IMG/VR virus record: IMGVR_UViG_3300036770_003135
Location: 1 to 64,000 of that record
Direction: 5' to 3' (one strand)
Source: a virus
Length of the DNA: 64,000 nt
Shown here: positions 1 through 64,000 of the stretch, in pieces
Position numbering within the stretch: the stretch's first letter is position 1
Layout: the number at the start of each line of letters is the position of its first letter
Notes under the pieces: generated by a model
Database searches by the model: none
Told to the model about the DNA's origin: nothing
What the model saw: only the letters and a program-made list of their open reading frames with translations
Translations under genes and position numbers: made by a program

Positions 1-85
1 TTTCTCGTTTGTCGGTCAAAGAAAATTCAATCATTTCTCCATAACCATTCAGTTTAATCTTTTCTGGTAAATTCATATTTTTCAT
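1..85 (-). CDS. Partial small protein, N-terminal 28 residues
   Basis: An open frame starts with ATG at 83-85 and runs off the left edge of the window; it begins MKNMNLPEKIKLNGYG. No family is recognisable from 28 residues. It is the last visible member of the cassette array: inverted-repeat site A lies just upstream (111-160), and its leader closely matches the leader of the 1606-1902 gene. That shared leader supports a real start. Function unknown. Confidence 0.55.
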   Translation of the reverse strand, partial: MKNMNLPEKIKLNGYGEMIEFSLTDKRE

Positions 86-110
86 TTGTATAAAATTTTT
101 GATACTAAAT

Positions 111-160
111 ATAACAAAGAATATGTGCCATTAAAACGAACACATATTCTCAACCGTTAT
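111..160 (-). repeat. Cassette-boundary inverted repeat, site A
   Basis: On the plus strand the site reads ATAAC (111-115), 2-nt spacer, 10-nt arm (118-127), 13-nt loop, perfectly complementary arm (141-150), spacer CAACC, GTTAT (156-160). The loop holds ATTAAAACGA, shared with sites C and F. No T-run follows the stem in the gene direction, so it is not a typical terminator. The layout matches five other sites in this array. Confidence 0.8.
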
Positions 161-171
161 AATTAATAAAA

Positions 172-249
172 TTATTTAGGTATCCAAAACCCTTGAATTG
201 TCTGTTTTACTTCAATAAATACTATTCCGTTTGCTGTTCTTATCCACAT
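172..249 (-). CDS. Tiny 25-aa hypothetical protein in cassette array
   Basis: An ATG at 247-249 opens a 25-codon frame (MWIRTANGIVFIEVK...) ending with TAA at 172-174. It is the only ORF between repeat sites A and B. Its stop lies 12 nt from the GTTAT end of site A, the same geometry as the other genes in the array. The mix of hydrophobic and charged residues is plausible for a short protein, but no family is recognised. The case rests mainly on position, and it could be chance. Confidence 0.35.
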   Translation of the reverse strand: MWIRTANGIVFIEVKQTIQGFWIPK

Positions 250-263
250 AATTTTACGATTTT

Positions 264-350
264 ATAACAAGGTATATGTGAAATACCTTATAAAGTTTTT
301 ACTAAATTTTAAGTTTGTTGTTAGGTACTTCACATATACCCAACCGTTAT
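264..350 (-). repeat. Cassette-boundary inverted repeat, site B
   Basis: ATAAC at 264-268, spacer AA, then an 18-nt arm (271-288) complementary with one mismatch to 323-340, spacer CAACC, and GTTAT at 346-350. The loop is 34 nt and lacks the ATTAAAACGA motif. The 2-nt versus 5-nt spacer asymmetry is identical to sites A and F. It lies directly downstream of the 361-606 gene. Confidence 0.8.
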
Positions 351-360
351 GAGTAATAAT

Positions 361-606
361 TTAAAATTTATTTATTATTTTATTTTCAATATACTCTTTA
401 ACTTTTGATGGTAATATTTGTGTTGGAAATGACCCTTCAGCACCAACATACATTTCACTACTTGCGACATCACTTGCATCTATTTTATAATATTGTTCAT
501 CTGGTGAGCATATTGTTACATGAGTTACCTCACCCCATCTACCAGAACCAACCCAATAAAACCATAGGTCATTTCCAATATGTATTTTTCTTTTCGTTTT
601 TTTCAT
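361..606 (-). CDS. Hypothetical 81-aa cassette protein
   Basis: A compact 81-residue protein starting MKKTKRK from ATG at 606, with a basic N-terminus, an aromatic stretch (DLWFYWVGSGRWGE) and a lysine-rich C-terminal helix. No domain is recognised. The plus-strand frame over the same bases has low-complexity composition and looks like a shadow. The gene sits alone between repeat sites B and C, with its stop 11 nt from site B. A/T-rich leader, no Shine-Dalgarno. Probably an accessory early protein, by inference from position only. Confidence 0.7.
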   Translation of the reverse strand: MKKTKRKIHIGNDLWFYWVGSGRWGEVTHVTICSPDEQYYKIDASDVASSEMYVGAEGSFPTQILPSKVKEYIENKIINKF

Positions 607-632
607 AGGTATAAATTTTAAATTACATACTT

Positions 633-682
633 ATAACAGCAAATATATTACATTAAAACGACAATATATTTGCGACCGTTAT
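633..682 (-). repeat. Cassette-boundary inverted repeat, site C
   Basis: ATAAC at 633-637, then an arm GCAAATATATT (639-649), loop ACATTAAAACGAC, perfect reverse-complement arm (663-673), and GTTAT at 678-682. Counting the stem from 640 gives the same 2-nt and 5-nt spacers as sites A and B. It is nearly identical in arms and loop to site F, 1.3 kb away, which suggests duplication or exchange. Confidence 0.8.
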
Positions 683-690
683 AAGTAATA

Positions 691-960
691 TTATTTTTGT
701 TTTGAGTCCATATATTCTTTCACATAAGCAGAATGTGTGTCTCGCATATTCTGTTCAAGTTTTCTCATTTCATCAATATGTTCTTTTGTAAGTTCAAATA
801 TTCTCATTTCAGATTGCTCGACACCCATTCCAAATGTTGGATGTTGTGGTTCGTTACGTTTTTCGTCTTCTGTTAATTCTCTTGAATTGTTTGTTTTGAA
901 TGTTTCATATGATTCTCTCGCATCCAACATTTCTTTCTTTAATTGTTCTAATTTTTCCAT
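691..960 (-). CDS. Hypothetical 89-aa charged helical protein
   Basis: This 89-aa protein (MEKLEQLKKEMLDARES...) is rich in Glu, Lys, Arg and Met and is likely almost all alpha-helix, with heptad-like stretches in the first 30 and last 35 residues. The centre holds a Pro/Gly-containing turn (EPQHPTFGMG). No family assigned. It lies between repeat sites C and D, with its stop 9 nt from the GTTAT of site C. The opposite-strand ORF here (737-1024) is Ser/Cys/Phe-rich and looks spurious. Probably a small accessory protein or oligomeric adaptor, by inference only. Confidence 0.72.
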   Translation of the reverse strand: MEKLEQLKKEMLDARESYETFKTNNSRELTEDEKRNEPQHPTFGMGVEQSEMRIFELTKEHIDEMRKLEQNMRDTHSAYVKEYMDSKQK

Positions 961-1004
961 AATTTATATTTTTTTAATAGGTAAAACAAAAATAATACTC
1001 ACTT

Positions 1005-1094
1005 ATAACAAGGTGTATAAGTAATTTTTTTACAAAGGTACGAATAAGTTTTGGTATTTCCAAATAAAAAACTACATATACACCCAACCGTTAG
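1005..1094 (-). repeat. Cassette-boundary inverted repeat, site D
   Basis: ATAAC at 1005-1009, spacer AA, a 12-nt arm (1012-1023) complementary with one mismatch to 1073-1084, spacer CAACC, then GTTAG at 1090-1094. The loop is 49 nt. The right terminus is GTTAG rather than GTTAT, so the outermost pair is altered. It follows the 1101-1277 gene by 6 nt. Confidence 0.75.
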
Positions 1095-1100
1095 CAGAAA

Positions 1101-1277
1101 TTACCGCCTAAACTTTTTACTTCTATCCTTTGGGTATAGTGCTTTCATTAACTTTTTATGTTCTTTTTCACTTATCTGCGATGTCGGTAACTCTCCGCTA
1201 ACAGCAGGTTTGTGAAATAAACCACTTTCGATTTCTCCGTAAGTTGGTAGTGATTTGAATGTTCTGTTATTCTTCAT
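1101..1277 (-). CDS. Hypothetical 58-aa basic cassette protein
   Basis: An ATG at 1275-1277 opens 58 codons ending with TAA at 1101-1103. The protein begins MKNNRTFKSLPTYGE and ends in a strongly basic tail (KDRSKKFRR). No family recognised; the basic tail might contact nucleic acid. The left arm of repeat site E lies inside this coding region and the right arm just upstream of the start, so the start codon sits in the loop of a possible long-range hairpin. Mixed coding-like composition and array position support it as real. Confidence 0.62.
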   Translation of the reverse strand: MKNNRTFKSLPTYGEIESGLFHKPAVSGELPTSQISEKEHKKLMKALYPKDRSKKFRR

Positions 1278-1324
1278 ATATTTTAATTGTTAAATGTTTA
1301 CTTCACAAACCTGCGAAACGTTAT
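1198..1324 (-). repeat. Cassette-boundary inverted repeat, site E
   Basis: CTAAC at 1198-1202, a perfect 13-bp arm pair (1204-1216 with 1302-1314), spacer GAAAC, and GTTAT at 1320-1324. The 85-nt loop contains the start of the 1101-1277 gene. The stop codon of the next gene (1321-1323) lies inside the terminal GTTAT. This is the only site that overlaps coding sequence at both ends. Confidence 0.72.
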
Positions 1325-1530
1325 AACCCATTCAACACATCTACAATCTTCTGTGAAATATCTTTTGGTAGTTTATCCCAATTCCAACTCATAAAGTTAT
1401 ATAAAACAATTCCTTCGTCTTCACATTCAATAGAAGATATTTCACCATCTTCATTAACAATCCAAGTTCTATCTAAAAAAGATGAACGGGCCGTGTAATC
1501 AACATTTTCGTTCTTATTATCTTTATTCAT
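1321..1530 (-). CDS. Hypothetical 69-aa acidic cassette protein
   Basis: A 69-aa acidic protein starting MNKDNKNENVDY, with a Trp-rich segment (YNFMSWNWDKLP) and a C-terminal helix ending VDVLNGL. No domain recognised. Its TAA stop is formed by the GTTATAA end of repeat site E, so the repeat supplies the stop. The opposite-strand frame 1259-1498 looks like a shadow. Position in the array and natural composition support a real gene; function unknown. Confidence 0.65.
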   Translation of the reverse strand: MNKDNKNENVDYTARSSFLDRTWIVNEDGEISSIECEDEGIVLYNFMSWNWDKLPKDISQKIVDVLNGL

Positions 1531-1565
1531 ATTATTTAAGTTTTGTATTTCAATTTAGGAAAAAA

Positions 1566-1590
1566 CTACATATATCCGTAACCGTTATGC
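1566..1590 (-). repeat. Truncated cassette-boundary repeat (right half only), site G
   Basis: A tract CTACATATATCCG followed by TAACC and GTTATGC closely matches the right half of site D. No matching left arm or ATAAC box is visible between here and the 1321-1530 start. It follows the 1606-1902 gene at the distance expected for a site, so it looks like a decayed or rearranged copy. Confidence 0.5.
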
Positions 1591-1605
1591 TTAATTTTAA
1601 AAATT

Positions 1606-1902
1606 TTATGAATTTGTTTTATGCTTCGCAATCCACTCATCATAAGTTAGTGTATTAGATTGTAAATACTTTTTAGCAATTTCAGCGTTATATTGTCTAT
1701 TTTCTTCCATTAAATTACCATCCCTAAACATTTCACCTGTTTTAATTGCTTTCCAATCTAAACCACCTTTCCATTCAACAATTAACATTTGAGACATTAC
1801 ATCTTTTAAATGTTCTTGTGTTGTTGTTTCGCTTTGCATATTTATAAAACCATCAGTTACTTGTTTCATATATGTTTCATATTCTTTTTGATATTCTCTC
1901 AT
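1606..1902 (-). CDS. Hypothetical 98-aa cassette protein
   Basis: A 98-aa, largely helical charged protein (MREYQKEYETYMKQ...) with a central aromatic segment (VEWKGGLDWKAIK) and a C-terminal stretch YDEWIAKHK. No family recognised. The leader shares a long near-identical tract with the leader of the truncated gene at 1-85, so both cassettes carry the same upstream module. It lies between half-site G and complete site F. Probably a real accessory gene; function unknown. Confidence 0.7.
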   Translation of the reverse strand: MREYQKEYETYMKQVTDGFINMQSETTTQEHLKDVMSQMLIVEWKGGLDWKAIKTGEMFRDGNLMEENRQYNAEIAKKYLQSNTLTYDEWIAKHKTNS

Positions 1903-1935
1903 TTTTTATTTGTATAAAATTTTTAAAACTAAAAC

Positions 1936-1985
1936 ATAACAACAAATATATTGCATTAAAACGACAATATATTTGCAGAAGTTAT
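1936..1985 (-). repeat. Cassette-boundary inverted repeat, site F
   Basis: ATAAC at 1936-1940, spacer AA, an 11-bp perfect stem (1943-1953 with 1965-1975), loop CATTAAAACGA, spacer CAGAA, and GTTAT at 1981-1985. This is the cleanest copy and almost matches site C. It marks the upstream boundary of the array: no further copy was found beyond 2 kb. Confidence 0.82.
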
Positions 1986-1993
1986 AGGTAATA

Positions 1994-2182
1994 TTAAAAT
2001 TTGCTTTTAACATCATCTACGAACTTTTGTAAACTTATTTCTTCATCATCCTGATATAGTTTGCCATCTTTTAATTCTGCTACTACGTCATCGCCATTCA
2101 TATAATTCCAAAAGTTTACAAAAGTTCTACCATCACCAACAACGTGAAGTTCGATTTCTATTTTTAATCTTTTTTCTTCCAT
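1994..2182 (-). CDS. Hypothetical 62-aa small protein
   Basis: A 62-aa acidic protein (MEEKRLKIEIELHVV...) that looks like a short beta-rich segment, an 'ELKDGKLYQDDEE' turn, then a C-terminal helix. No family recognised. The stop is 9 nt from repeat site F. It is the most upstream gene of the array, and no repeat lies between it and the methyltransferase gene at 2220. Start chosen at ATG 2182, preceded by an A/T-rich leader. Confidence 0.68.
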   Translation of the reverse strand: MEEKRLKIEIELHVVGDGRTFVNFWNYMNGDDVVAELKDGKLYQDDEEISLQKFVDDVKSKF

Positions 2183-2219
2183 ATCAAATTTTAATACATA
2201 CCTATATTACTCATTTTAT

Positions 2220-2672
2220 CTAATTTTTTCTTCCATCAAATACAACAATCATACTATCTTTTGTACCACTTTGTACTTTACCCTTTGAATTTACAGGATA
2301 ATAAAAATTACCATCATTATCAACTTTCCCAAATTTAATCCTTCCCCTTACAAATTCAATTTCAGTCGCATTTGGTTTAATATAATCGTGAAATAACCTT
2401 GTGGAGGTGGAAACTGGTATCAAAAATACACAAACTTTTCCCTTCTTCATCTCCTCAATCCCTTTCTTAATAAAGGCCTCCTTTAACTTCTGACTATATG
2501 GGGGATTTATGAAATTTGACATCCCCCATTCAATATTTAAACCATCAATATCAACATCTTTCTCATTGTATGGACAAGGGTCAAAATCAAATTTAAACCT
2601 CTTGTTTAACTCCTCATAAAATTCTGGGGGAGTTGCATAATTATCATCATTATTAATGTGAATCTTTTTCAT
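2220..2672 (-). CDS. Phage-type DNA adenine-N6 methyltransferase
   Basis: At 150 aa this matches the compact phage Dam-like family (DNA N-6-adenine-methyltransferase). Visible features are the N-terminal 'NNDDNYATPPEFYEEL' segment, a 'FDFDPCP' strand typical of the SAM-binding fold, and the catalytic NPPY motif at residues 56-59. Such enzymes methylate adenine in phage DNA, commonly as protection from host restriction. The ATG overlaps the stop of the preceding Cys-pair gene (TAATG), implying translational coupling. Target sequence cannot be read from the protein. Confident on family, inferred on role. Confidence 0.88.
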   Translation of the reverse strand: MKKIHINNDDNYATPPEFYEELNKRFKFDFDPCPYNEKDVDIDGLNIEWGMSNFINPPYSQKLKEAFIKKGIEEMKKGKVCVFLIPVSTSTRLFHDYIKPNATEIEFVRGRIKFGKVDNDGNFYYPVNSKGKVQSGTKDSMIVVFDGRKN

Positions 2673-2896
2673 TAAAATAATTCAAAATCTTTATTTATGT
2701 GACCACAATCATCACAACGATATGTTGGGAATGGTACTAATGTATCCTCCAAACTACCAGTTAATAGTTTTGATACCTTTTTAACCATAACCACTTCTTT
2801 GAAGTACTTTGACCCACACTCTTCACAAGTAATGGTGGGTTGTTCTCTCAAATCAATCTTTGGTAAACTCTTTTCCGTGTTAATTAAATTGTCCAT
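2672..2896 (-). CDS. Small Cys-pair (zinc-ribbon-like) protein
   Basis: A 74-aa protein with two CxxC knuckles, CEEC near residues 24-27 and CDDC about 60 residues in. The arrangement is typical of a zinc ribbon, which usually binds nucleic acid or protein. No specific family is recognised. It overlaps the methyltransferase start by one base and is overlapped at its own start by the upstream 58-aa gene, so it is part of one co-translated run with the nuclease and primase genes. Function unknown. Confidence 0.75.
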   Translation of the reverse strand: MDNLINTEKSLPKIDLREQPTITCEECGSKYFKEVVMVKKVSKLLTGSLEDTLVPFPTYRCDDCGHINKDFELF

Positions 2897-3056
2897 TATT
2901 TTCGTTTTTATATATAAGTTTATATGTTTTTGGGTTTATTCCAATTATTTCTTTATCTGATACAAATTTAACACCATTATAAACATAATGATATTTCTTT
3001 GATTTCATCCCAATGTAATTTAATAACTTTTCAATTTTTGTCTTTTCACAATTCAT
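2880..3056 (-). CDS. Hypothetical 58-aa basic protein
   Basis: ATG at 3054-3056 opens 58 codons (MNCEKTKIEKLLNYIGMKSKK...) ending TAA at 2880-2882, overlapping the Cys-pair gene by 17 nt. It is Lys-, Tyr- and Asn-rich, and part of the sequence reads like a small beta unit (YHYVYNGVKFVSDKEIIG). It fills what would otherwise be a 178-base hole in a tightly packed operon, which supports it. No family recognised. Confidence 0.6.
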   Translation of the reverse strand: MNCEKTKIEKLLNYIGMKSKKYHYVYNGVKFVSDKEIIGINPKTYKLIYKNENNGQFN

Positions 3057-3074
3057 TTTTTAATTGTATTGGTA

Positions 3075-3923
3075 TTATAAATCTAATTTTAAATTAAAAA
3101 CTTGCGCAATTACATTCATAGGAATTCTAAACTCTTCAAATGTCCCATCCTCTTTCAATAATACGATTATCGCCCCAAAAAGTCCAATATTTTCATATTT
3201 ACTTCCAACCAACATTTTAAACAATAATCTCAAATATAATGGTAGTTGAACATAATAGTGACCCAAAGCATTATTGGGTAACTTATTGAAGGGGTATTTC
3301 ATCGGTTTTGTAAAATGGTTGGATTCAAAGTTTTTAGGTTTATTTGTTTTATAATCAGTTACTATCCAACCTATTTTATTTTTTTCTTCATTTTTTATTA
3401 ACCATAATTTATCTGGTTGTCCTGTATATTTTAATTCTGGATGACCTAAAACAGTTTCCGTATCAAATAAAAGTGCTTTTCTTTCTTTCATAAGATTTAA
3501 AAAGTTAATCCCAGCACTGACCATTCTATCACTCTTTAATATTTGGTCAAAATCACAATCAAAGATTGGTTGTCTAACCTCTTTCTTAATATCAAACATA
3601 TCAAGGGATTTTTGTTCCAATAAAAAGTGGGTTCTACTACCTAAGTTAGTTGAATATGTTCCGGCATCAGACCATTCTTTTAACAATTTTTGTTGTTCTT
3701 CAATATCACCTTTAGCTTTCTTTAATGCAATTTCTTCAGCTGGGAATTCATCATAATAGTTTTTAATTACTTTTGATACTGATTTCCAATCATCTCTAGA
3801 ATTACCATTAAGGTCTAACATAGTGTATTTGTGATGTTCTTCGTCAAACGAAAGTTTTAATTCTTTCCTTTTATCTTCCAAAAAACATTTAATTTCATCT
3901 CTTAATTCAATTAATTCATTCAT
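3075..3923 (-). CDS. PD-(D/E)XK (RecB/Cas4-like) nuclease
   Basis: This 282-aa protein carries signatures of the PD-(D/E)XK nuclease fold: an early helix 'LGSRTHFLLE', 'ELKYTGQPDKLWLI' giving the first metal-binding acidic residue, 'GWIVTDYKTNK' giving the D-x-K pair, and 'YYVQLPLYLRLL', the QxxxY motif of the RecB/exonuclease branch. It probably degrades or processes DNA in phage recombination or host DNA breakdown. It overlaps the upstream HNH gene by 4 nt (ATGA). No fused helicase. The family call is firm; the specific role is not known. Confidence 0.82.
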   Translation of the reverse strand: MNELIELRDEIKCFLEDKRKELKLSFDEEHHKYTMLDLNGNSRDDWKSVSKVIKNYYDEFPAEEIALKKAKGDIEEQQKLLKEWSDAGTYSTNLGSRTHFLLEQKSLDMFDIKKEVRQPIFDCDFDQILKSDRMVSAGINFLNLMKERKALLFDTETVLGHPELKYTGQPDKLWLIKNEEKNKIGWIVTDYKTNKPKNFESNHFTKPMKYPFNKLPNNALGHYYVQLPLYLRLLFKMLVGSKYENIGLFGAIIVLLKEDGTFEEFRIPMNVIAQVFNLKLDL

Positions 3924-4477
3924 ATGATTTTATTACTTTTTTTATAATTTTCGTTAGCCCATAGGGGTTGTAAATTAGTATAATGTGATAAACGATAAAC
4001 ATCTTCAATTGTTTGAGCTTGAGATATTGGTATTTTGTGGTCAATATGCCACCCATAAAATCCAAAGTTTTCCCAACTCATCCCATCTTTAAATTGTTGT
4101 TCTAAATACATTTTCAATTCATTTGGGGTACAACCAACAAAATCTATAGTTTTATTCAATGAAGTATTAAAATTCTTACTTTTTAAGAAAAGTTTCAATC
4201 TATTTCTTACAGAAATTTTAATCTTATAAATAAGGTCATTATTTCTACGTTTTGTTTCTCGTAAATTTCTGTTTTTTTTCGTTATATCTTTATTTTTTAA
4301 TTGATAATTGGTTTGTCTTTCAATTTCTTTTTTTTGATTTTTGTAATAAAAATTTTTGTATTCCCCTGACGTACATAAACGACATCGATATCTCAACCCA
4401 TCTTTTGAATATTTATCCTTATTAAATTCACAAAGTGATTTTTCAACCCCACATTTTTTACATACTTTTGTTTCCAT
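3920..4477 (-). CDS. HNH endonuclease with N-terminal zinc finger (copy 1)
   Basis: A 185-aa free-standing HNH endonuclease. A four-cysteine zinc finger (C6, C9, C32, C35) is followed by a long basic helical region and the HNH core 'WHIDHKIPIS...HYTNLQPLWANENYKKSNK' at about residues 143-183. Such proteins are usually homing endonucleases that spread in phage genomes. Its start overlaps by 20 nt a 52-aa ribbon-helix-helix-like gene, and its end overlaps the nuclease gene. The same pair occurs again on the other side of the primase gene. Confidence 0.88.
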   Translation of the reverse strand: METKVCKKCGVEKSLCEFNKDKYSKDGLRYRCRLCTSGEYKNFYYKNQKKEIERQTNYQLKNKDITKKNRNLRETKRRNNDLIYKIKISVRNRLKLFLKSKNFNTSLNKTIDFVGCTPNELKMYLEQQFKDGMSWENFGFYGWHIDHKIPISQAQTIEDVYRLSHYTNLQPLWANENYKKSNKII

Positions 4478-4616
4478 TTTTATAGTCTTTGAGTAATTTA
4501 TTTACTAAAGAAGATAAATTAATATGTTGTTGTCGAAAATAGTTTAGTAATTCAGGTTCTAATGCAACTGATACTTTTGTTTTCTTTTCGTTTTCATTTT
4601 TGATTTTTCTTCCCAT
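4458..4616 (-). CDS. Ribbon-helix-helix-like DNA-binding protein paired with HNH (copy 1)
   Basis: A 52-aa frame from ATG 4616 begins MGRKIKNENEK. A short beta-like segment (KVSVALEPE) is followed by two predicted helices (LLNYFRQQHI, LSSLVNKLLKDY), the pattern of small MetJ/Arc or CopG-type regulators. It overlaps the HNH start by 20 nt, so the two are probably co-translated. A paralogue with the same 'HINLSSL.NKLLK.Y' core stands before the second HNH gene. A TATTTAT box lies 5 nt before the ATG. Probably represses or guides its partner; that is inference. Confidence 0.75.
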   Translation of the reverse strand: MGRKIKNENEKKTKVSVALEPELLNYFRQQHINLSSLVNKLLKDYKNGNKSM

Positions 4617-4621
4617 ATAAT

Positions 4622-4628
4622 ATAAATA
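4622..4628 (-). promoter_or_regulatory. TATTTAT box before RHH copy 1
   Basis: TATTTAT in gene direction, 5 nt before the ATG at 4616. The flanks (ATATTTAT then ATTATATGGG) resemble those of the paralogous gene at 6459. The short gap would imply a leaderless message if this is a -10 element. Confidence 0.4.
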
Positions 4629-4667
4629 TAATCAAATTTATAAAAGTGTGAATATTCACATTTTTTT

Positions 4668-5570
4668 TTATTTTATTTCAATATAATATTCATTTATTTG
4701 TCCCCTCAAATCGGCAATATCCTTGTCCAAAGGTAGTTTAACTATTTTAATTTTTCCATATAAATTCCCACCATTTAACTCGTGATACAATTTGATTGCA
4801 TTATTCCAAGCATCACCATCCAAGGCAATTGTTATATTACCATTACACTTTTCATATAAGGTATCAAATAATAATGAACTCATATGTTTTCCCAACATTG
4901 GAATACTATTTGGAATGAATATTGAATCAAATGCACCTTCAACTAGGGTAATATCTTTATTCCAATCAATCAAACTCTCAAAGAATATGATTTCATCTTT
5001 TGGATTTTCAGGGTTTTTATATTTTGCTTTTGTATGTAAATCCCAACTTCTGGCAATATAGTAATTTAATTTGTTATTTTTATCATAAGATGGGATTATT
5101 ATTCTACCAGCGTGACTACCATTATCACAAAAACCGATTCCATATCTTTCAATTATTTCATCGGTAATACCCCTATTCATTAAATAATTATATGCTTGTC
5201 TTCTTACTGGGTATATTGATGAGACCTCATTGAACTTCCGATAAAAACTCGGTAGTTCAAGTTTGTTTACCTTTTTCTTTTGTATTGGTTTGTTTTCTTC
5301 TGGTAAAAAAGTACTTAACAATTTTAATTGTTTTTTATTACCATATCTTTTTACTAATTTATGAATAGTACCATGAGTATCATTCACTTCTGAACAAGAC
5401 CAACATTTCCAAACTCCTTGAAAAATATTAACTTCTAGGTTTCCTTTGTTTCTATCTTCATCACATTCTTTACAATTGAACCCATATTGACCTTTACTTT
5501 CATATGATTTTTTTGGGTCTCCCAAAATATCCGTTAATACATCCAACAAAACTTCATTACCATCATCCAT
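4668..5570 (-). CDS. DnaG-type primase
   Basis: At 300 aa this has the size of a compact phage primase (T4 gp61 role). The N-terminal zinc-binding region shows C33, C36, C56 and C59 (the latter in 'CWSCS'). The Toprim core follows with 'ITLVEGAFDSI' and 'IALDGDAWNN', whose Glu and Asp-x-Asp bind catalytic metals. It would make RNA primers for lagging-strand synthesis with the DnaB-like helicase encoded at 40374. HNH genes stand on both sides, 6 nt upstream and about 190 nt downstream. Confidence 0.9.
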   Translation of the reverse strand: MDDGNEVLLDVLTDILGDPKKSYESKGQYGFNCKECDEDRNKGNLEVNIFQGVWKCWSCSEVNDTHGTIHKLVKRYGNKKQLKLLSTFLPEENKPIQKKKVNKLELPSFYRKFNEVSSIYPVRRQAYNYLMNRGITDEIIERYGIGFCDNGSHAGRIIIPSYDKNNKLNYYIARSWDLHTKAKYKNPENPKDEIIFFESLIDWNKDITLVEGAFDSIFIPNSIPMLGKHMSSLLFDTLYEKCNGNITIALDGDAWNNAIKLYHELNGGNLYGKIKIVKLPLDKDIADLRGQINEYYIEIK

Positions 5571-5576
5571 AAAATA

Positions 5577-6317
5577 TTATTCATCTATATTTTCTAAAAT
5601 TATTTTTTTTCCTTTTTTTAAGTTTTCGATTGCACTTAATGGTCTCAAATTAGTGTAATGCCATAATTCAAATAAACTTTGTTCATCCTTTGCTGAACTT
5701 AATGGAACTATATGGTCAATATGCCATGTTGCCTTACCCCAATTTTCCCAAGTCATCCAACTTTCAAATTGACTTTCGATATATTCTTTTAATCCATTTA
5801 TTGAAGTACCTAATATTTCTTCTAACCTTTTATTTCGTTTTTTCCTTTTTAATGAAATATAAATGTCTGTTCTTAATTTGGTTTTCAATTTGAAGAATAT
5901 ATCTTCTTTTTTCCTTTGAAAAAATCGTTCTTTAGTTCTTTTTAAAATTTTTTCTTTGTTTTTTTCATAATATTCTTTTCTTTTTTTTGATAATTTTTCT
6001 TTATTTTCGTTTTTGTATTTTTTTATATATTCTTTTCTTTTTTCTGGATTTTCTTTCATCCATCTTTTTGTCCTCTCTTTTCGTTTTTCCCTTTCTTTCT
6101 TAATCCTTTCCCTATCCTTCATCAAGTTTTCTTGATGATTTTCATAATATTTTTGACTTCGTTTTTTAGATATTTCTTCACGATTATCTTCAACATATTT
6201 TTTACCAATAGGTTTCCTACATTCCTTACAGATAGTATTGTACCCATCTTTTTGAAATTTATGTTTGTGGAATTCAGTAAATTGTTTTTCAACTTTACAT
6301 ATGTTACATATTTTCAT
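5577..6317 (-). CDS. HNH endonuclease with N-terminal zinc finger (copy 2)
   Basis: About 246 aa from the ATG at 6317; a TTG two codons upstream is a weaker alternative. The N-terminus has CxxC...CxxC cysteines (CNIC, CKEC). A very long Lys/Glu-rich helical linker follows, then the HNH core 'WHIDHIVPLSSAKDEQS...HYTNLRPLSAIENLKKGKK'. It is a paralogue of the HNH protein at 3920 with a longer linker. Its start overlaps by 14 nt a ribbon-helix-helix-like gene, and its end is 6 nt before primase. Probably a homing endonuclease targeting DNA near the primase locus; target unknown. Confidence 0.87.
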   Translation of the reverse strand: MKICNICKVEKQFTEFHKHKFQKDGYNTICKECRKPIGKKYVEDNREEISKKRSQKYYENHQENLMKDRERIKKEREKRKERTKRWMKENPEKRKEYIKKYKNENKEKLSKKRKEYYEKNKEKILKRTKERFFQRKKEDIFFKLKTKLRTDIYISLKRKKRNKRLEEILGTSINGLKEYIESQFESWMTWENWGKATWHIDHIVPLSSAKDEQSLFELWHYTNLRPLSAIENLKKGKKIILENIDE

Positions 6318-6459
6318 TATCAAAGTATTCTTTTAATAATTTATTTGTTAGTGACGATAAATTAATATGTTTTTCCCTAATTATTTTTTCAATTTTTGGG
6401 TCAACAGTAATTGACAATCTAATTTTTTTTTCTTCAGTTTTAATTTTTTTTCGTCCCAT
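6304..6459 (-). CDS. Ribbon-helix-helix-like DNA-binding protein paired with HNH (copy 2)
   Basis: A 51-aa frame from ATG 6459 begins MGRKKIKTEEKK, with beta-like 'IRLSITVDPK' and helices 'IEKIIREKHI' and 'LSSLTNKLLKEY'. It aligns without gaps over most of its length with the 52-aa protein at 4458. It overlaps the HNH gene by 14 nt. A TATTTAT box ends 5 nt before the ATG. Repetition of the same small gene before both HNH genes argues for a functional pair; the action on DNA is inferred from the fold. Confidence 0.75.
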   Translation of the reverse strand: MGRKKIKTEEKKIRLSITVDPKIEKIIREKHINLSSLTNKLLKEYFDNENM

Positions 6460-6464
6460 ATATA

Positions 6465-6471
6465 ATAAATA
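6465..6471 (-). promoter_or_regulatory. TATTTAT box before RHH copy 2
   Basis: TATTTAT in gene direction, 5 nt before the ATG at 6459. It lies in the 113-bp divergent region between this leftward operon and the rightward tail-fibre block. Confidence 0.4.
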
Positions 6472-6547
6472 CATTATTTAGTGTAAAAGTATCATTTTTT
6501 TTTGAAATATTATATAATTTCCATTCACAAAGTTTTCTTACCTAATA

Positions 6548-6554
6548 TATTTAT
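6548..6554 (+). promoter_or_regulatory. TATTTAT box before the plus-strand adhesin block
   Basis: TATTTAT on the plus strand, 18 nt before the ATG at 6573, the first gene of the only rightward block. A likely start site for that operon. Confidence 0.42.
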
Positions 6555-6572
6555 TAAAAACAATTTTGTCAA

Positions 6573-6788
6573 ATGCCAACAACAATAACAATAAATGGAG
6601 TTTCAGGTTCAACACCTTTCGACATTTATCTATGCGATGATCCCTTAACAACTTGTGTTTATGTAGATACCATAACTGGTGGTACTTATTCATTTGATGT
6701 CCCATTAATTATGGATGGTCAATTATCATATAATCTTAAAGTTGTTGACGATAATGATTGTGAAATAATCTCAAATTTAGTAGTTTAA
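6573..6788 (+). CDS. Small tail-adhesin accessory protein (71 aa)
   Basis: A 71-aa beta-rich protein beginning MPTTITINGVSGSTPF, with 'IYLCDDPLTTCVYV' and a C-terminal 'LKVVDDNDCE'. It resembles the 99-aa protein at 8733, which shares the pattern 'ITG..PYxIYICD...C..V...VKV...GCE', so the two are paralogues. It is the first gene of the plus-strand tail-fibre operon, 3 nt before the next start. Probably a small virion or fibre-tip component; exact role unknown. Confidence 0.68.
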   Translation: MPTTITINGVSGSTPFDIYLCDDPLTTCVYVDTITGGTYSFDVPLIMDGQLSYNLKVVDDNDCEIISNLVV

Positions 6789-6791
6789 TAG

Positions 6792-8720
6792 ATGGCTAAT
6801 TACGGCTTTTACGTAGCAAATACAGGTAGTACACTTTATAGTGGATTCACATTCTTGGACTCACAAGGAAATAATGTTACAATTAATATACCACCAAGTC
6901 AAACATTTTATGTTAGTGCTAGTGATGTAATTACAGGTTCAACTTACACCAATTTAGACATAACATTAATAGGTACTTTAGATATTAACTACGATTTTAA
7001 GACGTGTTGTAGTGCTGATTTTTTCTCTATTGATTTACCGAATTCATTATCTGGACTTGCTAACACATATTATTATGTTTATTACGCGGCATTTTCTAGT
7101 AGCTCAAATGTTGGTTATGGTTGTTATAACATAACTCCAGGTGGTCCATCATATTCTTATGTTACTGCATTATCTTTTGACGATTTAACCCCTTATGTTA
7201 ATTGTACTGATTGTACCAACACAAATCAATGTAATATAGATGAATGTTGTTTACTCCTTAGTGTTGAATATAGTGGGGGTTATTATTATAGGACTTTATT
7301 CAACGAAGGTATTATAAATGGTAGACAATTTTATACTTTCTCAAATATAACTGGAGGTACAATTGTTATGTATTGGAGTCCTGGTGGTGAATGGAATATG
7401 GACAATATAACCACTTCAGTTGCTAGGGGTTCAGGTAGTTTAACTACAGGATATTGTCCTTCATTTACTTTAACAACGATAGATAATGCTTTAAATTGTT
7501 TAAGTGATTTAACGGGTTTAACAATTAATCTAAGTTCAGAACTCATTTCTTGTTCAGGTTGTTCTCCAATATATTGTATAAACAATACTGGGTTAGGATA
7601 TGATGATACTTTTTTATCCGCAGGTACTCATAACTCCGAAACGTATTGGTCAGGGGTAACAAATGGTTATTTAATTTATTTTACAACTGGTGGAACTTGG
7701 TGTTTATCAACCATATTGGATGGGGTTTGTTTATTAGAAGGACCTTATCCTTGTATTTCAAGTTGTCCTGATTTATGTGATGACTATGTTTTTAGTGGAA
7801 ATTGTCCAACACCTACACCAACACCTACTATTAATTGTTCCGTATTGGACTTTAGTGCAATATTTGATTGTGAGGTAACTCCAACACCAAGTGTTACTCC
7901 GACTAATACAGTAACACCAACAGTTACACCAACACCATCAACAACACCATTGTGTCCTTTTATTAATGTTGATGTAACAATTACTGGTTATACTCCAACA
8001 CCAACTCCAACACCAACTGTAACTCCTACTTTAACACCAATTATTGATAGACCTTGTAATATAATAGGTAATGTTAATTATACAACAATTGAAAATCAGT
8101 TAATTTGTCCAGTATCAAGAAGATTTGTTGATTGTTCAAATGGTCAGATTTATTTCACTAATAGTGGAATTTCAACACCATCTGGTGATACATTAACACC
8201 ATTATTACTATTTAAAGCTGATGTTGATGGTGTTTCAAAATGTGTTGTTTATACTGGTTTGGACTATGATAATAGTCCGATAAACTCAATAACTTTGGTT
8301 GATGGACCTTTAGGTGATTTAAATATTATTCCTGATTGTTCTCCTTGTACTCCTGATGTATCACCAACACCAACACCATCACCAACTTTAAGTCCAACAC
8401 CAACATTGACATTAACACCAACATCGTCATCAGCAATTGGGTTTTATACATATAAAGAATGTGGTTCTAGCTCTTATATAATTCAAACAAATCCAGGACC
8501 TACTACATCCGTTGGTTCAATATTTAGAACAGCATCAGGTTCGACTGGACTATGTTTTGAATATATTTCTTATAGTTTAGGTTATCCTTCATTACCACCA
8601 AGTTCATCATATACTTATTGGACTGGTAATTATTTCCCAACTAGTGGTATATTATATTTCCCAACTTGTACTGATTGTATTTTTGTAACAAATGGTCAAA
8701 GTTCTCCAATTGAAACTTAG
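6792..8720 (+). CDS. Large Cys-rich tail adhesin with Thr-Pro linkers
   Basis: A 642-aa modular protein. The first ~330 residues contain beta-rich, cysteine-rich units; two segments share a pattern of an aromatic strand, 'GG' and 'W' (near residues 180-200 and 275-310). Thr-Pro linkers follow at about 339-346, 362-386, 400-417 and 522-546, separating further small Cys-containing domains. Such extended linkers are typical of cell-surface adhesins and flexible fibre stalks. Position among fibre genes suggests a receptor-binding tail protein. No enzymatic motif is visible. The high cysteine count is unusual for a phage protein folded in the cytoplasm. Confidence 0.75.
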   Translation: MANYGFYVANTGSTLYSGFTFLDSQGNNVTINIPPSQTFYVSASDVITGSTYTNLDITLIGTLDINYDFKTCCSADFFSIDLPNSLSGLANTYYYVYYAAFSSSSNVGYGCYNITPGGPSYSYVTALSFDDLTPYVNCTDCTNTNQCNIDECCLLLSVEYSGGYYYRTLFNEGIINGRQFYTFSNITGGTIVMYWSPGGEWNMDNITTSVARGSGSLTTGYCPSFTLTTIDNALNCLSDLTGLTINLSSELISCSGCSPIYCINNTGLGYDDTFLSAGTHNSETYWSGVTNGYLIYFTTGGTWCLSTILDGVCLLEGPYPCISSCPDLCDDYVFSGNCPTPTPTPTINCSVLDFSAIFDCEVTPTPSVTPTNTVTPTVTPTPSTTPLCPFINVDVTITGYTPTPTPTPTVTPTLTPIIDRPCNIIGNVNYTTIENQLICPVSRRFVDCSNGQIYFTNSGISTPSGDTLTPLLLFKADVDGVSKCVVYTGLDYDNSPINSITLVDGPLGDLNIIPDCSPCTPDVSPTPTPSPTLSPTPTLTLTPTSSSAIGFYTYKECGSSSYIIQTNPGPTTSVGSIFRTASGSTGLCFEYISYSLGYPSLPPSSSYTYWTGNYFPTSGILYFPTCTDCIFVTNGQSSPIET

Positions 8721-8721
8721 A

Positions 8722-8728
8722 TATTTAT
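8722..8728 (+). promoter_or_regulatory. TATTTAT box before 99-aa gene
   Basis: TATTTAT one base after the TAG stop of the preceding gene and only 4 nt before the ATG at 8733. If a promoter, the message would be leaderless or nearly so. Confidence 0.38.
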
Positions 8729-8732
8729 CAAT

Positions 8733-9032
8733 ATGACAACCATTCAATTTAATACGATTACTGGATTGAACCAACCATACTCAATTTACATTTGTGATGT
8801 TTATGGGTTAAATTGTATTTTAGTTGGGTATTTTGCAACAAATGTTCCACCAACTAATACCTTTGTTTTACCACCTCAATTTAATTCAGCACCAGCAATT
8901 GGTGTGAAAGTTATAACAAGTGATGGGTGTGAAAAATTTAAGGTGTTATATTGTAGTGACGATAATAAAGATTTTATGGATTTGGAAGATTTCTTTTTTA
9001 TGGATGGTATTGGTTATTTCTTTATGTCCTAA
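8733..9032 (+). CDS. Small tail-adhesin accessory protein (99 aa)
   Basis: A 99-aa protein starting MTTIQFNTITGLNQPYSIYICD, paralogous to the 71-aa protein at 6573 over the first ~75 residues and carrying an extra acidic/aromatic tail (DNKDFMDLEDFFFMDGIGYFF). The core looks like a small beta-sandwich with conserved Cys positions. It lies between two large adhesins in the rightward operon. It could be a trimerisation or connector module, but no family can be named. Confidence 0.66.
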   Translation: MTTIQFNTITGLNQPYSIYICDVYGLNCILVGYFATNVPPTNTFVLPPQFNSAPAIGVKVITSDGCEKFKVLYCSDDNKDFMDLEDFFFMDGIGYFFMS

Positions 9033-9033
9033 C

Positions 9034-9040
9034 TATTTAT
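9034..9040 (+). promoter_or_regulatory. TATTTAT box before SHAEG fibre gene
   Basis: TATTTAT starting one base after the preceding TAA and 14 nt before the ATG at 9055, followed by an A/T-rich leader. Confidence 0.42.
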
Positions 9041-9054
9041 TAATAAAAATATAA

Positions 9055-10686
9055 ATGGCATTTCTTACAGATAGAACTTTAGCGACAGGGGTTACATTAA
9101 ATGATTTAATTCATATTGTAATAACTGGTGATACATCTCAAAATCCTGCTGGTTCTTCATATAAAGCAACAATTTCTCAAGTTACAGATTTAGTTAATTC
9201 AATTGTTATTACTGGGGGTACTTATAATCCAATAACTGGAGATATAACTTTTACCAATTCTTCTGGTGGTACTTTTGTTGTTAATGGGTTTGTAACAGGT
9301 TATACTGATACATATGTAACTGGGGGTACTTATTCTGTAGGTACTGCTGTGTTTACTAATTCTTCTGGTGGTACTTTTAATGTTAGTGGATTTACTGAAC
9401 CATTTACTGGTGGAAGTGGTAATTGTATAACAGATTTTTATGTTACAAACATATATGGTTGTTCTCCTATAACAATACAATCTGAAACAAAATTTTTTAA
9501 TAACTTTGCAACAGGTACTTTGAGTTTTTCACAAGGTCAAGGTAGTCAAGCAAGTGGTGATTATAGTATGAGTCAAGGTTATGAGAGTAAATCAATTGGT
9601 GATTATTCTCACGCTGAAGGACTTGGTACTCAATCACAAGGTAACTATTCTCATAGTGAAGGTAGAGAAACTATTTCATTAGGGGTTTATTCTCATTCTG
9701 AAGGATATCAAAGTGATTCAATTGGATTATATTCTCACGTTGAAGGTGAATACTCAATAAGTAGTGGTAGAAGTTCTCACTCTGAGGGTTATTACTCACA
9801 ATCAATTGGGGGTTATTCCCACGCTGAAGGTGGTTATTTTGATGGTGTTACAACTTTTAGTGGTGGTACTTCAATTGGGTTAGGTTCTCATGCAGAAGGT
9901 AGAGAAACAATTGCTAGTGGTAATACATCACATGCTGAAGGTCGAGAAAGTATTTCAATTGGTAGTAACTCACACGCAGAAGGATTACAAACAATTTCAT
10001 TAGGTGCTAGTTCTCATTCAGAGGGTCGTGAAACTAATACAGAAGGTGATTTTTCACACTCTGAAGGATATCTAACAAAATCAACTGGAGGTTATTCTCA
10101 CGCAGAAGGACAAAGTACCCAAAGTATTGGACTTGGTTCTCATGCTGAAGGATTATCATCTATATCTATCGGTAAAAATTCTCACGCTGAAGGACTTTAC
10201 ACAATTGCAAGTGGTGATTATCAACATACTCAAGGAAAATACAACTTAACCTCAACAACGGTTTCAGCATTCATTATTGGTAATGGTTCTAGTAATGTAA
10301 GTAGAAGTAATTTAGTTTTTGCCGCAAACGATGAATTCAATATATATGGTGATTTAAATGTTACTGGGTTTATAAATGGTAATATTTCAGGTCTTAGTGA
10401 ATTTATTTCAACAACTGGTGTTACAACTTCAGCTTTTACTATAACATCAGGTATAACATATTGGGGAATAAATTATAATGGAAATGTTGATGTATCAATT
10501 CCTGACCCAACGGGTATTGATGGTTTAAAATTAATAATAAAAGATGAGGGGGGATATTCAGGTTCATATAGAATAAGATTAACACCATTAGCAGGTACAA
10601 TTGATGGAAATTCTTACGTTGACATGAACATAAACTATATGTCACTAACATTGGTGACAAGAAATAATAATTGGTGGTTAATATAA
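9055..10686 (+). CDS. Tail fibre with YadA-head-like SHAEG repeats
   Basis: A 543-aa fibre. The N-terminal ~55 residues (MAFLTDRTLATGVTLNDLIH...) look like a virion-attachment domain. Residues ~60-125 hold repeated 'GGTY...FTNSSGGTF' strands. Residues ~168-400 hold 14 SHxEG units, mostly 14 residues apart, with one unit of 23, closing with 'YQHTQGKYN'. This repeat forms left-handed beta-rolls in trimeric YadA-type adhesins and some phage fibres. The C-terminal ~140 residues form a beta-rich tip. Likely a trimeric receptor-binding or shaft fibre. The family of the repeat is well known; the receptor is not. Confidence 0.85.
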   Translation: MAFLTDRTLATGVTLNDLIHIVITGDTSQNPAGSSYKATISQVTDLVNSIVITGGTYNPITGDITFTNSSGGTFVVNGFVTGYTDTYVTGGTYSVGTAVFTNSSGGTFNVSGFTEPFTGGSGNCITDFYVTNIYGCSPITIQSETKFFNNFATGTLSFSQGQGSQASGDYSMSQGYESKSIGDYSHAEGLGTQSQGNYSHSEGRETISLGVYSHSEGYQSDSIGLYSHVEGEYSISSGRSSHSEGYYSQSIGGYSHAEGGYFDGVTTFSGGTSIGLGSHAEGRETIASGNTSHAEGRESISIGSNSHAEGLQTISLGASSHSEGRETNTEGDFSHSEGYLTKSTGGYSHAEGQSTQSIGLGSHAEGLSSISIGKNSHAEGLYTIASGDYQHTQGKYNLTSTTVSAFIIGNGSSNVSRSNLVFAANDEFNIYGDLNVTGFINGNISGLSEFISTTGVTTSAFTITSGITYWGINYNGNVDVSIPDPTGIDGLKLIIKDEGGYSGSYRIRLTPLAGTIDGNSYVDMNINYMSLTLVTRNNNWWLI

Positions 10687-10687
10687 T

Positions 10688-11905
10688 ATGGCATACATTT
10701 TTAATAATTCAATAAAATACTCAGATAGTCCAAACCTAGATGCGTTTGGTAGATTAAGAACTGCTGCAGTTCAAAATCTTTTGGATATAAAACATACTTA
10801 CGATAAAAATCCTCTTCAAGTTAATGAAGTTACTGCAGGTACTGCCACATCCGTATTTAACCAACAATATGCAAGGGTAAGAATGTCAACTTCGGCTAAT
10901 AACGATTTAGTTATTCGTCAGACAAAAACTCACCCAATTTATCAACCAGGTAAAAGTCAATTATTTGAAGCAAGTTTTAGTAACTTTACAATTGAAACAA
11001 ATGTTATTAAAAGAGTTGGTGTTTTTCAATCAACAACAGGAACACCATATAATTCAGTCTTTGATGGATTATTTTTGGAAAGTAATGGTGTTACAAGTGC
11101 AATAACTTTTAACATTTATTTAAGTGGTTCTTGTACATATAGTGCAGATACTTCTATTTGGAATAATACTCAATTTGACCCCAATAATTTTGATTGGTCT
11201 GATGTTAATTTAATGACAATTGATTATCAATGGTTAGGTGTTGGTAGAGTTAGATTTGGTATGGTATTATCAGGACAAACAATATATTTTGTAGATTATA
11301 CAGCTGCAAATAATATATCAACTGTTTATATGTCTTCACCCAACCAACCAATAAGATATGAAATTAGACAAGATGGTGTTGGTTCAGGTTATTTTGATAT
11401 GATTTGTTCTCAAGTTTCAACTGAAGGAGCATTAAATGGTTTGTATTCAACAGTTTCAGTTCCATATACAGCAACAACAACATTAGATCCATCTGGGACT
11501 AAATTTCCATATATTGGTTATAGATTAAAAGAATCTTATAAGTCAGTTACATCACAATATAATTCAGTTAGTATATTAAACACATCTAATGACAATTATT
11601 TATTAACAATGGAATTTAATCCTACTTTATCTTATACCCCAACTTGGGTAGATATTCCAAATTCACCATTCCAATATAGTTTGGGTACTGGTAACACACA
11701 TACTGTAACATCAACAGGTCACGTTATGACATCTTTGATTGGTGAGGCTGGTACATCAGCTTTAACTACAACAAAACTTGATGACAATCAAATCAGAGTT
11801 GGTTCAAATGTTAATGGTACTTTGGATGAAATGTGGTTATGTATAACACCATTAGGAGCTAACGCATATTTTCTTGGTACTGCTGATATTTTGTATTATT
11901 TATAA
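10688..11905 (+). CDS. Conserved tail/virion structural protein (DAFGRLR family)
   Basis: A 405-aa beta-rich protein whose N-terminus contains 'SPNLDAFGRLRTA', a signature I associate with a widespread but poorly named phage structural family. The middle has many aromatic strands, and the C-terminus ends 'AYFLGTADILYYL'. It starts 2 nt after the SHAEG fibre stop, so the two are probably co-expressed. Likely a fibre-associated or capsid-decorating protein folding as beta-sandwich or jelly roll, by inference. No enzymatic residues seen. Confidence 0.72.
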   Translation: MAYIFNNSIKYSDSPNLDAFGRLRTAAVQNLLDIKHTYDKNPLQVNEVTAGTATSVFNQQYARVRMSTSANNDLVIRQTKTHPIYQPGKSQLFEASFSNFTIETNVIKRVGVFQSTTGTPYNSVFDGLFLESNGVTSAITFNIYLSGSCTYSADTSIWNNTQFDPNNFDWSDVNLMTIDYQWLGVGRVRFGMVLSGQTIYFVDYTAANNISTVYMSSPNQPIRYEIRQDGVGSGYFDMICSQVSTEGALNGLYSTVSVPYTATTTLDPSGTKFPYIGYRLKESYKSVTSQYNSVSILNTSNDNYLLTMEFNPTLSYTPTWVDIPNSPFQYSLGTGNTHTVTSTGHVMTSLIGEAGTSALTTTKLDDNQIRVGSNVNGTLDEMWLCITPLGANAYFLGTADILYYL

Positions 11906-11945
11906 AGTCAAATTATCCTCTATATTTTTAATAAAAAAATAATTG

Positions 11946-11952
11946 TATTTAT
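11946..11952 (+). promoter_or_regulatory. TATTTAT box before PA14/SprB adhesin gene
   Basis: TATTTAT 14 nt before the ATG at 11967, in the 61-nt gap after the 10688-11905 gene, an unusually large gap for this operon. Confidence 0.42.
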
Positions 11953-11966
11953 AGTAAAATTTATAT

Positions 11967-14063
11967 ATGTCTTGTATTTGTCCAGCAGGTTATAGTGCCA
12001 ATACTACCAATAATTTTTGTGAAAGAATTTTAGTTACTGCGGTAACAACAAATCCAACTTCGTTTACTATTGTTTCAGCAACACCAAGTCAATATTGGAG
12101 TACTGGTGGGGCTGTTTTTTATGAGGATATTACTAATTTTAATTTTCCAATAAAAATTTCAGGTTCTTCTGGTGTTGTATATACAACAAATAACACACAA
12201 TTATTCAATACATTGTTTTGGGTTGACCAATCATCTAATGTATTAAGTCCAATTGTCGGAGGACCAAGTAGTGGTATTACTTGTACAAGTTTAGGAACGT
12301 TTAATAGTGCAGTTGGTTGTATATGTAATAATTGTTATGGTCCTCAATTTTTAAGAAATAACATTTGGGGTGGTAATGGTAATCTTTCTTTTGGCCGATT
12401 AAATAATACTGCAGTTTGGGCAAATACTTCACCTGATTCATATGGTAACTATCCACCATTAAACCAATGGATTGGTTTTAGTTATTGTATTGACATTCCA
12501 AATTCAGAAACATATTATATTGGTTTAGGTGGTGACGATGAGTTTAGATTTAAAATTAATGGTCAAGAAATTGTAACATCGTTTGGTGGATTTAAACCAA
12601 ATCTTCCCGCTCAACCAAATACTGAATTCGCATTTAGATATTGGTCAGTATTTCCATACACATTTAATCCTGGATTTAATGTTATTGAAATGGAAGGATT
12701 AAACAAATTATATTCCGCAGGTTTTGGTGTAGAGATATATTCTGGTAGTGTATCAGCTCTAACTGCGGTAACAACAACATCAGCATTAAGTGCTTTGACA
12801 ATTTTTTCAAGTATAGATTTAGTTGGCCAAACATTTGATTTAGGTAATAATGGTGAGTCAGGTTATTCCTGTCCTGAAGGTTATTCATTAGTTGTTTGTG
12901 ATGGTCCTCCGTATTGTGCTCAAATATTACAAACACCTTGCCTTGGTAGTCCAACACCAACACCAACACCTACAATAACACCAACACCTACACCAACACC
13001 ATTACCTCTTGTATTTGTTAATGAGTGTGAACCTATTACATTGTTGTCAATGAGTGCAACTTGTTCTATAGTTAATCTTACAAATAAAACAGGTTCAACC
13101 AAAAGTATGGTTGTTAATATAACAGGTGGTACACCACCTTATACAATTAATTGGAGTAATGGTAGTATTACATCTGGTATATCGCCACAATCAATAAATA
13201 ATTTATCAGCTGGAACTTACACAGCTAATATTGTAGATTATTGGGGTGATTTTAGTGCGACAACAACTTGTACTATACCACCAGAAGCAATAAGTTGTGA
13301 ACGAGTTTTTATTATACCTAATTTAAAAACAGAATGTAATGAAGGTTTAGGGACAGGATTTTTAGATTTTACTATTAATGGTGGTACTCCACCATATACT
13401 TATTCTGGTAATGTGAACGGAGTAGTTACAACAATAACTAATCCACAACCAATAAATGATGGTGATATTGTAAATGTAATAATTACTGACTATAATGGTT
13501 GTGTTTCCAATGTTTATTCAAAAAGAATAAGTTGTCCATCAACTCCTGAACCATTAAATTGCACAACAACTAGTTGTCCTAATGGCAATACTTTTGTTTT
13601 TGATATTTCAGCTACAACTATTTCTCTTACAACAAATATTTCAGTTATATTTGAATCTAAATTATCGTCACCAAATGCGACATCAGTTAGGGGTAGTTAT
13701 AAAATAAGTAATATTGATTTTCCTAATACATTTTTAAAAGATTTCCAATTAGGAATAATAGATCGTAAAAATTATTATAAAGGGTCTGATGGTGCACCAC
13801 AAATTGAGCTATCAAACTATTTAGAAATTGGTTTTAATCAATTGACACCACCAACACTAACAAATTCAGATTCACCTTGGAATTTAACAATTACACCTTA
13901 TCCTAGTTTTGGAGGTTACACACAACCAACACCATTTGAAGAGGGTACTATACTTACAATAGAAATTTCACTATATGATGAAGACTATTGTGTTCATAAA
14001 GGGAGTGGTTTTTTAACAATTCCTAATGATACATTAACAAATACATTATCAATTAGTTTTTAA
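11967..14063 (+). CDS. Adhesin with PA14/fibro-slime-like domain, Thr-Pro linker and SprB repeats
   Basis: A 698-aa modular protein. It begins with a short Cys-rich motif (CICPAGYSA). Residues ~170-260 resemble PA14/fibro-slime carbohydrate-binding domains ('YYIGLGGDDEFRFKINGQE' and 'GFNVIEMEGLN'). A Thr-Pro linker occupies about 328-346. Two SprB-type repeats follow ('GGTPPYTINWSNG' near 385 and 'NGGTPPYTYSGN' near 471), then a beta-rich C-terminal domain. SprB repeats belong to Bacteroidota surface adhesins, so this phage protein probably reuses host-type modules to bind the cell surface. It ends 2 nt before the next gene. Confidence 0.8.
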   Translation: MSCICPAGYSANTTNNFCERILVTAVTTNPTSFTIVSATPSQYWSTGGAVFYEDITNFNFPIKISGSSGVVYTTNNTQLFNTLFWVDQSSNVLSPIVGGPSSGITCTSLGTFNSAVGCICNNCYGPQFLRNNIWGGNGNLSFGRLNNTAVWANTSPDSYGNYPPLNQWIGFSYCIDIPNSETYYIGLGGDDEFRFKINGQEIVTSFGGFKPNLPAQPNTEFAFRYWSVFPYTFNPGFNVIEMEGLNKLYSAGFGVEIYSGSVSALTAVTTTSALSALTIFSSIDLVGQTFDLGNNGESGYSCPEGYSLVVCDGPPYCAQILQTPCLGSPTPTPTPTITPTPTPTPLPLVFVNECEPITLLSMSATCSIVNLTNKTGSTKSMVVNITGGTPPYTINWSNGSITSGISPQSINNLSAGTYTANIVDYWGDFSATTTCTIPPEAISCERVFIIPNLKTECNEGLGTGFLDFTINGGTPPYTYSGNVNGVVTTITNPQPINDGDIVNVIITDYNGCVSNVYSKRISCPSTPEPLNCTTTSCPNGNTFVFDISATTISLTTNISVIFESKLSSPNATSVRGSYKISNIDFPNTFLKDFQLGIIDRKNYYKGSDGAPQIELSNYLEIGFNQLTPPTLTNSDSPWNLTITPYPSFGGYTQPTPFEEGTILTIEISLYDEDYCVHKGSGFLTIPNDTLTNTLSISF

Positions 14064-14065
14064 TT

Positions 14066-14794
14066 ATGGCAGATTTTAAAGTAAATATTTTTGGTACAAC
14101 ACATTATAATAATGGTATAACACCACCAAATGGTTATCGATTATTTAACTTACATATTTTACAAGTTGAATCCGATATTTCAGTTACTAATTTTGATATG
14201 TTTTTAGAGTTCTACGCATTCCCTTTTAATACTATAGGTAATGGAACTATAGTTGTTGCTGGTGGTGGTACTCAACCCCATTTAACGAATCGAAAATTAG
14301 TAAATCAACCTCAAATTATTCATATAGACCAAATGACACCTACTATTGGTACACCTTTACAAGTTGTAAATTGTACTGGTTTAGCTACAATAACTGAACC
14401 TGGTTACCCAACACCTCCGTGTTCTCCAAGTCAAGACCCTAGTATTGCAACAATATCATGTCCATCACCATCAGATTATAGATTGTATTCTAATACTTTT
14501 CAATTTAAAACAATTTTAAATCCTAGTAATCCTATTATTGATTCTAATTGGTCTGATGCTACTAATCGTAATGGTGGAAATTCATCTAATGAGTCAGGTT
14601 TTTTCTTATTACCAGTTAAAATTATTATAATTGCAGATGGTTGTAGATATGAAAATAATGAAGGTGAAATACGAATTTATGCACAATACGAATTCATAAT
14701 TGGTGCTAATTATAGCTTATATGGTAATCCTAATTGTTGGCAAAATCCAAATTATTACCCATTGGGATATGACGATAAAATATTGGTTAATTAA
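14066..14794 (+). CDS. Hypothetical tail-fibre-locus protein (242 aa)
   Basis: A 242-aa beta-rich protein starting MADFKVNIFGTTHYNNGITPPNGYRLFNLHI, with several cysteines (CTG, CSPS, ISCPSPSDYRLY). No domain recognised. It is the last gene of the rightward adhesin block, 2 nt after the PA14/SprB adhesin, and its stop abuts the stop of the convergent resolvase gene. Probably a virion-surface or fibre-tip component, by location only. Confidence 0.65.
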   Translation: MADFKVNIFGTTHYNNGITPPNGYRLFNLHILQVESDISVTNFDMFLEFYAFPFNTIGNGTIVVAGGGTQPHLTNRKLVNQPQIIHIDQMTPTIGTPLQVVNCTGLATITEPGYPTPPCSPSQDPSIATISCPSPSDYRLYSNTFQFKTILNPSNPIIDSNWSDATNRNGGNSSNESGFFLLPVKIIIIADGCRYENNEGEIRIYAQYEFIIGANYSLYGNPNCWQNPNYYPLGYDDKILVN

Positions 14795-15394
14795 TTACCA
14801 AATGTTTTCTTGTTTCATATAACCTAATACACAACAATAAGCATCACTCATATCAAAATTTTCTTTTTTTAGAGTATTATTTTTTGTATAAGTCCAAGTT
14901 ATTTGTGGTTCTTTTTTAGCCACTTGTTCCCAAATTATTTGTTTTTTATCACAATCTTTTGGTAATCCACCAAAAAGTACGTGTTTACCTTTTCCATTAT
15001 CTTTAACTAAAAATGGGAAAGCTGATTTTCTTGAATTATATGTTGATATATATTCAGGAATAATTCCAAGAGTATCATAAATATCTTTTGAAATTAATGT
15101 ATTGTACCGCATTAATGTTTGTACAGTATGAATATTATTACTATTCAATAATGGTTCTTCTATAATAACCTTGGTTATACCTAAATTACGATATTCATTT
15201 AATTTTATTTTAAACATCTCACTTTTAAGAATTAACTCTTTCATTTTATTCTTATCACTAATCTTTGGTCTAGGACTAATGTGAGTTAATTCTAATAGGT
15301 CTTTTGATTCAATATCAAATAATGCCCAACCAATAGTTGAAGTTGACACATCTAACCCCAAAACTTTTGGTGATTTTTTTATGTTATTATTCAT
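14795..15394 (-). CDS. RuvC/RNase H-fold Holliday junction resolvase-like nuclease
   Basis: A 199-aa protein with the RNase H-fold resolvase pattern: 'VLGLDVSTSTIGWAL' with D15, 'KVIIEEPLL' with E79/E80, and a C-terminal 'DMSDAYCCVLGY' with D181 and D184, the expected metal-binding acids. In a T4-like phage such an enzyme would resolve recombination and packaging junctions, the job done by the unrelated gp49 in T4. It lies alone between adhesin genes and is convergent with the rightward block, stop against stop. No TATTTAT box is seen upstream. Confidence 0.82.
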   Translation of the reverse strand: MNNNIKKSPKVLGLDVSTSTIGWALFDIESKDLLELTHISPRPKISDKNKMKELILKSEMFKIKLNEYRNLGITKVIIEEPLLNSNNIHTVQTLMRYNTLISKDIYDTLGIIPEYISTYNSRKSAFPFLVKDNGKGKHVLFGGLPKDCDKKQIIWEQVAKKEPQITWTYTKNNTLKKENFDMSDAYCCVLGYMKQENIW

Positions 15395-15455
15395 TTAGAT
15401 ATAATTAATTGTAATAAAAAATTAACTAAATAGTTTTAATAGTAAATATATACAA

Positions 15456-17924
15456 CTATATATCAAATTTAACCAAAAATTGTTGTACACCTTGTCTAAG
15501 CACTGGTGATTGCATTTTTGATATTATTAATAAATCTCTATCATTATCATAAAGTCCAATTTCAGTAACATATGGTTTTAAACTACTATTCCAAGTCGGA
15601 TTAGATGATGTTTGAAATTCTACTTGACTAAGATTTATTTTATACCTCATTTCATAAATTGTTGCTTGAATATCCGTTTCAATATTACCATAAAAATAAT
15701 ACTCATCTCCAAAATTAAGTTGTGGGTTAGTATCCCCAAGAGTAGTAATATCAATATAATCCGCTAAATCATATAAAGAGGCACTATCATAATCATTTTG
15801 TGTTATTACAAAAGTAGTACCTGTTAAACCTGATGATGTAATTAACCCATTTATTGATGTGGCTGTAAGTTGTGATGTAAAATCAATCACTCTCCATTCT
15901 GATGAATCTGGTCTATTGTCTCCAATTACTTTTTGACAAATTATCTCAAACTTTTCACCATAAAATCCTGAAGTAACATCACAAGGACTAGTACAAGCTG
16001 AAATTGAAGAGTTTAAACAGCCGAATTCAGGTCCAAACCTTAATGCAACATTTTGAGATATTCCGTTAGGTGAACAATTTAAATTTGGTCCTTGTATTTT
16101 TCTATAATAATTACAATGAAGTGAATTTGTATATCCAAAGTCATTTGTAAATCTATAAGTCACATAAAGATATTCAGTATCACCAGTTAACAAACCAACA
16201 CTACTTCCACTCTCAAAACCACAAGTATTTGGTGTTATTAATGATATTTGAGGTGCTGGTAATGTCCAATTTCTATTTGATTTATATGACATTGCTGCGA
16301 TAATTTCTTCATCATCAAAAATAATTAATTTACTATCAGGGAAAACTTTTCCAACTCTACTTGGAAATCCATCAAAATTTGTATTATTGTCATATAAGTG
16401 ATAATACCTAATACCTGGGTCATTCATATCAGGATTTTTGGTAGATTTTAAATAATATGGTCCATTTTCAAACAATTTAAGATTATCATATCCAGGAGGG
16501 TCAACCCAAAATGTTTGTCCTAAACAACAATTTGGATTTTTATGCCACATTAACCAAGGTAAATGAACTCTGAAATTTCTAGCTTGTCCCGTGGTATCAT
16601 CGGTAGTTTCATCCAAAGGTTCTAAAGCAAATTTTTCACCATAAAATAAATCAACAGTTTGATTTGTAAAATGTACAATTGATATCGCTTTTTGGTCTTT
16701 AGGTTCTAAAATTACAATGTTATCTAAAGAATCGTAATAATATGTAAAACTAGTATCACTTTGACCACTACTTGTTGCGTACCCAAGATATTCTTTAGTT
16801 CCCAAATAATTAATCGAACCGAAATTAGTATATCCAACATTTGTATTAGGATTTAAACCTGCTGGATTTTCTGACCAAGGAATATTCATATTCCATATCT
16901 TAACATTAAGTTCGTCAATATAACAAGTTGATTCGAAATTAATAACATTATCACTCCAATGATTAGCAGGTGTTACTGAATCATAGAGAGATGTTAAATT
17001 CGGTGGGTAAACAATAGCTTTTGCGTAACAATTAGTATTTAAATAACTAAAATCTGGTGTTGGTCTATCTAAAGTTATTCTATTTAAATTTAAACAAACA
17101 TCAACCACTTTAAATGTTAAAATACTATAACAACTAGATATGTTAATTAAACAATCTGGTTCAGGTATTGGTGGACACGCTCTTGATGGTGTTGGTGTAA
17201 CACAACAAGTTGCCGATGGAGTTGGAGTTGGTGTTGGACTTTCACACGGAAATGGGTTTGTACTAGTTGGTGTTGGTGTCTGTGATACAGGGAAAGGTGG
17301 TGTTGTTGATGGAGTAACCGTATTTGTTGGAGTTGGTGTTGGTGTTGGTAAATTGTAACAAATACAATCATTTTCATTAACACCATCAAAAAATATAGTA
17401 ATAATATCACCTACTTGCACATTCCTATTTGGATTTACACTACACCCTGATGATATAATATCAATTACATTAGAACCTGATAGAGTATTCATTTGTATCA
17501 AATAGTTAGCATTAATTACATACTCATTATTTGTTAATGCACTCCAACTTGTAATAATACCCTCATTAGAAGTACCACTAAAAAAACCTCTTGGTGCTGC
17601 TGTATTAAATATAGGACTAACGATTGAATCCATAAATGGGATGCCATAAGTATTACCTGATGTACCATCAACATAAAATGGATATTTTATATTTTCTTTA
17701 TTTGATTGTGGTACTCCAGTTGAATTCTGAGCGTTAAAACTTGGTTCTAAAACTAATGAATTAAATTGATTATACGTTGCTGAAGGTAACACATTATAAG
17801 AAACTTCACTATCACCTATTTGAAAGTAAGAAATGTTAAAATTACCTTGAGATAGTTTTTGTCTACCTGTGTCAGTAAGTCTTGTATTAACTAAACCTGA
17901 TGTATTTTTTAATATATATCCCAT
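15456..17924 (-). CDS. Large tail protein with conserved N-terminal domain and Thr-Pro linkers
   Basis: An 822-aa protein. The N-terminal ~60 residues (MGYILKNTSGLVNTRLTDTG...FQIGDSEVSYN) form a conserved module that I associate with structural proteins of T4-like phages and which probably anchors the protein to the tail. Residues ~193-255 are Thr-Pro linkers with interspersed Cys. The long C-terminal part is beta-rich with many aromatic residues and further Cys pairs. Probably a baseplate-attached adhesin or fibre. The plus-strand VGVG-rich frame over the linker is a shadow of the (Thr-Pro)n codons. Confidence 0.76.
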   Translation of the reverse strand: MGYILKNTSGLVNTRLTDTGRQKLSQGNFNISYFQIGDSEVSYNVLPSATYNQFNSLVLEPSFNAQNSTGVPQSNKENIKYPFYVDGTSGNTYGIPFMDSIVSPIFNTAAPRGFFSGTSNEGIITSWSALTNNEYVINANYLIQMNTLSGSNVIDIISSGCSVNPNRNVQVGDIITIFFDGVNENDCICYNLPTPTPTPTNTVTPSTTPPFPVSQTPTPTSTNPFPCESPTPTPTPSATCCVTPTPSRACPPIPEPDCLINISSCYSILTFKVVDVCLNLNRITLDRPTPDFSYLNTNCYAKAIVYPPNLTSLYDSVTPANHWSDNVINFESTCYIDELNVKIWNMNIPWSENPAGLNPNTNVGYTNFGSINYLGTKEYLGYATSSGQSDTSFTYYYDSLDNIVILEPKDQKAISIVHFTNQTVDLFYGEKFALEPLDETTDDTTGQARNFRVHLPWLMWHKNPNCCLGQTFWVDPPGYDNLKLFENGPYYLKSTKNPDMNDPGIRYYHLYDNNTNFDGFPSRVGKVFPDSKLIIFDDEEIIAAMSYKSNRNWTLPAPQISLITPNTCGFESGSSVGLLTGDTEYLYVTYRFTNDFGYTNSLHCNYYRKIQGPNLNCSPNGISQNVALRFGPEFGCLNSSISACTSPCDVTSGFYGEKFEIICQKVIGDNRPDSSEWRVIDFTSQLTATSINGLITSSGLTGTTFVITQNDYDSASLYDLADYIDITTLGDTNPQLNFGDEYYFYGNIETDIQATIYEMRYKINLSQVEFQTSSNPTWNSSLKPYVTEIGLYDNDRDLLIISKMQSPVLRQGVQQFLVKFDI

Positions 17925-17929
17925 GTTAT

Positions 17930-17936
17930 ATAAATA
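17930..17936 (-). promoter_or_regulatory. TATTTAT box before 822-aa tail gene
   Basis: TATTTAT in gene direction, 5 nt before the ATG at 17924, within the 26-nt gap to the preceding gene. Confidence 0.38.
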
Positions 17937-17950
17937 TCATATTTTGTTTT

Positions 17951-18676
17951 TTATTCTGGTATTACGTTACAACAAGAACATCCAAATATTTTCAAATTTT
18001 CAATTGTATAAGTATCACTTGTTGTGTTAACATAACACAAATAATCCCCATTTTTTTGACTAGATGTGGTTGTTATCAACTCAAAATTATAATCATTGTA
18101 ATATGTTAAATTTTGCCAAGTTTCAGCAGTTGAGATTTGAATTAAATTTTCATTTTGACACCCAGGAATAGTATTATTTGAAATTGTTTCTGATGATAAT
18201 GTTAAAGTAACTGGTGTTGTTCCAGAACCTATTGTAAGTATTGAGTTTGTTGTAAAAGTAGTCGCTGATGATATTGGACTAGTTGTTGTAAAATTATAAT
18301 GATTTAAATCAAAAGTAATATAAACGCCATTTGGTAATGTTGGAAGTACTTGTATATTTGTAGTATATTCAATTGTTGTATTTATACCATTATCTATTGT
18401 TTTTTTATTTGATGTTAATAACTTCACTCTATATGTTGTTGGTTTATTTGGATTGTTTAACGTAAATGGTTTTGTAAATAAAAAATCATTAGAATCTTTA
18501 ACTAATAAAAAATATTGTCCACTACACAAATTACTAAAATATGGCATTTTTTTAAATGTTAATCCAGAATTTATTGAATAAGTGTATGGTGGTGTTCCAC
18601 CATATGCAAAGATGGAAACACCACCATCACACCCACAATTTGTTTGATTTATTGTTACAAAAGCCGAAACACTCAT
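17951..18676 (-). CDS. Short SprB-repeat tail protein (241 aa)
   Basis: A 241-aa protein that opens with one SprB-type unit ('CGCDGGVSIFAYGGTPPYTY', then 'NLCSGQYFLLVKDSND'). A beta-rich region of about 180 residues follows, ending in a Cys cluster (FGCSCCNVIPE). It starts one base after the stop of the seven-repeat SprB-like protein and shares its repeat type, so the two probably act together in a surface-binding structure. No catalytic motif seen. Confidence 0.72.
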   Translation of the reverse strand: MSVSAFVTINQTNCGCDGGVSIFAYGGTPPYTYSINSGLTFKKMPYFSNLCSGQYFLLVKDSNDFLFTKPFTLNNPNKPTTYRVKLLTSNKKTIDNGINTTIEYTTNIQVLPTLPNGVYITFDLNHYNFTTTSPISSATTFTTNSILTIGSGTTPVTLTLSSETISNNTIPGCQNENLIQISTAETWQNLTYYNDYNFELITTTSSQKNGDYLCYVNTTSDTYTIENLKIFGCSCCNVIPE

Positions 18677-18677
18677 A

Positions 18678-20813
18678 TTATGAACAAGTTATACAATTTA
18701 TGCTATATGTTATTTTGATTTGAACGTTTATTTCACCTCCAACTAAATATTCTGGAGGGTTACATATTGTTTTAATCGTTACTTTATTTAATAATGGATC
18801 AATTTCAACACTATCAATTCCATAATAACTTTCAAGTAAAGTTTTTATAGTTTCAAAAACTAAATTATCACTAGGAAATTGGGTTAATGAACTACTAACA
18901 AAAAACAATTGTGAATTTGTTATTCCGCTAACATCTGTTAGTATTTCCCAATTTGCTGTATTAAGTACACACCCTGTATCACCTGAAGTTAAATCAAAAA
19001 ATCCTTCAAATAACATTTGTTGGGGTCCTTTCTTTATTATTTCACCACTATTTACCAAATCACTATTGCAAATGTTAAACACTTCATATGAACTAAATAA
19101 AACAGTTCCAATTAAATCAATCGTTCTGTTTTGAACACAACCATTGTCATCAGTAATTGTTAAGCTATATGTTCCAGCAGTTAAACCAGTAATCGTAGTC
19201 CCTGTCTGTCCATTTACATTTGAACTCCAAGTTAAGTTAAATGGCGGTTCTCCATCTAAAATTAATGCAGTTATTTCTCCAGTTGTACCTGTTATTGGAC
19301 TATTTGACGCCAATACAAAATCAACATTAGATGAGGATAAAACTTGTGTTGGTAGTATTTGTTGACAGAAATTGGAATCAATTACGGAAATAGTATAACT
19401 ACCTGATGACAAATTATTGAAGGTATAAGCACTTGAAGTTATACCTCCAATTGAATAACCATTTAATTCAAAAGTATATGGGGGAGTACCACCACTAGAA
19501 ACAAATACTGAAATTATACCATCTGAATTATTACAAGTTGTTCCTGTTGTTAATGTAGAAATTGTAAACAAAGTTGTATTAGAAATAGTATACGCACTTG
19601 TAAAATTACAAGGTCCACCATCAGTTACATTTAAAGTATAAGAACCTGATGATAAGTTAGTAAAGGTGTAATTTGGTGAATTTATAACTACGGAATTTGT
19701 ATTACCTGACGAATCTGTTAAAGCAACATTGTATGGTGCCGATGAACCAAATAAATTAATAGACAAAGTTCCACTACTATTATTACAAATTGAGTTTGTT
19801 GTTGTTACAGATAGAATAGAAAATGAGTTTGGAGTTAATAATGATGTTGCTTCATAATCATTACATAATCCAGCATCAGTTACTTGTACACCTAAGATTC
19901 CAGCTGACACACCAGTAAATGTATAATTTGATGCAAAAGTTATCGCAACAGTACCATTTGTTGCCGAAAAATAATATGGAGGAGTACCGCCAGTTACATA
20001 TACATCACAAGTTCCATCCGCGGAAAAACAAGATGGGTTTGTTGTTAACATCGCTGCAATTCCAACATTTGGCACAAATCCAACATTAGTTGATTTTGTT
20101 AAAACACAACCCAAAGAGTCTGAAATAGTCACACTATAACCATCTGAAGTTAATCCAGTAATACTTGACGTACTACTACCATTACTCCAAAGATAAGTAT
20201 ACGGACCAACACCAGTTAAACCTGTAATGTATATTGCCCCAGAATCTACACCACATCCTGCATTATTAATAACGTAAAATCCAAAGTCCATAGTTGTTGA
20301 ACTTTTGATTATACAACTTTCACTTTTACCAGTACAACCACCACCATCATCCGCAATAACATAATATGTACCAGCTGATAAATTATTAAATACGAAATCA
20401 TTGGTAAATGATTCACCGCTTGTCACATAACCTGTACTATTTTCATATAAATAAAAACTACCAAATCCATAAAAATTGGATGTTGATGCCGTTAATACAC
20501 CATTATCTAATCCACAAGTAGTGTTAGTTATTTCTGAAATATTCAGACAACTACCTGTTGATATGTATATATTATAAGTAAGTACATTTGGTGGGACACA
20601 ACTATCTACGACATTTAAAACATATGTACCACCTGACAAACCACTATAATCATAGGTATTACCTGTCAGAACATAAGTTCCAAGTGAAGGTGATATCCAA
20701 TTGATTGAATATCCAGGAGCTTCACCATCAATCTGAATTGAAAATGCCCCAGTATTTGTATTACTACAATCACCAGTTATCCCAATTAAACTTATATCAA
20801 TAAAACAAGACAT
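18678..20813 (-). CDS. Multi-repeat SprB-like adhesin
   Basis: A 711-aa protein built of about seven degenerate SprB-type units of roughly 75-85 residues. Each has a Cys-containing 'NxxC...G.i.v...GG.PPY.f.w..g' entry and exits through 'fxnLsaGtYt..v.D..gC'. Clear cores include 'GGTPPYYFSATNG', 'SGGTPPYTFELNG' and 'GEPPFNLTWSSN'. A different C-terminal domain of ~150 residues follows. SprB repeats occur in flavobacterial gliding adhesins. Here the gene is translationally coupled (TAATG) to the upstream 1016-aa baseplate gene, which suggests a baseplate-attached host-recognition fibre. Confidence 0.8.
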   Translation of the reverse strand: MSCFIDISLIGITGDCSNTNTGAFSIQIDGEAPGYSINWISPSLGTYVLTGNTYDYSGLSGGTYVLNVVDSCVPPNVLTYNIYISTGSCLNISEITNTTCGLDNGVLTASTSNFYGFGSFYLYENSTGYVTSGESFTNDFVFNNLSAGTYYVIADDGGGCTGKSESCIIKSSTTMDFGFYVINNAGCGVDSGAIYITGLTGVGPYTYLWSNGSSTSSITGLTSDGYSVTISDSLGCVLTKSTNVGFVPNVGIAAMLTTNPSCFSADGTCDVYVTGGTPPYYFSATNGTVAITFASNYTFTGVSAGILGVQVTDAGLCNDYEATSLLTPNSFSILSVTTTNSICNNSSGTLSINLFGSSAPYNVALTDSSGNTNSVVINSPNYTFTNLSSGSYTLNVTDGGPCNFTSAYTISNTTLFTISTLTTGTTCNNSDGIISVFVSSGGTPPYTFELNGYSIGGITSSAYTFNNLSSGSYTISVIDSNFCQQILPTQVLSSSNVDFVLASNSPITGTTGEITALILDGEPPFNLTWSSNVNGQTGTTITGLTAGTYSLTITDDNGCVQNRTIDLIGTVLFSSYEVFNICNSDLVNSGEIIKKGPQQMLFEGFFDLTSGDTGCVLNTANWEILTDVSGITNSQLFFVSSSLTQFPSDNLVFETIKTLLESYYGIDSVEIDPLLNKVTIKTICNPPEYLVGGEINVQIKITYSINCITCS

Positions 20814-23800
20814 TAACTACAATAAATTTGGAAATTTATACCAACATTAATTTTAATGTTGATTGGGGTTTCAGGTACAATACAGCCTTGTGTATAAATA
20901 ATTACAGTATCTTCTGTTAAATAATAATCATACCCATAAACTTTTAAAGACTCCAACGCAAACAATAAAGCATTATCCCAATCATTAACTGAAGGTGAAC
21001 TATAAAATGGTATATAATAACCAGTTCCATTGAAAAATGGATATGATACGACAACAACATCATTTACTCTAATATCAACATACCATTCAGTTAATAAACC
21101 ATTTAAATTACAATCTTTAAGTGAATACCCAGAAACATTTATGTATGAATTAATAACATTAGCCAAAACACCACTAAAATCGGTTAAAAGTGGATTATCA
21201 ATCCAAGGATATTTTGGACATTCTGTTGATTCAATAAAACAATCATTTGTGAATAAATTAGTTGTAAATTCGCATGACCTACAAAGTGGTGGTCTATTTT
21301 TTGGATTACCTTCAGTTGTTCTTGGAATTGGTATTAACTGACAACCTTTCTGTCTTTTCCATGTGAATTTTTGTCTATGGAATATTGAATTTTCAATTCT
21401 TGTACCAGTGTTCCACAGAGTTGTTGCAGGTATCATTTGTTCAACTAATCTAATCCAGTAATCACCCATGCCATTAACATACTCCATCATATTTTGATAA
21501 TTGAAGTTGTTGTTAGGTATATTTACAGTTTCGTTTGATTGAATGTATTTCCAAAATATTGATTGTAGTGTTGGATATCCTCCAGTTTTACCATCAAAAG
21601 CATATAATCTATTTCTTACATTAATTGTATTTTTCCAAAATGTTTGTGCGAATTCAAAAAATGTTTTGTTGTTTGGTTGTGGATTAATCTCAGTCCAATC
21701 TACTCTACCAGTTGATGGATATTGTGGTGTAGGATTTGGGTTACAATAAGTTGGTGGAATGTAATTTAATCCTTCATCTGGTATTGGGTAATTGAATTCT
21801 CTTGACATATACCATACGTCATAAGCTAATCCTTGTCCTGGATTCAAAAATAAATCCACATTCTTAACGTTTAGTACTAGTTTCTCATTATCCACATAAT
21901 ATAACGCATTCAAATCACCATCCAAATTTGACCTAAGTCCAATTTCACTATCAGTCCAACTTTTATTGTTGTCAATTCTTGGGGTTAATCTATATCCTAA
22001 TTCAGTAAATGGTAATTTTCTAAAGACATTTAGATAATCTTGTCCATAAGTAAATGGACTTAATAGTGTTTGGACATTTGGACTTTCACCTGTAAAAACA
22101 CTATTAGTTTCATCAATAATTTCTGGACTAATATGTGAGGGTGTTCTTTCAAACCAACCACTGCCTTTTTGAAAGAAAAATTCATCACTATCATTGTTGA
22201 TACTTGGGTATCCTTCCTCATCAATAGGGTAATCTTCTCTTGATACATCAATAGGAGTAAGTTGAGCACTAGTAGTGTATCCAGTATATTGTATTCCATA
22301 TATTGTGAATATATTCCCTGGTTCTAAAATCGGTAATATTCTAGAATAAGTACCCCCAGAAATTTGAGCAAATTGGGTATTAAATCTATTTATATCTATT
22401 TTTTGATCAGCCAAATAAACATATTCATTAAAATCAACCAATGCTTCTGGTGCACCAATAAGACGCATTAATACCTCAACAGATTTTCTAGTACCTTTAG
22501 ATTTAAATAGATAAGCCGAATTAAGAATCAAATTCCTAAAATATTGATAATTAAGTTCTTCTGGGGTTGGTTGTACACCAACTCCTGAATAAACTGAAGG
22601 TGATTGATTTTGTGTTCCAAATACTGAATTAAGAAATTCATCCGTTGTTATTGGAGAAATATACGTTGACCATCCTAATGTTTGTGCTAAGTTCTTTAAT
22701 AATTGTGAAGGAATATCATTACCAACATTATAATTTACAGATGTCATATACGCCAAAGCGTTGATGAATTTTCTTGTTTCATCAAAACTACGTCCATATA
22801 TTTGTAAAATTTTTTCCATTTTTTGGTCAGGAGTATCAAATTCTTTGAATGACTCCGTTGTTAAAAACCTAGAAATAAGATTTGTTTTATACCCATCAAA
22901 TGAAACTGAAATTTTGTTAAGTTTAGTTACATAATCAACAAAAAAATCAGTTTCAATATCTAAATTCCAAATTCTATTTAAAGGCCAAGTTACTTTAACA
23001 TTTTCAACATAATATTGTCCATTTTCAGTTTCACTTGGAACTTGAAATGTTGAGGTATATATTGGGGTTTCATCCCTATTTAATAGAAATCTGTCAATTT
23101 CATCTAATTTATCTTTAAAAACTTGACTAACAATTTGATCGTTAGGTCTAATAACGATATCACCAACAATAAATGATTGACCTGAAAAAGGATTTCCTCT
23201 AACTGAAATTGTTAAAATACCATTAGATAGAGATGTTGTTGGTATAATACTTGTTAAATTAAATCCATTGCCACTATAATACATTGAATAATTAGTAAAA
23301 CCTGTGGTCATATTTCTAACATTAGAAACTGGTATTTCTTTTAATGTTAGATTTAGAGTTGCTTGATTTGTAAAATCAATCCCAAAAGGATTATAAAGTT
23401 CTTCTATTTCAAAATTTATTGTAGTTTCATTAGCTATTGGATTATAAGTAAAACTATTCACAGTATAACCAGTAGTATCATCATCTTTTAAATATAATGA
23501 TTCAATTCCAGCTGGAAAATAACTAATTATGTTTTTTATTGAGGCTGAAATTCTTTTAGTCATTGACCCATAAAGGGTAAAAGTTGAAACTTGTGATAAA
23601 TCAAAATTAGGATAAACTTTGAAATTATTTTGTGTTATTGAAATTGATTCTTTAACACTTTGTATTCCAAGTGATTGTAAATTAATTGGTTCTGAAAAAA
23701 CACCTGTAATGAAATTTCTATTATTTTTTTCACTTGGAATTGATACAAATTGGAAATTACCCAAAGTTAATCCCCCTCCAGTTGTCAATTGGAGACCAAC

Positions 23801-23863
23801 TAAATAATCTGAAAAGGTTTGTGCACCTGTTGCTTTTTGTGGAGGACATTTAAAATTTGCCAT
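20813..23863 (-). CDS. Large baseplate/tail wedge-type protein
   Basis: A 1016-aa protein. The central segment (about residues 340-500) contains 'KFINALAYMTSVNYNVGN', 'LLKNLAQTLGW' and 'LNSAYLFKSKGTRKSVE...RLIGAPEAL', which resembles the P2 gpI-like tail protein found at the periphery of contractile-tail baseplates. The C-terminal third is Cys-containing and beta-rich. It overlaps both neighbours by one base in a run of baseplate genes. By analogy with T4 it could serve as a large wedge subunit such as gp7, but no direct equivalence can be shown here. Confidence 0.68.
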   Translation of the reverse strand: MANFKCPPQKATGAQTFSDYLVGLQLTTGGGLTLGNFQFVSIPSEKNNRNFITGVFSEPINLQSLGIQSVKESISITQNNFKVYPNFDLSQVSTFTLYGSMTKRISASIKNIISYFPAGIESLYLKDDDTTGYTVNSFTYNPIANETTINFEIEELYNPFGIDFTNQATLNLTLKEIPVSNVRNMTTGFTNYSMYYSGNGFNLTSIIPTTSLSNGILTISVRGNPFSGQSFIVGDIVIRPNDQIVSQVFKDKLDEIDRFLLNRDETPIYTSTFQVPSETENGQYYVENVKVTWPLNRIWNLDIETDFFVDYVTKLNKISVSFDGYKTNLISRFLTTESFKEFDTPDQKMEKILQIYGRSFDETRKFINALAYMTSVNYNVGNDIPSQLLKNLAQTLGWSTYISPITTDEFLNSVFGTQNQSPSVYSGVGVQPTPEELNYQYFRNLILNSAYLFKSKGTRKSVEVLMRLIGAPEALVDFNEYVYLADQKIDINRFNTQFAQISGGTYSRILPILEPGNIFTIYGIQYTGYTTSAQLTPIDVSREDYPIDEEGYPSINNDSDEFFFQKGSGWFERTPSHISPEIIDETNSVFTGESPNVQTLLSPFTYGQDYLNVFRKLPFTELGYRLTPRIDNNKSWTDSEIGLRSNLDGDLNALYYVDNEKLVLNVKNVDLFLNPGQGLAYDVWYMSREFNYPIPDEGLNYIPPTYCNPNPTPQYPSTGRVDWTEINPQPNNKTFFEFAQTFWKNTINVRNRLYAFDGKTGGYPTLQSIFWKYIQSNETVNIPNNNFNYQNMMEYVNGMGDYWIRLVEQMIPATTLWNTGTRIENSIFHRQKFTWKRQKGCQLIPIPRTTEGNPKNRPPLCRSCEFTTNLFTNDCFIESTECPKYPWIDNPLLTDFSGVLANVINSYINVSGYSLKDCNLNGLLTEWYVDIRVNDVVVVSYPFFNGTGYYIPFYSSPSVNDWDNALLFALESLKVYGYDYYLTEDTVIIYTQGCIVPETPINIKINVGINFQIYCS

Positions 23864-24771
23864 TATTGACTAACTATTGTTGAAAAGTTTTTACTAAAAT
23901 CAATGTTATCTAATCTATCTTGTCTAACTTCATATAATAATTCATTGAATGAATCACGAATTTCAAATAGATTATATTGTTTATAAATATTGTTATTACT
24001 ATCATAAATGGTATAAATACCATCATCAATAGATTTAGTTTGGTTACCATATAAAGCAAAAGCCAATGTGGAAATATCATGTTCAACTATTTCAACATCT
24101 AAAGTAATTGGATTAAAAAATGTATTTGATATAATAATTTCTTGATTTGGTTGTCCTATATATGGTATAGCACTTGGTATATTTGTTGGTGCTGAAGATG
24201 GTGATAATGTACAAAATATTAAATTTGTACTAGTTTTAGAGTATTTGTATCTGATAGCTCTTTGTGATGTATTTGTTAAATTCTGAATAATAGGTTCACA
24301 AAAAAATGATGACGTTATAATTCTAAAAAAATTTGGTATTTTAGAACCATCACTATTAAGATATTCCACCCTAAATCCAACTAATCCTTGATTGACAAAT
24401 TTATTTCTACTTTCAACAGGGACATTATTCAAATCAATTACAAGTCCTCTTATATTTGGTAATGCAGCTAAAACACCACAATCAGTAATGAGTGTTCTAA
24501 TTTCGGCAGGTCTAATATAAATAGTGTAAACACCAAGTTGATTGAATCTATCAGCTGGTAACACCAAATTATATAACCCACCTAAAACTTCATTTAAACT
24601 ACCTCCTGTGTCGTTGTTATTAAAGTAAGGTCTCAAAACCTCGGATGAATCTAATCTAGTTAATACAAAATTTGTCGTGTCATCCCTACTTTCAGTATAA
24701 TGTAATATAACATCAACATCTTCAGGTGAAACATCTGCTGGTCTTATTGTACCATAACTTCCTATTGCCAT
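23863..24771 (-). CDS. Baseplate-region structural protein (302 aa)
   Basis: A 302-aa protein starting MAIGSYGTIRPADVSPEDVDVILHYTESRDD, with a beta-rich N-terminal half and a C-terminal motif 'LFEIRDSFNELLYEVRQDRLDNIDF'. No domain recognised. It is followed (TAATG) by the 1016-aa wedge-type gene and preceded by the PKD-containing gene with a 42-nt gap that holds a TATTTAT box. Likely a structural connector of the baseplate, by location. Confidence 0.65.
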   Translation of the reverse strand: MAIGSYGTIRPADVSPEDVDVILHYTESRDDTTNFVLTRLDSSEVLRPYFNNNDTGGSLNEVLGGLYNLVLPADRFNQLGVYTIYIRPAEIRTLITDCGVLAALPNIRGLVIDLNNVPVESRNKFVNQGLVGFRVEYLNSDGSKIPNFFRIITSSFFCEPIIQNLTNTSQRAIRYKYSKTSTNLIFCTLSPSSAPTNIPSAIPYIGQPNQEIIISNTFFNPITLDVEIVEHDISTLAFALYGNQTKSIDDGIYTIYDSNNNIYKQYNLFEIRDSFNELLYEVRQDRLDNIDFSKNFSTIVSQ

Positions 24772-24792
24772 TTATATTTTTTTTATCTTTTT

Positions 24793-24799
24793 ATAAATA
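24793..24799 (-). promoter_or_regulatory. TATTTAT box before 302-aa structural gene
   Basis: TATTTAT in gene direction, 21 nt before the ATG at 24771, followed by an A-rich leader. Confidence 0.42.
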
Positions 24800-24813
24800 T
24801 TGAATTTAATTTT

Positions 24814-26013
24814 TTAAGTACTCTTTAATATATTAAAAAATTTATAACCATATTTCTGTAAATCACCAAAATTATCAACCTCACCCAATCTCATTAAACT
24901 TTCAAGAGGTGAAATTTTACCTCTTTCCACATAAACATTTGATTGTATTTCAGTTTCACTAATAACATTTAATAAAACTTCATTTTTAGTTAAAGCTGAA
25001 CATACTATTGAATTAGATGTTATTCCCGATGATTCAACAAAAAATATTGTGAATAATGGTATTACTGATGTTATATCCCCATCAAAAAAATCAATATATG
25101 TTACACCACTAATAACATAAGAAACAAAATTCTCACCATAACCTGAAACATAACCAACAACACCAGAACTACCATTAACTTCTTCATATGGTTTATATTT
25201 TCCACCTAATAATTCAGATTCTTTACCATATACTCTTAAATCGTTTAATCTAGAATTAGTATAACCAGTGATTAAAAATGGAACTGTTGTGAAATTGTAA
25301 CTTGCTTGAGCTTCTGTATCACAAATCGAATCCCCTGAAAATAAATAATCATATGATATTGGAGTTCCAGACCAACTACCACCCAATGGGGTGAAAAAAG
25401 CTATTCCGTTTGGGTTTGGTATAGTAGCACCACTAAAAGGTAAATTAATTGTTTTTTGAACAATATTAATATTCCACGGACTTATACCTGACATTGTAAT
25501 TGTATAAGCGGATGGTGTTGTTGGATATATATGAGAATATATTAAAGGATTTATATCATTTACTGTTTGGGTAGTACCATCACCCCAATCTAATATATAA
25601 TTAGAAAAATTTAAATAACTATATGAATTTTTTTCAGACGTATTAGCTAAATAAATTTCATATTGATTTATATTTGAACCTGAGAATATAAAATTTGTGA
25701 AAAAATCTTTTTGTTGTATAGTACCATCAAAAACTGAGTAATAACCTATATCAACATTGTTTTGGGTTAATAAAATTGGTAGAGTTAAGCCAGTCATTAA
25801 TGAATTACCATTAGTCCCACCCGTAACAATTTGACTCATAGGTAATATTCTAGATGTATAACCAGTAACTATTGTTGATGGTGTTATACTTGTCACAACA
25901 CAACAAGGGTCTTCAACAATTGGTGGTACAATAACCCCAGCCTGATATGTCCCAAAAAACAAATCACTTTTAATTACTTCAGGGGAAATTTTATAACTAT
26001 AGTATCTTTCCAT
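24814..26013 (-). CDS. Baseplate-region protein with PKD-like domain
   Basis: A 399-aa protein. Around residues 140-185 is a PKD-type core ('YILDWGDGTTQTVND' and 'YSHIYPTTPSAYTITMSG'), a beta-sandwich common in surface adhesins. The rest is beta-rich without a recognised family; the N-terminus (MERYYSYKISPEVIK) may be the attachment end. It overlaps the preceding 268-aa gene by one base. Together with the SprB and PA14-like proteins it suggests that the distal tail is decorated with surface-binding domains. Confidence 0.68.
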   Translation of the reverse strand: MERYYSYKISPEVIKSDLFFGTYQAGVIVPPIVEDPCCVVTSITPSTIVTGYTSRILPMSQIVTGGTNGNSLMTGLTLPILLTQNNVDIGYYSVFDGTIQQKDFFTNFIFSGSNINQYEIYLANTSEKNSYSYLNFSNYILDWGDGTTQTVNDINPLIYSHIYPTTPSAYTITMSGISPWNINIVQKTINLPFSGATIPNPNGIAFFTPLGGSWSGTPISYDYLFSGDSICDTEAQASYNFTTVPFLITGYTNSRLNDLRVYGKESELLGGKYKPYEEVNGSSGVVGYVSGYGENFVSYVISGVTYIDFFDGDITSVIPLFTIFFVESSGITSNSIVCSALTKNEVLLNVISETEIQSNVYVERGKISPLESLMRLGEVDNFGDLQKYGYKFFNILKST

Positions 26014-26819
26014 TATGCTGGTGGATTTACATATTCATACCATTCTATTGGTGTTCCTGTTCCAATTCTTACATTTAAATCATCAAAAATTTGATAAGTT
26101 CTATCTGTAAAATCAAAAACAACTTTCCTAAAAAATAAATCTTCATTATTAAAATTATATACATTCGGTAAGTCACATTGTCTTTTTGTCATTAACCTAA
26201 CAAAAACACCAAGTCTTGCATCAAAAAATTTAACTGACATATAAAAAGTATCAATATTCAAAAAACTTGGATTTCTTAACCAATAAAAAAAGAATCCCTC
26301 TTTATCACCAACAAAATCTAAAATCATATTTGGTTTTTTTATTTTAACTGGTGGCATCAATGGTGAAATTGTTTTTGTTTCAGTTAATCCTTGTTGAACT
26401 GGTAAAATTACTGTGATATAATTAGTTTGTGTTGTCGTATTATTAGTATCATAAAAATCAAGTTTGAAAAAAGAATTTGTGAATGGTTTTCTATAGTAAT
26501 ATATTTCTTCAGAATTGAATCCTTCCGCTAAATAAGAATTAACCCAATCAGATGGTGTTGATGTTGAAACCAAAGTTGGGACTCCATTATAAAAATAAAA
26601 TTTATAATTTATACTCGTAAATCCATTACTTGAATATGGTTTGTGGGAATATCTTGAAATTTCAAAATCTGTTGGCGTACCTACAATGTCCTTAGTGACT
26701 TCTTGTTCATATTTATCAATACTATCACTTCTACCATATAAATCCCATTTGAATTCAATTGGTATATTGATAGTTGAACTTGTAAATGTTCCAATTGGGA
26801 ATGAAAATTTGTTACTCAC
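26013..26819 (-). CDS. Baseplate-region structural protein (268 aa)
   Basis: A 268-aa protein starting MSNKFSFPIGTFTSSTINIPIEFKWDLYGR, rich in Phe, Tyr and Trp with alternating polar/hydrophobic strands, so probably all-beta. No family recognised. It overlaps the upstream 603-aa gene by 8 nt and the downstream PKD gene by one, so it is locked in the same translational run. Probably an internal tail/baseplate component. Confidence 0.62.
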   Translation of the reverse strand: MSNKFSFPIGTFTSSTINIPIEFKWDLYGRSDSIDKYEQEVTKDIVGTPTDFEISRYSHKPYSSNGFTSINYKFYFYNGVPTLVSTSTPSDWVNSYLAEGFNSEEIYYYRKPFTNSFFKLDFYDTNNTTTQTNYITVILPVQQGLTETKTISPLMPPVKIKKPNMILDFVGDKEGFFFYWLRNPSFLNIDTFYMSVKFFDARLGVFVRLMTKRQCDLPNVYNFNNEDLFFRKVVFDFTDRTYQIFDDLNVRIGTGTPIEWYEYVNPPA

Positions 26820-28623
26820 AGTTATCGATTAATGGTTGTGTTATTATTGATGATTCAATATAATTAGTTCCTTCAGGTATAATTCTGAAAATATAACTTG
26901 AAAATGGATAATGAGAATTATTTAAAAAAGGATAGTTAACACCAATCCCTGATGTATCAATAAACCCATAATCATATAAATCTCTCCATCTGAACGTTTG
27001 TGTTAATTTTGAGTAATACGCATAATTAGGTCCAGCATCAATTTCTGAACTAGGAACTTCTTCTATGTAATCCGAGAATTGTCGAATAGTTAATTGATGA
27101 TGAGGTTGATAATAATAACCCAAAGGGTTATCTATATATTGTTGCACTTCAGTAGAGAATGCAAATTGATTAAACTTTATTTTATGATAAATTTTTGAAA
27201 TTACTCGTTCTTTTTGTTCATAATTATTCCATTCACATACATCCCCATCTAAAACATCATCACTTTTAAGCGATTCAATATAACAAAAAACTAAATTAGT
27301 ACTATTAGGTCCTAAACCATTACCATATGGTGTTGTGTATGTACGTATAGTTGTATTTGTATTTGATAGTGAATTTATTCTACTCCACCAATTAGTTGGT
27401 CTTCCTGAACTTAAAAGAGGTAAATTAAATTCCCATCCTTGTTTTAATCCCCCACCATTTAAAGTATTAAACATCCACCCAAAATATCCTTTCCATACTA
27501 CGGTAAAAAATAGTTCGCTTAAAGGTCTTCTTCTATTATCTAATAATTCTCCTATTTTTATATCATTGTTGAATGATAAAGAATAAGATTGAGCCCCTTC
27601 TTTAACTGACACTCTACTAATATTATTTGGTGTGAATTTACCACTTTCAAATTTTTTCTTAGTACCAAATATATTTTCTTCGAATCCTGCTTTAGTTAAA
27701 ACAGCGTCATCAACATTTGTTAATAATTTATGTTTCCTAACATAATATTCTGAAATAGTGTCTTCAACTTCAGTACTACTAATTACTCGTTTTATTGTAC
27801 CTGTTACGCCATTATTAAATGTATTACCAGTGAAACCAACATTTACAATGTTGAATATAAATTCGTCACTACCATAAGTTTCTGAACCCAAAGAAAAAAC
27901 TTCAAAAACATCAATACCCGTTAAACCAGTATAAGATGGTAACAAATCAAATTTTATTTTTACATATTCACCAACATTTAACCCATGTTTTATTGGACAT
28001 CTAAATGATACTACATCCAATCCATTTGGACTTTCATTTTCAATAATAAATGGTATACCATCTGAAACTTTCCACGATAAAGTTGTATTTGTAACATAAT
28101 CAATCGCTTGTAATTGTTTATCATAATCACTATCGTAGGCATAACTTAAAAAGAAATTCCAATTATATGTGTTAGCACTTTTAGGTATAAATTGTACATG
28201 TGGTGGTTGGTTTCCATTTGGTTGAGTGTATCCTCGTAAATTATAATCATTTCTAATAAAATCAAACTCATTATATTGAGGTAAACCTGTCCAAGAAACT
28301 AATGTCGCATTAGTACGGCATTGGTCTATTGCCGCTTCTTGAGCGTTTAAATAATATAAATTATTTTCAAATGGTACGTAATTGGTTCTACCTGCTAATG
28401 AGTTTTTAAATAAAATTGAAAATTTACAAGATGGTTTGAATATGTCTGAACTATTTCTTTCATCTTGAAAGAGTTGGTTTAAATTAATATCAATACTTCT
28501 TTCATACTCAGTTAATAATTTTAGATTACCAACTAAAGGTACTTGTAGTAATAAATCAGTATCTGAAGCTGATTTATACCTCAAAGAGCCTAATACAATT
28601 CTAACATTATTAACATTACCCAT
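26812..28623 (-). CDS. Baseplate-region structural protein (603 aa)
   Basis: A 603-aa protein (MGNVNNVRIVLGSLRYKSASDTDLLLQVPL...) with a short N-terminal beta/alpha region, long aromatic beta-rich stretches and a C-terminal segment rich in Tyr ('YAYYSKLTQTFRWRDLYDYGF'). No named domain. It starts one base after the stop of the 1703-aa protein and overlaps the next gene. Position between gp6/gp25-like wedge genes and the distal adhesins suggests a baseplate wedge or fibre-attachment protein. Confidence 0.62.
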   Translation of the reverse strand: MGNVNNVRIVLGSLRYKSASDTDLLLQVPLVGNLKLLTEYERSIDINLNQLFQDERNSSDIFKPSCKFSILFKNSLAGRTNYVPFENNLYYLNAQEAAIDQCRTNATLVSWTGLPQYNEFDFIRNDYNLRGYTQPNGNQPPHVQFIPKSANTYNWNFFLSYAYDSDYDKQLQAIDYVTNTTLSWKVSDGIPFIIENESPNGLDVVSFRCPIKHGLNVGEYVKIKFDLLPSYTGLTGIDVFEVFSLGSETYGSDEFIFNIVNVGFTGNTFNNGVTGTIKRVISSTEVEDTISEYYVRKHKLLTNVDDAVLTKAGFEENIFGTKKKFESGKFTPNNISRVSVKEGAQSYSLSFNNDIKIGELLDNRRRPLSELFFTVVWKGYFGWMFNTLNGGGLKQGWEFNLPLLSSGRPTNWWSRINSLSNTNTTIRTYTTPYGNGLGPNSTNLVFCYIESLKSDDVLDGDVCEWNNYEQKERVISKIYHKIKFNQFAFSTEVQQYIDNPLGYYYQPHHQLTIRQFSDYIEEVPSSEIDAGPNYAYYSKLTQTFRWRDLYDYGFIDTSGIGVNYPFLNNSHYPFSSYIFRIIPEGTNYIESSIITQPLIDNCE

Positions 28624-28624
28624 T

Positions 28625-31600
28625 TTAATCAGTTATAACATTAAAGTTTATCCATTTAGTTGCAAATCTATCCCAAGCAGTTTTACCCTTTTTTAGACCA
28701 AAATAAAAATGAAATGGTGCACCAACAGTTATTGTTCTACCTAATGGAGTGTTCAAGTTAATTGTTGTAACATCAATTGAATACTCCCCATTATTTTCTT
28801 GATAAATATAACCTTTATAATTTATACTATTCAGTGAATTATTACTCCTAAAATATCTTGATGTAGAATTAATCCTATCTAAAGATTGGTATGGGTATTG
28901 GAAAAAAGATATACCATCTAATTTATCCGTAAACCAATTATTCTTTTGTGAACCAAAAATACTATCGTCTGTATTTAAATCATTTGAATCAATATTCCAT
29001 TGGTAGAATGGAACTATTTGGGTGAAAACATTAATACTACTCAAAGAACAACTATTAGTTATTGGTAGATTTTCATTAATTATCGTTCTCCTTGGTGAAA
29101 TAAAATCTCTAATTTGAGTATCGGATGAAAAAAATATTCCTATTATTGCATCTGAACTTTCCGCATTATTAAAGTAAATTGGATCCTGAGATGGATTAGG
29201 TCTTGCAGGATAATTTTCTGGTTCAAAATCTGAAATACCTAACTCAGATGTAATTGATATTAATTGTGCGTAATCACCATCAACAAACCTTTTACCTCTC
29301 TTATTGAAAAAAGTATTAATACTTGCCCCATTTGTACCAAACAATAATGCTAAATAACTCGTATTTACTAATCTACTTATAATGAAAAGATTTAGAATAT
29401 CAGACACATCAGTATAAGTCGTTCCTTTTAATTGATTAACAACATAACCATCAAATTCATCAGACATAACTAATTCTTGAATATATTCAGACCTTGGTCC
29501 TAAATCCATCATAGTTGTTGGGAAATTTAAATGTCTAATATTTCCACCATATGAACCAAAAAGTCCTTCTAATGGTGCTCTACGTCTTGGTGCACCAATA
29601 AAACCAACACCCATTTTATAAGGACTTGACCTATAATAGAAATTGTTTGTTGGATGTAATATCATTGTATTTTTACAATACAAACTATAAGGTTGATTTG
29701 CTTGATTGATATTATTTGTTAATGGTGAAGTAAAAAATCTATCATTTTTAAAGGCAAAAGCGTATAAAGTACCATTCACCCAATTATTAGTAAAAATATG
29801 TGACCATACATTTCTACAAGCCCCAAAAGTTATTTTAGTTCTAGATGTCCATTCAGATAACAATCTAAAATCTTTAAAGAGTGATAAAAATATTTTTGAA
29901 ACTAAAACATAACATCCATTTTTCATTATTTTACGTCCACCAAAAGAATAACAATTATCCGTATTTGGTAATACTGATATTTCACCATTATTAGAATCAT
30001 AACATTCAAGCGGAATTAAATTTGGACATTGAAATGTTTTAATTACATTATCACCGATTGGTGCTTGAGTGTTACTATCCCCTGGGTCTTCTCCAACATC
30101 ATTAGATATTGTTTGATTATTTTGTGAGGTTGATACAACACCATCTTCACTAAACAAAAATACCGCAAATCTGTCATTGGTGTGTAATGGGAAATAATTA
30201 TCTAATGATGACGAAAGTGATGTTGATGTTGGTAACCTATCAGTTCGCATAACAATCTGTCTTCCAGATGAACCTGGTGTTGTTGGATATGTAAAAGTTA
30301 TATTGTATTTTGGTGAATAATAATAACCAACAAATCTTGGTGACCTACTACCCCCACAAAGTCCTATTGGTTGCCAATAAAGAAAAGGACCCCAAGGACC
30401 TTGGAACATATATGAACCACCATCTACTATTTCTCCTTGGAAATACCCTCTGTTATTATTTGATGTTAACGATTTATTTGGTGTTGGTGAGTAATAAATA
30501 CATGTAATATTGTATTGGTCAAACTGCCAAGAAAAACCATTCTGATAGTTTGCTGTAATACTAGGACCCGTAGGTGGTGCAGTTGTAATAGGTGCAATTC
30601 TAACTCTAACACCAAATGTTGGGTTTATTTCACTAACTTGATCAAGAGTTGGTCTAGATAATGATGGTCTATATGTTTGTGTAGAAAAGTCTAAACTACT
30701 ATAATATGATGGTAAAGAAGTTGTAAATCCACTAAATTCATCACCTGGCTCAAAATGATATGAATTATAATATAATTGACCTAATGTAGTTGTATTTGTT
30801 AAATTTGATGATAAACTATTATGTCTTACTGGTTTATATGCACCTTGAATTGGTATATTAAGTTTATAATTATTGCCAGTAACAACAACTTGACCCCAAC
30901 TCTTACCAAATAATTTACTTAAGTCATATTTAACTTCACCCTTTGTTGAATACGGGTCAACTCCTCTAATCAAGAAACAAATTACTTGATTACTATAATC
31001 ATTAAAATTAGTAATAGGGGTTTCTGGATAATAACCACTATTAGTTATAGTTCCGTTAGCATTAATTCTGTAAAAAAACATTACGTTACTCAAATACCTT
31101 GAATTAAATGTCAATGGGTCAGAATTATTACATTGAGTAACAAACTGACTATACGTCATAGCAGTAATAACTTGATAATATTCAATATCAATTGGAAATT
31201 TGGCATATTCAACATCATTAGTTCCTTGTGTTATGTTATATGTTGTCGCAGTATAAGTACCACTTCCATTAGGGTGTGCAAATTGGACTGTAATTGTTGA
31301 TAAACCATTATTAATGGTTGTTCCAGTTATACTTGATGTACCATAAACATTTAATGAAGTATTACCTGTTAAATTAGGGTCACCTGAAAGTAACGGGTCT
31401 TGGAATGAAACGATTTGACCTGGTACTAATTCAGACAATTTACTAGGTAAACAAGATATTGCTAAAACATTATCATAATGAAATTTATTACTATTTTGAG
31501 TAGGTCTAAAACTAGTTCTAATACGATTATACCCACCCCCAGGATTATTACCTTGTGGATTATTTATAGGATCAGTAATTACATTATCAAAATATTTTGC

Positions 31601-33736
31601 TTTAACATTAAATAAATTTAATCTTTCACCCAATGTTAAGCTTGAAGTCCCAAAAGTATCTCCATCAAATACAAAAGAATTTGGTACTGGTGTTAATTCA
31701 TTTGGGGGGTCATTAAAACCTATACCACTTATTAATTGTTGTAAGTTATTAGTTAAATCAGAATCAGCATTTGTAATACCTGAATATAAAACTGATGTGG
31801 TATATGGTGATAAATAAGCATTTAGATTAGCGTCTTCAATCGCTTCATTTAGATTATCACCTGTAACTTCTTGTGTGACTTCAGATTGGTCTGACGCTGG
31901 TATTGATTCAGGTTCACCGCAATTACAAAGTTCACAATCTGGATATGTTAAATTTGGTATTTTTAAACTTGTAAAATATTTGTACAACGTCAAAAGTGTT
32001 TTAATGGTATTACCATAATCCTCTCCAGTTGGACAATTAACTCTAAAACCAATAGAACGAGCAAATCTACAAAGTAAAATGAATATTCCAAATATTATAG
32101 AATAAATTAAAGCTAAAATGGGACCGATTAAAAAAATAACAAAGGCTAAAATATGAACAACAATTAATAATATATTAATTGTTGGATTAAATACTACCAT
32201 CATTAACACAAACAATAGATAAACTATATCAAATCTTTGAATGGAATCATTCGTTGGGAATTTATTATTATCACTTTCACAACTTTCATCCAATATATTT
32301 TTGATTGATATTGTTCTGTTTGGTAAATAACCTCCTCTAAATTGGTCAATTAATTGAGATACTGTGTAAACTTTATTAAACGACATCAAATAGAACCTAT
32401 CTTGACAATCAATAGCTTCTTGAATCATTGTTAAACCTTGACTCGTACCACTATAACCATAATCATTCCAATCTAAACTAAAACTATATGAATTTATAGC
32501 ATATAAATTTTGTAAAGAAGACACAGGGTCAATCAATGGGTCATCATCATTATTAGTCCATCCGTATTCCTTAATATTTGGTACTAAAAAATAACCTCGT
32601 TTGAGTGTTTCTGATAATTTTGGAGATTGATTCCATTTAATTTTAAATCTATATTTCCCTTTAGTAGGTATTCCTTTTTTGGGGTCATCAGATAAAATTC
32701 TTTCACCAAATTCATTTGTTACTACATAATCTAAATTCATTGGGACATCAACCAACCATGTACCATTATCATCAATAACTTGGCCACCTTGGTCTAAATC
32801 AAATAATTCTAATATAGGTCTACCTAATTCGTCATTAAAAATTGTTTGTCTAATTGCTAATATTTCACCAGGACTTGTTACCAAATTACATAATTCACCT
32901 TGTCTTGTTTTAGGTTTACAATTTCTAGCCAAGAATTGCGTATCTGTTGATGAAAATATTGACCCCATAAAAATTGCGGTTGGGGTAATATTAATTGTTG
33001 CTTCAGCCGTTAAATCTATATCTGTCCTTGTAATACCCACAACACATACTCCTTCTTGACCCCATAATGGTTCAACTTCAACTTTTCGATTAATTGAAAT
33101 AATTTGCGGTAATTCATTAAGATTTGTTGATGACCTAAAAGATGTTCCAGCTACTTGAGCTTCAGTTGCTCTTCCCATCCTAATTAAATCTTGTGGTGAT
33201 AACGAAAATTCCCCAATATCAGATAAATCAACATCAAAATGTAATGTTTGTGTTCCAATTGGGACACCAAAAATCATAAAATCACCACTATCATTAGTTC
33301 TTGCTGTGAACTTATAATATTTATCAAAAACTTCAATATATGCTGGGTTAACTAGAACATCCTCCTTTTCAAAGAATGTTCCAGTTGGTACATGGGTACT
33401 ATATGATTTAATATATGGTAGTAAATTATACCTATAACCATCTTCATTAATATCTGTTGGTGATTTATATGGATATAAATCTAAAATTGTAGGATTTTCT
33501 TCATCTTGAGTAGATAAAGGTATGAAAACGGATACCTTTACATTTGGTACACCAAAACCATTATTTACAGTTACTCTACCAACTACGACACCATAATCCG
33601 AACATTGTCTGGTATAAACTTCACTTTGTAAAAATTTTAATGAAAGTATTTCTAAAAATTCATATTCTTGTTCCAGCTTAACTTGTATTGCCTTATCAAT
33701 ACCGACTTGAGTTCTTATTCTATAAGAATTTGACAT
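28625..33736 (-). CDS. Giant baseplate-associated protein with internal hydrophobic segment
   Basis: At 1703 aa this is the second largest protein here. The N-terminal ~190 residues contain 'YGVVVGRVTVNNGFGVPNVKVSVFIP' and 'TNDSGDFMIFGVPIGTQTL', the pattern of carboxypeptidase-regulatory/Ig-like beta domains. Residues ~500-560 carry long, nearly uninterrupted hydrophobic stretches (VYLLFVLMMVV, INILLIVVHILAFVIFLIG, ALIYSIIFGIFILLC) that look like two or three membrane helices. A Cys cluster (CELCNC) follows near residue 600. The remainder is beta-rich. It lies downstream of the gp6-like gene. Probably a peripheral baseplate protein; the hydrophobic hairpin could contact or insert into a host membrane. 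Confidence 0.7.
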   Translation of the reverse strand: MSNSYRIRTQVGIDKAIQVKLEQEYEFLEILSLKFLQSEVYTRQCSDYGVVVGRVTVNNGFGVPNVKVSVFIPLSTQDEENPTILDLYPYKSPTDINEDGYRYNLLPYIKSYSTHVPTGTFFEKEDVLVNPAYIEVFDKYYKFTARTNDSGDFMIFGVPIGTQTLHFDVDLSDIGEFSLSPQDLIRMGRATEAQVAGTSFRSSTNLNELPQIISINRKVEVEPLWGQEGVCVVGITRTDIDLTAEATINITPTAIFMGSIFSSTDTQFLARNCKPKTRQGELCNLVTSPGEILAIRQTIFNDELGRPILELFDLDQGGQVIDDNGTWLVDVPMNLDYVVTNEFGERILSDDPKKGIPTKGKYRFKIKWNQSPKLSETLKRGYFLVPNIKEYGWTNNDDDPLIDPVSSLQNLYAINSYSFSLDWNDYGYSGTSQGLTMIQEAIDCQDRFYLMSFNKVYTVSQLIDQFRGGYLPNRTISIKNILDESCESDNNKFPTNDSIQRFDIVYLLFVLMMVVFNPTINILLIVVHILAFVIFLIGPILALIYSIIFGIFILLCRFARSIGFRVNCPTGEDYGNTIKTLLTLYKYFTSLKIPNLTYPDCELCNCGEPESIPASDQSEVTQEVTGDNLNEAIEDANLNAYLSPYTTSVLYSGITNADSDLTNNLQQLISGIGFNDPPNELTPVPNSFVFDGDTFGTSSLTLGERLNLFNVKAKYFDNVITDPINNPQGNNPGGGYNRIRTSFRPTQNSNKFHYDNVLAISCLPSKLSELVPGQIVSFQDPLLSGDPNLTGNTSLNVYGTSSITGTTINNGLSTITVQFAHPNGSGTYTATTYNITQGTNDVEYAKFPIDIEYYQVITAMTYSQFVTQCNNSDPLTFNSRYLSNVMFFYRINANGTITNSGYYPETPITNFNDYSNQVICFLIRGVDPYSTKGEVKYDLSKLFGKSWGQVVVTGNNYKLNIPIQGAYKPVRHNSLSSNLTNTTTLGQLYYNSYHFEPGDEFSGFTTSLPSYYSSLDFSTQTYRPSLSRPTLDQVSEINPTFGVRVRIAPITTAPPTGPSITANYQNGFSWQFDQYNITCIYYSPTPNKSLTSNNNRGYFQGEIVDGGSYMFQGPWGPFLYWQPIGLCGGSRSPRFVGYYYSPKYNITFTYPTTPGSSGRQIVMRTDRLPTSTSLSSSLDNYFPLHTNDRFAVFLFSEDGVVSTSQNNQTISNDVGEDPGDSNTQAPIGDNVIKTFQCPNLIPLECYDSNNGEISVLPNTDNCYSFGGRKIMKNGCYVLVSKIFLSLFKDFRLLSEWTSRTKITFGACRNVWSHIFTNNWVNGTLYAFAFKNDRFFTSPLTNNINQANQPYSLYCKNTMILHPTNNFYYRSSPYKMGVGFIGAPRRRAPLEGLFGSYGGNIRHLNFPTTMMDLGPRSEYIQELVMSDEFDGYVVNQLKGTTYTDVSDILNLFIISRLVNTSYLALLFGTNGASINTFFNKRGKRFVDGDYAQLISITSELGISDFEPENYPARPNPSQDPIYFNNAESSDAIIGIFFSSDTQIRDFISPRRTIINENLPITNSCSLSSINVFTQIVPFYQWNIDSNDLNTDDSIFGSQKNNWFTDKLDGISFFQYPYQSLDRINSTSRYFRSNNSLNSINYKGYIYQENNGEYSIDVTTINLNTPLGRTITVGAPFHFYFGLKKGKTAWDRFATKWINFNVITD

Positions 33737-33751
33737 TTAATATTTTTTTTG

Positions 33752-33758
33752 ATAAATA
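33752..33758 (-). promoter_or_regulatory. TATTTAT box before 1703-aa gene
   Basis: TATTTAT in gene direction, 15 nt before the ATG at 33736, inside the 75-nt gap after the gp6-like gene. Confidence 0.42.
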
Positions 33759-33811
33759 GTTTATGAACCACTTTCAAAAAAGTATAATACAATAAACAAT
33801 AAAATAAATTA

Positions 33812-35650
33812 TCAACTTATGTTGATATTTGAGAAATTTTGAACTCTAACTGTAATGTCTACCTCTGGAAATCTAACTTGATAAATTTGTGTTGGTGTTG
33901 CAAAAATTGTATCTTGGATTAATTTTATTTCTTTTGTTTCATTGTCTAAATAACTTTGAGAAGTTTGTGATGATGAGTATTGTCCACCAACTTTTCCAAA
34001 TACACGTAAATTTGATATTGTTACAACCCCATTTTCAGATTGAATAAGTCTTTTTATTTCTGATAAATATACATTTTGACCCATTTCTCTAATAGTTGGA
34101 CTCATATATGTACTAATAAGATTAACAATATTACTTATTAATGTCCCTTGGTTTTGAGAATTATCAAAGACAACCCAAACTTCAAAAGCTAAATCTATAA
34201 CACTACCATTTGTAATAACAATATAATCATTTATCATACGATAATTAGATATATAATTAGCAACATTACTTCTAATGGTATTAGATAATGTTTCAGATAA
34301 TCTACCTGTACTATCGTAATTTAATAATTTTATGAAAATTTTATTATTTTCCTCAGTAATTTGAACTTTGGCTGGTGCACCAAATTGACTAGGCATTGTG
34401 TTTATCAGTGAATAATAATCATTAACAGTAACAGCTCTTTGTTGTGCCGCAAAATTATATGTTACATAATTTCTTACTTCTTCAACTGATGGTGGTGGAG
34501 CCCCTCCTATTGCAGCAAATTCGTTTGTACAACTAAGTGAATTTATAACATTAACATTTTCAGTTTGTAATGGTCCATTTACCGCGAAATCAACAGTTCC
34601 AATTTGAGTTATAACATTAACACCCACATTACTTACTAGTCCACCACCTACTCTATATTGTATGAAAAGAGTACTGTTTTCTTTTAAAGTAGAACCTAAT
34701 GAAAAATTATTTGAATATTTATATAAATCTAATTTATATCCATTTCTAGCAAATTCTCTTAATTGTTCGTCTATTGATTGGTTTCCCCCACCAAATGTTA
34801 ATTTTGTAAATCCTTCTGGTGTATACTCAGTTATAAATTTAGTGTTGGTTGTTATATATTTACCGACTTTAATTCCAGCTTGGTCTGAAACTTTAGTTGG
34901 GTCTTCAACAAACACTCTATTTTCAACCAAAGCTCTAACTTCATACCATCGATTTTGGTCACCTAAAAATTCTTGTACACTAGGTACATTAGCATAAGAA
35001 GTCCCATCTTTTAATAAAACTGAAGTAACACCTAAAACATTTTTTTCAGGTAAAAAAACTTCATAAAAAGGTCTGACATTATTTGGCGTTATAACTTTTT
35101 TAAAAACTCTAGTTGAACCATTAATACATGGTTCTTGTTTGACAATAGTATAATTTCTTAAATCTCCTGAAGAATTAAAATTAGGTATTACTAATCTATT
35201 TGAAGTTCCATCTCCTCCTATAGGTGAAGCAAAATCTACATCAAATAATGTTTCAAATATTTGTCCCGCACCATTAACTTGTGAACCTTTTCTTAATATA
35301 CCACAATATCTAATATCTGGAGCGTCACCTAAATTTGGAACAGTTATAGATAGTTTTACTACCGCAACAGATGGTCTTTGTCCAGGAATTTTCAAACCAT
35401 AAGTTCTAGCTATATTATATATTGATGACCTTTGTTGGGCATATTGTAACACGGTTTCTTGGATACTCCTATCTATATTGAATTGTAAATTATCACTGAC
35501 CGCAGCATTTAAATCTAATAATGCTGAAAAAACGGAAGCGTCATTAAAGTTGTCAATCACATCAGGATAATATGTCTTAGTAAAACTAATTAACTCATTA
35601 CGAATTGATTGAAAATCTCTTGTTGTATAGGATATTTTTTTGTTTGCCAT
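33812..35650 (-). CDS. Baseplate wedge protein, gp6/J-like
   Basis: A 612-aa protein of the baseplate J/gp6 family. It begins 'KKISYTTRDFQSIRNELISF', has 'DNFNDASVFSALLDLNAAVSDNLQFNIDRS', and later 'PSVEEVRNYVTYNFAAQQRAVTVNDYYSLI', the typical J-protein signature. The C-terminal part has 'REMGQNVYLSEIKRLIQSENGV'. In T4 gp6 dimers form the inner ring of the baseplate that rearranges on contraction. It follows the gp25-like gene by 3 nt, the same pairing as in many contractile-tail clusters. Length is close to T4 gp6. Confidence 0.88.
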   Translation of the reverse strand: MANKKISYTTRDFQSIRNELISFTKTYYPDVIDNFNDASVFSALLDLNAAVSDNLQFNIDRSIQETVLQYAQQRSSIYNIARTYGLKIPGQRPSVAVVKLSITVPNLGDAPDIRYCGILRKGSQVNGAGQIFETLFDVDFASPIGGDGTSNRLVIPNFNSSGDLRNYTIVKQEPCINGSTRVFKKVITPNNVRPFYEVFLPEKNVLGVTSVLLKDGTSYANVPSVQEFLGDQNRWYEVRALVENRVFVEDPTKVSDQAGIKVGKYITTNTKFITEYTPEGFTKLTFGGGNQSIDEQLREFARNGYKLDLYKYSNNFSLGSTLKENSTLFIQYRVGGGLVSNVGVNVITQIGTVDFAVNGPLQTENVNVINSLSCTNEFAAIGGAPPPSVEEVRNYVTYNFAAQQRAVTVNDYYSLINTMPSQFGAPAKVQITEENNKIFIKLLNYDSTGRLSETLSNTIRSNVANYISNYRMINDYIVITNGSVIDLAFEVWVVFDNSQNQGTLISNIVNLISTYMSPTIREMGQNVYLSEIKRLIQSENGVVTISNLRVFGKVGGQYSSSQTSQSYLDNETKEIKLIQDTIFATPTQIYQVRFPEVDITVRVQNFSNINIS

Positions 35651-35653
35651 AAA

Positions 35654-36112
35654 TTATACATTTATAATTATAAAATCACTTTCTTCAAAAACGGAATCCG
35701 TGATTATGTAATCAATTTTTATTTTTGCAGTATGTTCTAATTCACTTATGTTGTTAACTCTAAATACTCTTTGGTCATTATTATCAATATAAAAACCTTT
35801 ATCCTCTAATCCTTCTGATGCTGGAGTTATGTTAATTTGATTGATTAAAAGATTTGGAATATATTCAGAAACTGAGTCTCTAATTTCAGCTTCTAAATCT
35901 GAAAAAGTAGGCCCATCCAAAGGTTCAAATATATATTCTAATAATCTAGTTCCAAAATTAGGTAAAAAATAACGTGTACCTTTTCTAGTGAGTAATAAAT
36001 GAACTAAATTACTTCTAATTTCTTCATCTGAAGTATCTGATAAATCAAAATATGTTCCCTTAAATGAATCCCTAAATGGGAAATTTATTCCATATGTTTT
36101 TCCATTAGCCAT
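35654..36112 (-). CDS. Baseplate wedge protein, gp25-like
   Basis: At 152 aa this fits the gp25/W family. It contains 'EIRSNLVHLLLTRKGTRYFLPNFGTRLLEYIFEP', matching the family pattern in which an EPR-like or 'pdfG..l...if.p' segment nucleates sheath assembly, followed by the helical 'LEAEIRDSVSEYIPNLLINQI'. In T4, gp25 joins the wedge to the first sheath ring. It precedes the gp6-like gene. Two TATTTAT boxes lie upstream, just after the nrdA terminator. Confidence 0.88.
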   Translation of the reverse strand: MANGKTYGINFPFRDSFKGTYFDLSDTSDEEIRSNLVHLLLTRKGTRYFLPNFGTRLLEYIFEPLDGPTFSDLEAEIRDSVSEYIPNLLINQINITPASEGLEDKGFYIDNNDQRVFRVNNISELEHTAKIKIDYIITDSVFEESDFIIINV

Positions 36113-36116
36113 AATA

Positions 36117-36149
36117 ATAAATATACAACCTAATATTTTTCAATAAATA
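36117..36149 (-). promoter_or_regulatory. Two TATTTAT boxes before gp25-like gene
   Basis: TATTTAT in gene direction occurs at 36117-36123 (4 nt before the ATG) and at 36143-36149. Both follow the nrdA terminator in the gene direction, as expected for promoters starting the tail operon. Confidence 0.45.
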
Positions 36150-36161
36150 CCATAAAACAAA

Positions 36162-36186
36162 AAATCACGACATTTTGTCGTGATTT
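36162..36186 (-). terminator. Rho-independent terminator after nrdA
   Basis: A perfect 11-bp stem (36162-36172 with 36176-36186) with a 3-nt loop. In the gene direction it ends in ATTTTTTGTTTT. It begins 6 nt after the nrdA stop at 36193 and separates nucleotide metabolism from tail genes. Confidence 0.88.
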
Positions 36187-36192
36187 ATTATT

Positions 36193-38607
36193 TTAAGATG
36201 AACAACCAAAACATTCAAAAGGTGAATCTGTTGGTTTGCTAATTACATCAACGTGCGGTAATGTTGGTGTTACTTTTGGTTTATCTATTTTTGATATATC
36301 TACAGCTAAATGTTTTGCTCCAGTTGATATTGCCTTAGTTCTCACATAATAGCACAATGTTTTTAATCCTTTTTGCCAAGCGTGGAAATGTGATGAAGTA
36401 ATCTTTGACAATGTTGGGTTACCCATGTAGATATTCATTGATTGTGATTGGTCAATAAAAGGACCTCTATCTGCCGCCATATCAATCAATTCTCTTTGTG
36501 ATATTTCCCATATTGTTTTATACTTCTTCATCAAATGTTCAATCCTTTTAACTTTGAAGTTGTATTTTTTATCTTCTGGGTCTAAATAATTGTTGAAGTT
36601 TATATTTTGAATTGAACCCTCATTTAGAATGATTTCATTTTTCAAATCTTCACCCCAAATTCCAAGTTTCTCAAAGTCAGCAATTAGATATTTGTTAACA
36701 ATCATAATCTCACCACCGACTACTCTTCGATTAAAGATTGCTGAATGTGCTGGTTCAGTCATTTCATAAGAACCTGTTATCTTGGCCGAACTTGCAACTG
36801 GCATCTGTGCTGTAAATAATGAATTACATATACCATAATTTTTAACATTTTCTTTCAAATCATTCCAATTCCATCTTCCAGATAAATCTGATTCTGTTAA
36901 TCCCCACATATCAAATTGGAATATACCTTTTGACATTGGTGAACCTTTAAAATATTCATACTTTTGATATTCTTCATCATAAGCCAATTTATTACTCTCA
37001 CTAATTGCAGCGTAATAAATTGTTTCAAATATTTCTTTATTCAATTTCTTAGCTTCTTCTGATGTAAACTCATAATCCATTAGATAGAATACATCGGCTA
37101 AACCTTGAGTTCCTATGGCGATTGCTCTTTGTTCTCTACCACCTTTTTCACCCTTATTCGTTGAATAATTGTTAATATCAACAACTTTGTTCAAAGCTCT
37201 CACTACTTTACAAGTTTCGTTATAAAGTTCTTCAAAATCAAATTGTCCATCGTGTACAAAGTTCTTTAATACCATTGAAGATAGGGTACAGATTGCTGTA
37301 GTTTTTTCATCAGTATATTGATAAATCTCATTACAAAGATTTGATTGTTTAATTACACCAATGTTTTGATGATTTGTCTTTTTATTAGCATTATCTTTAG
37401 AACATAGATATGGAACACCTGTCTCAATCTGAGATTCAATAACTTTAGTCCAAACATCTTGAGCTTTTATCTTTTTACCCAATCCCATACGTACAGCCTC
37501 ATTATAAACATTCTCATACTCATCACCATAAACTTCTTGTAGTGCGGGTAATCCAGCCTTTTTAATGTCATTAGGACAAAATAAATACCAATCACCATTT
37601 TCTCTTACAGCCTTCATAAAGTTATCAGGTATCCATAAAGCAGTGAACAAATCTCTTGCTCTTAGTTCTTCAGCACCTGTGTTCTTTTTGATTTCCAATA
37701 AATCAATGATGTCCTTATGCCAAGGTTCAAGATATATAGCTGCAGAACCTGGTCTTCTACCTTGTTGATTAAAGAATCTTAATGACTCGTTAACAATCTT
37801 TAGATATTTTAATAATCCACCAGCAAAACCACCTGATGTTGATAATCTACTTTCTTTACTTCTGATATTAGACATACAAAGTCCAATACCAGCAGCATCA
37901 GCTGAATAAGTGGAAATATCAGTCATTGTATTCAATAATCCTTCTCTTGAATCTTCATCATTATAATGTAACACACAAGATGCCAATTGAGGTATCTTTG
38001 TACCAGAATTAATCATAATTGGTGTTGCTGGAGAAATAAGTTGATTTGATAATGACTTGTAGTATTCTACAGCTTCTTCAAATGATTTTGTAACCCATAA
38101 AGCAACCCTCATATACATATGTTGAGGTCTTTCAATTGTAACTCCATGTGGTGTTTTAAGAAGATACATTTCATATAATGACCTCCAAGCAAAATAATCA
38201 AAGTTATAATCATTCTCGTGATTGATTACACTATCAATATTAGAAGCACCATAACTTTCAATAGTTTCCATTAACTTATCATTAATTACACCTTCAATAT
38301 GTAAGTAGTGCATTGTGTTAGAGAAACTTTCACTAGTTTCTTTATGATATGATGATATAGCAACAGAGGAAGCCAACCTCGAATAATCGTGATGACTTCC
38401 AGTATACGATGCCGCAATTTCATAAATCAACTTATCAAGTTGTTTGGTTGAAATTACCCCCTCAGTTGGTACTGAGGTGATAACTTTAATGAATATTTGG
38501 TCAGAATTAACATTTAGGTTTTTACTTGCTCGTTTAATTCTTGTTTGTATTTTTGTGGGGTTAAATGATACCACTTCCCCATTTCTTTTTTGAATTCTTA
38601 ATGACAT
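36193..38607 (-). CDS. nrdA: Ribonucleotide reductase class I large subunit
   Basis: The 804-aa alpha subunit reduces ribonucleoside diphosphates to supply dNTPs. The N-terminal ATP-cone is visible ('IQKRNGEVVSFNPTKIQTRIKRA'), so allosteric control by ATP/dATP is likely retained. The catalytic barrel shows 'ASCVLHYNDED', 'QSNLCNEIYQYT' and 'TTAICTLSSMVL'. The C-terminus ends 'FECFGCSS', the CxxC pair that passes electrons from thioredoxin or glutaredoxin. It lies 10 nt after nrdB and is followed by a strong terminator. Full length for the family and no intein seen. Confidence 0.95.
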   Translation of the reverse strand: MSLRIQKRNGEVVSFNPTKIQTRIKRASKNLNVNSDQIFIKVITSVPTEGVISTKQLDKLIYEIAASYTGSHHDYSRLASSVAISSYHKETSESFSNTMHYLHIEGVINDKLMETIESYGASNIDSVINHENDYNFDYFAWRSLYEMYLLKTPHGVTIERPQHMYMRVALWVTKSFEEAVEYYKSLSNQLISPATPIMINSGTKIPQLASCVLHYNDEDSREGLLNTMTDISTYSADAAGIGLCMSNIRSKESRLSTSGGFAGGLLKYLKIVNESLRFFNQQGRRPGSAAIYLEPWHKDIIDLLEIKKNTGAEELRARDLFTALWIPDNFMKAVRENGDWYLFCPNDIKKAGLPALQEVYGDEYENVYNEAVRMGLGKKIKAQDVWTKVIESQIETGVPYLCSKDNANKKTNHQNIGVIKQSNLCNEIYQYTDEKTTAICTLSSMVLKNFVHDGQFDFEELYNETCKVVRALNKVVDINNYSTNKGEKGGREQRAIAIGTQGLADVFYLMDYEFTSEEAKKLNKEIFETIYYAAISESNKLAYDEEYQKYEYFKGSPMSKGIFQFDMWGLTESDLSGRWNWNDLKENVKNYGICNSLFTAQMPVASSAKITGSYEMTEPAHSAIFNRRVVGGEIMIVNKYLIADFEKLGIWGEDLKNEIILNEGSIQNINFNNYLDPEDKKYNFKVKRIEHLMKKYKTIWEISQRELIDMAADRGPFIDQSQSMNIYMGNPTLSKITSSHFHAWQKGLKTLCYYVRTKAISTGAKHLAVDISKIDKPKVTPTLPHVDVISKPTDSPFECFGCSS

Positions 38608-38617
38608 AGTTATAATT

Positions 38618-39568
38618 TTAAAAATCGTCTGTAAATGAAATCGTTTCGTTCAATTTAGCTTTTTGGTATTCCATTGTTCTTGATTCAAAGAAATTACCCT
38701 TTGTTTCAACCGCAATTTGTTCCATAAACTTGAATGGTTGTTCAACATTGAAATGTTTACTACATCCCATCTTTATTAGTAACCCATCAACTACAAATTC
38801 TAAATATTGTTTCATTAGATTTGAGTTCATTCCGATTAGAGAAACTGGTAAAGATTCTGTGATAAATTCCTTTTCAATTTCCAAAGCTGACAATAGAATT
38901 TCTTTAATTCTTTTTTCACTTGGTTTATTTTCAACGTGATTATTCAATAAATGAATTGCGAAATCACAATGTAAGTTTTCATCTTTAAAAATCAATGAAT
39001 TAGCATTACAAAGTCCTTGCATCACACCTCTTGATTTCAACCAAAAAATTGAACAAAATGAACCTGAGAAAAATATACCTTCAACAGCAGCAAAAGCAAC
39101 CAATCTTTCTTGAAAAGATGCTTTCTCAATCCAATCCAACGCCCATTTGGCTTTCTTTTGAACTGCGGGTAATCTATCAATAGCATTGAAACACTCGTCT
39201 TTTTCTTTTGGATTTGATATGTAAGTATCAATTAATAAAGAATACATTAAAGAATGGATATTTTCCATCATTAATTGAAATCCGTAAAAGAATTTTGCTT
39301 CAGGGTATTGAACTTCCCTATAAAAGTTCTCAGCCAAGTTCTCATTGACAATTCCATCAGATGCTGCAAAGAATGACAATATGTTCTTAATGAAATATTG
39401 TTCGTTCTCTGACAAGTTCTGCCACTCTCTGATATCACCAGTCAAGTCAACCTCTTCTGCAGTCCAAAATGCCGCTTGGTGTTGTTTATAGAATTCCCAA
39501 ATATCATTGTATTGAATGGGGAATATCACAAAACGATTTGGGTTAATTGTTAAAATTCTTTCTTTCAT
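38618..39568 (-). CDS. nrdB: Ribonucleotide reductase class I small subunit
   Basis: The 316-aa beta subunit holds the di-iron/tyrosyl radical cofactor that starts catalysis in NrdA. Expected ligands are visible: 'FWTAEEVDL', '[15 protein letters not shown]' (Glu, His and the neighbouring radical-type Tyr), '[10 protein letters not shown]' and '[11 protein letters not shown]'. The C-terminus 'ISFTDDF' fits the tail that docks into NrdA. It lies just upstream of nrdA. A TATTTAT box overlapping the stop of the GIY-YIG gene lies 16 nt before its ATG. Confidence 0.95.
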
Positions 39569-39582
39569 TTTTTAAATTAATT

Positions 39583-40305
39583 TTATAAATATTTCCATTT
39601 AAATCCACCACAATAGTTTCTAATACCCCTACAAACCATTGTAATATTTCCTTTATTTTTAATATTATTTTCTTTTGATGCAATCTCAAGAGATTCGTAA
39701 ATTTCAATTACATTATCAGTTATAATATCAATTTTTGCTACACGCCTAACATTTTTGGCAATTTTATTTTTATACGGACTATTTTGACTTATTTTCATTT
39801 TATGTTCATCTGAAAGTTTTTTACCTTTAAGTGATTCACTAATATTTTTTTTAGTATTTTCACTCCTTTTTTTTCCAAGACCTGAAATACCAATTTTCTT
39901 TTTATGTTCATCACTAAGTTTCTTACCTTTCCAAAAATTATGTTTACCTAAGTTACTTTCAGAAATTTTTTTTCTAGTTTCTAAAGAAGGTACATAATTT
40001 AAATTGGATTCACCACCATCTGACAAATTTAGTAATTTTTCATTTTTTCTATAAAATCTTATCCAAAAAATTTCTTTTTCTACCCATTCTTTATCATCAG
40101 TTTCTTCAATCAAAACTACTTTAGGTTTTTTACCATCATCTAATAATTTTTTTATCCATAAATACAAAGGCCGTTTAACTTTTCTTTTACTCAAATAAAT
40201 GTGTTGATTTAATCTTTCTTGAATTTTTTTCTTTGTTTTACCAACATACCTAATTAATTGGGGTTCTTCAGAATCGTAAATACCATAAATAAAAATTTTT
40301 TCCAT
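39583..40305 (-). CDS. GIY-YIG homing endonuclease with NUMOD repeats
   Basis: A 240-aa endonuclease. The N-terminal GIY-YIG domain shows 'IYGIYDSEE', 'IRYVGKT' and a downstream 'EKEIFWIRFY' with the metal-binding Glu. The C-terminal half has repeated NUMOD3-like DNA-binding units ('KKISESNLGKHNFWKGKKLS', 'SESLKGKKLSDEHKMKIS') and a final NUMOD1-like segment ('IYESLEIASKENNI', 'CRGIRNYCGGFKWKYL'). Such free-standing enzymes insert next to conserved phage genes, and this one sits between helicase and nrdB. Its own TATTTAT box lies inside a small hairpin upstream. Confidence 0.9.
   Translation of the reverse strand: MEKIFIYGIYDSEEPQLIRYVGKTKKKIQERLNQHIYLSKRKVKRPLYLWIKKLLDDGKKPKVVLIEETDDKEWVEKEIFWIRFYRKNEKLLNLSDGGESNLNYVPSLETRKKISESNLGKHNFWKGKKLSDEHKKKIGISGLGKKRSENTKKNISESLKGKKLSDEHKMKISQNSPYKNKIAKNVRRVAKIDIITDNVIEIYESLEIASKENNIKNKGNITMVCRGIRNYCGGFKWKYL
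39585..39591 (-). promoter_or_regulatory. TATTTAT box before nrdB
   Basis: TATTTAT in gene direction overlaps the TAA stop of the GIY-YIG gene and lies 16 nt before the nrdB ATG. Confidence 0.42.
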
Positions 40306-40309
40306 ATGA

Positions 40310-40333
40310 CTCTATTTTTTAAATAAATAGAGT
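40310..40333 (-). terminator. A/T-rich hairpin between helicase and GIY-YIG gene
   Basis: A 9-bp perfect stem (40310-40318 with 40325-40333) with a 6-nt loop, 41 nt after the helicase stop. The stem is too A/T-rich and lacks a clear T-tail, so termination is uncertain. It also contains the TATTTAT box of the next gene. Confidence 0.35.
40323..40329 (-). promoter_or_regulatory. TATTTAT box before GIY-YIG gene
   Basis: TATTTAT in gene direction, 17 nt before the ATG at 40305, within the upstream hairpin. Confidence 0.4.
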
Positions 40334-40373
40334 GTTTTGTATTTTTAATATTACTAATTTACTTACATTTCCT

Positions 40374-41753
40374 TTAGTTATTTTGTTCTCTTTGTTTTCT
40401 TTTTTCTAATAAATCTTTAATTCTTTGTCTATTGTTTTCTTCTTTTTGTTCTTCGTGACCTAAGAATGTTACTGAAGATTCTGTATCAATTTCCAACATA
40501 CTATTATCAAATTTACAATTTTCAAAGATAATACCATCATCCCCAATCCTTGATTTGGTAATAGCCATTGTGGCCAACTTCATTTCTTTTTGTTGAAGTG
40601 TTTTTGCTATAGATATAATTACGTGACCAACCTGAGCTTTTTTAATTGAACCACCCATTTGGTCTGTTGTTACAACCTCAGATGATATTGAACTTCTATT
40701 ACCCTGTGTTGCAGTCCAACCAACCAAATTAAGTTCGTGACACATTGCTTCAAATCCTCTCATTACCGAACCCTCTGATTTCCATTCATCACCCAAGTTT
40801 TTCTCAGGGACAACACAATCGATATAATCTAATAAAACCATATCCACTTTTATACCATCGGCTATCTTCTTTCTAATAAGATTCTTGATTTGTGACATTG
40901 TCATTGTATCAGATGGAAGTTTCTCCAAGATAAGTTGATTTGTCATTTTATTTTCAATCTCCTTAACTTTAGATAAAACTTCTTCCTTTTTATTAGACAA
41001 ATCATCAGGATGGATTTTAGTCCACAATGTAAAATGTTTTCTTTGAATAACCTTGCGATTATCCTCAAAAAATATTTGAAGTACATTATAACCCAAATTA
41101 AAAGCGTGGTTGGCAATCTTGGTTAGGATAGTTGATTTACCTACACCAGTTGGGGCTAATATAACCCCAATTTCACCTTTTGCCAAACCACCTTTTAAAA
41201 GTCTATCAATTCCTGGTATTCCCATTGGAATTGGATGTCTATAATCTTCATTTAAAACATCATCCAAATTGGAAAATACATTCAACATTCCGCTTTCAAC
41301 AATTCCGACCTGAAGAGCTTCACGTATCATTTCTTCAAGAGTATCGTAATTCTCAAACTCACCACCATCAATTACTTTTTGTGCTTTAGTAATCGCTTTT
41401 TGTAGTTCTTGTTGTTTGCAAAACTTTAATGCTTTTTCTTGAACAAACTCTCCACCAGATATTGGTGCTTCTTTGATTTTTCTAATTGTGTCAATAACAA
41501 CTTTGGCAACATTTTCTTGTTGGAACTCCGATTTTGTTATTTGTTCTAAAGTTTCAAAAGAAGGTACACCATCCCATTTTTGACTATACTCTTTAATCAT
41601 CTGAATGATGATTTTGAAGTACTTGTTATCAAAATAATTTGGTTCTATTACATCTACAATAGACCTAGAAAATTCTTTATCTAGTACAATTTGATTAAGA
41701 AGTTGTATCTGAAATGAGCTCCCTAAATAATCGAAATTTTTGTTAGATGACAT
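40374..41753 (-). CDS. Replicative DnaB-type helicase (T4 gp41 role)
   Basis: A 459-aa ring helicase. An N-terminal helical domain is followed by the RecA-like motor: 'MGIPGIDRLLKGGLAKGEIG', Walker A 'APTGVGKST' near residues 200-208, 'FFEDNRKVIQRK', Walker B 'DMVLLDYIDCV', 'WTATQGNR' and 'ITKSRIGDDG'. This is the DnaB/gp41 family that unwinds DNA ahead of the fork and recruits primase. The C-terminal ~30 residues are Glu/Lys/Gln-rich. A TATTTAT box directly follows the stop of the upstream gene. Confidence 0.92.
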   Translation of the reverse strand: MSSNKNFDYLGSSFQIQLLNQIVLDKEFSRSIVDVIEPNYFDNKYFKIIIQMIKEYSQKWDGVPSFETLEQITKSEFQQENVAKVVIDTIRKIKEAPISGGEFVQEKALKFCKQQELQKAITKAQKVIDGGEFENYDTLEEMIREALQVGIVESGMLNVFSNLDDVLNEDYRHPIPMGIPGIDRLLKGGLAKGEIGVILAPTGVGKSTILTKIANHAFNLGYNVLQIFFEDNRKVIQRKHFTLWTKIHPDDLSNKKEEVLSKVKEIENKMTNQLILEKLPSDTMTMSQIKNLIRKKIADGIKVDMVLLDYIDCVVPEKNLGDEWKSEGSVMRGFEAMCHELNLVGWTATQGNRSSISSEVVTTDQMGGSIKKAQVGHVIISIAKTLQQKEMKLATMAITKSRIGDDGIIFENCKFDNSMLEIDTESSVTFLGHEEQKEENNRQRIKDLLEKRKQREQNN

Positions 41754-41773
41754 ATGTTTGAATTGTTGTATGA

Positions 41774-41780
41774 ATAAATA
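41774..41780 (-). promoter_or_regulatory. TATTTAT box before helicase gene
   Basis: TATTTAT in gene direction begins immediately after the TAA stop of the 151-aa gene and lies 20 nt before the helicase ATG. Confidence 0.42.
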
Positions 41781-42236
41781 TTAGACTAGTGTGGTATATC
41801 CCAAATAATTAAATGTTAAATCTTTTTCGGACAAAATATCCGTTAAATCATATAAAACACCTTTGATTTGTTGACGAATATCCACAGTATATCTGATTTT
41901 TGGGGGATATATCTTAGCATCAATTTTTCTATGACAGATTATTCTATCATTTTGTTTTATAAAAATGTTAAAATACTCAGGTCCTTCTACAAAGGAAGTA
42001 TTAAGAATTGTTGGGTTGTTTGTGATGTCATATTGGTTTTCCAATAGATAACTCACTGATTTCATTTTTAACGAATAATTAAGATTTTCAACCAACCCAT
42101 TCATATATTCTAAAAATTCAATTGAATTCTTGGCTTTTGGATTGTAATCTCTTACATTGAAAAATCTTTGTACGATAATATTATCGTTTACCATCATCAA
42201 GAATTCCAGTTTGGTTACATCATTTTGTTCTCTCAT
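41781..42236 (-). CDS. Hypothetical replication-locus protein (151 aa)
   Basis: A 151-aa protein starting MREQNDVTKLEFLMMVNDNIIVQRFFNVRDYN. It mixes alpha and beta, with 'SIEFLEYMNGLVENLNYSLK' and a C-terminal 'DIRQQIKGVLYDLTDIL'. No family recognised. It sits 6 nt after the flap nuclease gene and just before the helicase, so it may be a replication accessory protein; that is inferred from position only. Confidence 0.7.
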   Translation of the reverse strand: MREQNDVTKLEFLMMVNDNIIVQRFFNVRDYNPKAKNSIEFLEYMNGLVENLNYSLKMKSVSYLLENQYDITNNPTILNTSFVEGPEYFNIFIKQNDRIICHRKIDAKIYPPKIRYTVDIRQQIKGVLYDLTDILSEKDLTFNYLGYTTLV

Positions 42237-42242
42237 TGTTAA

Positions 42243-43250
42243 TCATTTTTTTGTTTTAAAATTGTGTTTTTCTTTTCTTGTAAGTTTCAAAAATGGTTTT
42301 AAAAAATTTACCCAAGCATCATCACCTTTTGGAAGAAATTTAAAGAACCCATCTTCCATCATCATCTTTATTAGATTTCTATGTCCTCTACCATCAGGGT
42401 CTAATGTCTCCTTATAATAAAGTTCAACCATCTCTTTTCCTTCATCGTCAATTAATGGTTGGGACAAATCTACAATCTTTTTATTGATTTGAAAGAATTC
42501 ATCACCATATATTCCTGTCTTTGTTTTTCCTGTTAAAAGGTTTTTAATGGTATTGTTTTCTTTGTCTTCTTTCAAAAGGTTTTCAGCCTTGGTTAAAATA
42601 TCGTCAATTGTTACGTCTTGTTCAAGTAGTTCAGGAAAAAATTTAAATAAAGTTTTATCACCCAAATAATATATCCCATCAATATTATCTGATTTATCAC
42701 CACATAATACCTTGTATGTCAAAATATTATTATGTGGAATTGAATGTTCTTTTAATTTAATCTTATCCCCATTTTTATATAATTGTTTTGCAGATGGTGA
42801 ATAAATTGATACATTTGGGGATATAAGTTGTGTTAAATCCTTATCAGATGAGAATATTGTAATTGATTCATCTGTTGCAATCTGACAATAATAAGCAATT
42901 AAATCATCAGCTTCATTATTCTCAATATTAACTTGTCTAATAAACATTTCTTCCAAATATTGTTTAACCCTTTCCTTTTGATATGAGAAAGATTCTTCTT
43001 TAAACACATTGGAATCAACTACCCTATTTTCTTTATATTGGGGATATATAATCTTTCTTTTACTTGAATTACCTTCACCATCCCAAAAAGCAATTACTTT
43101 ATCAAAATTGTATTCTTCAATAAACCTTTTGGTTGTATTTAAAAAGTGCCAAATACCCCCAATATGATTACCATTGTGGTAATATTCTTTAACCCCATGA
43201 AATCCAATCTTCATTAGGTTATTACCATCAATTAATAATGTTTTTGTCAT
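42243..43250 (-). CDS. 5'-3' exonuclease / flap endonuclease (T4 RNase H role)
   Basis: At 335 aa this has the size of T4 RNase H and the motifs of the FEN/5' nuclease family: 'TKTLLIDGNNLMKIGF' at the start, 'VIAFWDGEGNSSKRKIIYPQYK', the acidic cluster 'NNEADDLIAYYC', 'FSSDKDLTQLI', and 'KVLCGDKSDNIDGI' leading into the helix-hairpin-helix region. It would remove RNA primers and flaps during lagging-strand synthesis. It lies 9 nt downstream of the methyltransferase gene in the replication operon. Confidence 0.9.
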   Translation of the reverse strand: MTKTLLIDGNNLMKIGFHGVKEYYHNGNHIGGIWHFLNTTKRFIEEYNFDKVIAFWDGEGNSSKRKIIYPQYKENRVVDSNVFKEESFSYQKERVKQYLEEMFIRQVNIENNEADDLIAYYCQIATDESITIFSSDKDLTQLISPNVSIYSPSAKQLYKNGDKIKLKEHSIPHNNILTYKVLCGDKSDNIDGIYYLGDKTLFKFFPELLEQDVTIDDILTKAENLLKEDKENNTIKNLLTGKTKTGIYGDEFFQINKKIVDLSQPLIDDEGKEMVELYYKETLDPDGRGHRNLIKMMMEDGFFKFLPKGDDAWVNFLKPFLKLTRKEKHNFKTKK

Positions 43251-43259
43251 TAATTTTTT

Positions 43260-44267
43260 TTAAGGGTTAACAAAATTGTTTTCTTCTTTTTTGAATTCGG
43301 ATGTGATGTATTCACCCAAAAATTCTGTAAATATTGCTTCCATCACAGGCACACATATTGAATTACCAGCCAAGGCAACGTGATTGTTTGTTGTTAGACT
43401 TGTTGATAATAATTTATCAATGTCTTCTTCTCTAACACCCATAAATCGATAACCTTCTCTACCAGTAATTGTTCTAATTCTACCATCCTCTGTCATAATT
43501 TGTGGTGAACCAGTTGTCGTTAAACAAGGTGAACAACCATCAATGGAATAGATACGTCTTGCTTGGTCATATTTAACATCGTTTCTACGTCCCACAAGTC
43601 TACACACACTATTTTTTTTAGGTTCGTTAGGTGTAACTTCACATTCAATAAATAAGTCCTCCACAATGTCATTTTCAATGAATGGTTTCATTGGTACTCT
43701 TTCTTTCCTATGTTTCTCAACTCCGTTCATTATTGATTCAACATCTTCATTTGTCATTCCAAAAACTGACATCATAAAGACTCTCTCCCTATTTTGGGGA
43801 CAACCATAGTCAGCACCATTTAAAACCCTCCAAGAACATCCATATCCCAACTCATTTAAGAATGATATATGAGCTTTAAAGTTATCTATATGGTTGTGAG
43901 ATACCAAGTTTTTAACATTCTCCATCAAAAGATACTTTGGTTGATTCTTTGTTAAAATTCTCTCAACTTCATATAATAAACCACTTCTTGTGCCTTTTTG
44001 AATTCCTTTTTGAACTCCTGATATTGATATATCTTGACAAGGGAATGAGTAAGTCATTAGGTCACATTGGGGGTAATTGTCCTCGTTTACCGTAGAAATG
44101 TCCCCCAAGTTACCCAATGTTGTTGTATGTAATGAATCGTAAGCAATATTCGCGGTTTTGAGGATGTCACAATTTGCAACATTCTCAAAATCAACACCAA
44201 TATATTTTAGTGCCAATTCTTGTGTCCCATAACCCGAAAATAGTGATATTACTTTTAACTTATTCAT
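43260..44267 (-). CDS. C5-cytosine DNA methyltransferase
   Basis: A 335-aa Dcm-type enzyme with its motifs in order: motif I 'VISLFSGYGTQELAL' (residues 7-20), motif IV 'SFPCQDIS' with catalytic C77, motif VI 'MENVKN' with E116, motif VIII/IX-like 'GADYGCPQNRERVFM', then a variable target-recognition region, and the C-terminal 'VALAGNSICVPVMEAIF'. It methylates cytosine in DNA, presumably to protect phage DNA from host enzymes. It is set between uvsX and the flap nuclease, 6 nt from uvsX, an unusual place in a T4-type replication core. No companion endonuclease is seen. Confidence 0.93.
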   Translation of the reverse strand: MNKLKVISLFSGYGTQELALKYIGVDFENVANCDILKTANIAYDSLHTTTLGNLGDISTVNEDNYPQCDLMTYSFPCQDISISGVQKGIQKGTRSGLLYEVERILTKNQPKYLLMENVKNLVSHNHIDNFKAHISFLNELGYGCSWRVLNGADYGCPQNRERVFMMSVFGMTNEDVESIMNGVEKHRKERVPMKPFIENDIVEDLFIECEVTPNEPKKNSVCRLVGRRNDVKYDQARRIYSIDGCSPCLTTTGSPQIMTEDGRIRTITGREGYRFMGVREEDIDKLLSTSLTTNNHVALAGNSICVPVMEAIFTEFLGEYITSEFKKEENNFVNP

Positions 44268-44273
44268 ATTTTT

Positions 44274-45275
44274 TTAATCTTCGTAAGAAATATCATTTAT
44301 TTCAGAAATACTTTCATCTAATGTAATTTCACCAGTACCACTTAGAATTGCATTCCAATATTGTGAATATTCTTTTTTATATTTCTCCAAAGCTTCTTTA
44401 GTATCCGAGATATATCCTTGAGGGACTGCAATTATTTTACCATCATTATAACCAAGTCCATTTACGTGATTCTTTATGATTGATATTTTTGTTCTAATTG
44501 CGTATCGAATAGTTCTACCATTTTTCGTTGCTGTAATGTGATTAATACCAGCCTTTTTTTGATTACCAAATAAGAAAACTAAAGATGATGCTAACCATAA
44601 CGCCTCACCACCTTTTGCTTTAATTTCTGGTTGTCCAAAAGGATTATCAGGTAAATCAACCCAAGGTTGGTTAACTACTACCATAGTATTGTAATAAGGA
44701 TAATCTTCTTTTTTTGATTTGGCAATCCTTGAGTGGATACCCATACCAATTTTATCGGCTAAAACTGATGCGTTGTGCATTTTACCACCTTTACCTTCAA
44801 AAGTCATTTTACAAGGAATTGAGCCCACAGAGTCCCATAGGAATAATAAATTATATGGTAATTCTCCTTTTTCTTGAGCATCTATTAAATCATTAACGTA
44901 ATCAGTAGCTTGCTCAATATAATCAAAACTATCATTAAAAATAAAATCACCATCCCATTCACCTTCATCGTTTTGTACTGCGTTTAATCCTAATTCAACT
45001 GCGTGACTCCAACTCCATTTCTTTTCAGTGATTATAAAAACGGGTAAATGTCCTTTTTTTTGTGCATCAACTCCACTAAGAATCATTGCAGTGGTTTTAC
45101 TACTATTTGAGTGCCCCAAAAACATATTAATCCCTCCCATAATAGGACCTGGTAATCCACAAGCATCCATAAAAGCATCACCACAATTATAATAACTTTC
45201 TGGTTTGTATTTTGTTTTAGTTGAAAACTTGGACTTTATTGAGTCCAAGCTTATCTCTTTTTTCTTAATTGCCAT
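44274..45275 (-). CDS. uvsX: UvsX/RecA-like recombinase
   Basis: About 333 aa from the ATG at 45275; a TTG two codons earlier is a weaker alternative. The core shows 'GLPGPIMGGINMFLG', Walker A 'GHSNSSKT' (residues 54-61) and Walker B 'LLFLWDSVGSIP', then 'MVVVNQPWVDLP' and a C-terminal acidic tail. It would form filaments on ssDNA for strand exchange and recombination-dependent replication, with the SSB gene 0.3 kb upstream. The first Walker position differs from RecA's GPESSGKT, as expected for a T4-type protein. Its start overlaps the small upstream gene. Confidence 0.9.
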   Translation of the reverse strand: MAIKKKEISLDSIKSKFSTKTKYKPESYYNCGDAFMDACGLPGPIMGGINMFLGHSNSSKTTAMILSGVDAQKKGHLPVFIITEKKWSWSHAVELGLNAVQNDEGEWDGDFIFNDSFDYIEQATDYVNDLIDAQEKGELPYNLLFLWDSVGSIPCKMTFEGKGGKMHNASVLADKIGMGIHSRIAKSKKEDYPYYNTMVVVNQPWVDLPDNPFGQPEIKAKGGEALWLASSLVFLFGNQKKAGINHITATKNGRTIRYAIRTKISIIKNHVNGLGYNDGKIIAVPQGYISDTKEALEKYKKEYSQYWNAILSGTGEITLDESISEINDISYED

Positions 45276-45492
45276 ATTCAATATTATTATATTTAATAAA
45301 TTCTTTTAATTTTTCAACTTTTAGAATAGTATTAGAAAATGTATTTAAATAAACATCAATTTCATTTAAATAATCTTCTTGTATTTCATCTGTTTGTTTT
45401 CTGAAAAACATCAATAATGTTTTTTCAGTTTCTAAAAGTTCAAGCTCATATTTTTCCATAAGAGCTGAATACAATTTTTCCGAATTATTCAT
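45265..45492 (-). CDS. Hypothetical helical protein between ssb and uvsX
   Basis: I choose the ATG at 45492, giving about 75 aa starting MNNSEKLYSALMEKYELELLETEK. An ATG 21 nt upstream (45513) lies inside the ssb terminator hairpin and is unlikely to be used. The protein is strongly charged and helical with leucine spacing suggesting a coiled coil. No family recognised. Its end overlaps the uvsX start. Position suggests a recombination accessory factor, such as a mediator, but sequence does not show this. Confidence 0.66.
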   Translation of the reverse strand: MNNSEKLYSALMEKYELELLETEKTLLMFFRKQTDEIQEDYLNEIDVYLNTFSNTILKVEKLKEFIKYNNIEYGN

Positions 45493-45504
45493 AAAAGTGT
45501 TAAA

Positions 45505-45528
45505 AAACCCCATTGATTAATGGGGTTT
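45505..45528 (-). terminator. Rho-independent terminator after ssb
   Basis: A perfect 10-bp stem (45505-45514 with 45519-45528), loop of 4, ending in TTTTTT in the gene direction, 15 nt after the ssb stop. It separates ssb from the uvsX group and overlaps the apparent upstream ATG of the 45265 gene. Confidence 0.88.
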
Positions 45529-45533
45529 GATTA

Positions 45534-45540
45534 ATAAATA
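45534..45540 (-). promoter_or_regulatory. TATTTAT box between ssb and its terminator
   Basis: TATTTAT in gene direction lies just after the ssb stop but before the terminator hairpin. If it were a promoter for uvsX the transcript would begin with the hairpin, so this copy may have another role or be incidental. Confidence 0.25.
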
Positions 45541-45543
45541 ATT

Positions 45544-46392
45544 TTAAAATGGTAAATCACCATCAACATCAAAGTCAGCTTGTGGGTCTTCATAAGAAGA
45601 AGATTTACCACCAAATGATACTTCACCCACCTCAGAGTTTCCATACACATAACCACCCTTTTCACTATCCCATTTTGGTGTTTCACCTTTTGCAATAGCT
45701 TCCAAGTATTCAACTGGTTTTTTAGAATAAACATCAGCCCAAGTTAATTCATCATTTACCCAAGAGTCAGCCTTAGACTTATCAGAATGAATTGGTGCTG
45801 GGTCATCATACATAATTGTTTGTATAACTGTGTATGTAGCACCTTTTGGTGTTTTGGCTTTGGTCATTTCAAGGATAATGTCTCTACCTTTTTCAGGGTC
45901 AGTTACATCACCTTTAGCACGGAAGATAGGAATTAGTTTGTCTAATATACCTTCGTTTTTGTAGTTATGTTTAAATCTCCAAAATTTTACACCATCTTGT
46001 TCGTTGTCACGATCAATTAATTTAACGATGTAAAATTTACGAGGTTTATATTGTTTGGCAAGTTCTTTGTCAGCATCTTTACCAGTTGCCATAAGTTCTT
46101 CATATACCTCAGAGAGTGGTGAACGTTCATTGTCGTTCTTTCCTGGGTCATAGAACTTTTGCCATTTACCATCAACTTGGATTTCGTGAAACCACACTTC
46201 TTTAAAAGGAGAAGTACCATCGTTTGTTGGTAAAATTCTTAGTCTTTTTTGTCCTTGTTTTTCATTGTCTTTAAGAAGAGCTGCGAAGTATTTCTTCATT
46301 CTCTCATCTTGAGACATTTTGTTAGTGTTTGTACTTGATTTTTGTGATTGCTCGTACTGAGCCAAAATCGCATCTAAAGGATTTGTCGCCAT
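45544..46392 (-). CDS. Single-stranded DNA-binding protein, gp32-like
   Basis: A 282-aa protein with the layout of T4 gp32: a basic, Ser/Thr/Gln-rich N-terminus (MATNPLDAILAQYEQSQKS), an OB-type core with 'RLRILPTNDGTSPFKEVWFHE', 'PRKFYIVKLIDRD' and 'VKFWRFKHN', and an acidic tail ending 'DFDVDGDLPF', which in SSBs recruits partners. The Cys/His zinc knuckle of T4 gp32 is not seen. Moderate length agreement (T4 gp32 is about 300 aa), the acidic tail and the neighbouring uvsX make the call good. A terminator follows. Confidence 0.85.
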   Translation of the reverse strand: MATNPLDAILAQYEQSQKSSTNTNKMSQDERMKKYFAALLKDNEKQGQKRLRILPTNDGTSPFKEVWFHEIQVDGKWQKFYDPGKNDNERSPLSEVYEELMATGKDADKELAKQYKPRKFYIVKLIDRDNEQDGVKFWRFKHNYKNEGILDKLIPIFRAKGDVTDPEKGRDIILEMTKAKTPKGATYTVIQTIMYDDPAPIHSDKSKADSWVNDELTWADVYSKKPVEYLEAIAKGETPKWDSEKGGYVYGNSEVGEVSFGGKSSSYEDPQADFDVDGDLPF

Positions 46393-46469
46393 GTTTTTTA
46401 AATTTTTAAATTAGAAAATATTATACACAATAATAAGTGTCAGTCGTGAGTTTGTCAAATAAAGTTCTA

Positions 46470-47180
46470 TTATATTTTTTTGAATCCTAATACATCATTT
46501 TCTGGAGTCATTTCATCATCACCAAAATCTCTAAAACTTCTTTTAATTTCGTTTGGTGAATAACTTTCAATTTCGTCAGATGTTAATACATATTCATTTT
46601 TTCCTGATTTTTCCATTTCATCTTCTTTTTCATCAAAAAATTGTGATAACTTTTGATTGAAAGGTCCAGAATCTAAAGTCCTTAATTCTAATTTTTCTTC
46701 AGGTGTTTTAACTCTATATTTTTCTATTTTTGTTTCAATTGAATTTAGTCTATCCATAATGTTATCCATTGCTGATAGTTTGTTTTCCAAATCTGTTAAA
46801 TGATTAAATAACGAATCAAAATATTGTTCTTGTTTCTCCTCAACAGATTTTTGACTTTTAACTAAATCAGTTACCTCAATTTCTTTTTTGTTTTCATCAT
46901 CAATCTTTTGAACTTCTGGATCACTTTCAATATCAATTGGTTTAGCTTCTGTTGTTGACGCACCCTCAGTACCACTAGGAGGTGGTGGTGGAACAGCCCC
47001 TATGTCAGTACCACTAGGAGGTGGTGGTGGAGCAGCCCCTATGTCAGTACCAGGAGGAGGAGGTGGTGTAGCCCCCATATCACCGCCTGGAGGAGGTGGT
47101 GGAACATCTTGTTCAAATAAATAATTATTAATTTCTTTGTATCTAAAAATTTCTTTTAAAATTTTTTTATCTATGTTCAT
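46470..47180 (-). CDS. Proline-rich structural or scaffold-like protein
   Basis: A 236-aa protein. Residues ~25-75 hold poly-proline runs of five in units like 'PPPPPSGTDIGA', repeated about four times, encoded by two near-identical 39-bp DNA repeats plus shorter copies. Residues ~100-170 form a probable coiled coil (VEEKQEQYFDSLFNHLTDLE...). The C-terminus is acidic. The N-terminal helix (KKILKEIFRYKEINNYLFEQ) could be a targeting peptide. No family recognised. It lies last in the tail operon, 4 nt after a 74-aa gene. Could be a core or linker protein; unproven. Confidence 0.6.
   Translation of the reverse strand: MNIDKKILKEIFRYKEINNYLFEQDVPPPPPGGDMGATPPPPPGTDIGAAPPPPPSGTDIGAVPPPPPSGTEGASTTEAKPIDIESDPEVQKIDDENKKEIEVTDLVKSQKSVEEKQEQYFDSLFNHLTDLENKLSAMDNIMDRLNSIETKIEKYRVKTPEEKLELRTLDSGPFNQKLSQFFDEKEDEMEKSGKNEYVLTSDEIESYSPNEIKRSFRDFGDDEMTPENDVLGFKKI
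46969..47105 (-). repeat. Tandem 39-bp repeats encoding Pro-rich units
   Basis: Two adjacent 39-bp units at 46969-47007 and 47008-47046 differ at one base. A shorter degenerate unit follows to about 47082 and a partial one to 47105. They encode the PPPPP-containing repeats of the 46470-47180 protein. The high identity suggests recent expansion. Confidence 0.78.
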
Positions 47181-47184
47181 TTTG

Positions 47185-47409
47185 TTATCCGTTTAAAAGT
47201 TGTTTTATTCCATTGGTTGTTTCAACCTGAATTTTTTTATTAGTTTTAATTGTATTATCTACCCTTTCAATTAAACCATCTTTCATTCTTACAGTATAAC
47301 ATTCACCAGTTTGTAAGTCACAAACTTGTTTTGTTCCATCACCCATATCCTTTTCAGTCGTTTGAGTTTTTCTACCTAAGTAGTTTTCTAGTATATTTTT
47401 AACTTCCAT
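47185..47409 (-). CDS. Hypothetical 74-aa tail-operon protein
   Basis: A 74-aa protein starting MEVKNILENYLGRKTQTTEKDMGDGTKQ, with 'QTGECYTVRMKDGLIERVDN' in the middle. Probably a small alpha/beta protein; no family recognised. It lies between the giant hub gene and the proline-rich gene with a TATTTAT box 12 nt before its ATG. Role unknown. Confidence 0.66.
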   Translation of the reverse strand: MEVKNILENYLGRKTQTTEKDMGDGTKQVCDLQTGECYTVRMKDGLIERVDNTIKTNKKIQVETTNGIKQLLNG

Positions 47410-47421
47410 ATTTTTTTTATT

Positions 47422-47428
47422 ATAAATA
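47422..47428 (-). promoter_or_regulatory. TATTTAT box before 74-aa gene
   Basis: TATTTAT in gene direction, 12 nt before the ATG at 47409, in the 41-nt gap after the giant hub gene. Confidence 0.42.
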
Positions 47429-47450
47429 TTACAATTCTGTTAATTGTTCA

Positions 47451-50400
47451 TCAAATATTTCGATATTTATTCAAAGCTATTTTTATTTCTTTTTTTAACT
47501 TATCATAATCATCTTTATTTGAAGTTTTAAAACTTTCAAAAAATGCCCCATTGTCATTAATAATTTTAGATGGGTCTCTGTTATAAATTATAAATTTAGC
47601 AATACTCTCAATTACAATATTTTCATCTGAATTTGTTATATCAACAATTTGTAATCTTTGATTATTACCCCACCACTCAACAAAAAATCGTGTGTGTAAT
47701 GCTAAACTCCCAAATACCGCCATTGGTTTAACTTGATTAACATTTGGTGTTGGTTGATTATTTCTATTTGGGGTATTATTACCTTCCGGTTTTGTATTAC
47801 CTTCCGGTATTGTATTACCTTCCGGTATTGCATTTGTATTACCTTCCGGTATTGTATTACCTTCCGGTATTGCATTACCAGATACGTTTTTACAAAAATA
47901 TTCTAATTTAGTTTCAAAATATTGTGATTTTGGTCCCCAATATTGTAATAAATCAATTCCACCAAAGTTATTATAATTTGCTGCAAATCCTGTTGATGTA
48001 CCATTTTGAAAATATAAATAACTAAATATTACTATTGCTAGTTTTTCATTAGGTGACTTACTAGCATTAGTAATACTTGATAATATTGCTGATTTCATTT
48101 GTTCAAATTTAACAACATTTTCACTTGTTGGTGATAGGGTTTCGGTAAATTGACTGTACTGACTTACATTTGGTTTACAATTCGGTGTTTGTGTTGTTGC
48201 TGTTGAATTTTTATCTTGGCTACCTAACCTAGTTTTTTCATTGATTATATTTGTTGGTGATATCGGTTGCGCATTTTTTACAATTGTTTCTTCAATTTTT
48301 TTAACTAAATTAGTTCTTAATCCTTGTAAAAAATTTTCCAAAATAGGTAAAGAAGTAATTGGTTGTCTAACACCAACAATTTCAGTGTTAAAATCACCTG
48401 GTGATATTGAGTGGTTAACTTCAGTAATCATATAAGGACCACTAAACATTGGTACATACCTCAAATTAAAATACATTGTCGGTTGTATTAAAGCGTTACC
48501 CATCATAGATAAGTTACAAGTATAACTTCTATTTTTATAAACAGAATAAAGTGACATATTTTGTGTTGCAATATTTCTATGTCCACCTTGATTCGCCATT
48601 TGGTTTAATATTTCCAAAGCTTCAGATGTTGCAAGTCCAGAATTTTGACCAACTGAAAAACTTTTAAATATTTGTTGGTTTTGTACTCCAATGTCAACAT
48701 TAAAACCAACCACTTTATTTGATTTATCATAGTCTTTTTTATTTAAAAGTGATTCGTTCATAGGATTTTCAGATTCTTTTAATATATCAAAAGCATCATC
48801 TCTGAATTTGTAATCCACATTATCTTTTAAATCAACATATTGACTTGGTCTATCAATAAATTGACAAACTAACTTAGATGAAGAATCTCTATAATCCACA
48901 TTTAAAAATGTACCAAATAAATTATTAGCAAATTCCAAAGTCCCTTCTGGTTTTGGTCTCGCATCAGCTGAAACATTTTGTAACCCATAAAAATTAATAT
49001 ATGATGGTAATGTCATAACAACAAAACCATTTGTTTCAATGATTGTTTGTATAAAAGATAAAACATCAACATTTAACATTATTTTAGTTGGGTCAATCAT
49101 ATCTTTTAAACCAAAAATATCAACTAAAACTTTATCCCCAATATTCCTACTAGCTCGGTCAACTAACATAACATCTTCAAATAATGTTTTGTTTTTATAA
49201 TCATTACCCGCAATCCATTTATCATTCATAGCCTTAAACGTTTCCCATAGTTCCAATTTAGTCTGTGGGTCACCATCTAATTGATTTGGATTAACTTTTT
49301 TTTCTGTTTTTTCAATTTTCCCAATACTACTAATTAATCTAGGCCAAAAATCATTTATAATTTGTTCAATTATACTTTGATTATTTAATAAATAAAAATC
49401 CATTTTGTTTTTAAAAAACTCAAACCCACCAGGATTTGTTAATGGGATTACGGTAGTGATTGTTAAATTACCTGGTAATGTTTGTAATATATCATTTTTT
49501 ATAAAATCTAAATCTTTATCATTAGAATATATTTTTTCTAATACTAAAATATTTGATTCTTTTACTCTAGCAATTTTATTTGATATATTTTGAATAATAT
49601 CAAATGTTTTTCCATCACTTAAATTTGCGCTATAAATTAATAAATCTTCATTTAGTGGTTGACTTGTATTAATTATATTAGATTGATTTTGATTTAATTT
49701 CTGAGTTGCATATAATTTTATTATTGGTGCAAAATTTTTTATATTTTGTTCAGTAAAAGCAACATTGAAATCAATAAAAAAATCAAATATGTATGAATTT
49801 GTAGTGTAACCTAATTCATTTATTGTAGAAAATCCTACATAAGTTTTTAAAACATCTAATTCATTTTTATATTGAATTGTACTAGTAGGTGTTAGAGGAA
49901 ATACATCAGGAGTTGTTGTTGTGTATTTTTGCCATTGAAACTTATCAGTCAAAGGTAAATTAGAAAATGAGTAGAATAATCTTTGATTATAATTACTAGG
50001 ATTACCATAAAGAAAATATATGTCCTCTTCTAAAAAATTATTAATTACACTATTAATTTGTTTAATTTGTTTTTTAGCTAGGTCGAATAATTTGTTTACA
50101 CTATTTTCCGGTATTACATTACCTTCCGGTATTACATTACCTTCTGGTATTGCATTACCTTCCGGTATTGCATTACCACTACCTATTGTCATTAAACTCC
50201 TCATTAACAATTGGAAATTGTAATACTTAATTGTTACTGATTTAGTGTCAGTAAGTTTAGTTGTAAAATTTGTTATTGGTTTTGAAAAATTCAAAAATTC
50301 ATCCCTAAATGAGTTTAATATTTCTGTATCAAAAATAGAAAATAATTCTTCAATTTTAGAATAATTTATAACATTATTATTGATTGAAAAATTTTGTTGT

Positions 50401-53400
50401 TTTTCTGTTTTCGGTAAGATTTCTTTAAGATAACTATCATAACTAGGTTTAATAACATTTCCATTATCAAAATAACCAAAGTTCGGTGCTGACCAAAAAT
50501 TTCTAACAGAACCATTATATACTGAAGTATTACCTGTTATTTCTATTTTTAATCTTGCTGATGTTGATATTTCTGAATTTGTAAAACATTCACTCTTACT
50601 TTGATTATTACCACCCATAGATGGTAATAATATAAATGTATTCGTATCGGCTGAAATATATAATGACCAACTAGTAACATTTATAGTCCTATTTGGTTGG
50701 TTATTATCAACTCCTTTTCCATACTTTATATCCGCAAGATTTGTAAGTAAAAAATTTAATTCTTTTTTATCTATCACTTGTTGGATGTCATTATTTGTAT
50801 AAGTATTTGCAATAATATTCTGTCTATCCAAATAGAAATAACCAAAATCATTAATTACTTTAGGATAAAACCCTAAGTTCATTATTGTTCCACTTGCTTC
50901 ATTTTTCTCTAAAACAATCGTATAATCTATTCTTCCTGTAGTAGTTGATGCTGAAAATTTGTATTCTTTTTCTTTATTTGTGGTTAGTGGATCGTAATTT
51001 TTAACAGAATCAAAATTCTTCCAAACATCATCTAAAATATCAATACCTTCATCAATGAATTTTTGATATCTATACCATATAGAACCTATTTTTAAAATCC
51101 AAGCATATGGTAATTTATGTAAAGCTCCATATTTTTTTAGTGATGCAAATATATAATCAAACTCAGTTTGAGTTGTATTATTATAAGAATTCAATTTTTC
51201 TTTACCAGTAATTAATGGTAGACTATTCAAAAATAAATATGCTGCTTGAGTATATGGATAAGTATTTTTTGTTTTTTGTAATTCAACTCCATTTTGGATA
51301 GCATTAACAAAATATGGGGTATTAAATATAGATGTTGTTTGTTTAAATGATACTTCACCATTATATGATGGTGAGTAATATATATTACCCTCAGTTACTA
51401 ATTGTTTATTAAATTCATCAACTCTGTCGTTATAATAATTTTTAAGGTCTCCATTTGTAGGGATAGTAGTAGGTAAAGTATTTTTAAAAATAAAATGGGT
51501 GATAGGTCTATTAATATTTTGACTATTAATAGATTTAAAATTAGTTAATGTCTTGTATTCAGGACTAAAAGATATTGTATTTCTAGTTCTATACGCTCTA
51601 TCAAATGATGTCGCATTTCCATTCGCCAAATTTTCTTTAATCCATTTTTCGTTAGTGAAAGGATAGGTATCGGTAAAATCAGGCATATTATTTTTTGTTG
51701 TACCTGTTAACCAATTAATTAAATCATTTCTTGTTTTTTCTGTTAGTGAAACTTTTGGTGTAGTTTCTAAATCACTCATTTCAGCTAATGATTTAATTGT
51801 GAATGAATTTTTAGCTTGATTATTAATATAACTAGTATTAAAAACACCTCTTATCCAACCTTGCCAACTTGTACTTAAACCATTATTTGATATTTCTTTT
51901 AAAACACTTTCATAATTTGTAGAATTAATTTGTAATAGTTGTAAATTTTCCAATAAATTTATTGGATTACTATCACTAAAACTTTGATTTATATTTGTAA
52001 TTTCAACTTCTGAAACGGCATTAACAACGAATTGAGGATTACCCTTATTAATTTTACTATAATAAATAACATATTTTAATCTTTCAAAGATTTCATAAAT
52101 AAATTTTACAATCTCTTGATTAAAATACACTGAATTTTTAATTGGGAATTCAATGGCATTGAACGAAACTCTCTTAACATCTTTAGTTTCATTATCAACT
52201 ATTTTAGCTGATGTATCCCTAGAAACTCTTTCAGTTAACGCTTGAATGTATTCTTCAACAAATTGCACTTCAGGCCAAACTGTATAATCTTCAGCCCCAA
52301 CATAATCTTTTAATTTTTGGTCACCAGGATATCTTAACTCATAAGTTGTTTTATCTTCCGTTTGATTACTAACTATAAATTGTGGCCAAGGATAAATAAT
52401 TTCTTCATCATTTTTATCCGCGGTTGGTTCTTTGCTACCAAGAATTGCATTAATTCTTTTTGGGTTTTTATTTTGTTTCCAAGCTTTTGTATGAACATCA
52501 TCCATAAGTCTAAGAAAAGCTTCAGTATTAGCAAAAAATACTGCCAAAATATTTCTGATATTTGGTGTAAATCCTATTGGTTGTTGATTTTGTAATAATA
52601 GTGATAGTGATTCTGTAAGGTCATCTTCTATTTCTTGTTTAAATCCATCAACTTGTTTTTTCATTTTAGAAATTAATGATAAAAACCTTATATCACCATC
52701 AAATATAAAAAAAGTAATTTTTTTTTCAGTCCCATCTTGTTTTCCTGTGATTGGATTTATGGGATAAAAACCTTTATCTTTTATATCGTTTCTAAACTGA
52801 TTTATTATAAAATCTTGTAATTCTTGAGCTACTGATTCACTACCACCTCTTCTTTGTTTATAGGTTTGTTCTGTATCAATATCATCCTCAGTTACATCAA
52901 ACAGATATAAAAAAGTATTTAAATCTATTTTATTCGTAACTTTTGTTTCAATTATTTGTGTTTTACCTAAAGGAACTTTACTTATTCTTTTATATGAACC
53001 ACTATTTTGTCCAACTGTTTTGTTATCATTTAATCTTCTATTAAATTCAGTAACTAAAGCATTTAATTGACTAGTTACTGAAATTGGATTATATCCTTTT
53101 TTTATAGTATATATTTTAGCACCATTATTTAATATATAAAAATTTGTTTTATCAATATATAATTCAAACCAAGACCCAATTTTTTTTGTTGGGTCTATTG
53201 CATTCCAATAAACTTCTTTAGCATATAAATCTAAATCTTTCTGATATATATCAATATCAGTTAGTGGTTCTAAATTAGTTTCAATAAAATTATTTAAATC
53301 ATTTTTAATAAATCTAGATAAAGTTTCATGTAAATCTTTTATTGTAAGTGGTGGAAAATTAGCTGGAATTAAATTTTTACTAATATATTCTTGATAAACT

Positions 53401-54236
53401 TCAACTACTTTTTGTCTTCCTAATTCACTTTTTATTGTTTGAGTTTTAGTTAATGTTGTACCTTTTGTATTATCTCTAGTATAGGTTGTAGGGTACATAT
53501 AAGGTACAGATAACGCGTGTCCCATAGGGGTTTCAACCAAAACAGAATATTTGTAAGTATAAAAATCTAATTGTAATTTAAAATTACCTGAAATACTATC
53601 ATATCTAGCATTAAATTTAGATAACATTAAAGTTAATTTTACAGCTTTTCCATAATAACCTTTTAATGTAAGATAAAATGGTGGGTAAGGTAAATGAAAA
53701 AAAGAACCATAAGGTGAATTAGCTCCAGATTCAAATAGAGCCCTACCTCTAATATCTTCTAATTGTATTGTAATAATTGGTGTAAAATCTAATCCTTGTC
53801 TAATCTGAATACTAGTTATACCCAACAATCCGTTATCTGTTTGGTTTAAACTTGTTTGTCTTATGTAAGATGAGTTTTCTTTTGTTTCTGGAATTTTTTC
53901 TAAACTTATTTGATTTTGAGCATTACCCTTAAGTGAATTTTGACCTGTTATTTCATTTGTATATTCATTATCCAAAAAACGTTTTTTTCCTGGATTTAAA
54001 AAATTAATTTCAGCTATAGAAATTGTTTGTATTGAGTCTAAATTTTGGGGTGTTCCAACAGCTAATTTTGTTCGTGGTAGTACACTACATTCCAAATTGG
54101 CATACATAACCAAATCTTCTTGTTTGACATATCTCTCTTTAACTTTACCATTACCATCAATTACCTTATTAGGGTCTACTATTGTAATGTTGTTATAATC
54201 AAATGCCACAAATATATTTTCTAAACTATCTACCAT
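47451..54236 (-). CDS. Giant hub-like tail protein with C-terminal wall-hydrolase-like domain
   Basis: At 2261 aa this is the largest protein in the window. Residues ~150-260 ('IQIRQGLDFTPIITIQLED', 'YYGKAVKLTLMLSKFNARYD') resemble hub/gp27-type beta-barrel modules. Residues ~1897-1958 ('YKNRSYTCNLSMMGNALIQP', 'GPYMITEVNHSISPGDF') match the end of gp27/VgrG-like hubs. Residues ~2035-2117 ('KLAIVIFSYLYFQNGTS', 'AANYNNFGGIDLL') look like a glucosaminidase or transglycosylase. A Gly-Asn-x-Ile-Pro-Glu repeat tract is inserted at ~1352-1377 and again at ~2119-2157. It probably combines the hub and tail lysozyme roles that T4 splits between gp27 and gp5. It overlaps the gp53-like gene by 11 nt. Confidence 0.72.
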   Translation of the reverse strand: MVDSLENIFVAFDYNNITIVDPNKVIDGNGKVKERYVKQEDLVMYANLECSVLPRTKLAVGTPQNLDSIQTISIAEINFLNPGKKRFLDNEYTNEITGQNSLKGNAQNQISLEKIPETKENSSYIRQTSLNQTDNGLLGITSIQIRQGLDFTPIITIQLEDIRGRALFESGANSPYGSFFHLPYPPFYLTLKGYYGKAVKLTLMLSKFNARYDSISGNFKLQLDFYTYKYSVLVETPMGHALSVPYMYPTTYTRDNTKGTTLTKTQTIKSELGRQKVVEVYQEYISKNLIPANFPPLTIKDLHETLSRFIKNDLNNFIETNLEPLTDIDIYQKDLDLYAKEVYWNAIDPTKKIGSWFELYIDKTNFYILNNGAKIYTIKKGYNPISVTSQLNALVTEFNRRLNDNKTVGQNSGSYKRISKVPLGKTQIIETKVTNKIDLNTFLYLFDVTEDDIDTEQTYKQRRGGSESVAQELQDFIINQFRNDIKDKGFYPINPITGKQDGTEKKITFFIFDGDIRFLSLISKMKKQVDGFKQEIEDDLTESLSLLLQNQQPIGFTPNIRNILAVFFANTEAFLRLMDDVHTKAWKQNKNPKRINAILGSKEPTADKNDEEIIYPWPQFIVSNQTEDKTTYELRYPGDQKLKDYVGAEDYTVWPEVQFVEEYIQALTERVSRDTSAKIVDNETKDVKRVSFNAIEFPIKNSVYFNQEIVKFIYEIFERLKYVIYYSKINKGNPQFVVNAVSEVEITNINQSFSDSNPINLLENLQLLQINSTNYESVLKEISNNGLSTSWQGWIRGVFNTSYINNQAKNSFTIKSLAEMSDLETTPKVSLTEKTRNDLINWLTGTTKNNMPDFTDTYPFTNEKWIKENLANGNATSFDRAYRTRNTISFSPEYKTLTNFKSINSQNINRPITHFIFKNTLPTTIPTNGDLKNYYNDRVDEFNKQLVTEGNIYYSPSYNGEVSFKQTTSIFNTPYFVNAIQNGVELQKTKNTYPYTQAAYLFLNSLPLITGKEKLNSYNNTTQTEFDYIFASLKKYGALHKLPYAWILKIGSIWYRYQKFIDEGIDILDDVWKNFDSVKNYDPLTTNKEKEYKFSASTTTGRIDYTIVLEKNEASGTIMNLGFYPKVINDFGYFYLDRQNIIANTYTNNDIQQVIDKKELNFLLTNLADIKYGKGVDNNQPNRTINVTSWSLYISADTNTFILLPSMGGNNQSKSECFTNSEISTSARLKIEITGNTSVYNGSVRNFWSAPNFGYFDNGNVIKPSYDSYLKEILPKTEKQQNFSINNNVINYSKIEELFSIFDTEILNSFRDEFLNFSKPITNFTTKLTDTKSVTIKYYNFQLLMRSLMTIGSGNAIPEGNAIPEGNVIPEGNVIPENSVNKLFDLAKKQIKQINSVINNFLEEDIYFLYGNPSNYNQRLFYSFSNLPLTDKFQWQKYTTTTPDVFPLTPTSTIQYKNELDVLKTYVGFSTINELGYTTNSYIFDFFIDFNVAFTEQNIKNFAPIIKLYATQKLNQNQSNIINTSQPLNEDLLIYSANLSDGKTFDIIQNISNKIARVKESNILVLEKIYSNDKDLDFIKNDILQTLPGNLTITTVIPLTNPGGFEFFKNKMDFYLLNNQSIIEQIINDFWPRLISSIGKIEKTEKKVNPNQLDGDPQTKLELWETFKAMNDKWIAGNDYKNKTLFEDVMLVDRASRNIGDKVLVDIFGLKDMIDPTKIMLNVDVLSFIQTIIETNGFVVMTLPSYINFYGLQNVSADARPKPEGTLEFANNLFGTFLNVDYRDSSSKLVCQFIDRPSQYVDLKDNVDYKFRDDAFDILKESENPMNESLLNKKDYDKSNKVVGFNVDIGVQNQQIFKSFSVGQNSGLATSEALEILNQMANQGGHRNIATQNMSLYSVYKNRSYTCNLSMMGNALIQPTMYFNLRYVPMFSGPYMITEVNHSISPGDFNTEIVGVRQPITSLPILENFLQGLRTNLVKKIEETIVKNAQPISPTNIINEKTRLGSQDKNSTATTQTPNCKPNVSQYSQFTETLSPTSENVVKFEQMKSAILSSITNASKSPNEKLAIVIFSYLYFQNGTSTGFAANYNNFGGIDLLQYWGPKSQYFETKLEYFCKNVSGNAIPEGNTIPEGNTNAIPEGNTIPEGNTKPEGNNTPNRNNQPTPNVNQVKPMAVFGSLALHTRFFVEWWGNNQRLQIVDITNSDENIVIESIAKFIIYNRDPSKIINDNGAFFESFKTSNKDDYDKLKKEIKIALNKYRNI
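47776..47880 (-). repeat. 18-bp tandem repeats (IPEGN), hub gene copy near the C-terminus
   Basis: Tandem 18-bp units (core ACCTTCCGGTATTG on the plus strand) encode Ile-Pro-Glu-Gly-Asn-x steps. One step is stretched by extra Asn codons. They lie just after the wall-hydrolase-like segment. The same unit recurs at 50104-50180 in the same gene. Confidence 0.85.
50104..50180 (-). repeat. 18-bp tandem repeats (IPEGN), hub gene internal copy
   Basis: About four 18-bp units with the same core as at 47776-47880, 2.2 kb away in the same gene and same frame. Both tracts start with the residues Ser-Gly-Asn-Ala-Ile-Pro-Glu, so they share an origin. Confidence 0.85.
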
Positions 54237-54549
54237 AAAAAAAGAACAGATTTTCTAATTGATTTTTATAATCTTGTAAAGAAGCTATTAAAGGAAATGG
54301 AATTGTCAATACTGAACCATCAGGTATATTCCATTCTTCACCACCAAAACTTGGGTTAGCTAATAATATTAGCCATCCAAAAGTTGGACTACCATAATAT
54401 TCTTGTGAAATTTTATCCAATCTTGATGAATTAATCTTATATATATAAGATTTATCAGTTACCTTTTGTGGTAAATTAACATAAGGGACAACTGTTTGTT
54501 GTCCTTCAATTAAAAATTGATCGTATCGTCCGTAGAATCTTATCGCCAT
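54226..54549 (-). CDS. Baseplate wedge protein, gp53/LysM-like
   Basis: A 107-aa protein with a LysM-like core: 'YKINSSRLDKISQEYYGSPTFGWLILLANP' followed by 'WNIPDGSVLTIPFP'. This is the pattern of T4 gp53 and related small LysM baseplate proteins that lock wedges around the hub. It starts overlapping the stop of the 1378-aa gene and ends overlapping the hub gene. T4 gp53 is longer (about 196 aa), so this is a compact form. Confidence 0.8.
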   Translation of the reverse strand: MAIRFYGRYDQFLIEGQQTVVPYVNLPQKVTDKSYIYKINSSRLDKISQEYYGSPTFGWLILLANPSFGGEEWNIPDGSVLTIPFPLIASLQDYKNQLENLFFFYGR

Positions 54550-57500
54550 TAGTTGAATGTTATTTTACCATTATATGTTGATTTATCATCATTTGCATTT
54601 TCTGTTGCGTATAGTGATTGAATTTGTTCTTTTTGTTCCGCAGTTCCTAAAGTTGGTGAAGTAATATATTGACACACTCTCTCTACTCCTGGTTTATACA
54701 TAATAGTACTTAATCCTCTTGTTAACTTTCTATAATTTTGTTTTCGTTTTAATTTATTAAAAATTTGATTTTCACGTATTAATTCTCTAGAATATTGAAA
54801 GTCCAATTGAAGTATACGAATATTAAATCTTTTTAATAAAAGTGTATATGTTCGTCTATTAGTGATTCTAAGTAACTCATCCTCTCTTAAAACGTATTTT
54901 AAGAATTCTTGTCGTTTTGTTTTATTATTTAATATTCTTGCCATTATAACAAAAAAATCTTTTTCAGTATCGTCTTCAAAGATATTATCAGCAACTAAAT
55001 CAAAAGGTTTTTCAGGATTTTCTGGTTCGTAAAAAGCTATCTTGGTGTTATCTTCACTAAGTAGTTCTACATATTGATTCATAGCATCTTCCAATTTTCC
55101 GAAATCAGTTTTCAAAGTTTCTAAAGTATCACCAGATATATTATATATTTGAGCAGAACCTCTACTATTTATCTTCCCATCAATTTCAGTTGTAACTACA
55201 TTTATTTTTCTAATTGTTTGAACATATTTTTCTTGTAAGGTAACAATTTCTTGTGCATTAGTACCAAGTGAAGTAATTAATTGTTCGGAATAATCAGAGA
55301 TATATTGTTTCATATTTGCCCTAATATACCTCATAACACTCGTTAAGTTATTATATTCGTCAGTTGTATAAGATTCTTTAATTTTTGATAAAATTGGGTC
55401 GGTATCATTATCAATGGAATCATATACTCTTTCTAAAGTACTATTTAAAAGTTCTTCCCAATTTTCAGATTTACCAAAAATTTTAATTGTTTTATCATTA
55501 CCCACATTCCCCTCACTGTAATTTCTTTTAGCATTAAGTATCTGTACAAATCCTATATTATTTTCTCTTTGAACACTTTCTAATATATTAACAAGACCTG
55601 AAAAATAGTTAGACGTTGATGATAATAGTTTATCCATAATTGATTTATAGTTAATATCACCAATTTCACCACCTTCGCCACCTTGTTCATCAGGTAATGT
55701 TAATACTATAGTTCCAATTGTGTCACCACCATCATTAATTCTAAATCTTTGATTACCTGAAGTGTTTACTGACAATTTCAATTTATCAAAGAAATCTTTA
55801 GACACTTTAGACAAGTCTTCAGTTGGGGTTGCTCTTTCGTCATAAATTTCAGTGTTAGCATAAAAATTAAATGATAATGCGTTTTGTAACTCTTCCACTG
55901 GTTTTGCGATACCCATACCACCTATAATTTTGAAATTCATACTTACATTAACAATCATTGGTTGTACACCAATTCCTTCGGGGTTTTGGTCTAATAAAGG
56001 TTCATAAGTAAAACTAACACCATCTGGTACAATCTTAGTATGAAAAAAATCACCAATTCTTAAAACTAAAATAGGAGGAGCTCCAAATGACGTATTTAAA
56101 GCATTAGTTTGTGTTAATTGATTATCAATTCCAACAGTAGGTATAGTTTCACCAGGTCTTACGCATTGATTTAAAAAAACAAGTCTAGAATTTAAACCTT
56201 CAGGTGTTGTCGAATGAAAAGTAGGACTAAAATATTTTAGTTTTTCTCTTATTGAATCATATATCATTGGAGTGTCTTCCTTTATCATATCAAAATAATC
56301 ACATTCAGTTAAAAAATTTCTTAATATTTTTTTTGTGAAACTTTGTTTTAATCTGTCCAAGATATCACGATTGTCTGTTGGTTTATTTCCAGTTTCTTGT
56401 ATTTGTTCATCAACTCCAATATTACTTGGTAATGTACCATAATCTGGGTTACCACTTGGGTCTTTATAAATTTCATTAAATAACTTAGTCGCGTCATCTG
56501 GATTTGATGTGTTATTTAAAGCTCTAGTAATTTGTTTAATTGTTGATGGTTCTAAATTTGGGAATCTTCTAGCTAATTCATATATATCGTATTTTACACA
56601 TCCAGCAAAAAAAGATTCAATTATTGAATCAACTTTTTCTTTTCTCGCACCCTTTAATTGTTTTCTAACAATAACATTTAATATTGATGGGTGGTCAACA
56701 ACTATTTTCCAACTTAATGTTCCACTTCTTGATGTCTCTTTATAAGTATACATAGGTTCTGGTCTACCTAAAAAACTTGTTCCTTGGAAGGATGCTGTAC
56801 TAGAATCTGAAAATTTTAAATCATATGGTGGAAACCACATAATTCTACCCCCATTAGGTCCTTTTTCACAATTAGGTAAGTCATCTACAGTGAAACCAGG
56901 TCTACTTGAAGTTCTCCAAGCTAGATTCTCTATTGAGAACATATATTTTTTAGCATAAAAATTACCTTGATTATTTCTTTGAATATTGGTTGAATCACTC
57001 CCTCTTAAAGGAACAATATTTAAATTAAATGTTTTGTCTAAAATAGAACTTGGGAATCTTCTATTTTCTGTTGTTATACCAGCTTTCTTTTGTAAATCAT
57101 TATAAGTGTAATAAGGAGTATCTTTAGTAAAAACTCTACCATACTCAATACCTTCTTCAGTACCTCTAGCATTATCAACATAACTCAATACTTTTGAACC
57201 TTTAGTTATTTCTTTATACCCATCATTAAAAACTTTACTAACTTGATTAATTGCATTACCAACGTGTTTTAATTTACTTTTACCTGTAACTTTATCGGCA
57301 GAATCAATTAATCTTTGAGTTTCATCTAAAATAGACCCAGGCTTTAATTTTACATTAGTTGAAATACTTTTTTGATATTGTGAAGCAATTTGGTAGGCAT
57401 CTTTATCTGTTTTTCCTAATCCACCACCAATTGTTGCTTTTTTACCAGCACTATTTCTAGTCTTAGGGGAAATCCAAGTAAATCCACCATTTAAACTACC

Positions 57501-58685
57501 ACCTTCAATAACTGGAAATCCTACCAAACCAAAGTTTAAAGCACTCTCATTACCTTCATACAAAATACTTAAATCCGTAGGTCCATAAACTGGAGACTTA
57601 ACTTGTTTTCCAAATTCATTAACGGGTATTTGATTACTTGGTGAATTTATATCTCCAGGTTCTTTTTTAGAAGACCCAACATAATATCCATTTTCAGTTG
57701 CTCCTGAATTATTTGATAATCCTTTAATACCTTTGGTATAATTTGAATAATTCGGTTGAAATCTATTTAAGTTAATATTTTTAAATAATTCAAACCTTTG
57801 TCCATTACCAGTATTTCCTAAAAATAATAATGATGGGTTTCCTCTTAGACTTAAGATAGGTCCTAAAGAACCACTTCCTAAATTATTTAATGAACCTAAA
57901 GCAATGGCAGTCTGATTTGTTTGACTATTATTAAGAACATCATTGAAATAATCTCCAGGAATAGTTGACGCAGGGAAAAATGAATTAGATATTCTAGAAA
58001 TGAAATTATTTGTAACAGTTGTTGGGGCTTCAGGTGTTGTTATAGTATAATTGTTATTAACAACATATCTAAGATTTCTAATAGTTTCTACATTAATCCT
58101 ATCTTCAAATAATGTTTTCAATTTTCTAGCAGACATCATTGCTAATGTTGAGTCCTGAGATAAAAATCCAGCATCACCACTTGGGTTACTAGATAATAAT
58201 ACTTGTTGTGGTGAATAACTAGATGGTATAAATGTAGGCGGTTCCCAATATGGTAAGTGTATTTTATCGGTTATTCCTTCATTAGAAACAAAATACATAG
58301 AAGTAAATCCACCTTCGGGTCCATATCTATTTTCATTATAACTAACATCAATCCAACTTTCATTTAATAAATCCATATTAGTATCAGTTGGACTATATTC
58401 ACCACTATTAGAATTACGTTGACGATAATTTAATGTTACTCTATTATTAAACCCACCAAAAGGACCAAATTGATTTAAAGGATATAATTCAGTTAAATAA
58501 GGTGGTCTATTAATTAATTGATTTGGTGAGTCTATAACTGAAAAGTCAGATAAAGTTATAGATTGGTTATAAGATGAAGTATTTGGAGTAAATTCACCTT
58601 GTATTAAATATGGGGGGAGGTTTTTTGCTAACAAAACCCCTCTCCATTGTTCTGTTATATCTAATGTTAAGTTACTTAATGACAT
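54549..58685 (-). CDS. Large tail/baseplate structural protein (1378 aa)
   Basis: A 1378-aa protein between tape measure and gp53-like genes. Residues ~577-665 ('KKYMFSIENLAWRTSSRPGF', 'IMWFPPYDLKFSDSSTAS', 'YTYKETSRSGTLSWKIVVDH') and ~873-928 ('VLRIGDFFHTKIVPDGVSF', 'QPMIVNVSMNFKIIGG') look like two tube-like beta modules, as expected for a baseplate-tube junction protein. In T4 the gp48/gp54 pair does this work, so this may be a fused or expanded equivalent; that is inference. Residues ~1100-1250 are helical. A TATTTAT box lies 14 nt before the ATG. Confidence 0.62.
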   Translation of the reverse strand: MSLSNLTLDITEQWRGVLLAKNLPPYLIQGEFTPNTSSYNQSITLSDFSVIDSPNQLINRPPYLTELYPLNQFGPFGGFNNRVTLNYRQRNSNSGEYSPTDTNMDLLNESWIDVSYNENRYGPEGGFTSMYFVSNEGITDKIHLPYWEPPTFIPSSYSPQQVLLSSNPSGDAGFLSQDSTLAMMSARKLKTLFEDRINVETIRNLRYVVNNNYTITTPEAPTTVTNNFISRISNSFFPASTIPGDYFNDVLNNSQTNQTAIALGSLNNLGSGSLGPILSLRGNPSLLFLGNTGNGQRFELFKNINLNRFQPNYSNYTKGIKGLSNNSGATENGYYVGSSKKEPGDINSPSNQIPVNEFGKQVKSPVYGPTDLSILYEGNESALNFGLVGFPVIEGGSLNGGFTWISPKTRNSAGKKATIGGGLGKTDKDAYQIASQYQKSISTNVKLKPGSILDETQRLIDSADKVTGKSKLKHVGNAINQVSKVFNDGYKEITKGSKVLSYVDNARGTEEGIEYGRVFTKDTPYYTYNDLQKKAGITTENRRFPSSILDKTFNLNIVPLRGSDSTNIQRNNQGNFYAKKYMFSIENLAWRTSSRPGFTVDDLPNCEKGPNGGRIMWFPPYDLKFSDSSTASFQGTSFLGRPEPMYTYKETSRSGTLSWKIVVDHPSILNVIVRKQLKGARKEKVDSIIESFFAGCVKYDIYELARRFPNLEPSTIKQITRALNNTSNPDDATKLFNEIYKDPSGNPDYGTLPSNIGVDEQIQETGNKPTDNRDILDRLKQSFTKKILRNFLTECDYFDMIKEDTPMIYDSIREKLKYFSPTFHSTTPEGLNSRLVFLNQCVRPGETIPTVGIDNQLTQTNALNTSFGAPPILVLRIGDFFHTKIVPDGVSFTYEPLLDQNPEGIGVQPMIVNVSMNFKIIGGMGIAKPVEELQNALSFNFYANTEIYDERATPTEDLSKVSKDFFDKLKLSVNTSGNQRFRINDGGDTIGTIVLTLPDEQGGEGGEIGDINYKSIMDKLLSSTSNYFSGLVNILESVQRENNIGFVQILNAKRNYSEGNVGNDKTIKIFGKSENWEELLNSTLERVYDSIDNDTDPILSKIKESYTTDEYNNLTSVMRYIRANMKQYISDYSEQLITSLGTNAQEIVTLQEKYVQTIRKINVVTTEIDGKINSRGSAQIYNISGDTLETLKTDFGKLEDAMNQYVELLSEDNTKIAFYEPENPEKPFDLVADNIFEDDTEKDFFVIMARILNNKTKRQEFLKYVLREDELLRITNRRTYTLLLKRFNIRILQLDFQYSRELIRENQIFNKLKRKQNYRKLTRGLSTIMYKPGVERVCQYITSPTLGTAEQKEQIQSLYATENANDDKSTYNGKITFN

Positions 58686-58699
58686 TATCTATTTTATTT

Positions 58700-58706
58700 A
58701 TAAATA
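58700..58706 (-). promoter_or_regulatory. TATTTAT box before 1378-aa gene
   Basis: TATTTAT in gene direction, 14 nt before the ATG at 58685, in a short A/T hairpin. The copy reads TATTTATAAATA, so it contains the T4 late box TATAAATA too. Confidence 0.45.
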
Positions 58707-58711
58707 GATTA

Positions 58712-60667
58712 TTACCCAAATTTTTCTCTATTCTTTTTATATCTTATTTCAGTTGGTGAGATTGTACCATTAGGTGCATTTAATTTATGTATTTCATTTT
58801 TAATTGTATTGATTAATCCAACATCTCGTAAAACATTTTCCATTTCTGACTTGTTAATGGTATTACCCATTACATTTATATTTAATGTTAAATTAACATT
58901 TGTACTTGTATTTGTATTTAAATTTGTACTAAAAGAATCTTGTTTTTCTCCACTACTTAACATTTTATTAGGATCACCAGCAATAATCATATCTCGTTGG
59001 TCTAATGAAAATGCACCAAATTCTCCAGTTAATACTCTACCATTAGTACCTGGAAATGATACTAAGTCCTTAGCAGGATTTGGAGCTTCTGTTCTTATAA
59101 TTGTTCCACCACTCAACACAGTCTTAAGATTCGTAATTACAGGTCCTAATGTGTCTTCAGCTAAATTTTTAACTTGTTCTCCAAGTCTAGAAAAAACTTG
59201 AATCATTTTATTTTCACTATTAATAAACTGATTCCAATTTGCTGCGGCTTCATCTGTAAATTTGGTTGATATTTTATTGAAAAAATTATACATATTTTCA
59301 CCCGCTTGTTTAAATCCATCCAATGTTTTACCATCTAAAATACTATCAAACATTTGTTGTATTCCACTATCCATACTTTCTCTAATTTCTTTAGTATTGA
59401 AGGTATTAGTAAATGTTTCACTTATTGATTTATACATTTGAACTTCGGCTTGCATAATATCTTCACCAGATTTTGTCCCAGCAAAAGCATAACCAGTAGC
59501 GTTTTTCATTGCCATTAAACTTGCATCAATACTCCCCAATACAGATAGTTGGTCTACTGCCAATTCTTCCATTTTCTTAGGTGGTAATTTTAATTTCTCA
59601 ATATCATCAGGACTTAATTGAGATATTAGTTTTTCTTTTGTTTGACCTTTTTCATCCGTGACTTTAATCCTATATTCACCATCCTTTCCTTTTTCTGCCA
59701 TATTGGCAATTAGTTGTCTCGTTTCCTTTGATGCAAATTGGTCAACATCAGGAAATTTAATTTTTTTCATTTTATCTTCTAACTCAGCACTACCTAAGGC
59801 CATCTTAGTTAATTCAGAATAACTCATACTCATAGCCTTACTTATTTCCATCAATCTACCCTTAGCTCCAGGCATAATTTCAAAGTTACCCTCTTTACCC
59901 ATTGTTACAAAACTTTTTGTCATTTGTACAATTTGGTTTTGTAATTCAGCAGGGTCATTACGTGATAGATTCATTAATCTAAGTGGGTCTAACAATTGTG
60001 ATTGAGTTACACCTAATCTTTGTAATGCCGCAGCAGTTTCTATTGCACCTTCAGGATTGAAAACTTTATCTGCAAATTGTAAAGTTTCCTTCATATTAAT
60101 TCTTAAAGAAGATGCTTGTGCTGCCATTTTTGCTAAACCTTCAACACCACCTTGGAAGGTATATTTGTTAAGGGCATCCATATTCTGTATAACATTCTCA
60201 CTAACGGATTCAACATTTAAACCTAAAGTTCTTGCTGTGTCAACAACCTTTTGCATTTGTTCAGTTGTCTGATATACAGAATATCCAGCATTTTTAAAAT
60301 TTTCAACAATACTACCAATTGATTCATTGGTTACTTTTGTCATAGCAAATAATTTATCATATGATTCAGAACTTAGAACCACATTTCGATTAAGTTTTGA
60401 TGCTATTTCAGTTTGAATTGTATTAATATCATCAAAAGTACCTCCCATCTTAGCAACACTTTGATAAGCGTCAGTCATACTTTGTTTGATAATACCAATT
60501 TGTTCTCTACCTTGTCCAAATGACTTGGCTATTGATGTCGCCTTTTCATCAACATCAAAAAAAACATCTCTCATTGCTTTTTGGTCAAATAAAGAACCAA
60601 TACTTTCACCAATAGGACCACTAAGTGAACGTACATATCTACCTAAACCATCTAAACCACCTGCCAT
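58712..60667 (-). CDS. Tail tape measure-like protein
   Basis: A 651-aa, mainly helical protein starting MAGGLDGLGRYVRSLSGPIGESIGSLFD. It shows tape-measure traits: Ala/Gly/Ser-rich helices ('FGQGREQIGIIKQSMTDAYQ'), repeated 'ALNKYTFQGGVEGLAKMAAQAS'-type segments and a disordered Asn/Thr-rich tract near residues 590-615. Tape measure proteins set tail length and pass through the tube. Length is close to T4 gp29 (about 590 aa). It follows the gp26-like gene and its small overlapping partner, the usual chaperone-then-tape order. Confidence 0.8.
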   Translation of the reverse strand: MAGGLDGLGRYVRSLSGPIGESIGSLFDQKAMRDVFFDVDEKATSIAKSFGQGREQIGIIKQSMTDAYQSVAKMGGTFDDINTIQTEIASKLNRNVVLSSESYDKLFAMTKVTNESIGSIVENFKNAGYSVYQTTEQMQKVVDTARTLGLNVESVSENVIQNMDALNKYTFQGGVEGLAKMAAQASSLRINMKETLQFADKVFNPEGAIETAAALQRLGVTQSQLLDPLRLMNLSRNDPAELQNQIVQMTKSFVTMGKEGNFEIMPGAKGRLMEISKAMSMSYSELTKMALGSAELEDKMKKIKFPDVDQFASKETRQLIANMAEKGKDGEYRIKVTDEKGQTKEKLISQLSPDDIEKLKLPPKKMEELAVDQLSVLGSIDASLMAMKNATGYAFAGTKSGEDIMQAEVQMYKSISETFTNTFNTKEIRESMDSGIQQMFDSILDGKTLDGFKQAGENMYNFFNKISTKFTDEAAANWNQFINSENKMIQVFSRLGEQVKNLAEDTLGPVITNLKTVLSGGTIIRTEAPNPAKDLVSFPGTNGRVLTGEFGAFSLDQRDMIIAGDPNKMLSSGEKQDSFSTNLNTNTSTNVNLTLNINVMGNTINKSEMENVLRDVGLINTIKNEIHKLNAPNGTISPTEIRYKKNREKFG

Positions 60668-60682
60668 AAATTATTATTTACT

Positions 60683-60689
60683 ATAAATA
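60683..60689 (-). promoter_or_regulatory. TATTTAT box before tape measure gene
   Basis: TATTTAT in gene direction, 15 nt before the ATG at 60667. Confidence 0.42.
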
Positions 60690-60697
60690 TGAAATTT

Positions 60698-60886
60698 TTA
60701 ATTTTCTTTAGGTGTATTAGTTTCTACTATTTTATTTATTAGGTATTTTCTAACATAAGTTGGGATGTTCAAGAATTCCGAATAAGATGTTCTCAGAAAT
60801 CTTGCCATTAAATAATATTCATCCAACAAATATTTTGAATAACTAGAAGAAAGGACGAAAAAATTCAACCCCAAAGGTGATTTCAT
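60698..60886 (-). CDS. Small protein overlapping gp26-like gene; possible frameshift extension
   Basis: A 62-aa frame from 60886, or 36 aa from an internal ATG at 60808 (MARFLRTSYSEFLNIPTYVR). It overlaps the 3' end of the gp26-like gene by 44 nt in another frame and precedes the tape measure gene. The helical 'YYLMARFLRTSYSEFLNIPTYVRKYLINKI' resembles C-terminal parts of tail assembly chaperones, which are often made by programmed frameshifting. Reaching it from the upstream frame needs a +1 (or -2) shift. Independent start and frameshift are both possible. Confidence 0.55.
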   Translation of the reverse strand: MKSPLGLNFFVLSSSYSKYLLDEYYLMARFLRTSYSEFLNIPTYVRKYLINKIVETNTPKEN

Positions 60887-61601
60887 ATTTCACCGTTTCT
60901 CCTGATGGGGCTGTTGTTGTTTTTTTTAAATCTAATGATGGTATATTATCCTTTAAAAATTTTCTAATATATTTTGAGTCCCCAATTGGTAAAGTGTCTA
61001 TAAATTTAGATATGTAACTTCTATCGTTATTTTCATTTACCTCCAAGATTTGTTTATTTAATCTCCAAGTTATTCTTGGTGGTACTAAATTAGCTGGATA
61101 ATTATCAGCCATTTTATCAAGTTCTAATTGGTCTGAATAAGTCAAAGGTTTTAATTTAACTACAGCACCAGTCATAGGTAAAGTTACCAAATAAGTACCA
61201 TCATCATTTGGCATAACTTCAACTTTTTTAATATTTAATTCGTCTAAAACTATTGTCTCATCAAAATTTTTACCAGTTTTTGGATCGTTAAGTGTGATTG
61301 TATATTCAGAACCAAATGATGTATTTCTTAAAAATATTAAAATTGCCTCAACATCACTATCAACAAGTTCTTCAGGTTTTATATCTGGTTCATAAATTTT
61401 TGACCTTAATAGTTGTAAAACTATATTATTATTTGCATTAGACGCTGCATTTATTAAAAAATTTTCATCGTTAGCTGTCAAATATCCAACTTTAATTGAT
61501 TTTTTTTTGTTTTTGTAAAAAATACCCTTTGTTGGTAGTTGTACTACATCGTGAGCTAAAGGTAAATTTGTGTGAGCTGATTGTATTAAATCTTTGTCCA
61601 T
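60843..61601 (-). CDS. Baseplate hub/tail assembly protein, gp26-like
   Basis: About 252 aa from ATG 61601. An in-frame ATG at 61655 lies in the upstream terminator and would add a Phe/Tyr/Ile-rich leader, so I reject it. The sequence 'VVQLPTKGIFYKNKKKSIKV' and 'LTANDENFLINAA' then 'LVDSDVEAILIFLRNTSFGSEYTI' fits the T4 gp26-type baseplate family. It probably acts in baseplate hub assembly or as a chaperone for the tape measure. Three TATTTAT boxes lie upstream, after the tube terminator. Confidence 0.78.
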   Translation of the reverse strand: MDKDLIQSAHTNLPLAHDVVQLPTKGIFYKNKKKSIKVGYLTANDENFLINAASNANNNIVLQLLRSKIYEPDIKPEELVDSDVEAILIFLRNTSFGSEYTITLNDPKTGKNFDETIVLDELNIKKVEVMPNDDGTYLVTLPMTGAVVKLKPLTYSDQLELDKMADNYPANLVPPRITWRLNKQILEVNENNDRSYISKFIDTLPIGDSKYIRKFLKDNIPSLDLKKTTTAPSGETVKYEITFGVEFFRPFF

Positions 61602-61624
61602 TTTTTTTATTTTAAAAATAAAGT

Positions 61625-61644
61625 ATAAATAAATATTATAAATA
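61625..61644 (-). promoter_or_regulatory. Cluster of three TATTTAT boxes before gp26-like gene
   Basis: In gene direction TATTTAT occurs at 61638-61644, 61629-61635 and 61625-61631, the last two overlapping. The nearest ends 23 nt before the ATG at 61601. They follow directly after the tube-gene terminator. Confidence 0.48.
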
Positions 61645-61645
61645 A

Positions 61646-61672
61646 AAAAACCCACATATATTGTGGGTTTTT
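61646..61672 (-). terminator. Rho-independent terminator after tail tube gene
   Basis: Stem CCCACA/TGTGGG (61651-61656 with 61662-61667), extended by A:T pairs, loop of 5, followed by a T-run in the gene direction. It lies 16 nt after the tube stop at 61688. Confidence 0.86.
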
Positions 61673-61687
61673 ATGAATTTTATTTTT

Positions 61688-62176
61688 TTAGTAAACTAAA
61701 ATACATCTATCCATTTGAAGAGTTGCTGAAATTGATGCTAGTGTATCAGACGCATAACCTAATGAATCAAAGTTAACACTAGTTAAGAAACAATCTTGAA
61801 TAATCCATTTTTCAACAACAACCCCAGTTGGGTCTAACATTTCTAAATCAACATCCTTTTTATAACCTGCAGCGTAACCCATACGACCTGTAACTGATTC
61901 TGCACTCAAACGAACCCATTCCATTAATGCTTGAGATGCAGAAGGACCGATTGGGTCTCTAAATTTAACATTTATAGGATTCCATTTAAAACGACCAGCA
62001 ACATAAGTCGATGTGTTTAAGAAAGGAATTTCTTGAGATCCAATTGTAATACTTGGTCTAGATGCGGTTTCAACAAACCATTCGTTTATTCCTAAATCAC
62101 TAGGGAATCGCATAATAAACCTATTCTGTCTTTTCGGTTCATAGGGAACCGGCATTTTCATTAATAAATCAGCCAT
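61688..62176 (-). CDS. Tail tube protein, gp19-like
   Basis: At 162 aa this has the typical length of T4 gp19 (163 aa). Visible traits are 'YEPKRQNRFIMRFPSDLGI', 'VETASRPSITIGSQEIPFLNT', 'GRFKWNPINVKFRDPIGPSA', 'RMGYAAGYKKDVDLEMLDP' and a final 'SISATLQMDRCILVY', in the usual order for the gp19-type tube family. It polymerises into the inner tail tube through which DNA passes. A strong terminator follows, consistent with high expression as a separate unit. Confidence 0.92.
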   Translation of the reverse strand: MADLLMKMPVPYEPKRQNRFIMRFPSDLGINEWFVETASRPSITIGSQEIPFLNTSTYVAGRFKWNPINVKFRDPIGPSASQALMEWVRLSAESVTGRMGYAAGYKKDVDLEMLDPTGVVVEKWIIQDCFLTSVNFDSLGYASDTLASISATLQMDRCILVY

Positions 62177-62211
62177 TTTATATCGTTTTAATTTTATTCA
62201 TTTATTTTATA

Positions 62212-62218
62212 ATAAATA
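62212..62218 (-). promoter_or_regulatory. TATTTAT box before tail tube gene
   Basis: TATTTAT in gene direction, 35 nt before the ATG at 62176, the longest spacing seen. Confidence 0.38.
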
Positions 62219-62308
62219 TTGTGTTATTGAAAATTTTTCTATTTACTTTTACTTGAAAAAAATTATTCATTAATAAATCACATTATATATTAGTTATTAT
62301 ATATAATT

Positions 62309-63223
62309 TTAATTATATATGATTATTTTTTTAATTATATTTCTTAATTTATTTTCGAATTGTATTTCTAAATCATCTTCGAATTCAGGTTTTATTCCTT
62401 TTTCTCCTTTTTTAACTAATTTTTTTTCATCACCATGTGTTGAATATATATCAATACCTGTTGTGTTTGTAATAGCATACGCAATATTTTTTAAATCATC
62501 GTCTGAAAAACCAAAATATGCTTTAAATTTAAAATCATAGATACCATCAGCAGCTAATTTTGAATTCATAGCTTCAACCAATTCATTTCCACTTGTTTGA
62601 AAGAAATTCATAGCCTTAGCTTTGATTTCTTCTGGTTTTGATGAACCAGTCGGATAATAATACCCTACAGTATAAAATAAACAACTATCTAAATAATCAT
62701 CAACCTCTTCTTCCATTGATAAAGGTTCTTGGCCTACTAATTCTTTACGATCAACTAAACTACGAAATAATGATTCTTTTGAAATACCATTTTCGTTGTT
62801 ATCAATTAAATCTCTTAAAGATTCTTTTATTACTTGTGGTTTATGTCCTCTAGCGGTTATTATAGCCAAATAAGAACCTGAATTAATTGCCTCAACTAAA
62901 TCAGGCCAAGATGGTGCTTGTTTAGATTTTTTAACATCTTTATAAAATTCTTCTTTACCTCCTCTAAATTTTCTAAACGGATTTTCACCCATACCTTTAA
63001 CAGTTTTCCCTTTATAAACAAAAGGTTCACCACTAGTTAATTTAGACCTTAAATGAGCGAAATCTTCAGTGCCCATACCAATTTCTTTATTTTTGTCAGT
63101 AGTAACGTAAATCTGTGTTGGCATATACAATAGATTATCGTCCCAATCAAACATATAAAATTTTATTGGAATTTCTTTTACTTTTGATTGTTCTCTTAAA
63201 ATTCTTCGTATTAAATTTCTCAT
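62309..63223 (-). CDS. HAD-like phosphatase/kinase-type protein between sheath and tube
   Basis: A 304-aa protein. A basic N-terminal helix (MRNLIRRILREQS) precedes 'KFYMFDWDDNLLYMPT', where the D-x-D-D pattern at residues 26-29 fits HAD motif I. 'YLAIITARGHKPQVI' near residues 115-130 fits motif II. The C-terminal ~90 residues contain 'KAYFGFSDDDLKNIAYAI' and 'IDIYSTHGDEKKLV', then a Lys-rich tail. HAD proteins are usually phosphatases or nucleotidases. Its role between tail structural genes is unclear. The upstream TATTTAT box is 4 nt before the ATG. Confidence 0.66.
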   Translation of the reverse strand: MRNLIRRILREQSKVKEIPIKFYMFDWDDNLLYMPTQIYVTTDKNKEIGMGTEDFAHLRSKLTSGEPFVYKGKTVKGMGENPFRKFRGGKEEFYKDVKKSKQAPSWPDLVEAINSGSYLAIITARGHKPQVIKESLRDLIDNNENGISKESLFRSLVDRKELVGQEPLSMEEEVDDYLDSCLFYTVGYYYPTGSSKPEEIKAKAMNFFQTSGNELVEAMNSKLAADGIYDFKFKAYFGFSDDDLKNIAYAITNTTGIDIYSTHGDEKKLVKKGEKGIKPEFEDDLEIQFENKLRNIIKKIIIYN

Positions 63224-63227
63224 ATTA

Positions 63228-63234
63228 ATAAATA
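63228..63234 (-). promoter_or_regulatory. TATTTAT box before HAD-like gene
   Basis: TATTTAT in gene direction, 4 nt before the ATG at 63223, after the sheath terminator. Its short gap matches those at 8722 and 36117. Confidence 0.4.
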
Positions 63235-63250
63235 TTGTGATTATAAAAAA

Positions 63251-63276
63251 ATGGGGGAGAATTAATTCTCCCCCAT
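63251..63276 (-). terminator. Perfect palindrome terminator after tail sheath gene
   Basis: A perfect 26-bp palindrome (13-bp stem with GGGGG/CCCCC core), followed in the gene direction by a T-run. It lies 16 nt after the sheath stop at 63293. Confidence 0.88.
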
Positions 63277-63292
63277 AAATATCAGATAACTT

Positions 63293-64000
63293 TTAAATGT
63301 TTTCAAACGAAGCACCTGTTGGAGTTATATAGAATGTAATATCTATAAATTCAAGGGCTTTTGTTGGTTTAACATAAATCTTACCAGTAAGTTGATTTCT
63401 ATCCAAATCAGCTGGTTCAGAAGAAACTGTTACACGGAAATCGTATAAACCTCTATCTCTTCTAATTGCATCAAGAATAGGATTAACAGCGTCTAGGAAG
63501 TCCTGTCTAACTTTTTCATCATTTTGTTCAAATAACAATCTTACTGAAACTGCTGAAATTAATTTACGAGCTTGTAGTAACAATCTTCTTACATTAATTC
63601 TATCTAAAGCAGATTCTCTTATTTGCATTGTTTTGTTACCCCAAATTACAGTTCCAATATCAGAGAAAGTTGCAATTGGATTAATTCTACCTTTGTAAAG
63701 TACATCTCTATCCTCTTGTGTTAATTTCTTTCTAGCTTTAACAGCATTAACAATACCTCTTGTATAACCAGCCGCAGCAAACCAAGGGAAAGCAATGTTG
63801 TCTGTAAGGGCAAGATTTTTACAAACCTCAGCTGTTGGTGGTAAGTATATTTGAGTGTTATTAACACTATCTCTCGTTAATACCCAAGGATAATATGTTG
63901 CGGTGTAGTTAGAGTCTAAAACCAAATCTTCTAATCTATCTACAGCTTCTTGTGGTAATACCAAATCTTGTGAATCACCTAATGTTGGTGTAAACATATT
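63293..64000 (-). CDS. Tail sheath protein, C-terminal part
   Basis: A frame of 235 codons open to the right edge. The first ATG seen (63997) is internal because sheath proteins are much longer. The sequence 'GTVIWGNKTMQIRESALDRINVRRLLLQARKLI' and 'VRQDFLDAVNPILDAIRRDRGLYDFRVT', then 'RNQLTGKIYVKPTKALEFIDITFYI', is the conserved C-terminal domain of contractile tail sheaths (T4 gp18 family). This domain carries the subunit contacts that drive contraction. A strong terminator follows. Confidence 0.93.
   Translation of the reverse strand, partial: NMFTPTLGDSQDLVLPQEAVDRLEDLVLDSNYTATYYPWVLTRDSVNNTQIYLPPTAEVCKNLALTDNIAFPWFAAAGYTRGIVNAVKARKKLTQEDRDVLYKGRINPIATFSDIGTVIWGNKTMQIRESALDRINVRRLLLQARKLISAVSVRLLFEQNDEKVRQDFLDAVNPILDAIRRDRGLYDFRVTVSSEPADLDRNQLTGKIYVKPTKALEFIDITFYITPTGASFENI

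Follow-up and report, generated by a model that had tools for sequence, protein, structure and literature searches.

A hairpin-delimited gene-cassette array in a virus that very probably belongs to a phage-owned integron-like system

Bacterial integrons of the class 1 and Vibrio types have cassettes of one gene and one folding site bounded by TAAC and GTTA, complementary cassette ends, a tyrosine recombinase with an attI site at one end of the array, and genes mostly of unknown function. The additional domain of their integrase, IntI, is described as unique to integron integrases and as a requirement for their activity (Messier & Roy 2001, cited in PMC2426708). Reports of integrons exist for Bacteroidota (PMC8618304, PMC2426708) and for phages, in the latter case as arrays of attC cassettes, lytic phages and the Bacteroidota phage P12002L included (Qi et al. 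2023, PMC9892861); these phage integrons and CALINs are either host-type integrons or clusters of IntI1-compatible attC sites, detected with IntegronFinder/HattCI. PeSL cassettes of T4-type phages (Arbiol 2010 and Comeau 2014, cited in PMC4503421) are stem-loop and promoter units among small shuffled phage genes, described without a recombinase; to our knowledge, neither attI nor paired gene-body ends form part of PeSLs as described.

The array analysed here lies in a 64,000-nt stretch of viral DNA, termed the window (positions 1–64,000 of IMG/VR record IMGVR_UViG_3300036770_003135, which is 102.8 kb in full). Together with related arrays in other phages it shares the integron features listed above, the attI being a candidate inferred from sequence. 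The window array very likely belongs to a phage-owned integron-like system; recombination has not been shown experimentally. The system would function like an integron but falls short of membership on two points that were checked, the IntI domain and the spacer geometry of attC.

The window array and its hairpin sites

All array genes and all six sites lie on the minus strand of the window. Read in gene sense, each site consists of ATAAC, 4–5 nt, an arm, a loop, the second arm, 1–2 nt and GTTAT, followed by the gene. A scanner for this architecture ([ACT]TAAC, 3–6 nt, an arm, its complement, 0–3 nt, GTTA), which detects ungapped arms only and would miss sites with bulged arms, found exactly six sites in the window and none elsewhere in it; 20 dinucleotide shuffles of the window gave two matches in total, both strands counted. 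The bare pattern ATAAC-N20-48-GTTAT is only weakly enriched (16 occurrences versus 8.1 expected), so the signal resides in the hairpin architecture, and the plain pattern was dropped as a site detector owing to insufficient specificity. An Rfam search of the window matched no family.

The six sites are those of the original prediction, made from the sequence alone, and the ends and spacers it gave them all held. Its half copy at 1566–1590 was also upheld: from 1590 down to about 1470 the sequence agrees with the 5′ portion of a complete 127-nt site of record L004 (6706–6832; a second intact comparator is L097 5847–5973), with the 3′ arm gone. Its claim of exactly one small open reading frame (ORF) between consecutive sites needed correction, as the interval 1324–1936 comprises two cassettes owing to the half copy and the interval 160–264 carries merely a 25-aa ORF. 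The reported lack of a T-run after the stems was confirmed, as was the lack of an integrase, which extends to the remainder of the 102.8-kb record, where neither a tyrosine recombinase nor an additional site was found. The description ‘T4-like’ is loosely supported; the phage is of myovirus type with a flavobacterial baseplate relative. The array runs past the left edge of the window, base 1 truncating a cassette of which other phages have complete copies, and two of the three records sharing that cassette (L088 and L174) carry a recombinase. None is seen in the window because the contig end cuts the array (Table 1).

Table 1 Features of the window array and its border
Feature	Positions	Strand	Evidence or remark
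Last visible cassette body, gene MKNMNLPEKIKLNGYGEMIEF..., truncated by contig end	1–110	−	Window 1–161 is 98.8% identical to a cassette in L088, L174 and L053
Hairpin site, 50-nt type, loop TCGTTTTAATG	111–160	−	Scanner
Cassette body, 25-aa ORF 172–249 (MWIRTANGIVFIEVKQTIQGFWIPK)	161–263	−	Relative in L162 adjoins the attI candidate
Hairpin site, 87 nt	264–350	−	Scanner
Cassette body, gene 361–606 (81 aa)	351–632	−	Body ~98% identical in L068 and L169–L171, with other neighbours there
Hairpin site, 50-nt type	633–682	−	Scanner
Cassette body, gene 691–960 (89 aa)	683–1004	−	Body ends pair; L067 relative 74% identical (aa)
Hairpin site, 90 nt	1005–1094	−	Loop with Bacteroidota-type promoter match, minus strand: TTTG 1064–1061, 20 nt, TACCTTTG 1040–1033
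Cassette body of gene 1101–1277 (58 aa)	1095–1197	−	ATG of the gene inside the upstream hairpin loop
Hairpin site, 127 nt	1198–1324	−	Loop and 3′ arm hold start codon and leader peptide of gene 1101–1277
Cassette body of gene 1321–1530 (69 aa)	1325–1470	−	
Half hairpin, decayed site	1471–1590	−	5′ arm and leader (MNKDNKNENVDYT) retained, 3′ arm lost
Cassette body, gene 1606–1902 (98 aa)	1591–1935	−	92% identical in L007, where the copy of the unit directly adjoins the attI candidate and the recombinase; identity stops at TAAC
Hairpin site, 50-nt type, first intact site of the array	1936–1985	−	Scanner
Gene 1994–2182, start looks decayed (TACCTATATTAC in place of TACCTATAAC)	1986–2214	−	Sequence inspection, from which a fossil cassette at the 5′ border of the array is inferred as likely
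DNA methyltransferase gene, phage-backbone border of the array	2220–2672	−	99% identical (aa) in L097, bordering the array there too

Beyond the window, an exact 23-mer of one site recurs in nine further IMG/VR contigs, which range from 19 to 465 kb in length. A degenerate 50-nt-type pattern occurs in at least 120 stretches of viral contigs and in only 6 contigs, some of them phage-like, among 84,980 bacterial and archaeal genomes. The retrieved loci, which overlap between searches so that counts are not of independent events, contain 701 site occurrences of 410 distinct sequences, with discrete lengths of 50, about 80–94 and about 114–141 nt. Arm sequences vary from site to site yet still pair: the arms of long sites do so in 55–74% of sites over most of the stem, compared with mostly 25–60% for permuted partners, and their stems contain many pair types, with fixed G·T wobbles at certain positions. 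As the scanner itself selects for pairing, the weight of this result rests on the permuted comparison and on the variety of pair types.

The spacer geometry of attC, with 5–6 unpaired nt on both sides, is not met by the phage sites, which have 4–5 and 1–2 nt and a single 3-nt bulge; extrahelical bases in the arms could have been overlooked by the ungapped scanner. The scanner found none of the six VCR-type sites of a Vibrio phage integron (L284), and no credible site of the present architecture in that integron or in P12002L.

Cassette folding, unit and expression signals

Pairing was assessed between the first six bases after GTTA and the last six before TAAC of one gene body. Positions 1–6 pair in 88, 82, 81, 82, 76 and 70% of cases, against 54, 31, 29, 37, 36 and 50% when permuted; the two flanks of a single hairpin show no pairing, and the ends of bodies adjoining the attI candidate are likewise complementary. 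Such ends are the signature of a circular cassette, and by this inference from sequence the integron criterion of complementary cassette ends is met, without a circular cassette, an excision read or an experiment. Body end, hairpin and body start fold as DNA into a near-perfect long hairpin with a 3-nt bulge immediately after TAAC. A body’s own ends fold better than unrelated ends in 144 of 160 cases, and the sense fold is more stable than the antisense fold in 155 of 160. Site orientation came from the scanner, which gives G·T pairs half credit, and the strand bias may partly be selection; the agreement between gene and site direction (545 genes running with the sites, 23 against) is independent of the scanner’s choice. 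Recombination of a folded single strand remains an inference, supported only indirectly by the strand-biased fold stability.

Bodies with differing upstream neighbours retain their upstream hairpin in 17 of 24 comparisons; those with differing downstream neighbours retain their downstream hairpin in 4 of 14, each time one of the common 50-nt type (Fisher p = 0.018; for long sites alone p = 0.087, not significant). As the hairpin tends to stay with the downstream gene and the attI candidate lies at the 3′ end of the array, the cassette is defined as hairpin plus following gene. Both hairpins differ around one body in several pairs, so the exact unit is not fixed. The classical order, a gene plus its downstream hairpin, was considered and is contradicted by hairpin retention and by the attI junction, L157 and L167 being readable either way. 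The integron-style cassette of the original prediction is thus amended to a unit formed mainly of hairpin and downstream gene, with the genes reversed relative to the site when compared with bacterial integrons and with the integron-like arrays of Bacteroidota chromosomes, the sites of the latter being antisense to genes as in the classical gene-then-attC order.

Owing to this inverted order, a site in the phage arrays can act as the 5′ part of its gene. An ORF starts in the loop and runs through the 3′ arm in 130 of 190 long sites, with a strong frame preference. The promoter match TTTG-N-TAnnTTTG occurs in 13 of 128 sites of the 80–94-nt class, against 2.8 in shuffled sequence; in the 50-nt and long classes its frequency does not clearly exceed chance. 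In many cases, therefore, the site provides its gene with a start codon plus leader peptide and in some with a promoter match, unlike the sites of bacterial integrons.

Recombinase, attI-like motif and cassette exchange

A PF00589 match above the cut-off is present in 13 of 43 site-bearing records (11 of the 13 strong and intact), adjoining the arrays; about 70% of the examined site-bearing records have no full recombinase match, in part because they are fragments. In 13 of 13 loci with the gene called, the recombinase lies on the gene strand, its distance downstream from the final site is 259–711 nt, and no further site follows it. A profile search yielded 235 relatives in viral contigs, and no same-strand site lies downstream of the recombinase in 68 loci with the gene called.

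The recombinase, of approximately 267 aa, is of the tyrosine type, with invariant catalytic R, H-x-x-R, H and Y. In a tree with long branches and rough bootstrap, the phage proteins group as a single clade (100/100), distinct from IntI and from their relatives on Bacteroidota chromosomes; a separate phage clade also sets the present system apart from the phage integrons and CALINs of Qi et al. No phage-specific integrase clade with its own sites is described in the open-access literature searched, of which coverage was incomplete. The match to TIGR02249 (integron integrase) stays under the cut-off, at 151–162 of 265 bits split in two stretches, and the profile alignment to IntI4 (2a3v) places 81 residues of one opposite 33 of the other. 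Unlike the integrases of bacterial integrons, the recombinase has no IntI-specific additional domain (I2 patch) and falls outside the IntI clade, and this integron criterion is not met. Its nearest models are of XerA and XerC/D type (NF040815 best; archaeal Xer 4a8e). An AlphaFold model of moderate confidence with a poor C terminus has Xer and IntI4 as nearest folds and plays a supporting role only. Among named isolated phages, listed recombinase matches are at most about 40% identical and no 50-nt site was found.

Chromosomal Bacteroidota arrays beside XerA-type ‘integron integrases’ share with the phage arrays a related recombinase, sites of about 105–143 nt and a TAACG...TGTTA architecture. 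They differ in having a longer recombinase (290–500 aa), genes that point away from the recombinase and are antisense to the sites, and no 50-nt class. A related recombinase also occurs beside tet(X3).

The stretch that separates the last gene body from the recombinase carries the motif TAACTAnTATATAT, no more than 170 nt upstream of the recombinase, in 55 of 61 loci, compared with 1 of 61 in a downstream control and 0.7 in shuffled sequence. There is no hairpin at the motif, which is unlike the hairpin ends except for TAAC. It is an attI candidate inferred from sequence, its function untested, by which the integron criterion of an attI beside the integrase would be met in other phages. The window’s own record contains neither recombinase nor attI, and both are inferred for its phage from the others.

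The 676 cassettes fall into 432 DNA clusters, with several hundred different small genes separated by sites. Near-identical bodies are flanked by unrelated neighbours, identity stopping at TAAC or GTTA; by sequence comparison, units are exchanged whole, with breakpoints at these two ends of the hairpin. A 908-bp cassette is 100% identical in L156, L157 and L167, lying at the attI candidate in two of them and between other cassettes in the third, alongside a shared block (13-148-10-149) and reshuffled blocks. L097, from a phage related to that of the window (aa identity of 86% for the primase, 81% for the exonuclease and 99% for the methyltransferase, order kept), carries an array of other cassettes at the same genomic place, without a recombinase. 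Some changes resemble homologous recombination, such as a 13/11 hybrid cassette in L157 and repeated leaders in L097; neighbouring arms frequently share little sequence. An array of one-gene cassettes each with a folding site, and natural gain, loss and reordering, are integron criteria that are met. The predicted attC-like recombining cassette platform is accordingly supported and passes those of its proposed tests that were run: related phages gain, lose and reorder whole units, and a dedicated recombinase with an attI-like site, absent from the window’s record, adjoins the arrays of other phages.

Pfam, PHROGs and PADLOC leave most cassette proteins unknown. Among 100 proteins, Pfam listed 12 families with one matching protein each, which amounts to about ten proteins because three of the families are GNAT models that overlap. 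Methyltransferases, an acetyltransferase and a PAPS reductase are among them; the PADLOC matches shown are nearly all methyltransferases.

Proposed mechanism, rival explanations and significance

In the proposed mechanism, the sense strand of a circular cassette would form a single extended hairpin whose 3-nt bulge adjoins TAAC. The recombinase would bind this folded strand of the cassette site and link it, at the TAAC/GTTA point, either to attI or to a second site, and cassettes would be captured, shuffled and lost, with ordinary homologous recombination assisting. Because the site precedes the gene and often brings a start codon or leader, and sometimes a promoter match, a captured gene would be expressed at once.

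The units might instead be PeSL-like expression modules, whose sequence identity lets general homologous recombination shuffle genes without a dedicated enzyme. The promoter matches in some loops (13 of 128 in the 80–94-nt class), the recombinase-less array of L097 and the hybrid cassettes favour this account. It is nevertheless very unlikely, given the clade-specific recombinase and attI motif at one fixed end of the array, the complementarity of the ends of one gene body but not across a hairpin, and neighbouring arms that often offer little shared sequence for homologous pairing. The original comparison with PeSLs is a partial analogy at most: some loops contain a promoter match of Bacteroidota type, but published PeSLs are described with neither recombinase nor attI.

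That the hairpins act as RNA, in mRNA processing, stabilization or termination, and were duplicated with the genes, is favoured by their position after stop codons and by the better pairing of the sense strand through G·U/G·T wobbles. This reading is extremely unlikely: there is no T-run behind the hairpins and no Rfam match; in long sites the following gene has its start codon within the loop, the frame continuing through the 3′ arm (130 of 190); a transcript from the promoter match in the loop of the window’s 90-nt site would miss the 5′ arm; and attI, recombinase and TAAC/GTTA exchange are left unexplained. Duplex, dif-like recombination of the Xer/pdif kind, in which every hairpin end would serve as a core site and double-stranded genes would be inverted or swapped, is suggested by the resemblance of the recombinase to XerA and XerC/D-type models and by site orientation that alternates along the array. 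Against it, duplex sites require neither body-end complementarity nor strand-specific G·T pairing, inverted genes are almost absent from the arrays (545 to 23), and the attI motif differs from the hairpin ends, TAAC excepted; this alternative is likewise very improbable.

A bolder form of the integron-like reading, taken as a whole, is likely. Bacteroidota phages would have evolved a private integron, comprising a compact recombinase clade without the IntI domain, its own attI, bulge-type sites and turned-round cassettes in which the site is a 5′ expression part (promoter, start codon and exchangeable leader peptide). Hundreds of small genes, possibly for host takeover or counter-defence, would circulate in this way among unrelated phages.

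If this is true, what an integron needs (complementary ends, attI and a tyrosine recombinase) would be separable from features held to be essential, namely the IntI domain and the spacer and extrahelical-base geometry of attC. The relative of the recombinase found on Bacteroidota chromosomes and near tet(X3) may bear on the mobility of resistance genes. The arrays would also offer ready collections of small phage genes for screening, since every cassette brings a gene of defined limits together with start signals of its own. For the phages themselves, the system would be a dedicated platform for swapping small accessory genes, and would explain the strings of orphan genes in large environmental phages.

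Leaders encoded by proposed recombination sites

Sites of the 114-141 nt class encode exchangeable N-terminal leaders (for example, ...KLHISDV and ...NLNISDV) that are common to different cargo proteins, and the recombination site is therefore translated and fused to its cargo.

Coordinates of sites and genes in the window and in comparison loci (L004, L009 and L282)
Feature	Position	Context
114-141 nt sites with leaders (examples)	L004 6706-6832; L009 1921-2037; window 1471-1590	
Endonuclease VII/HNH-like genes (two, mutually related)	window 3920-4477 and 5577-6317	Either side of primase gene
Repetitive, structural-looking genes	window 6573-14063	Near array
Recombinase relative and tet(X3) region	L282 3043-5215 (L282 = NZ_CP104336.1 4630-11319, reverse complement)	Acinetobacter plasmid

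Genes neighbouring the array

Both endonuclease VII/HNH-like genes are ~39% identical to a single gene of L097, a relative of the window phage. One additional hairpin (window 7911-7991), matched by the relaxed first scanner within a repetitive structural-looking gene, was rejected by the stricter version.

Recombinase relatives in bacteria

Chromosomal relatives of the array-associated tyrosine recombinase, 290-500 aa long and frequently carrying an N-terminal extension, occur in Bacteroidota genomes (L275, L268, L278, L257, L261, L263, L264 and L266), close to 105-143 nt sites that lie antisense to genes. Many of these recombinase genes are located at contig ends, as if the assemblies had been broken by repeat arrays.

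The association of tet(X) with xerD is already known. On the Acinetobacter plasmid, a recombinase relative (about 47% identical) lies immediately 5′ of tet(X3), and the gene is flanked by GTTATGTGCC before and CTAACAAGCAGTTTTGCAATAGTGGGGC after. These flanks resemble the remnant of a Bacteroidota cassette, from which we infer a cassette origin.
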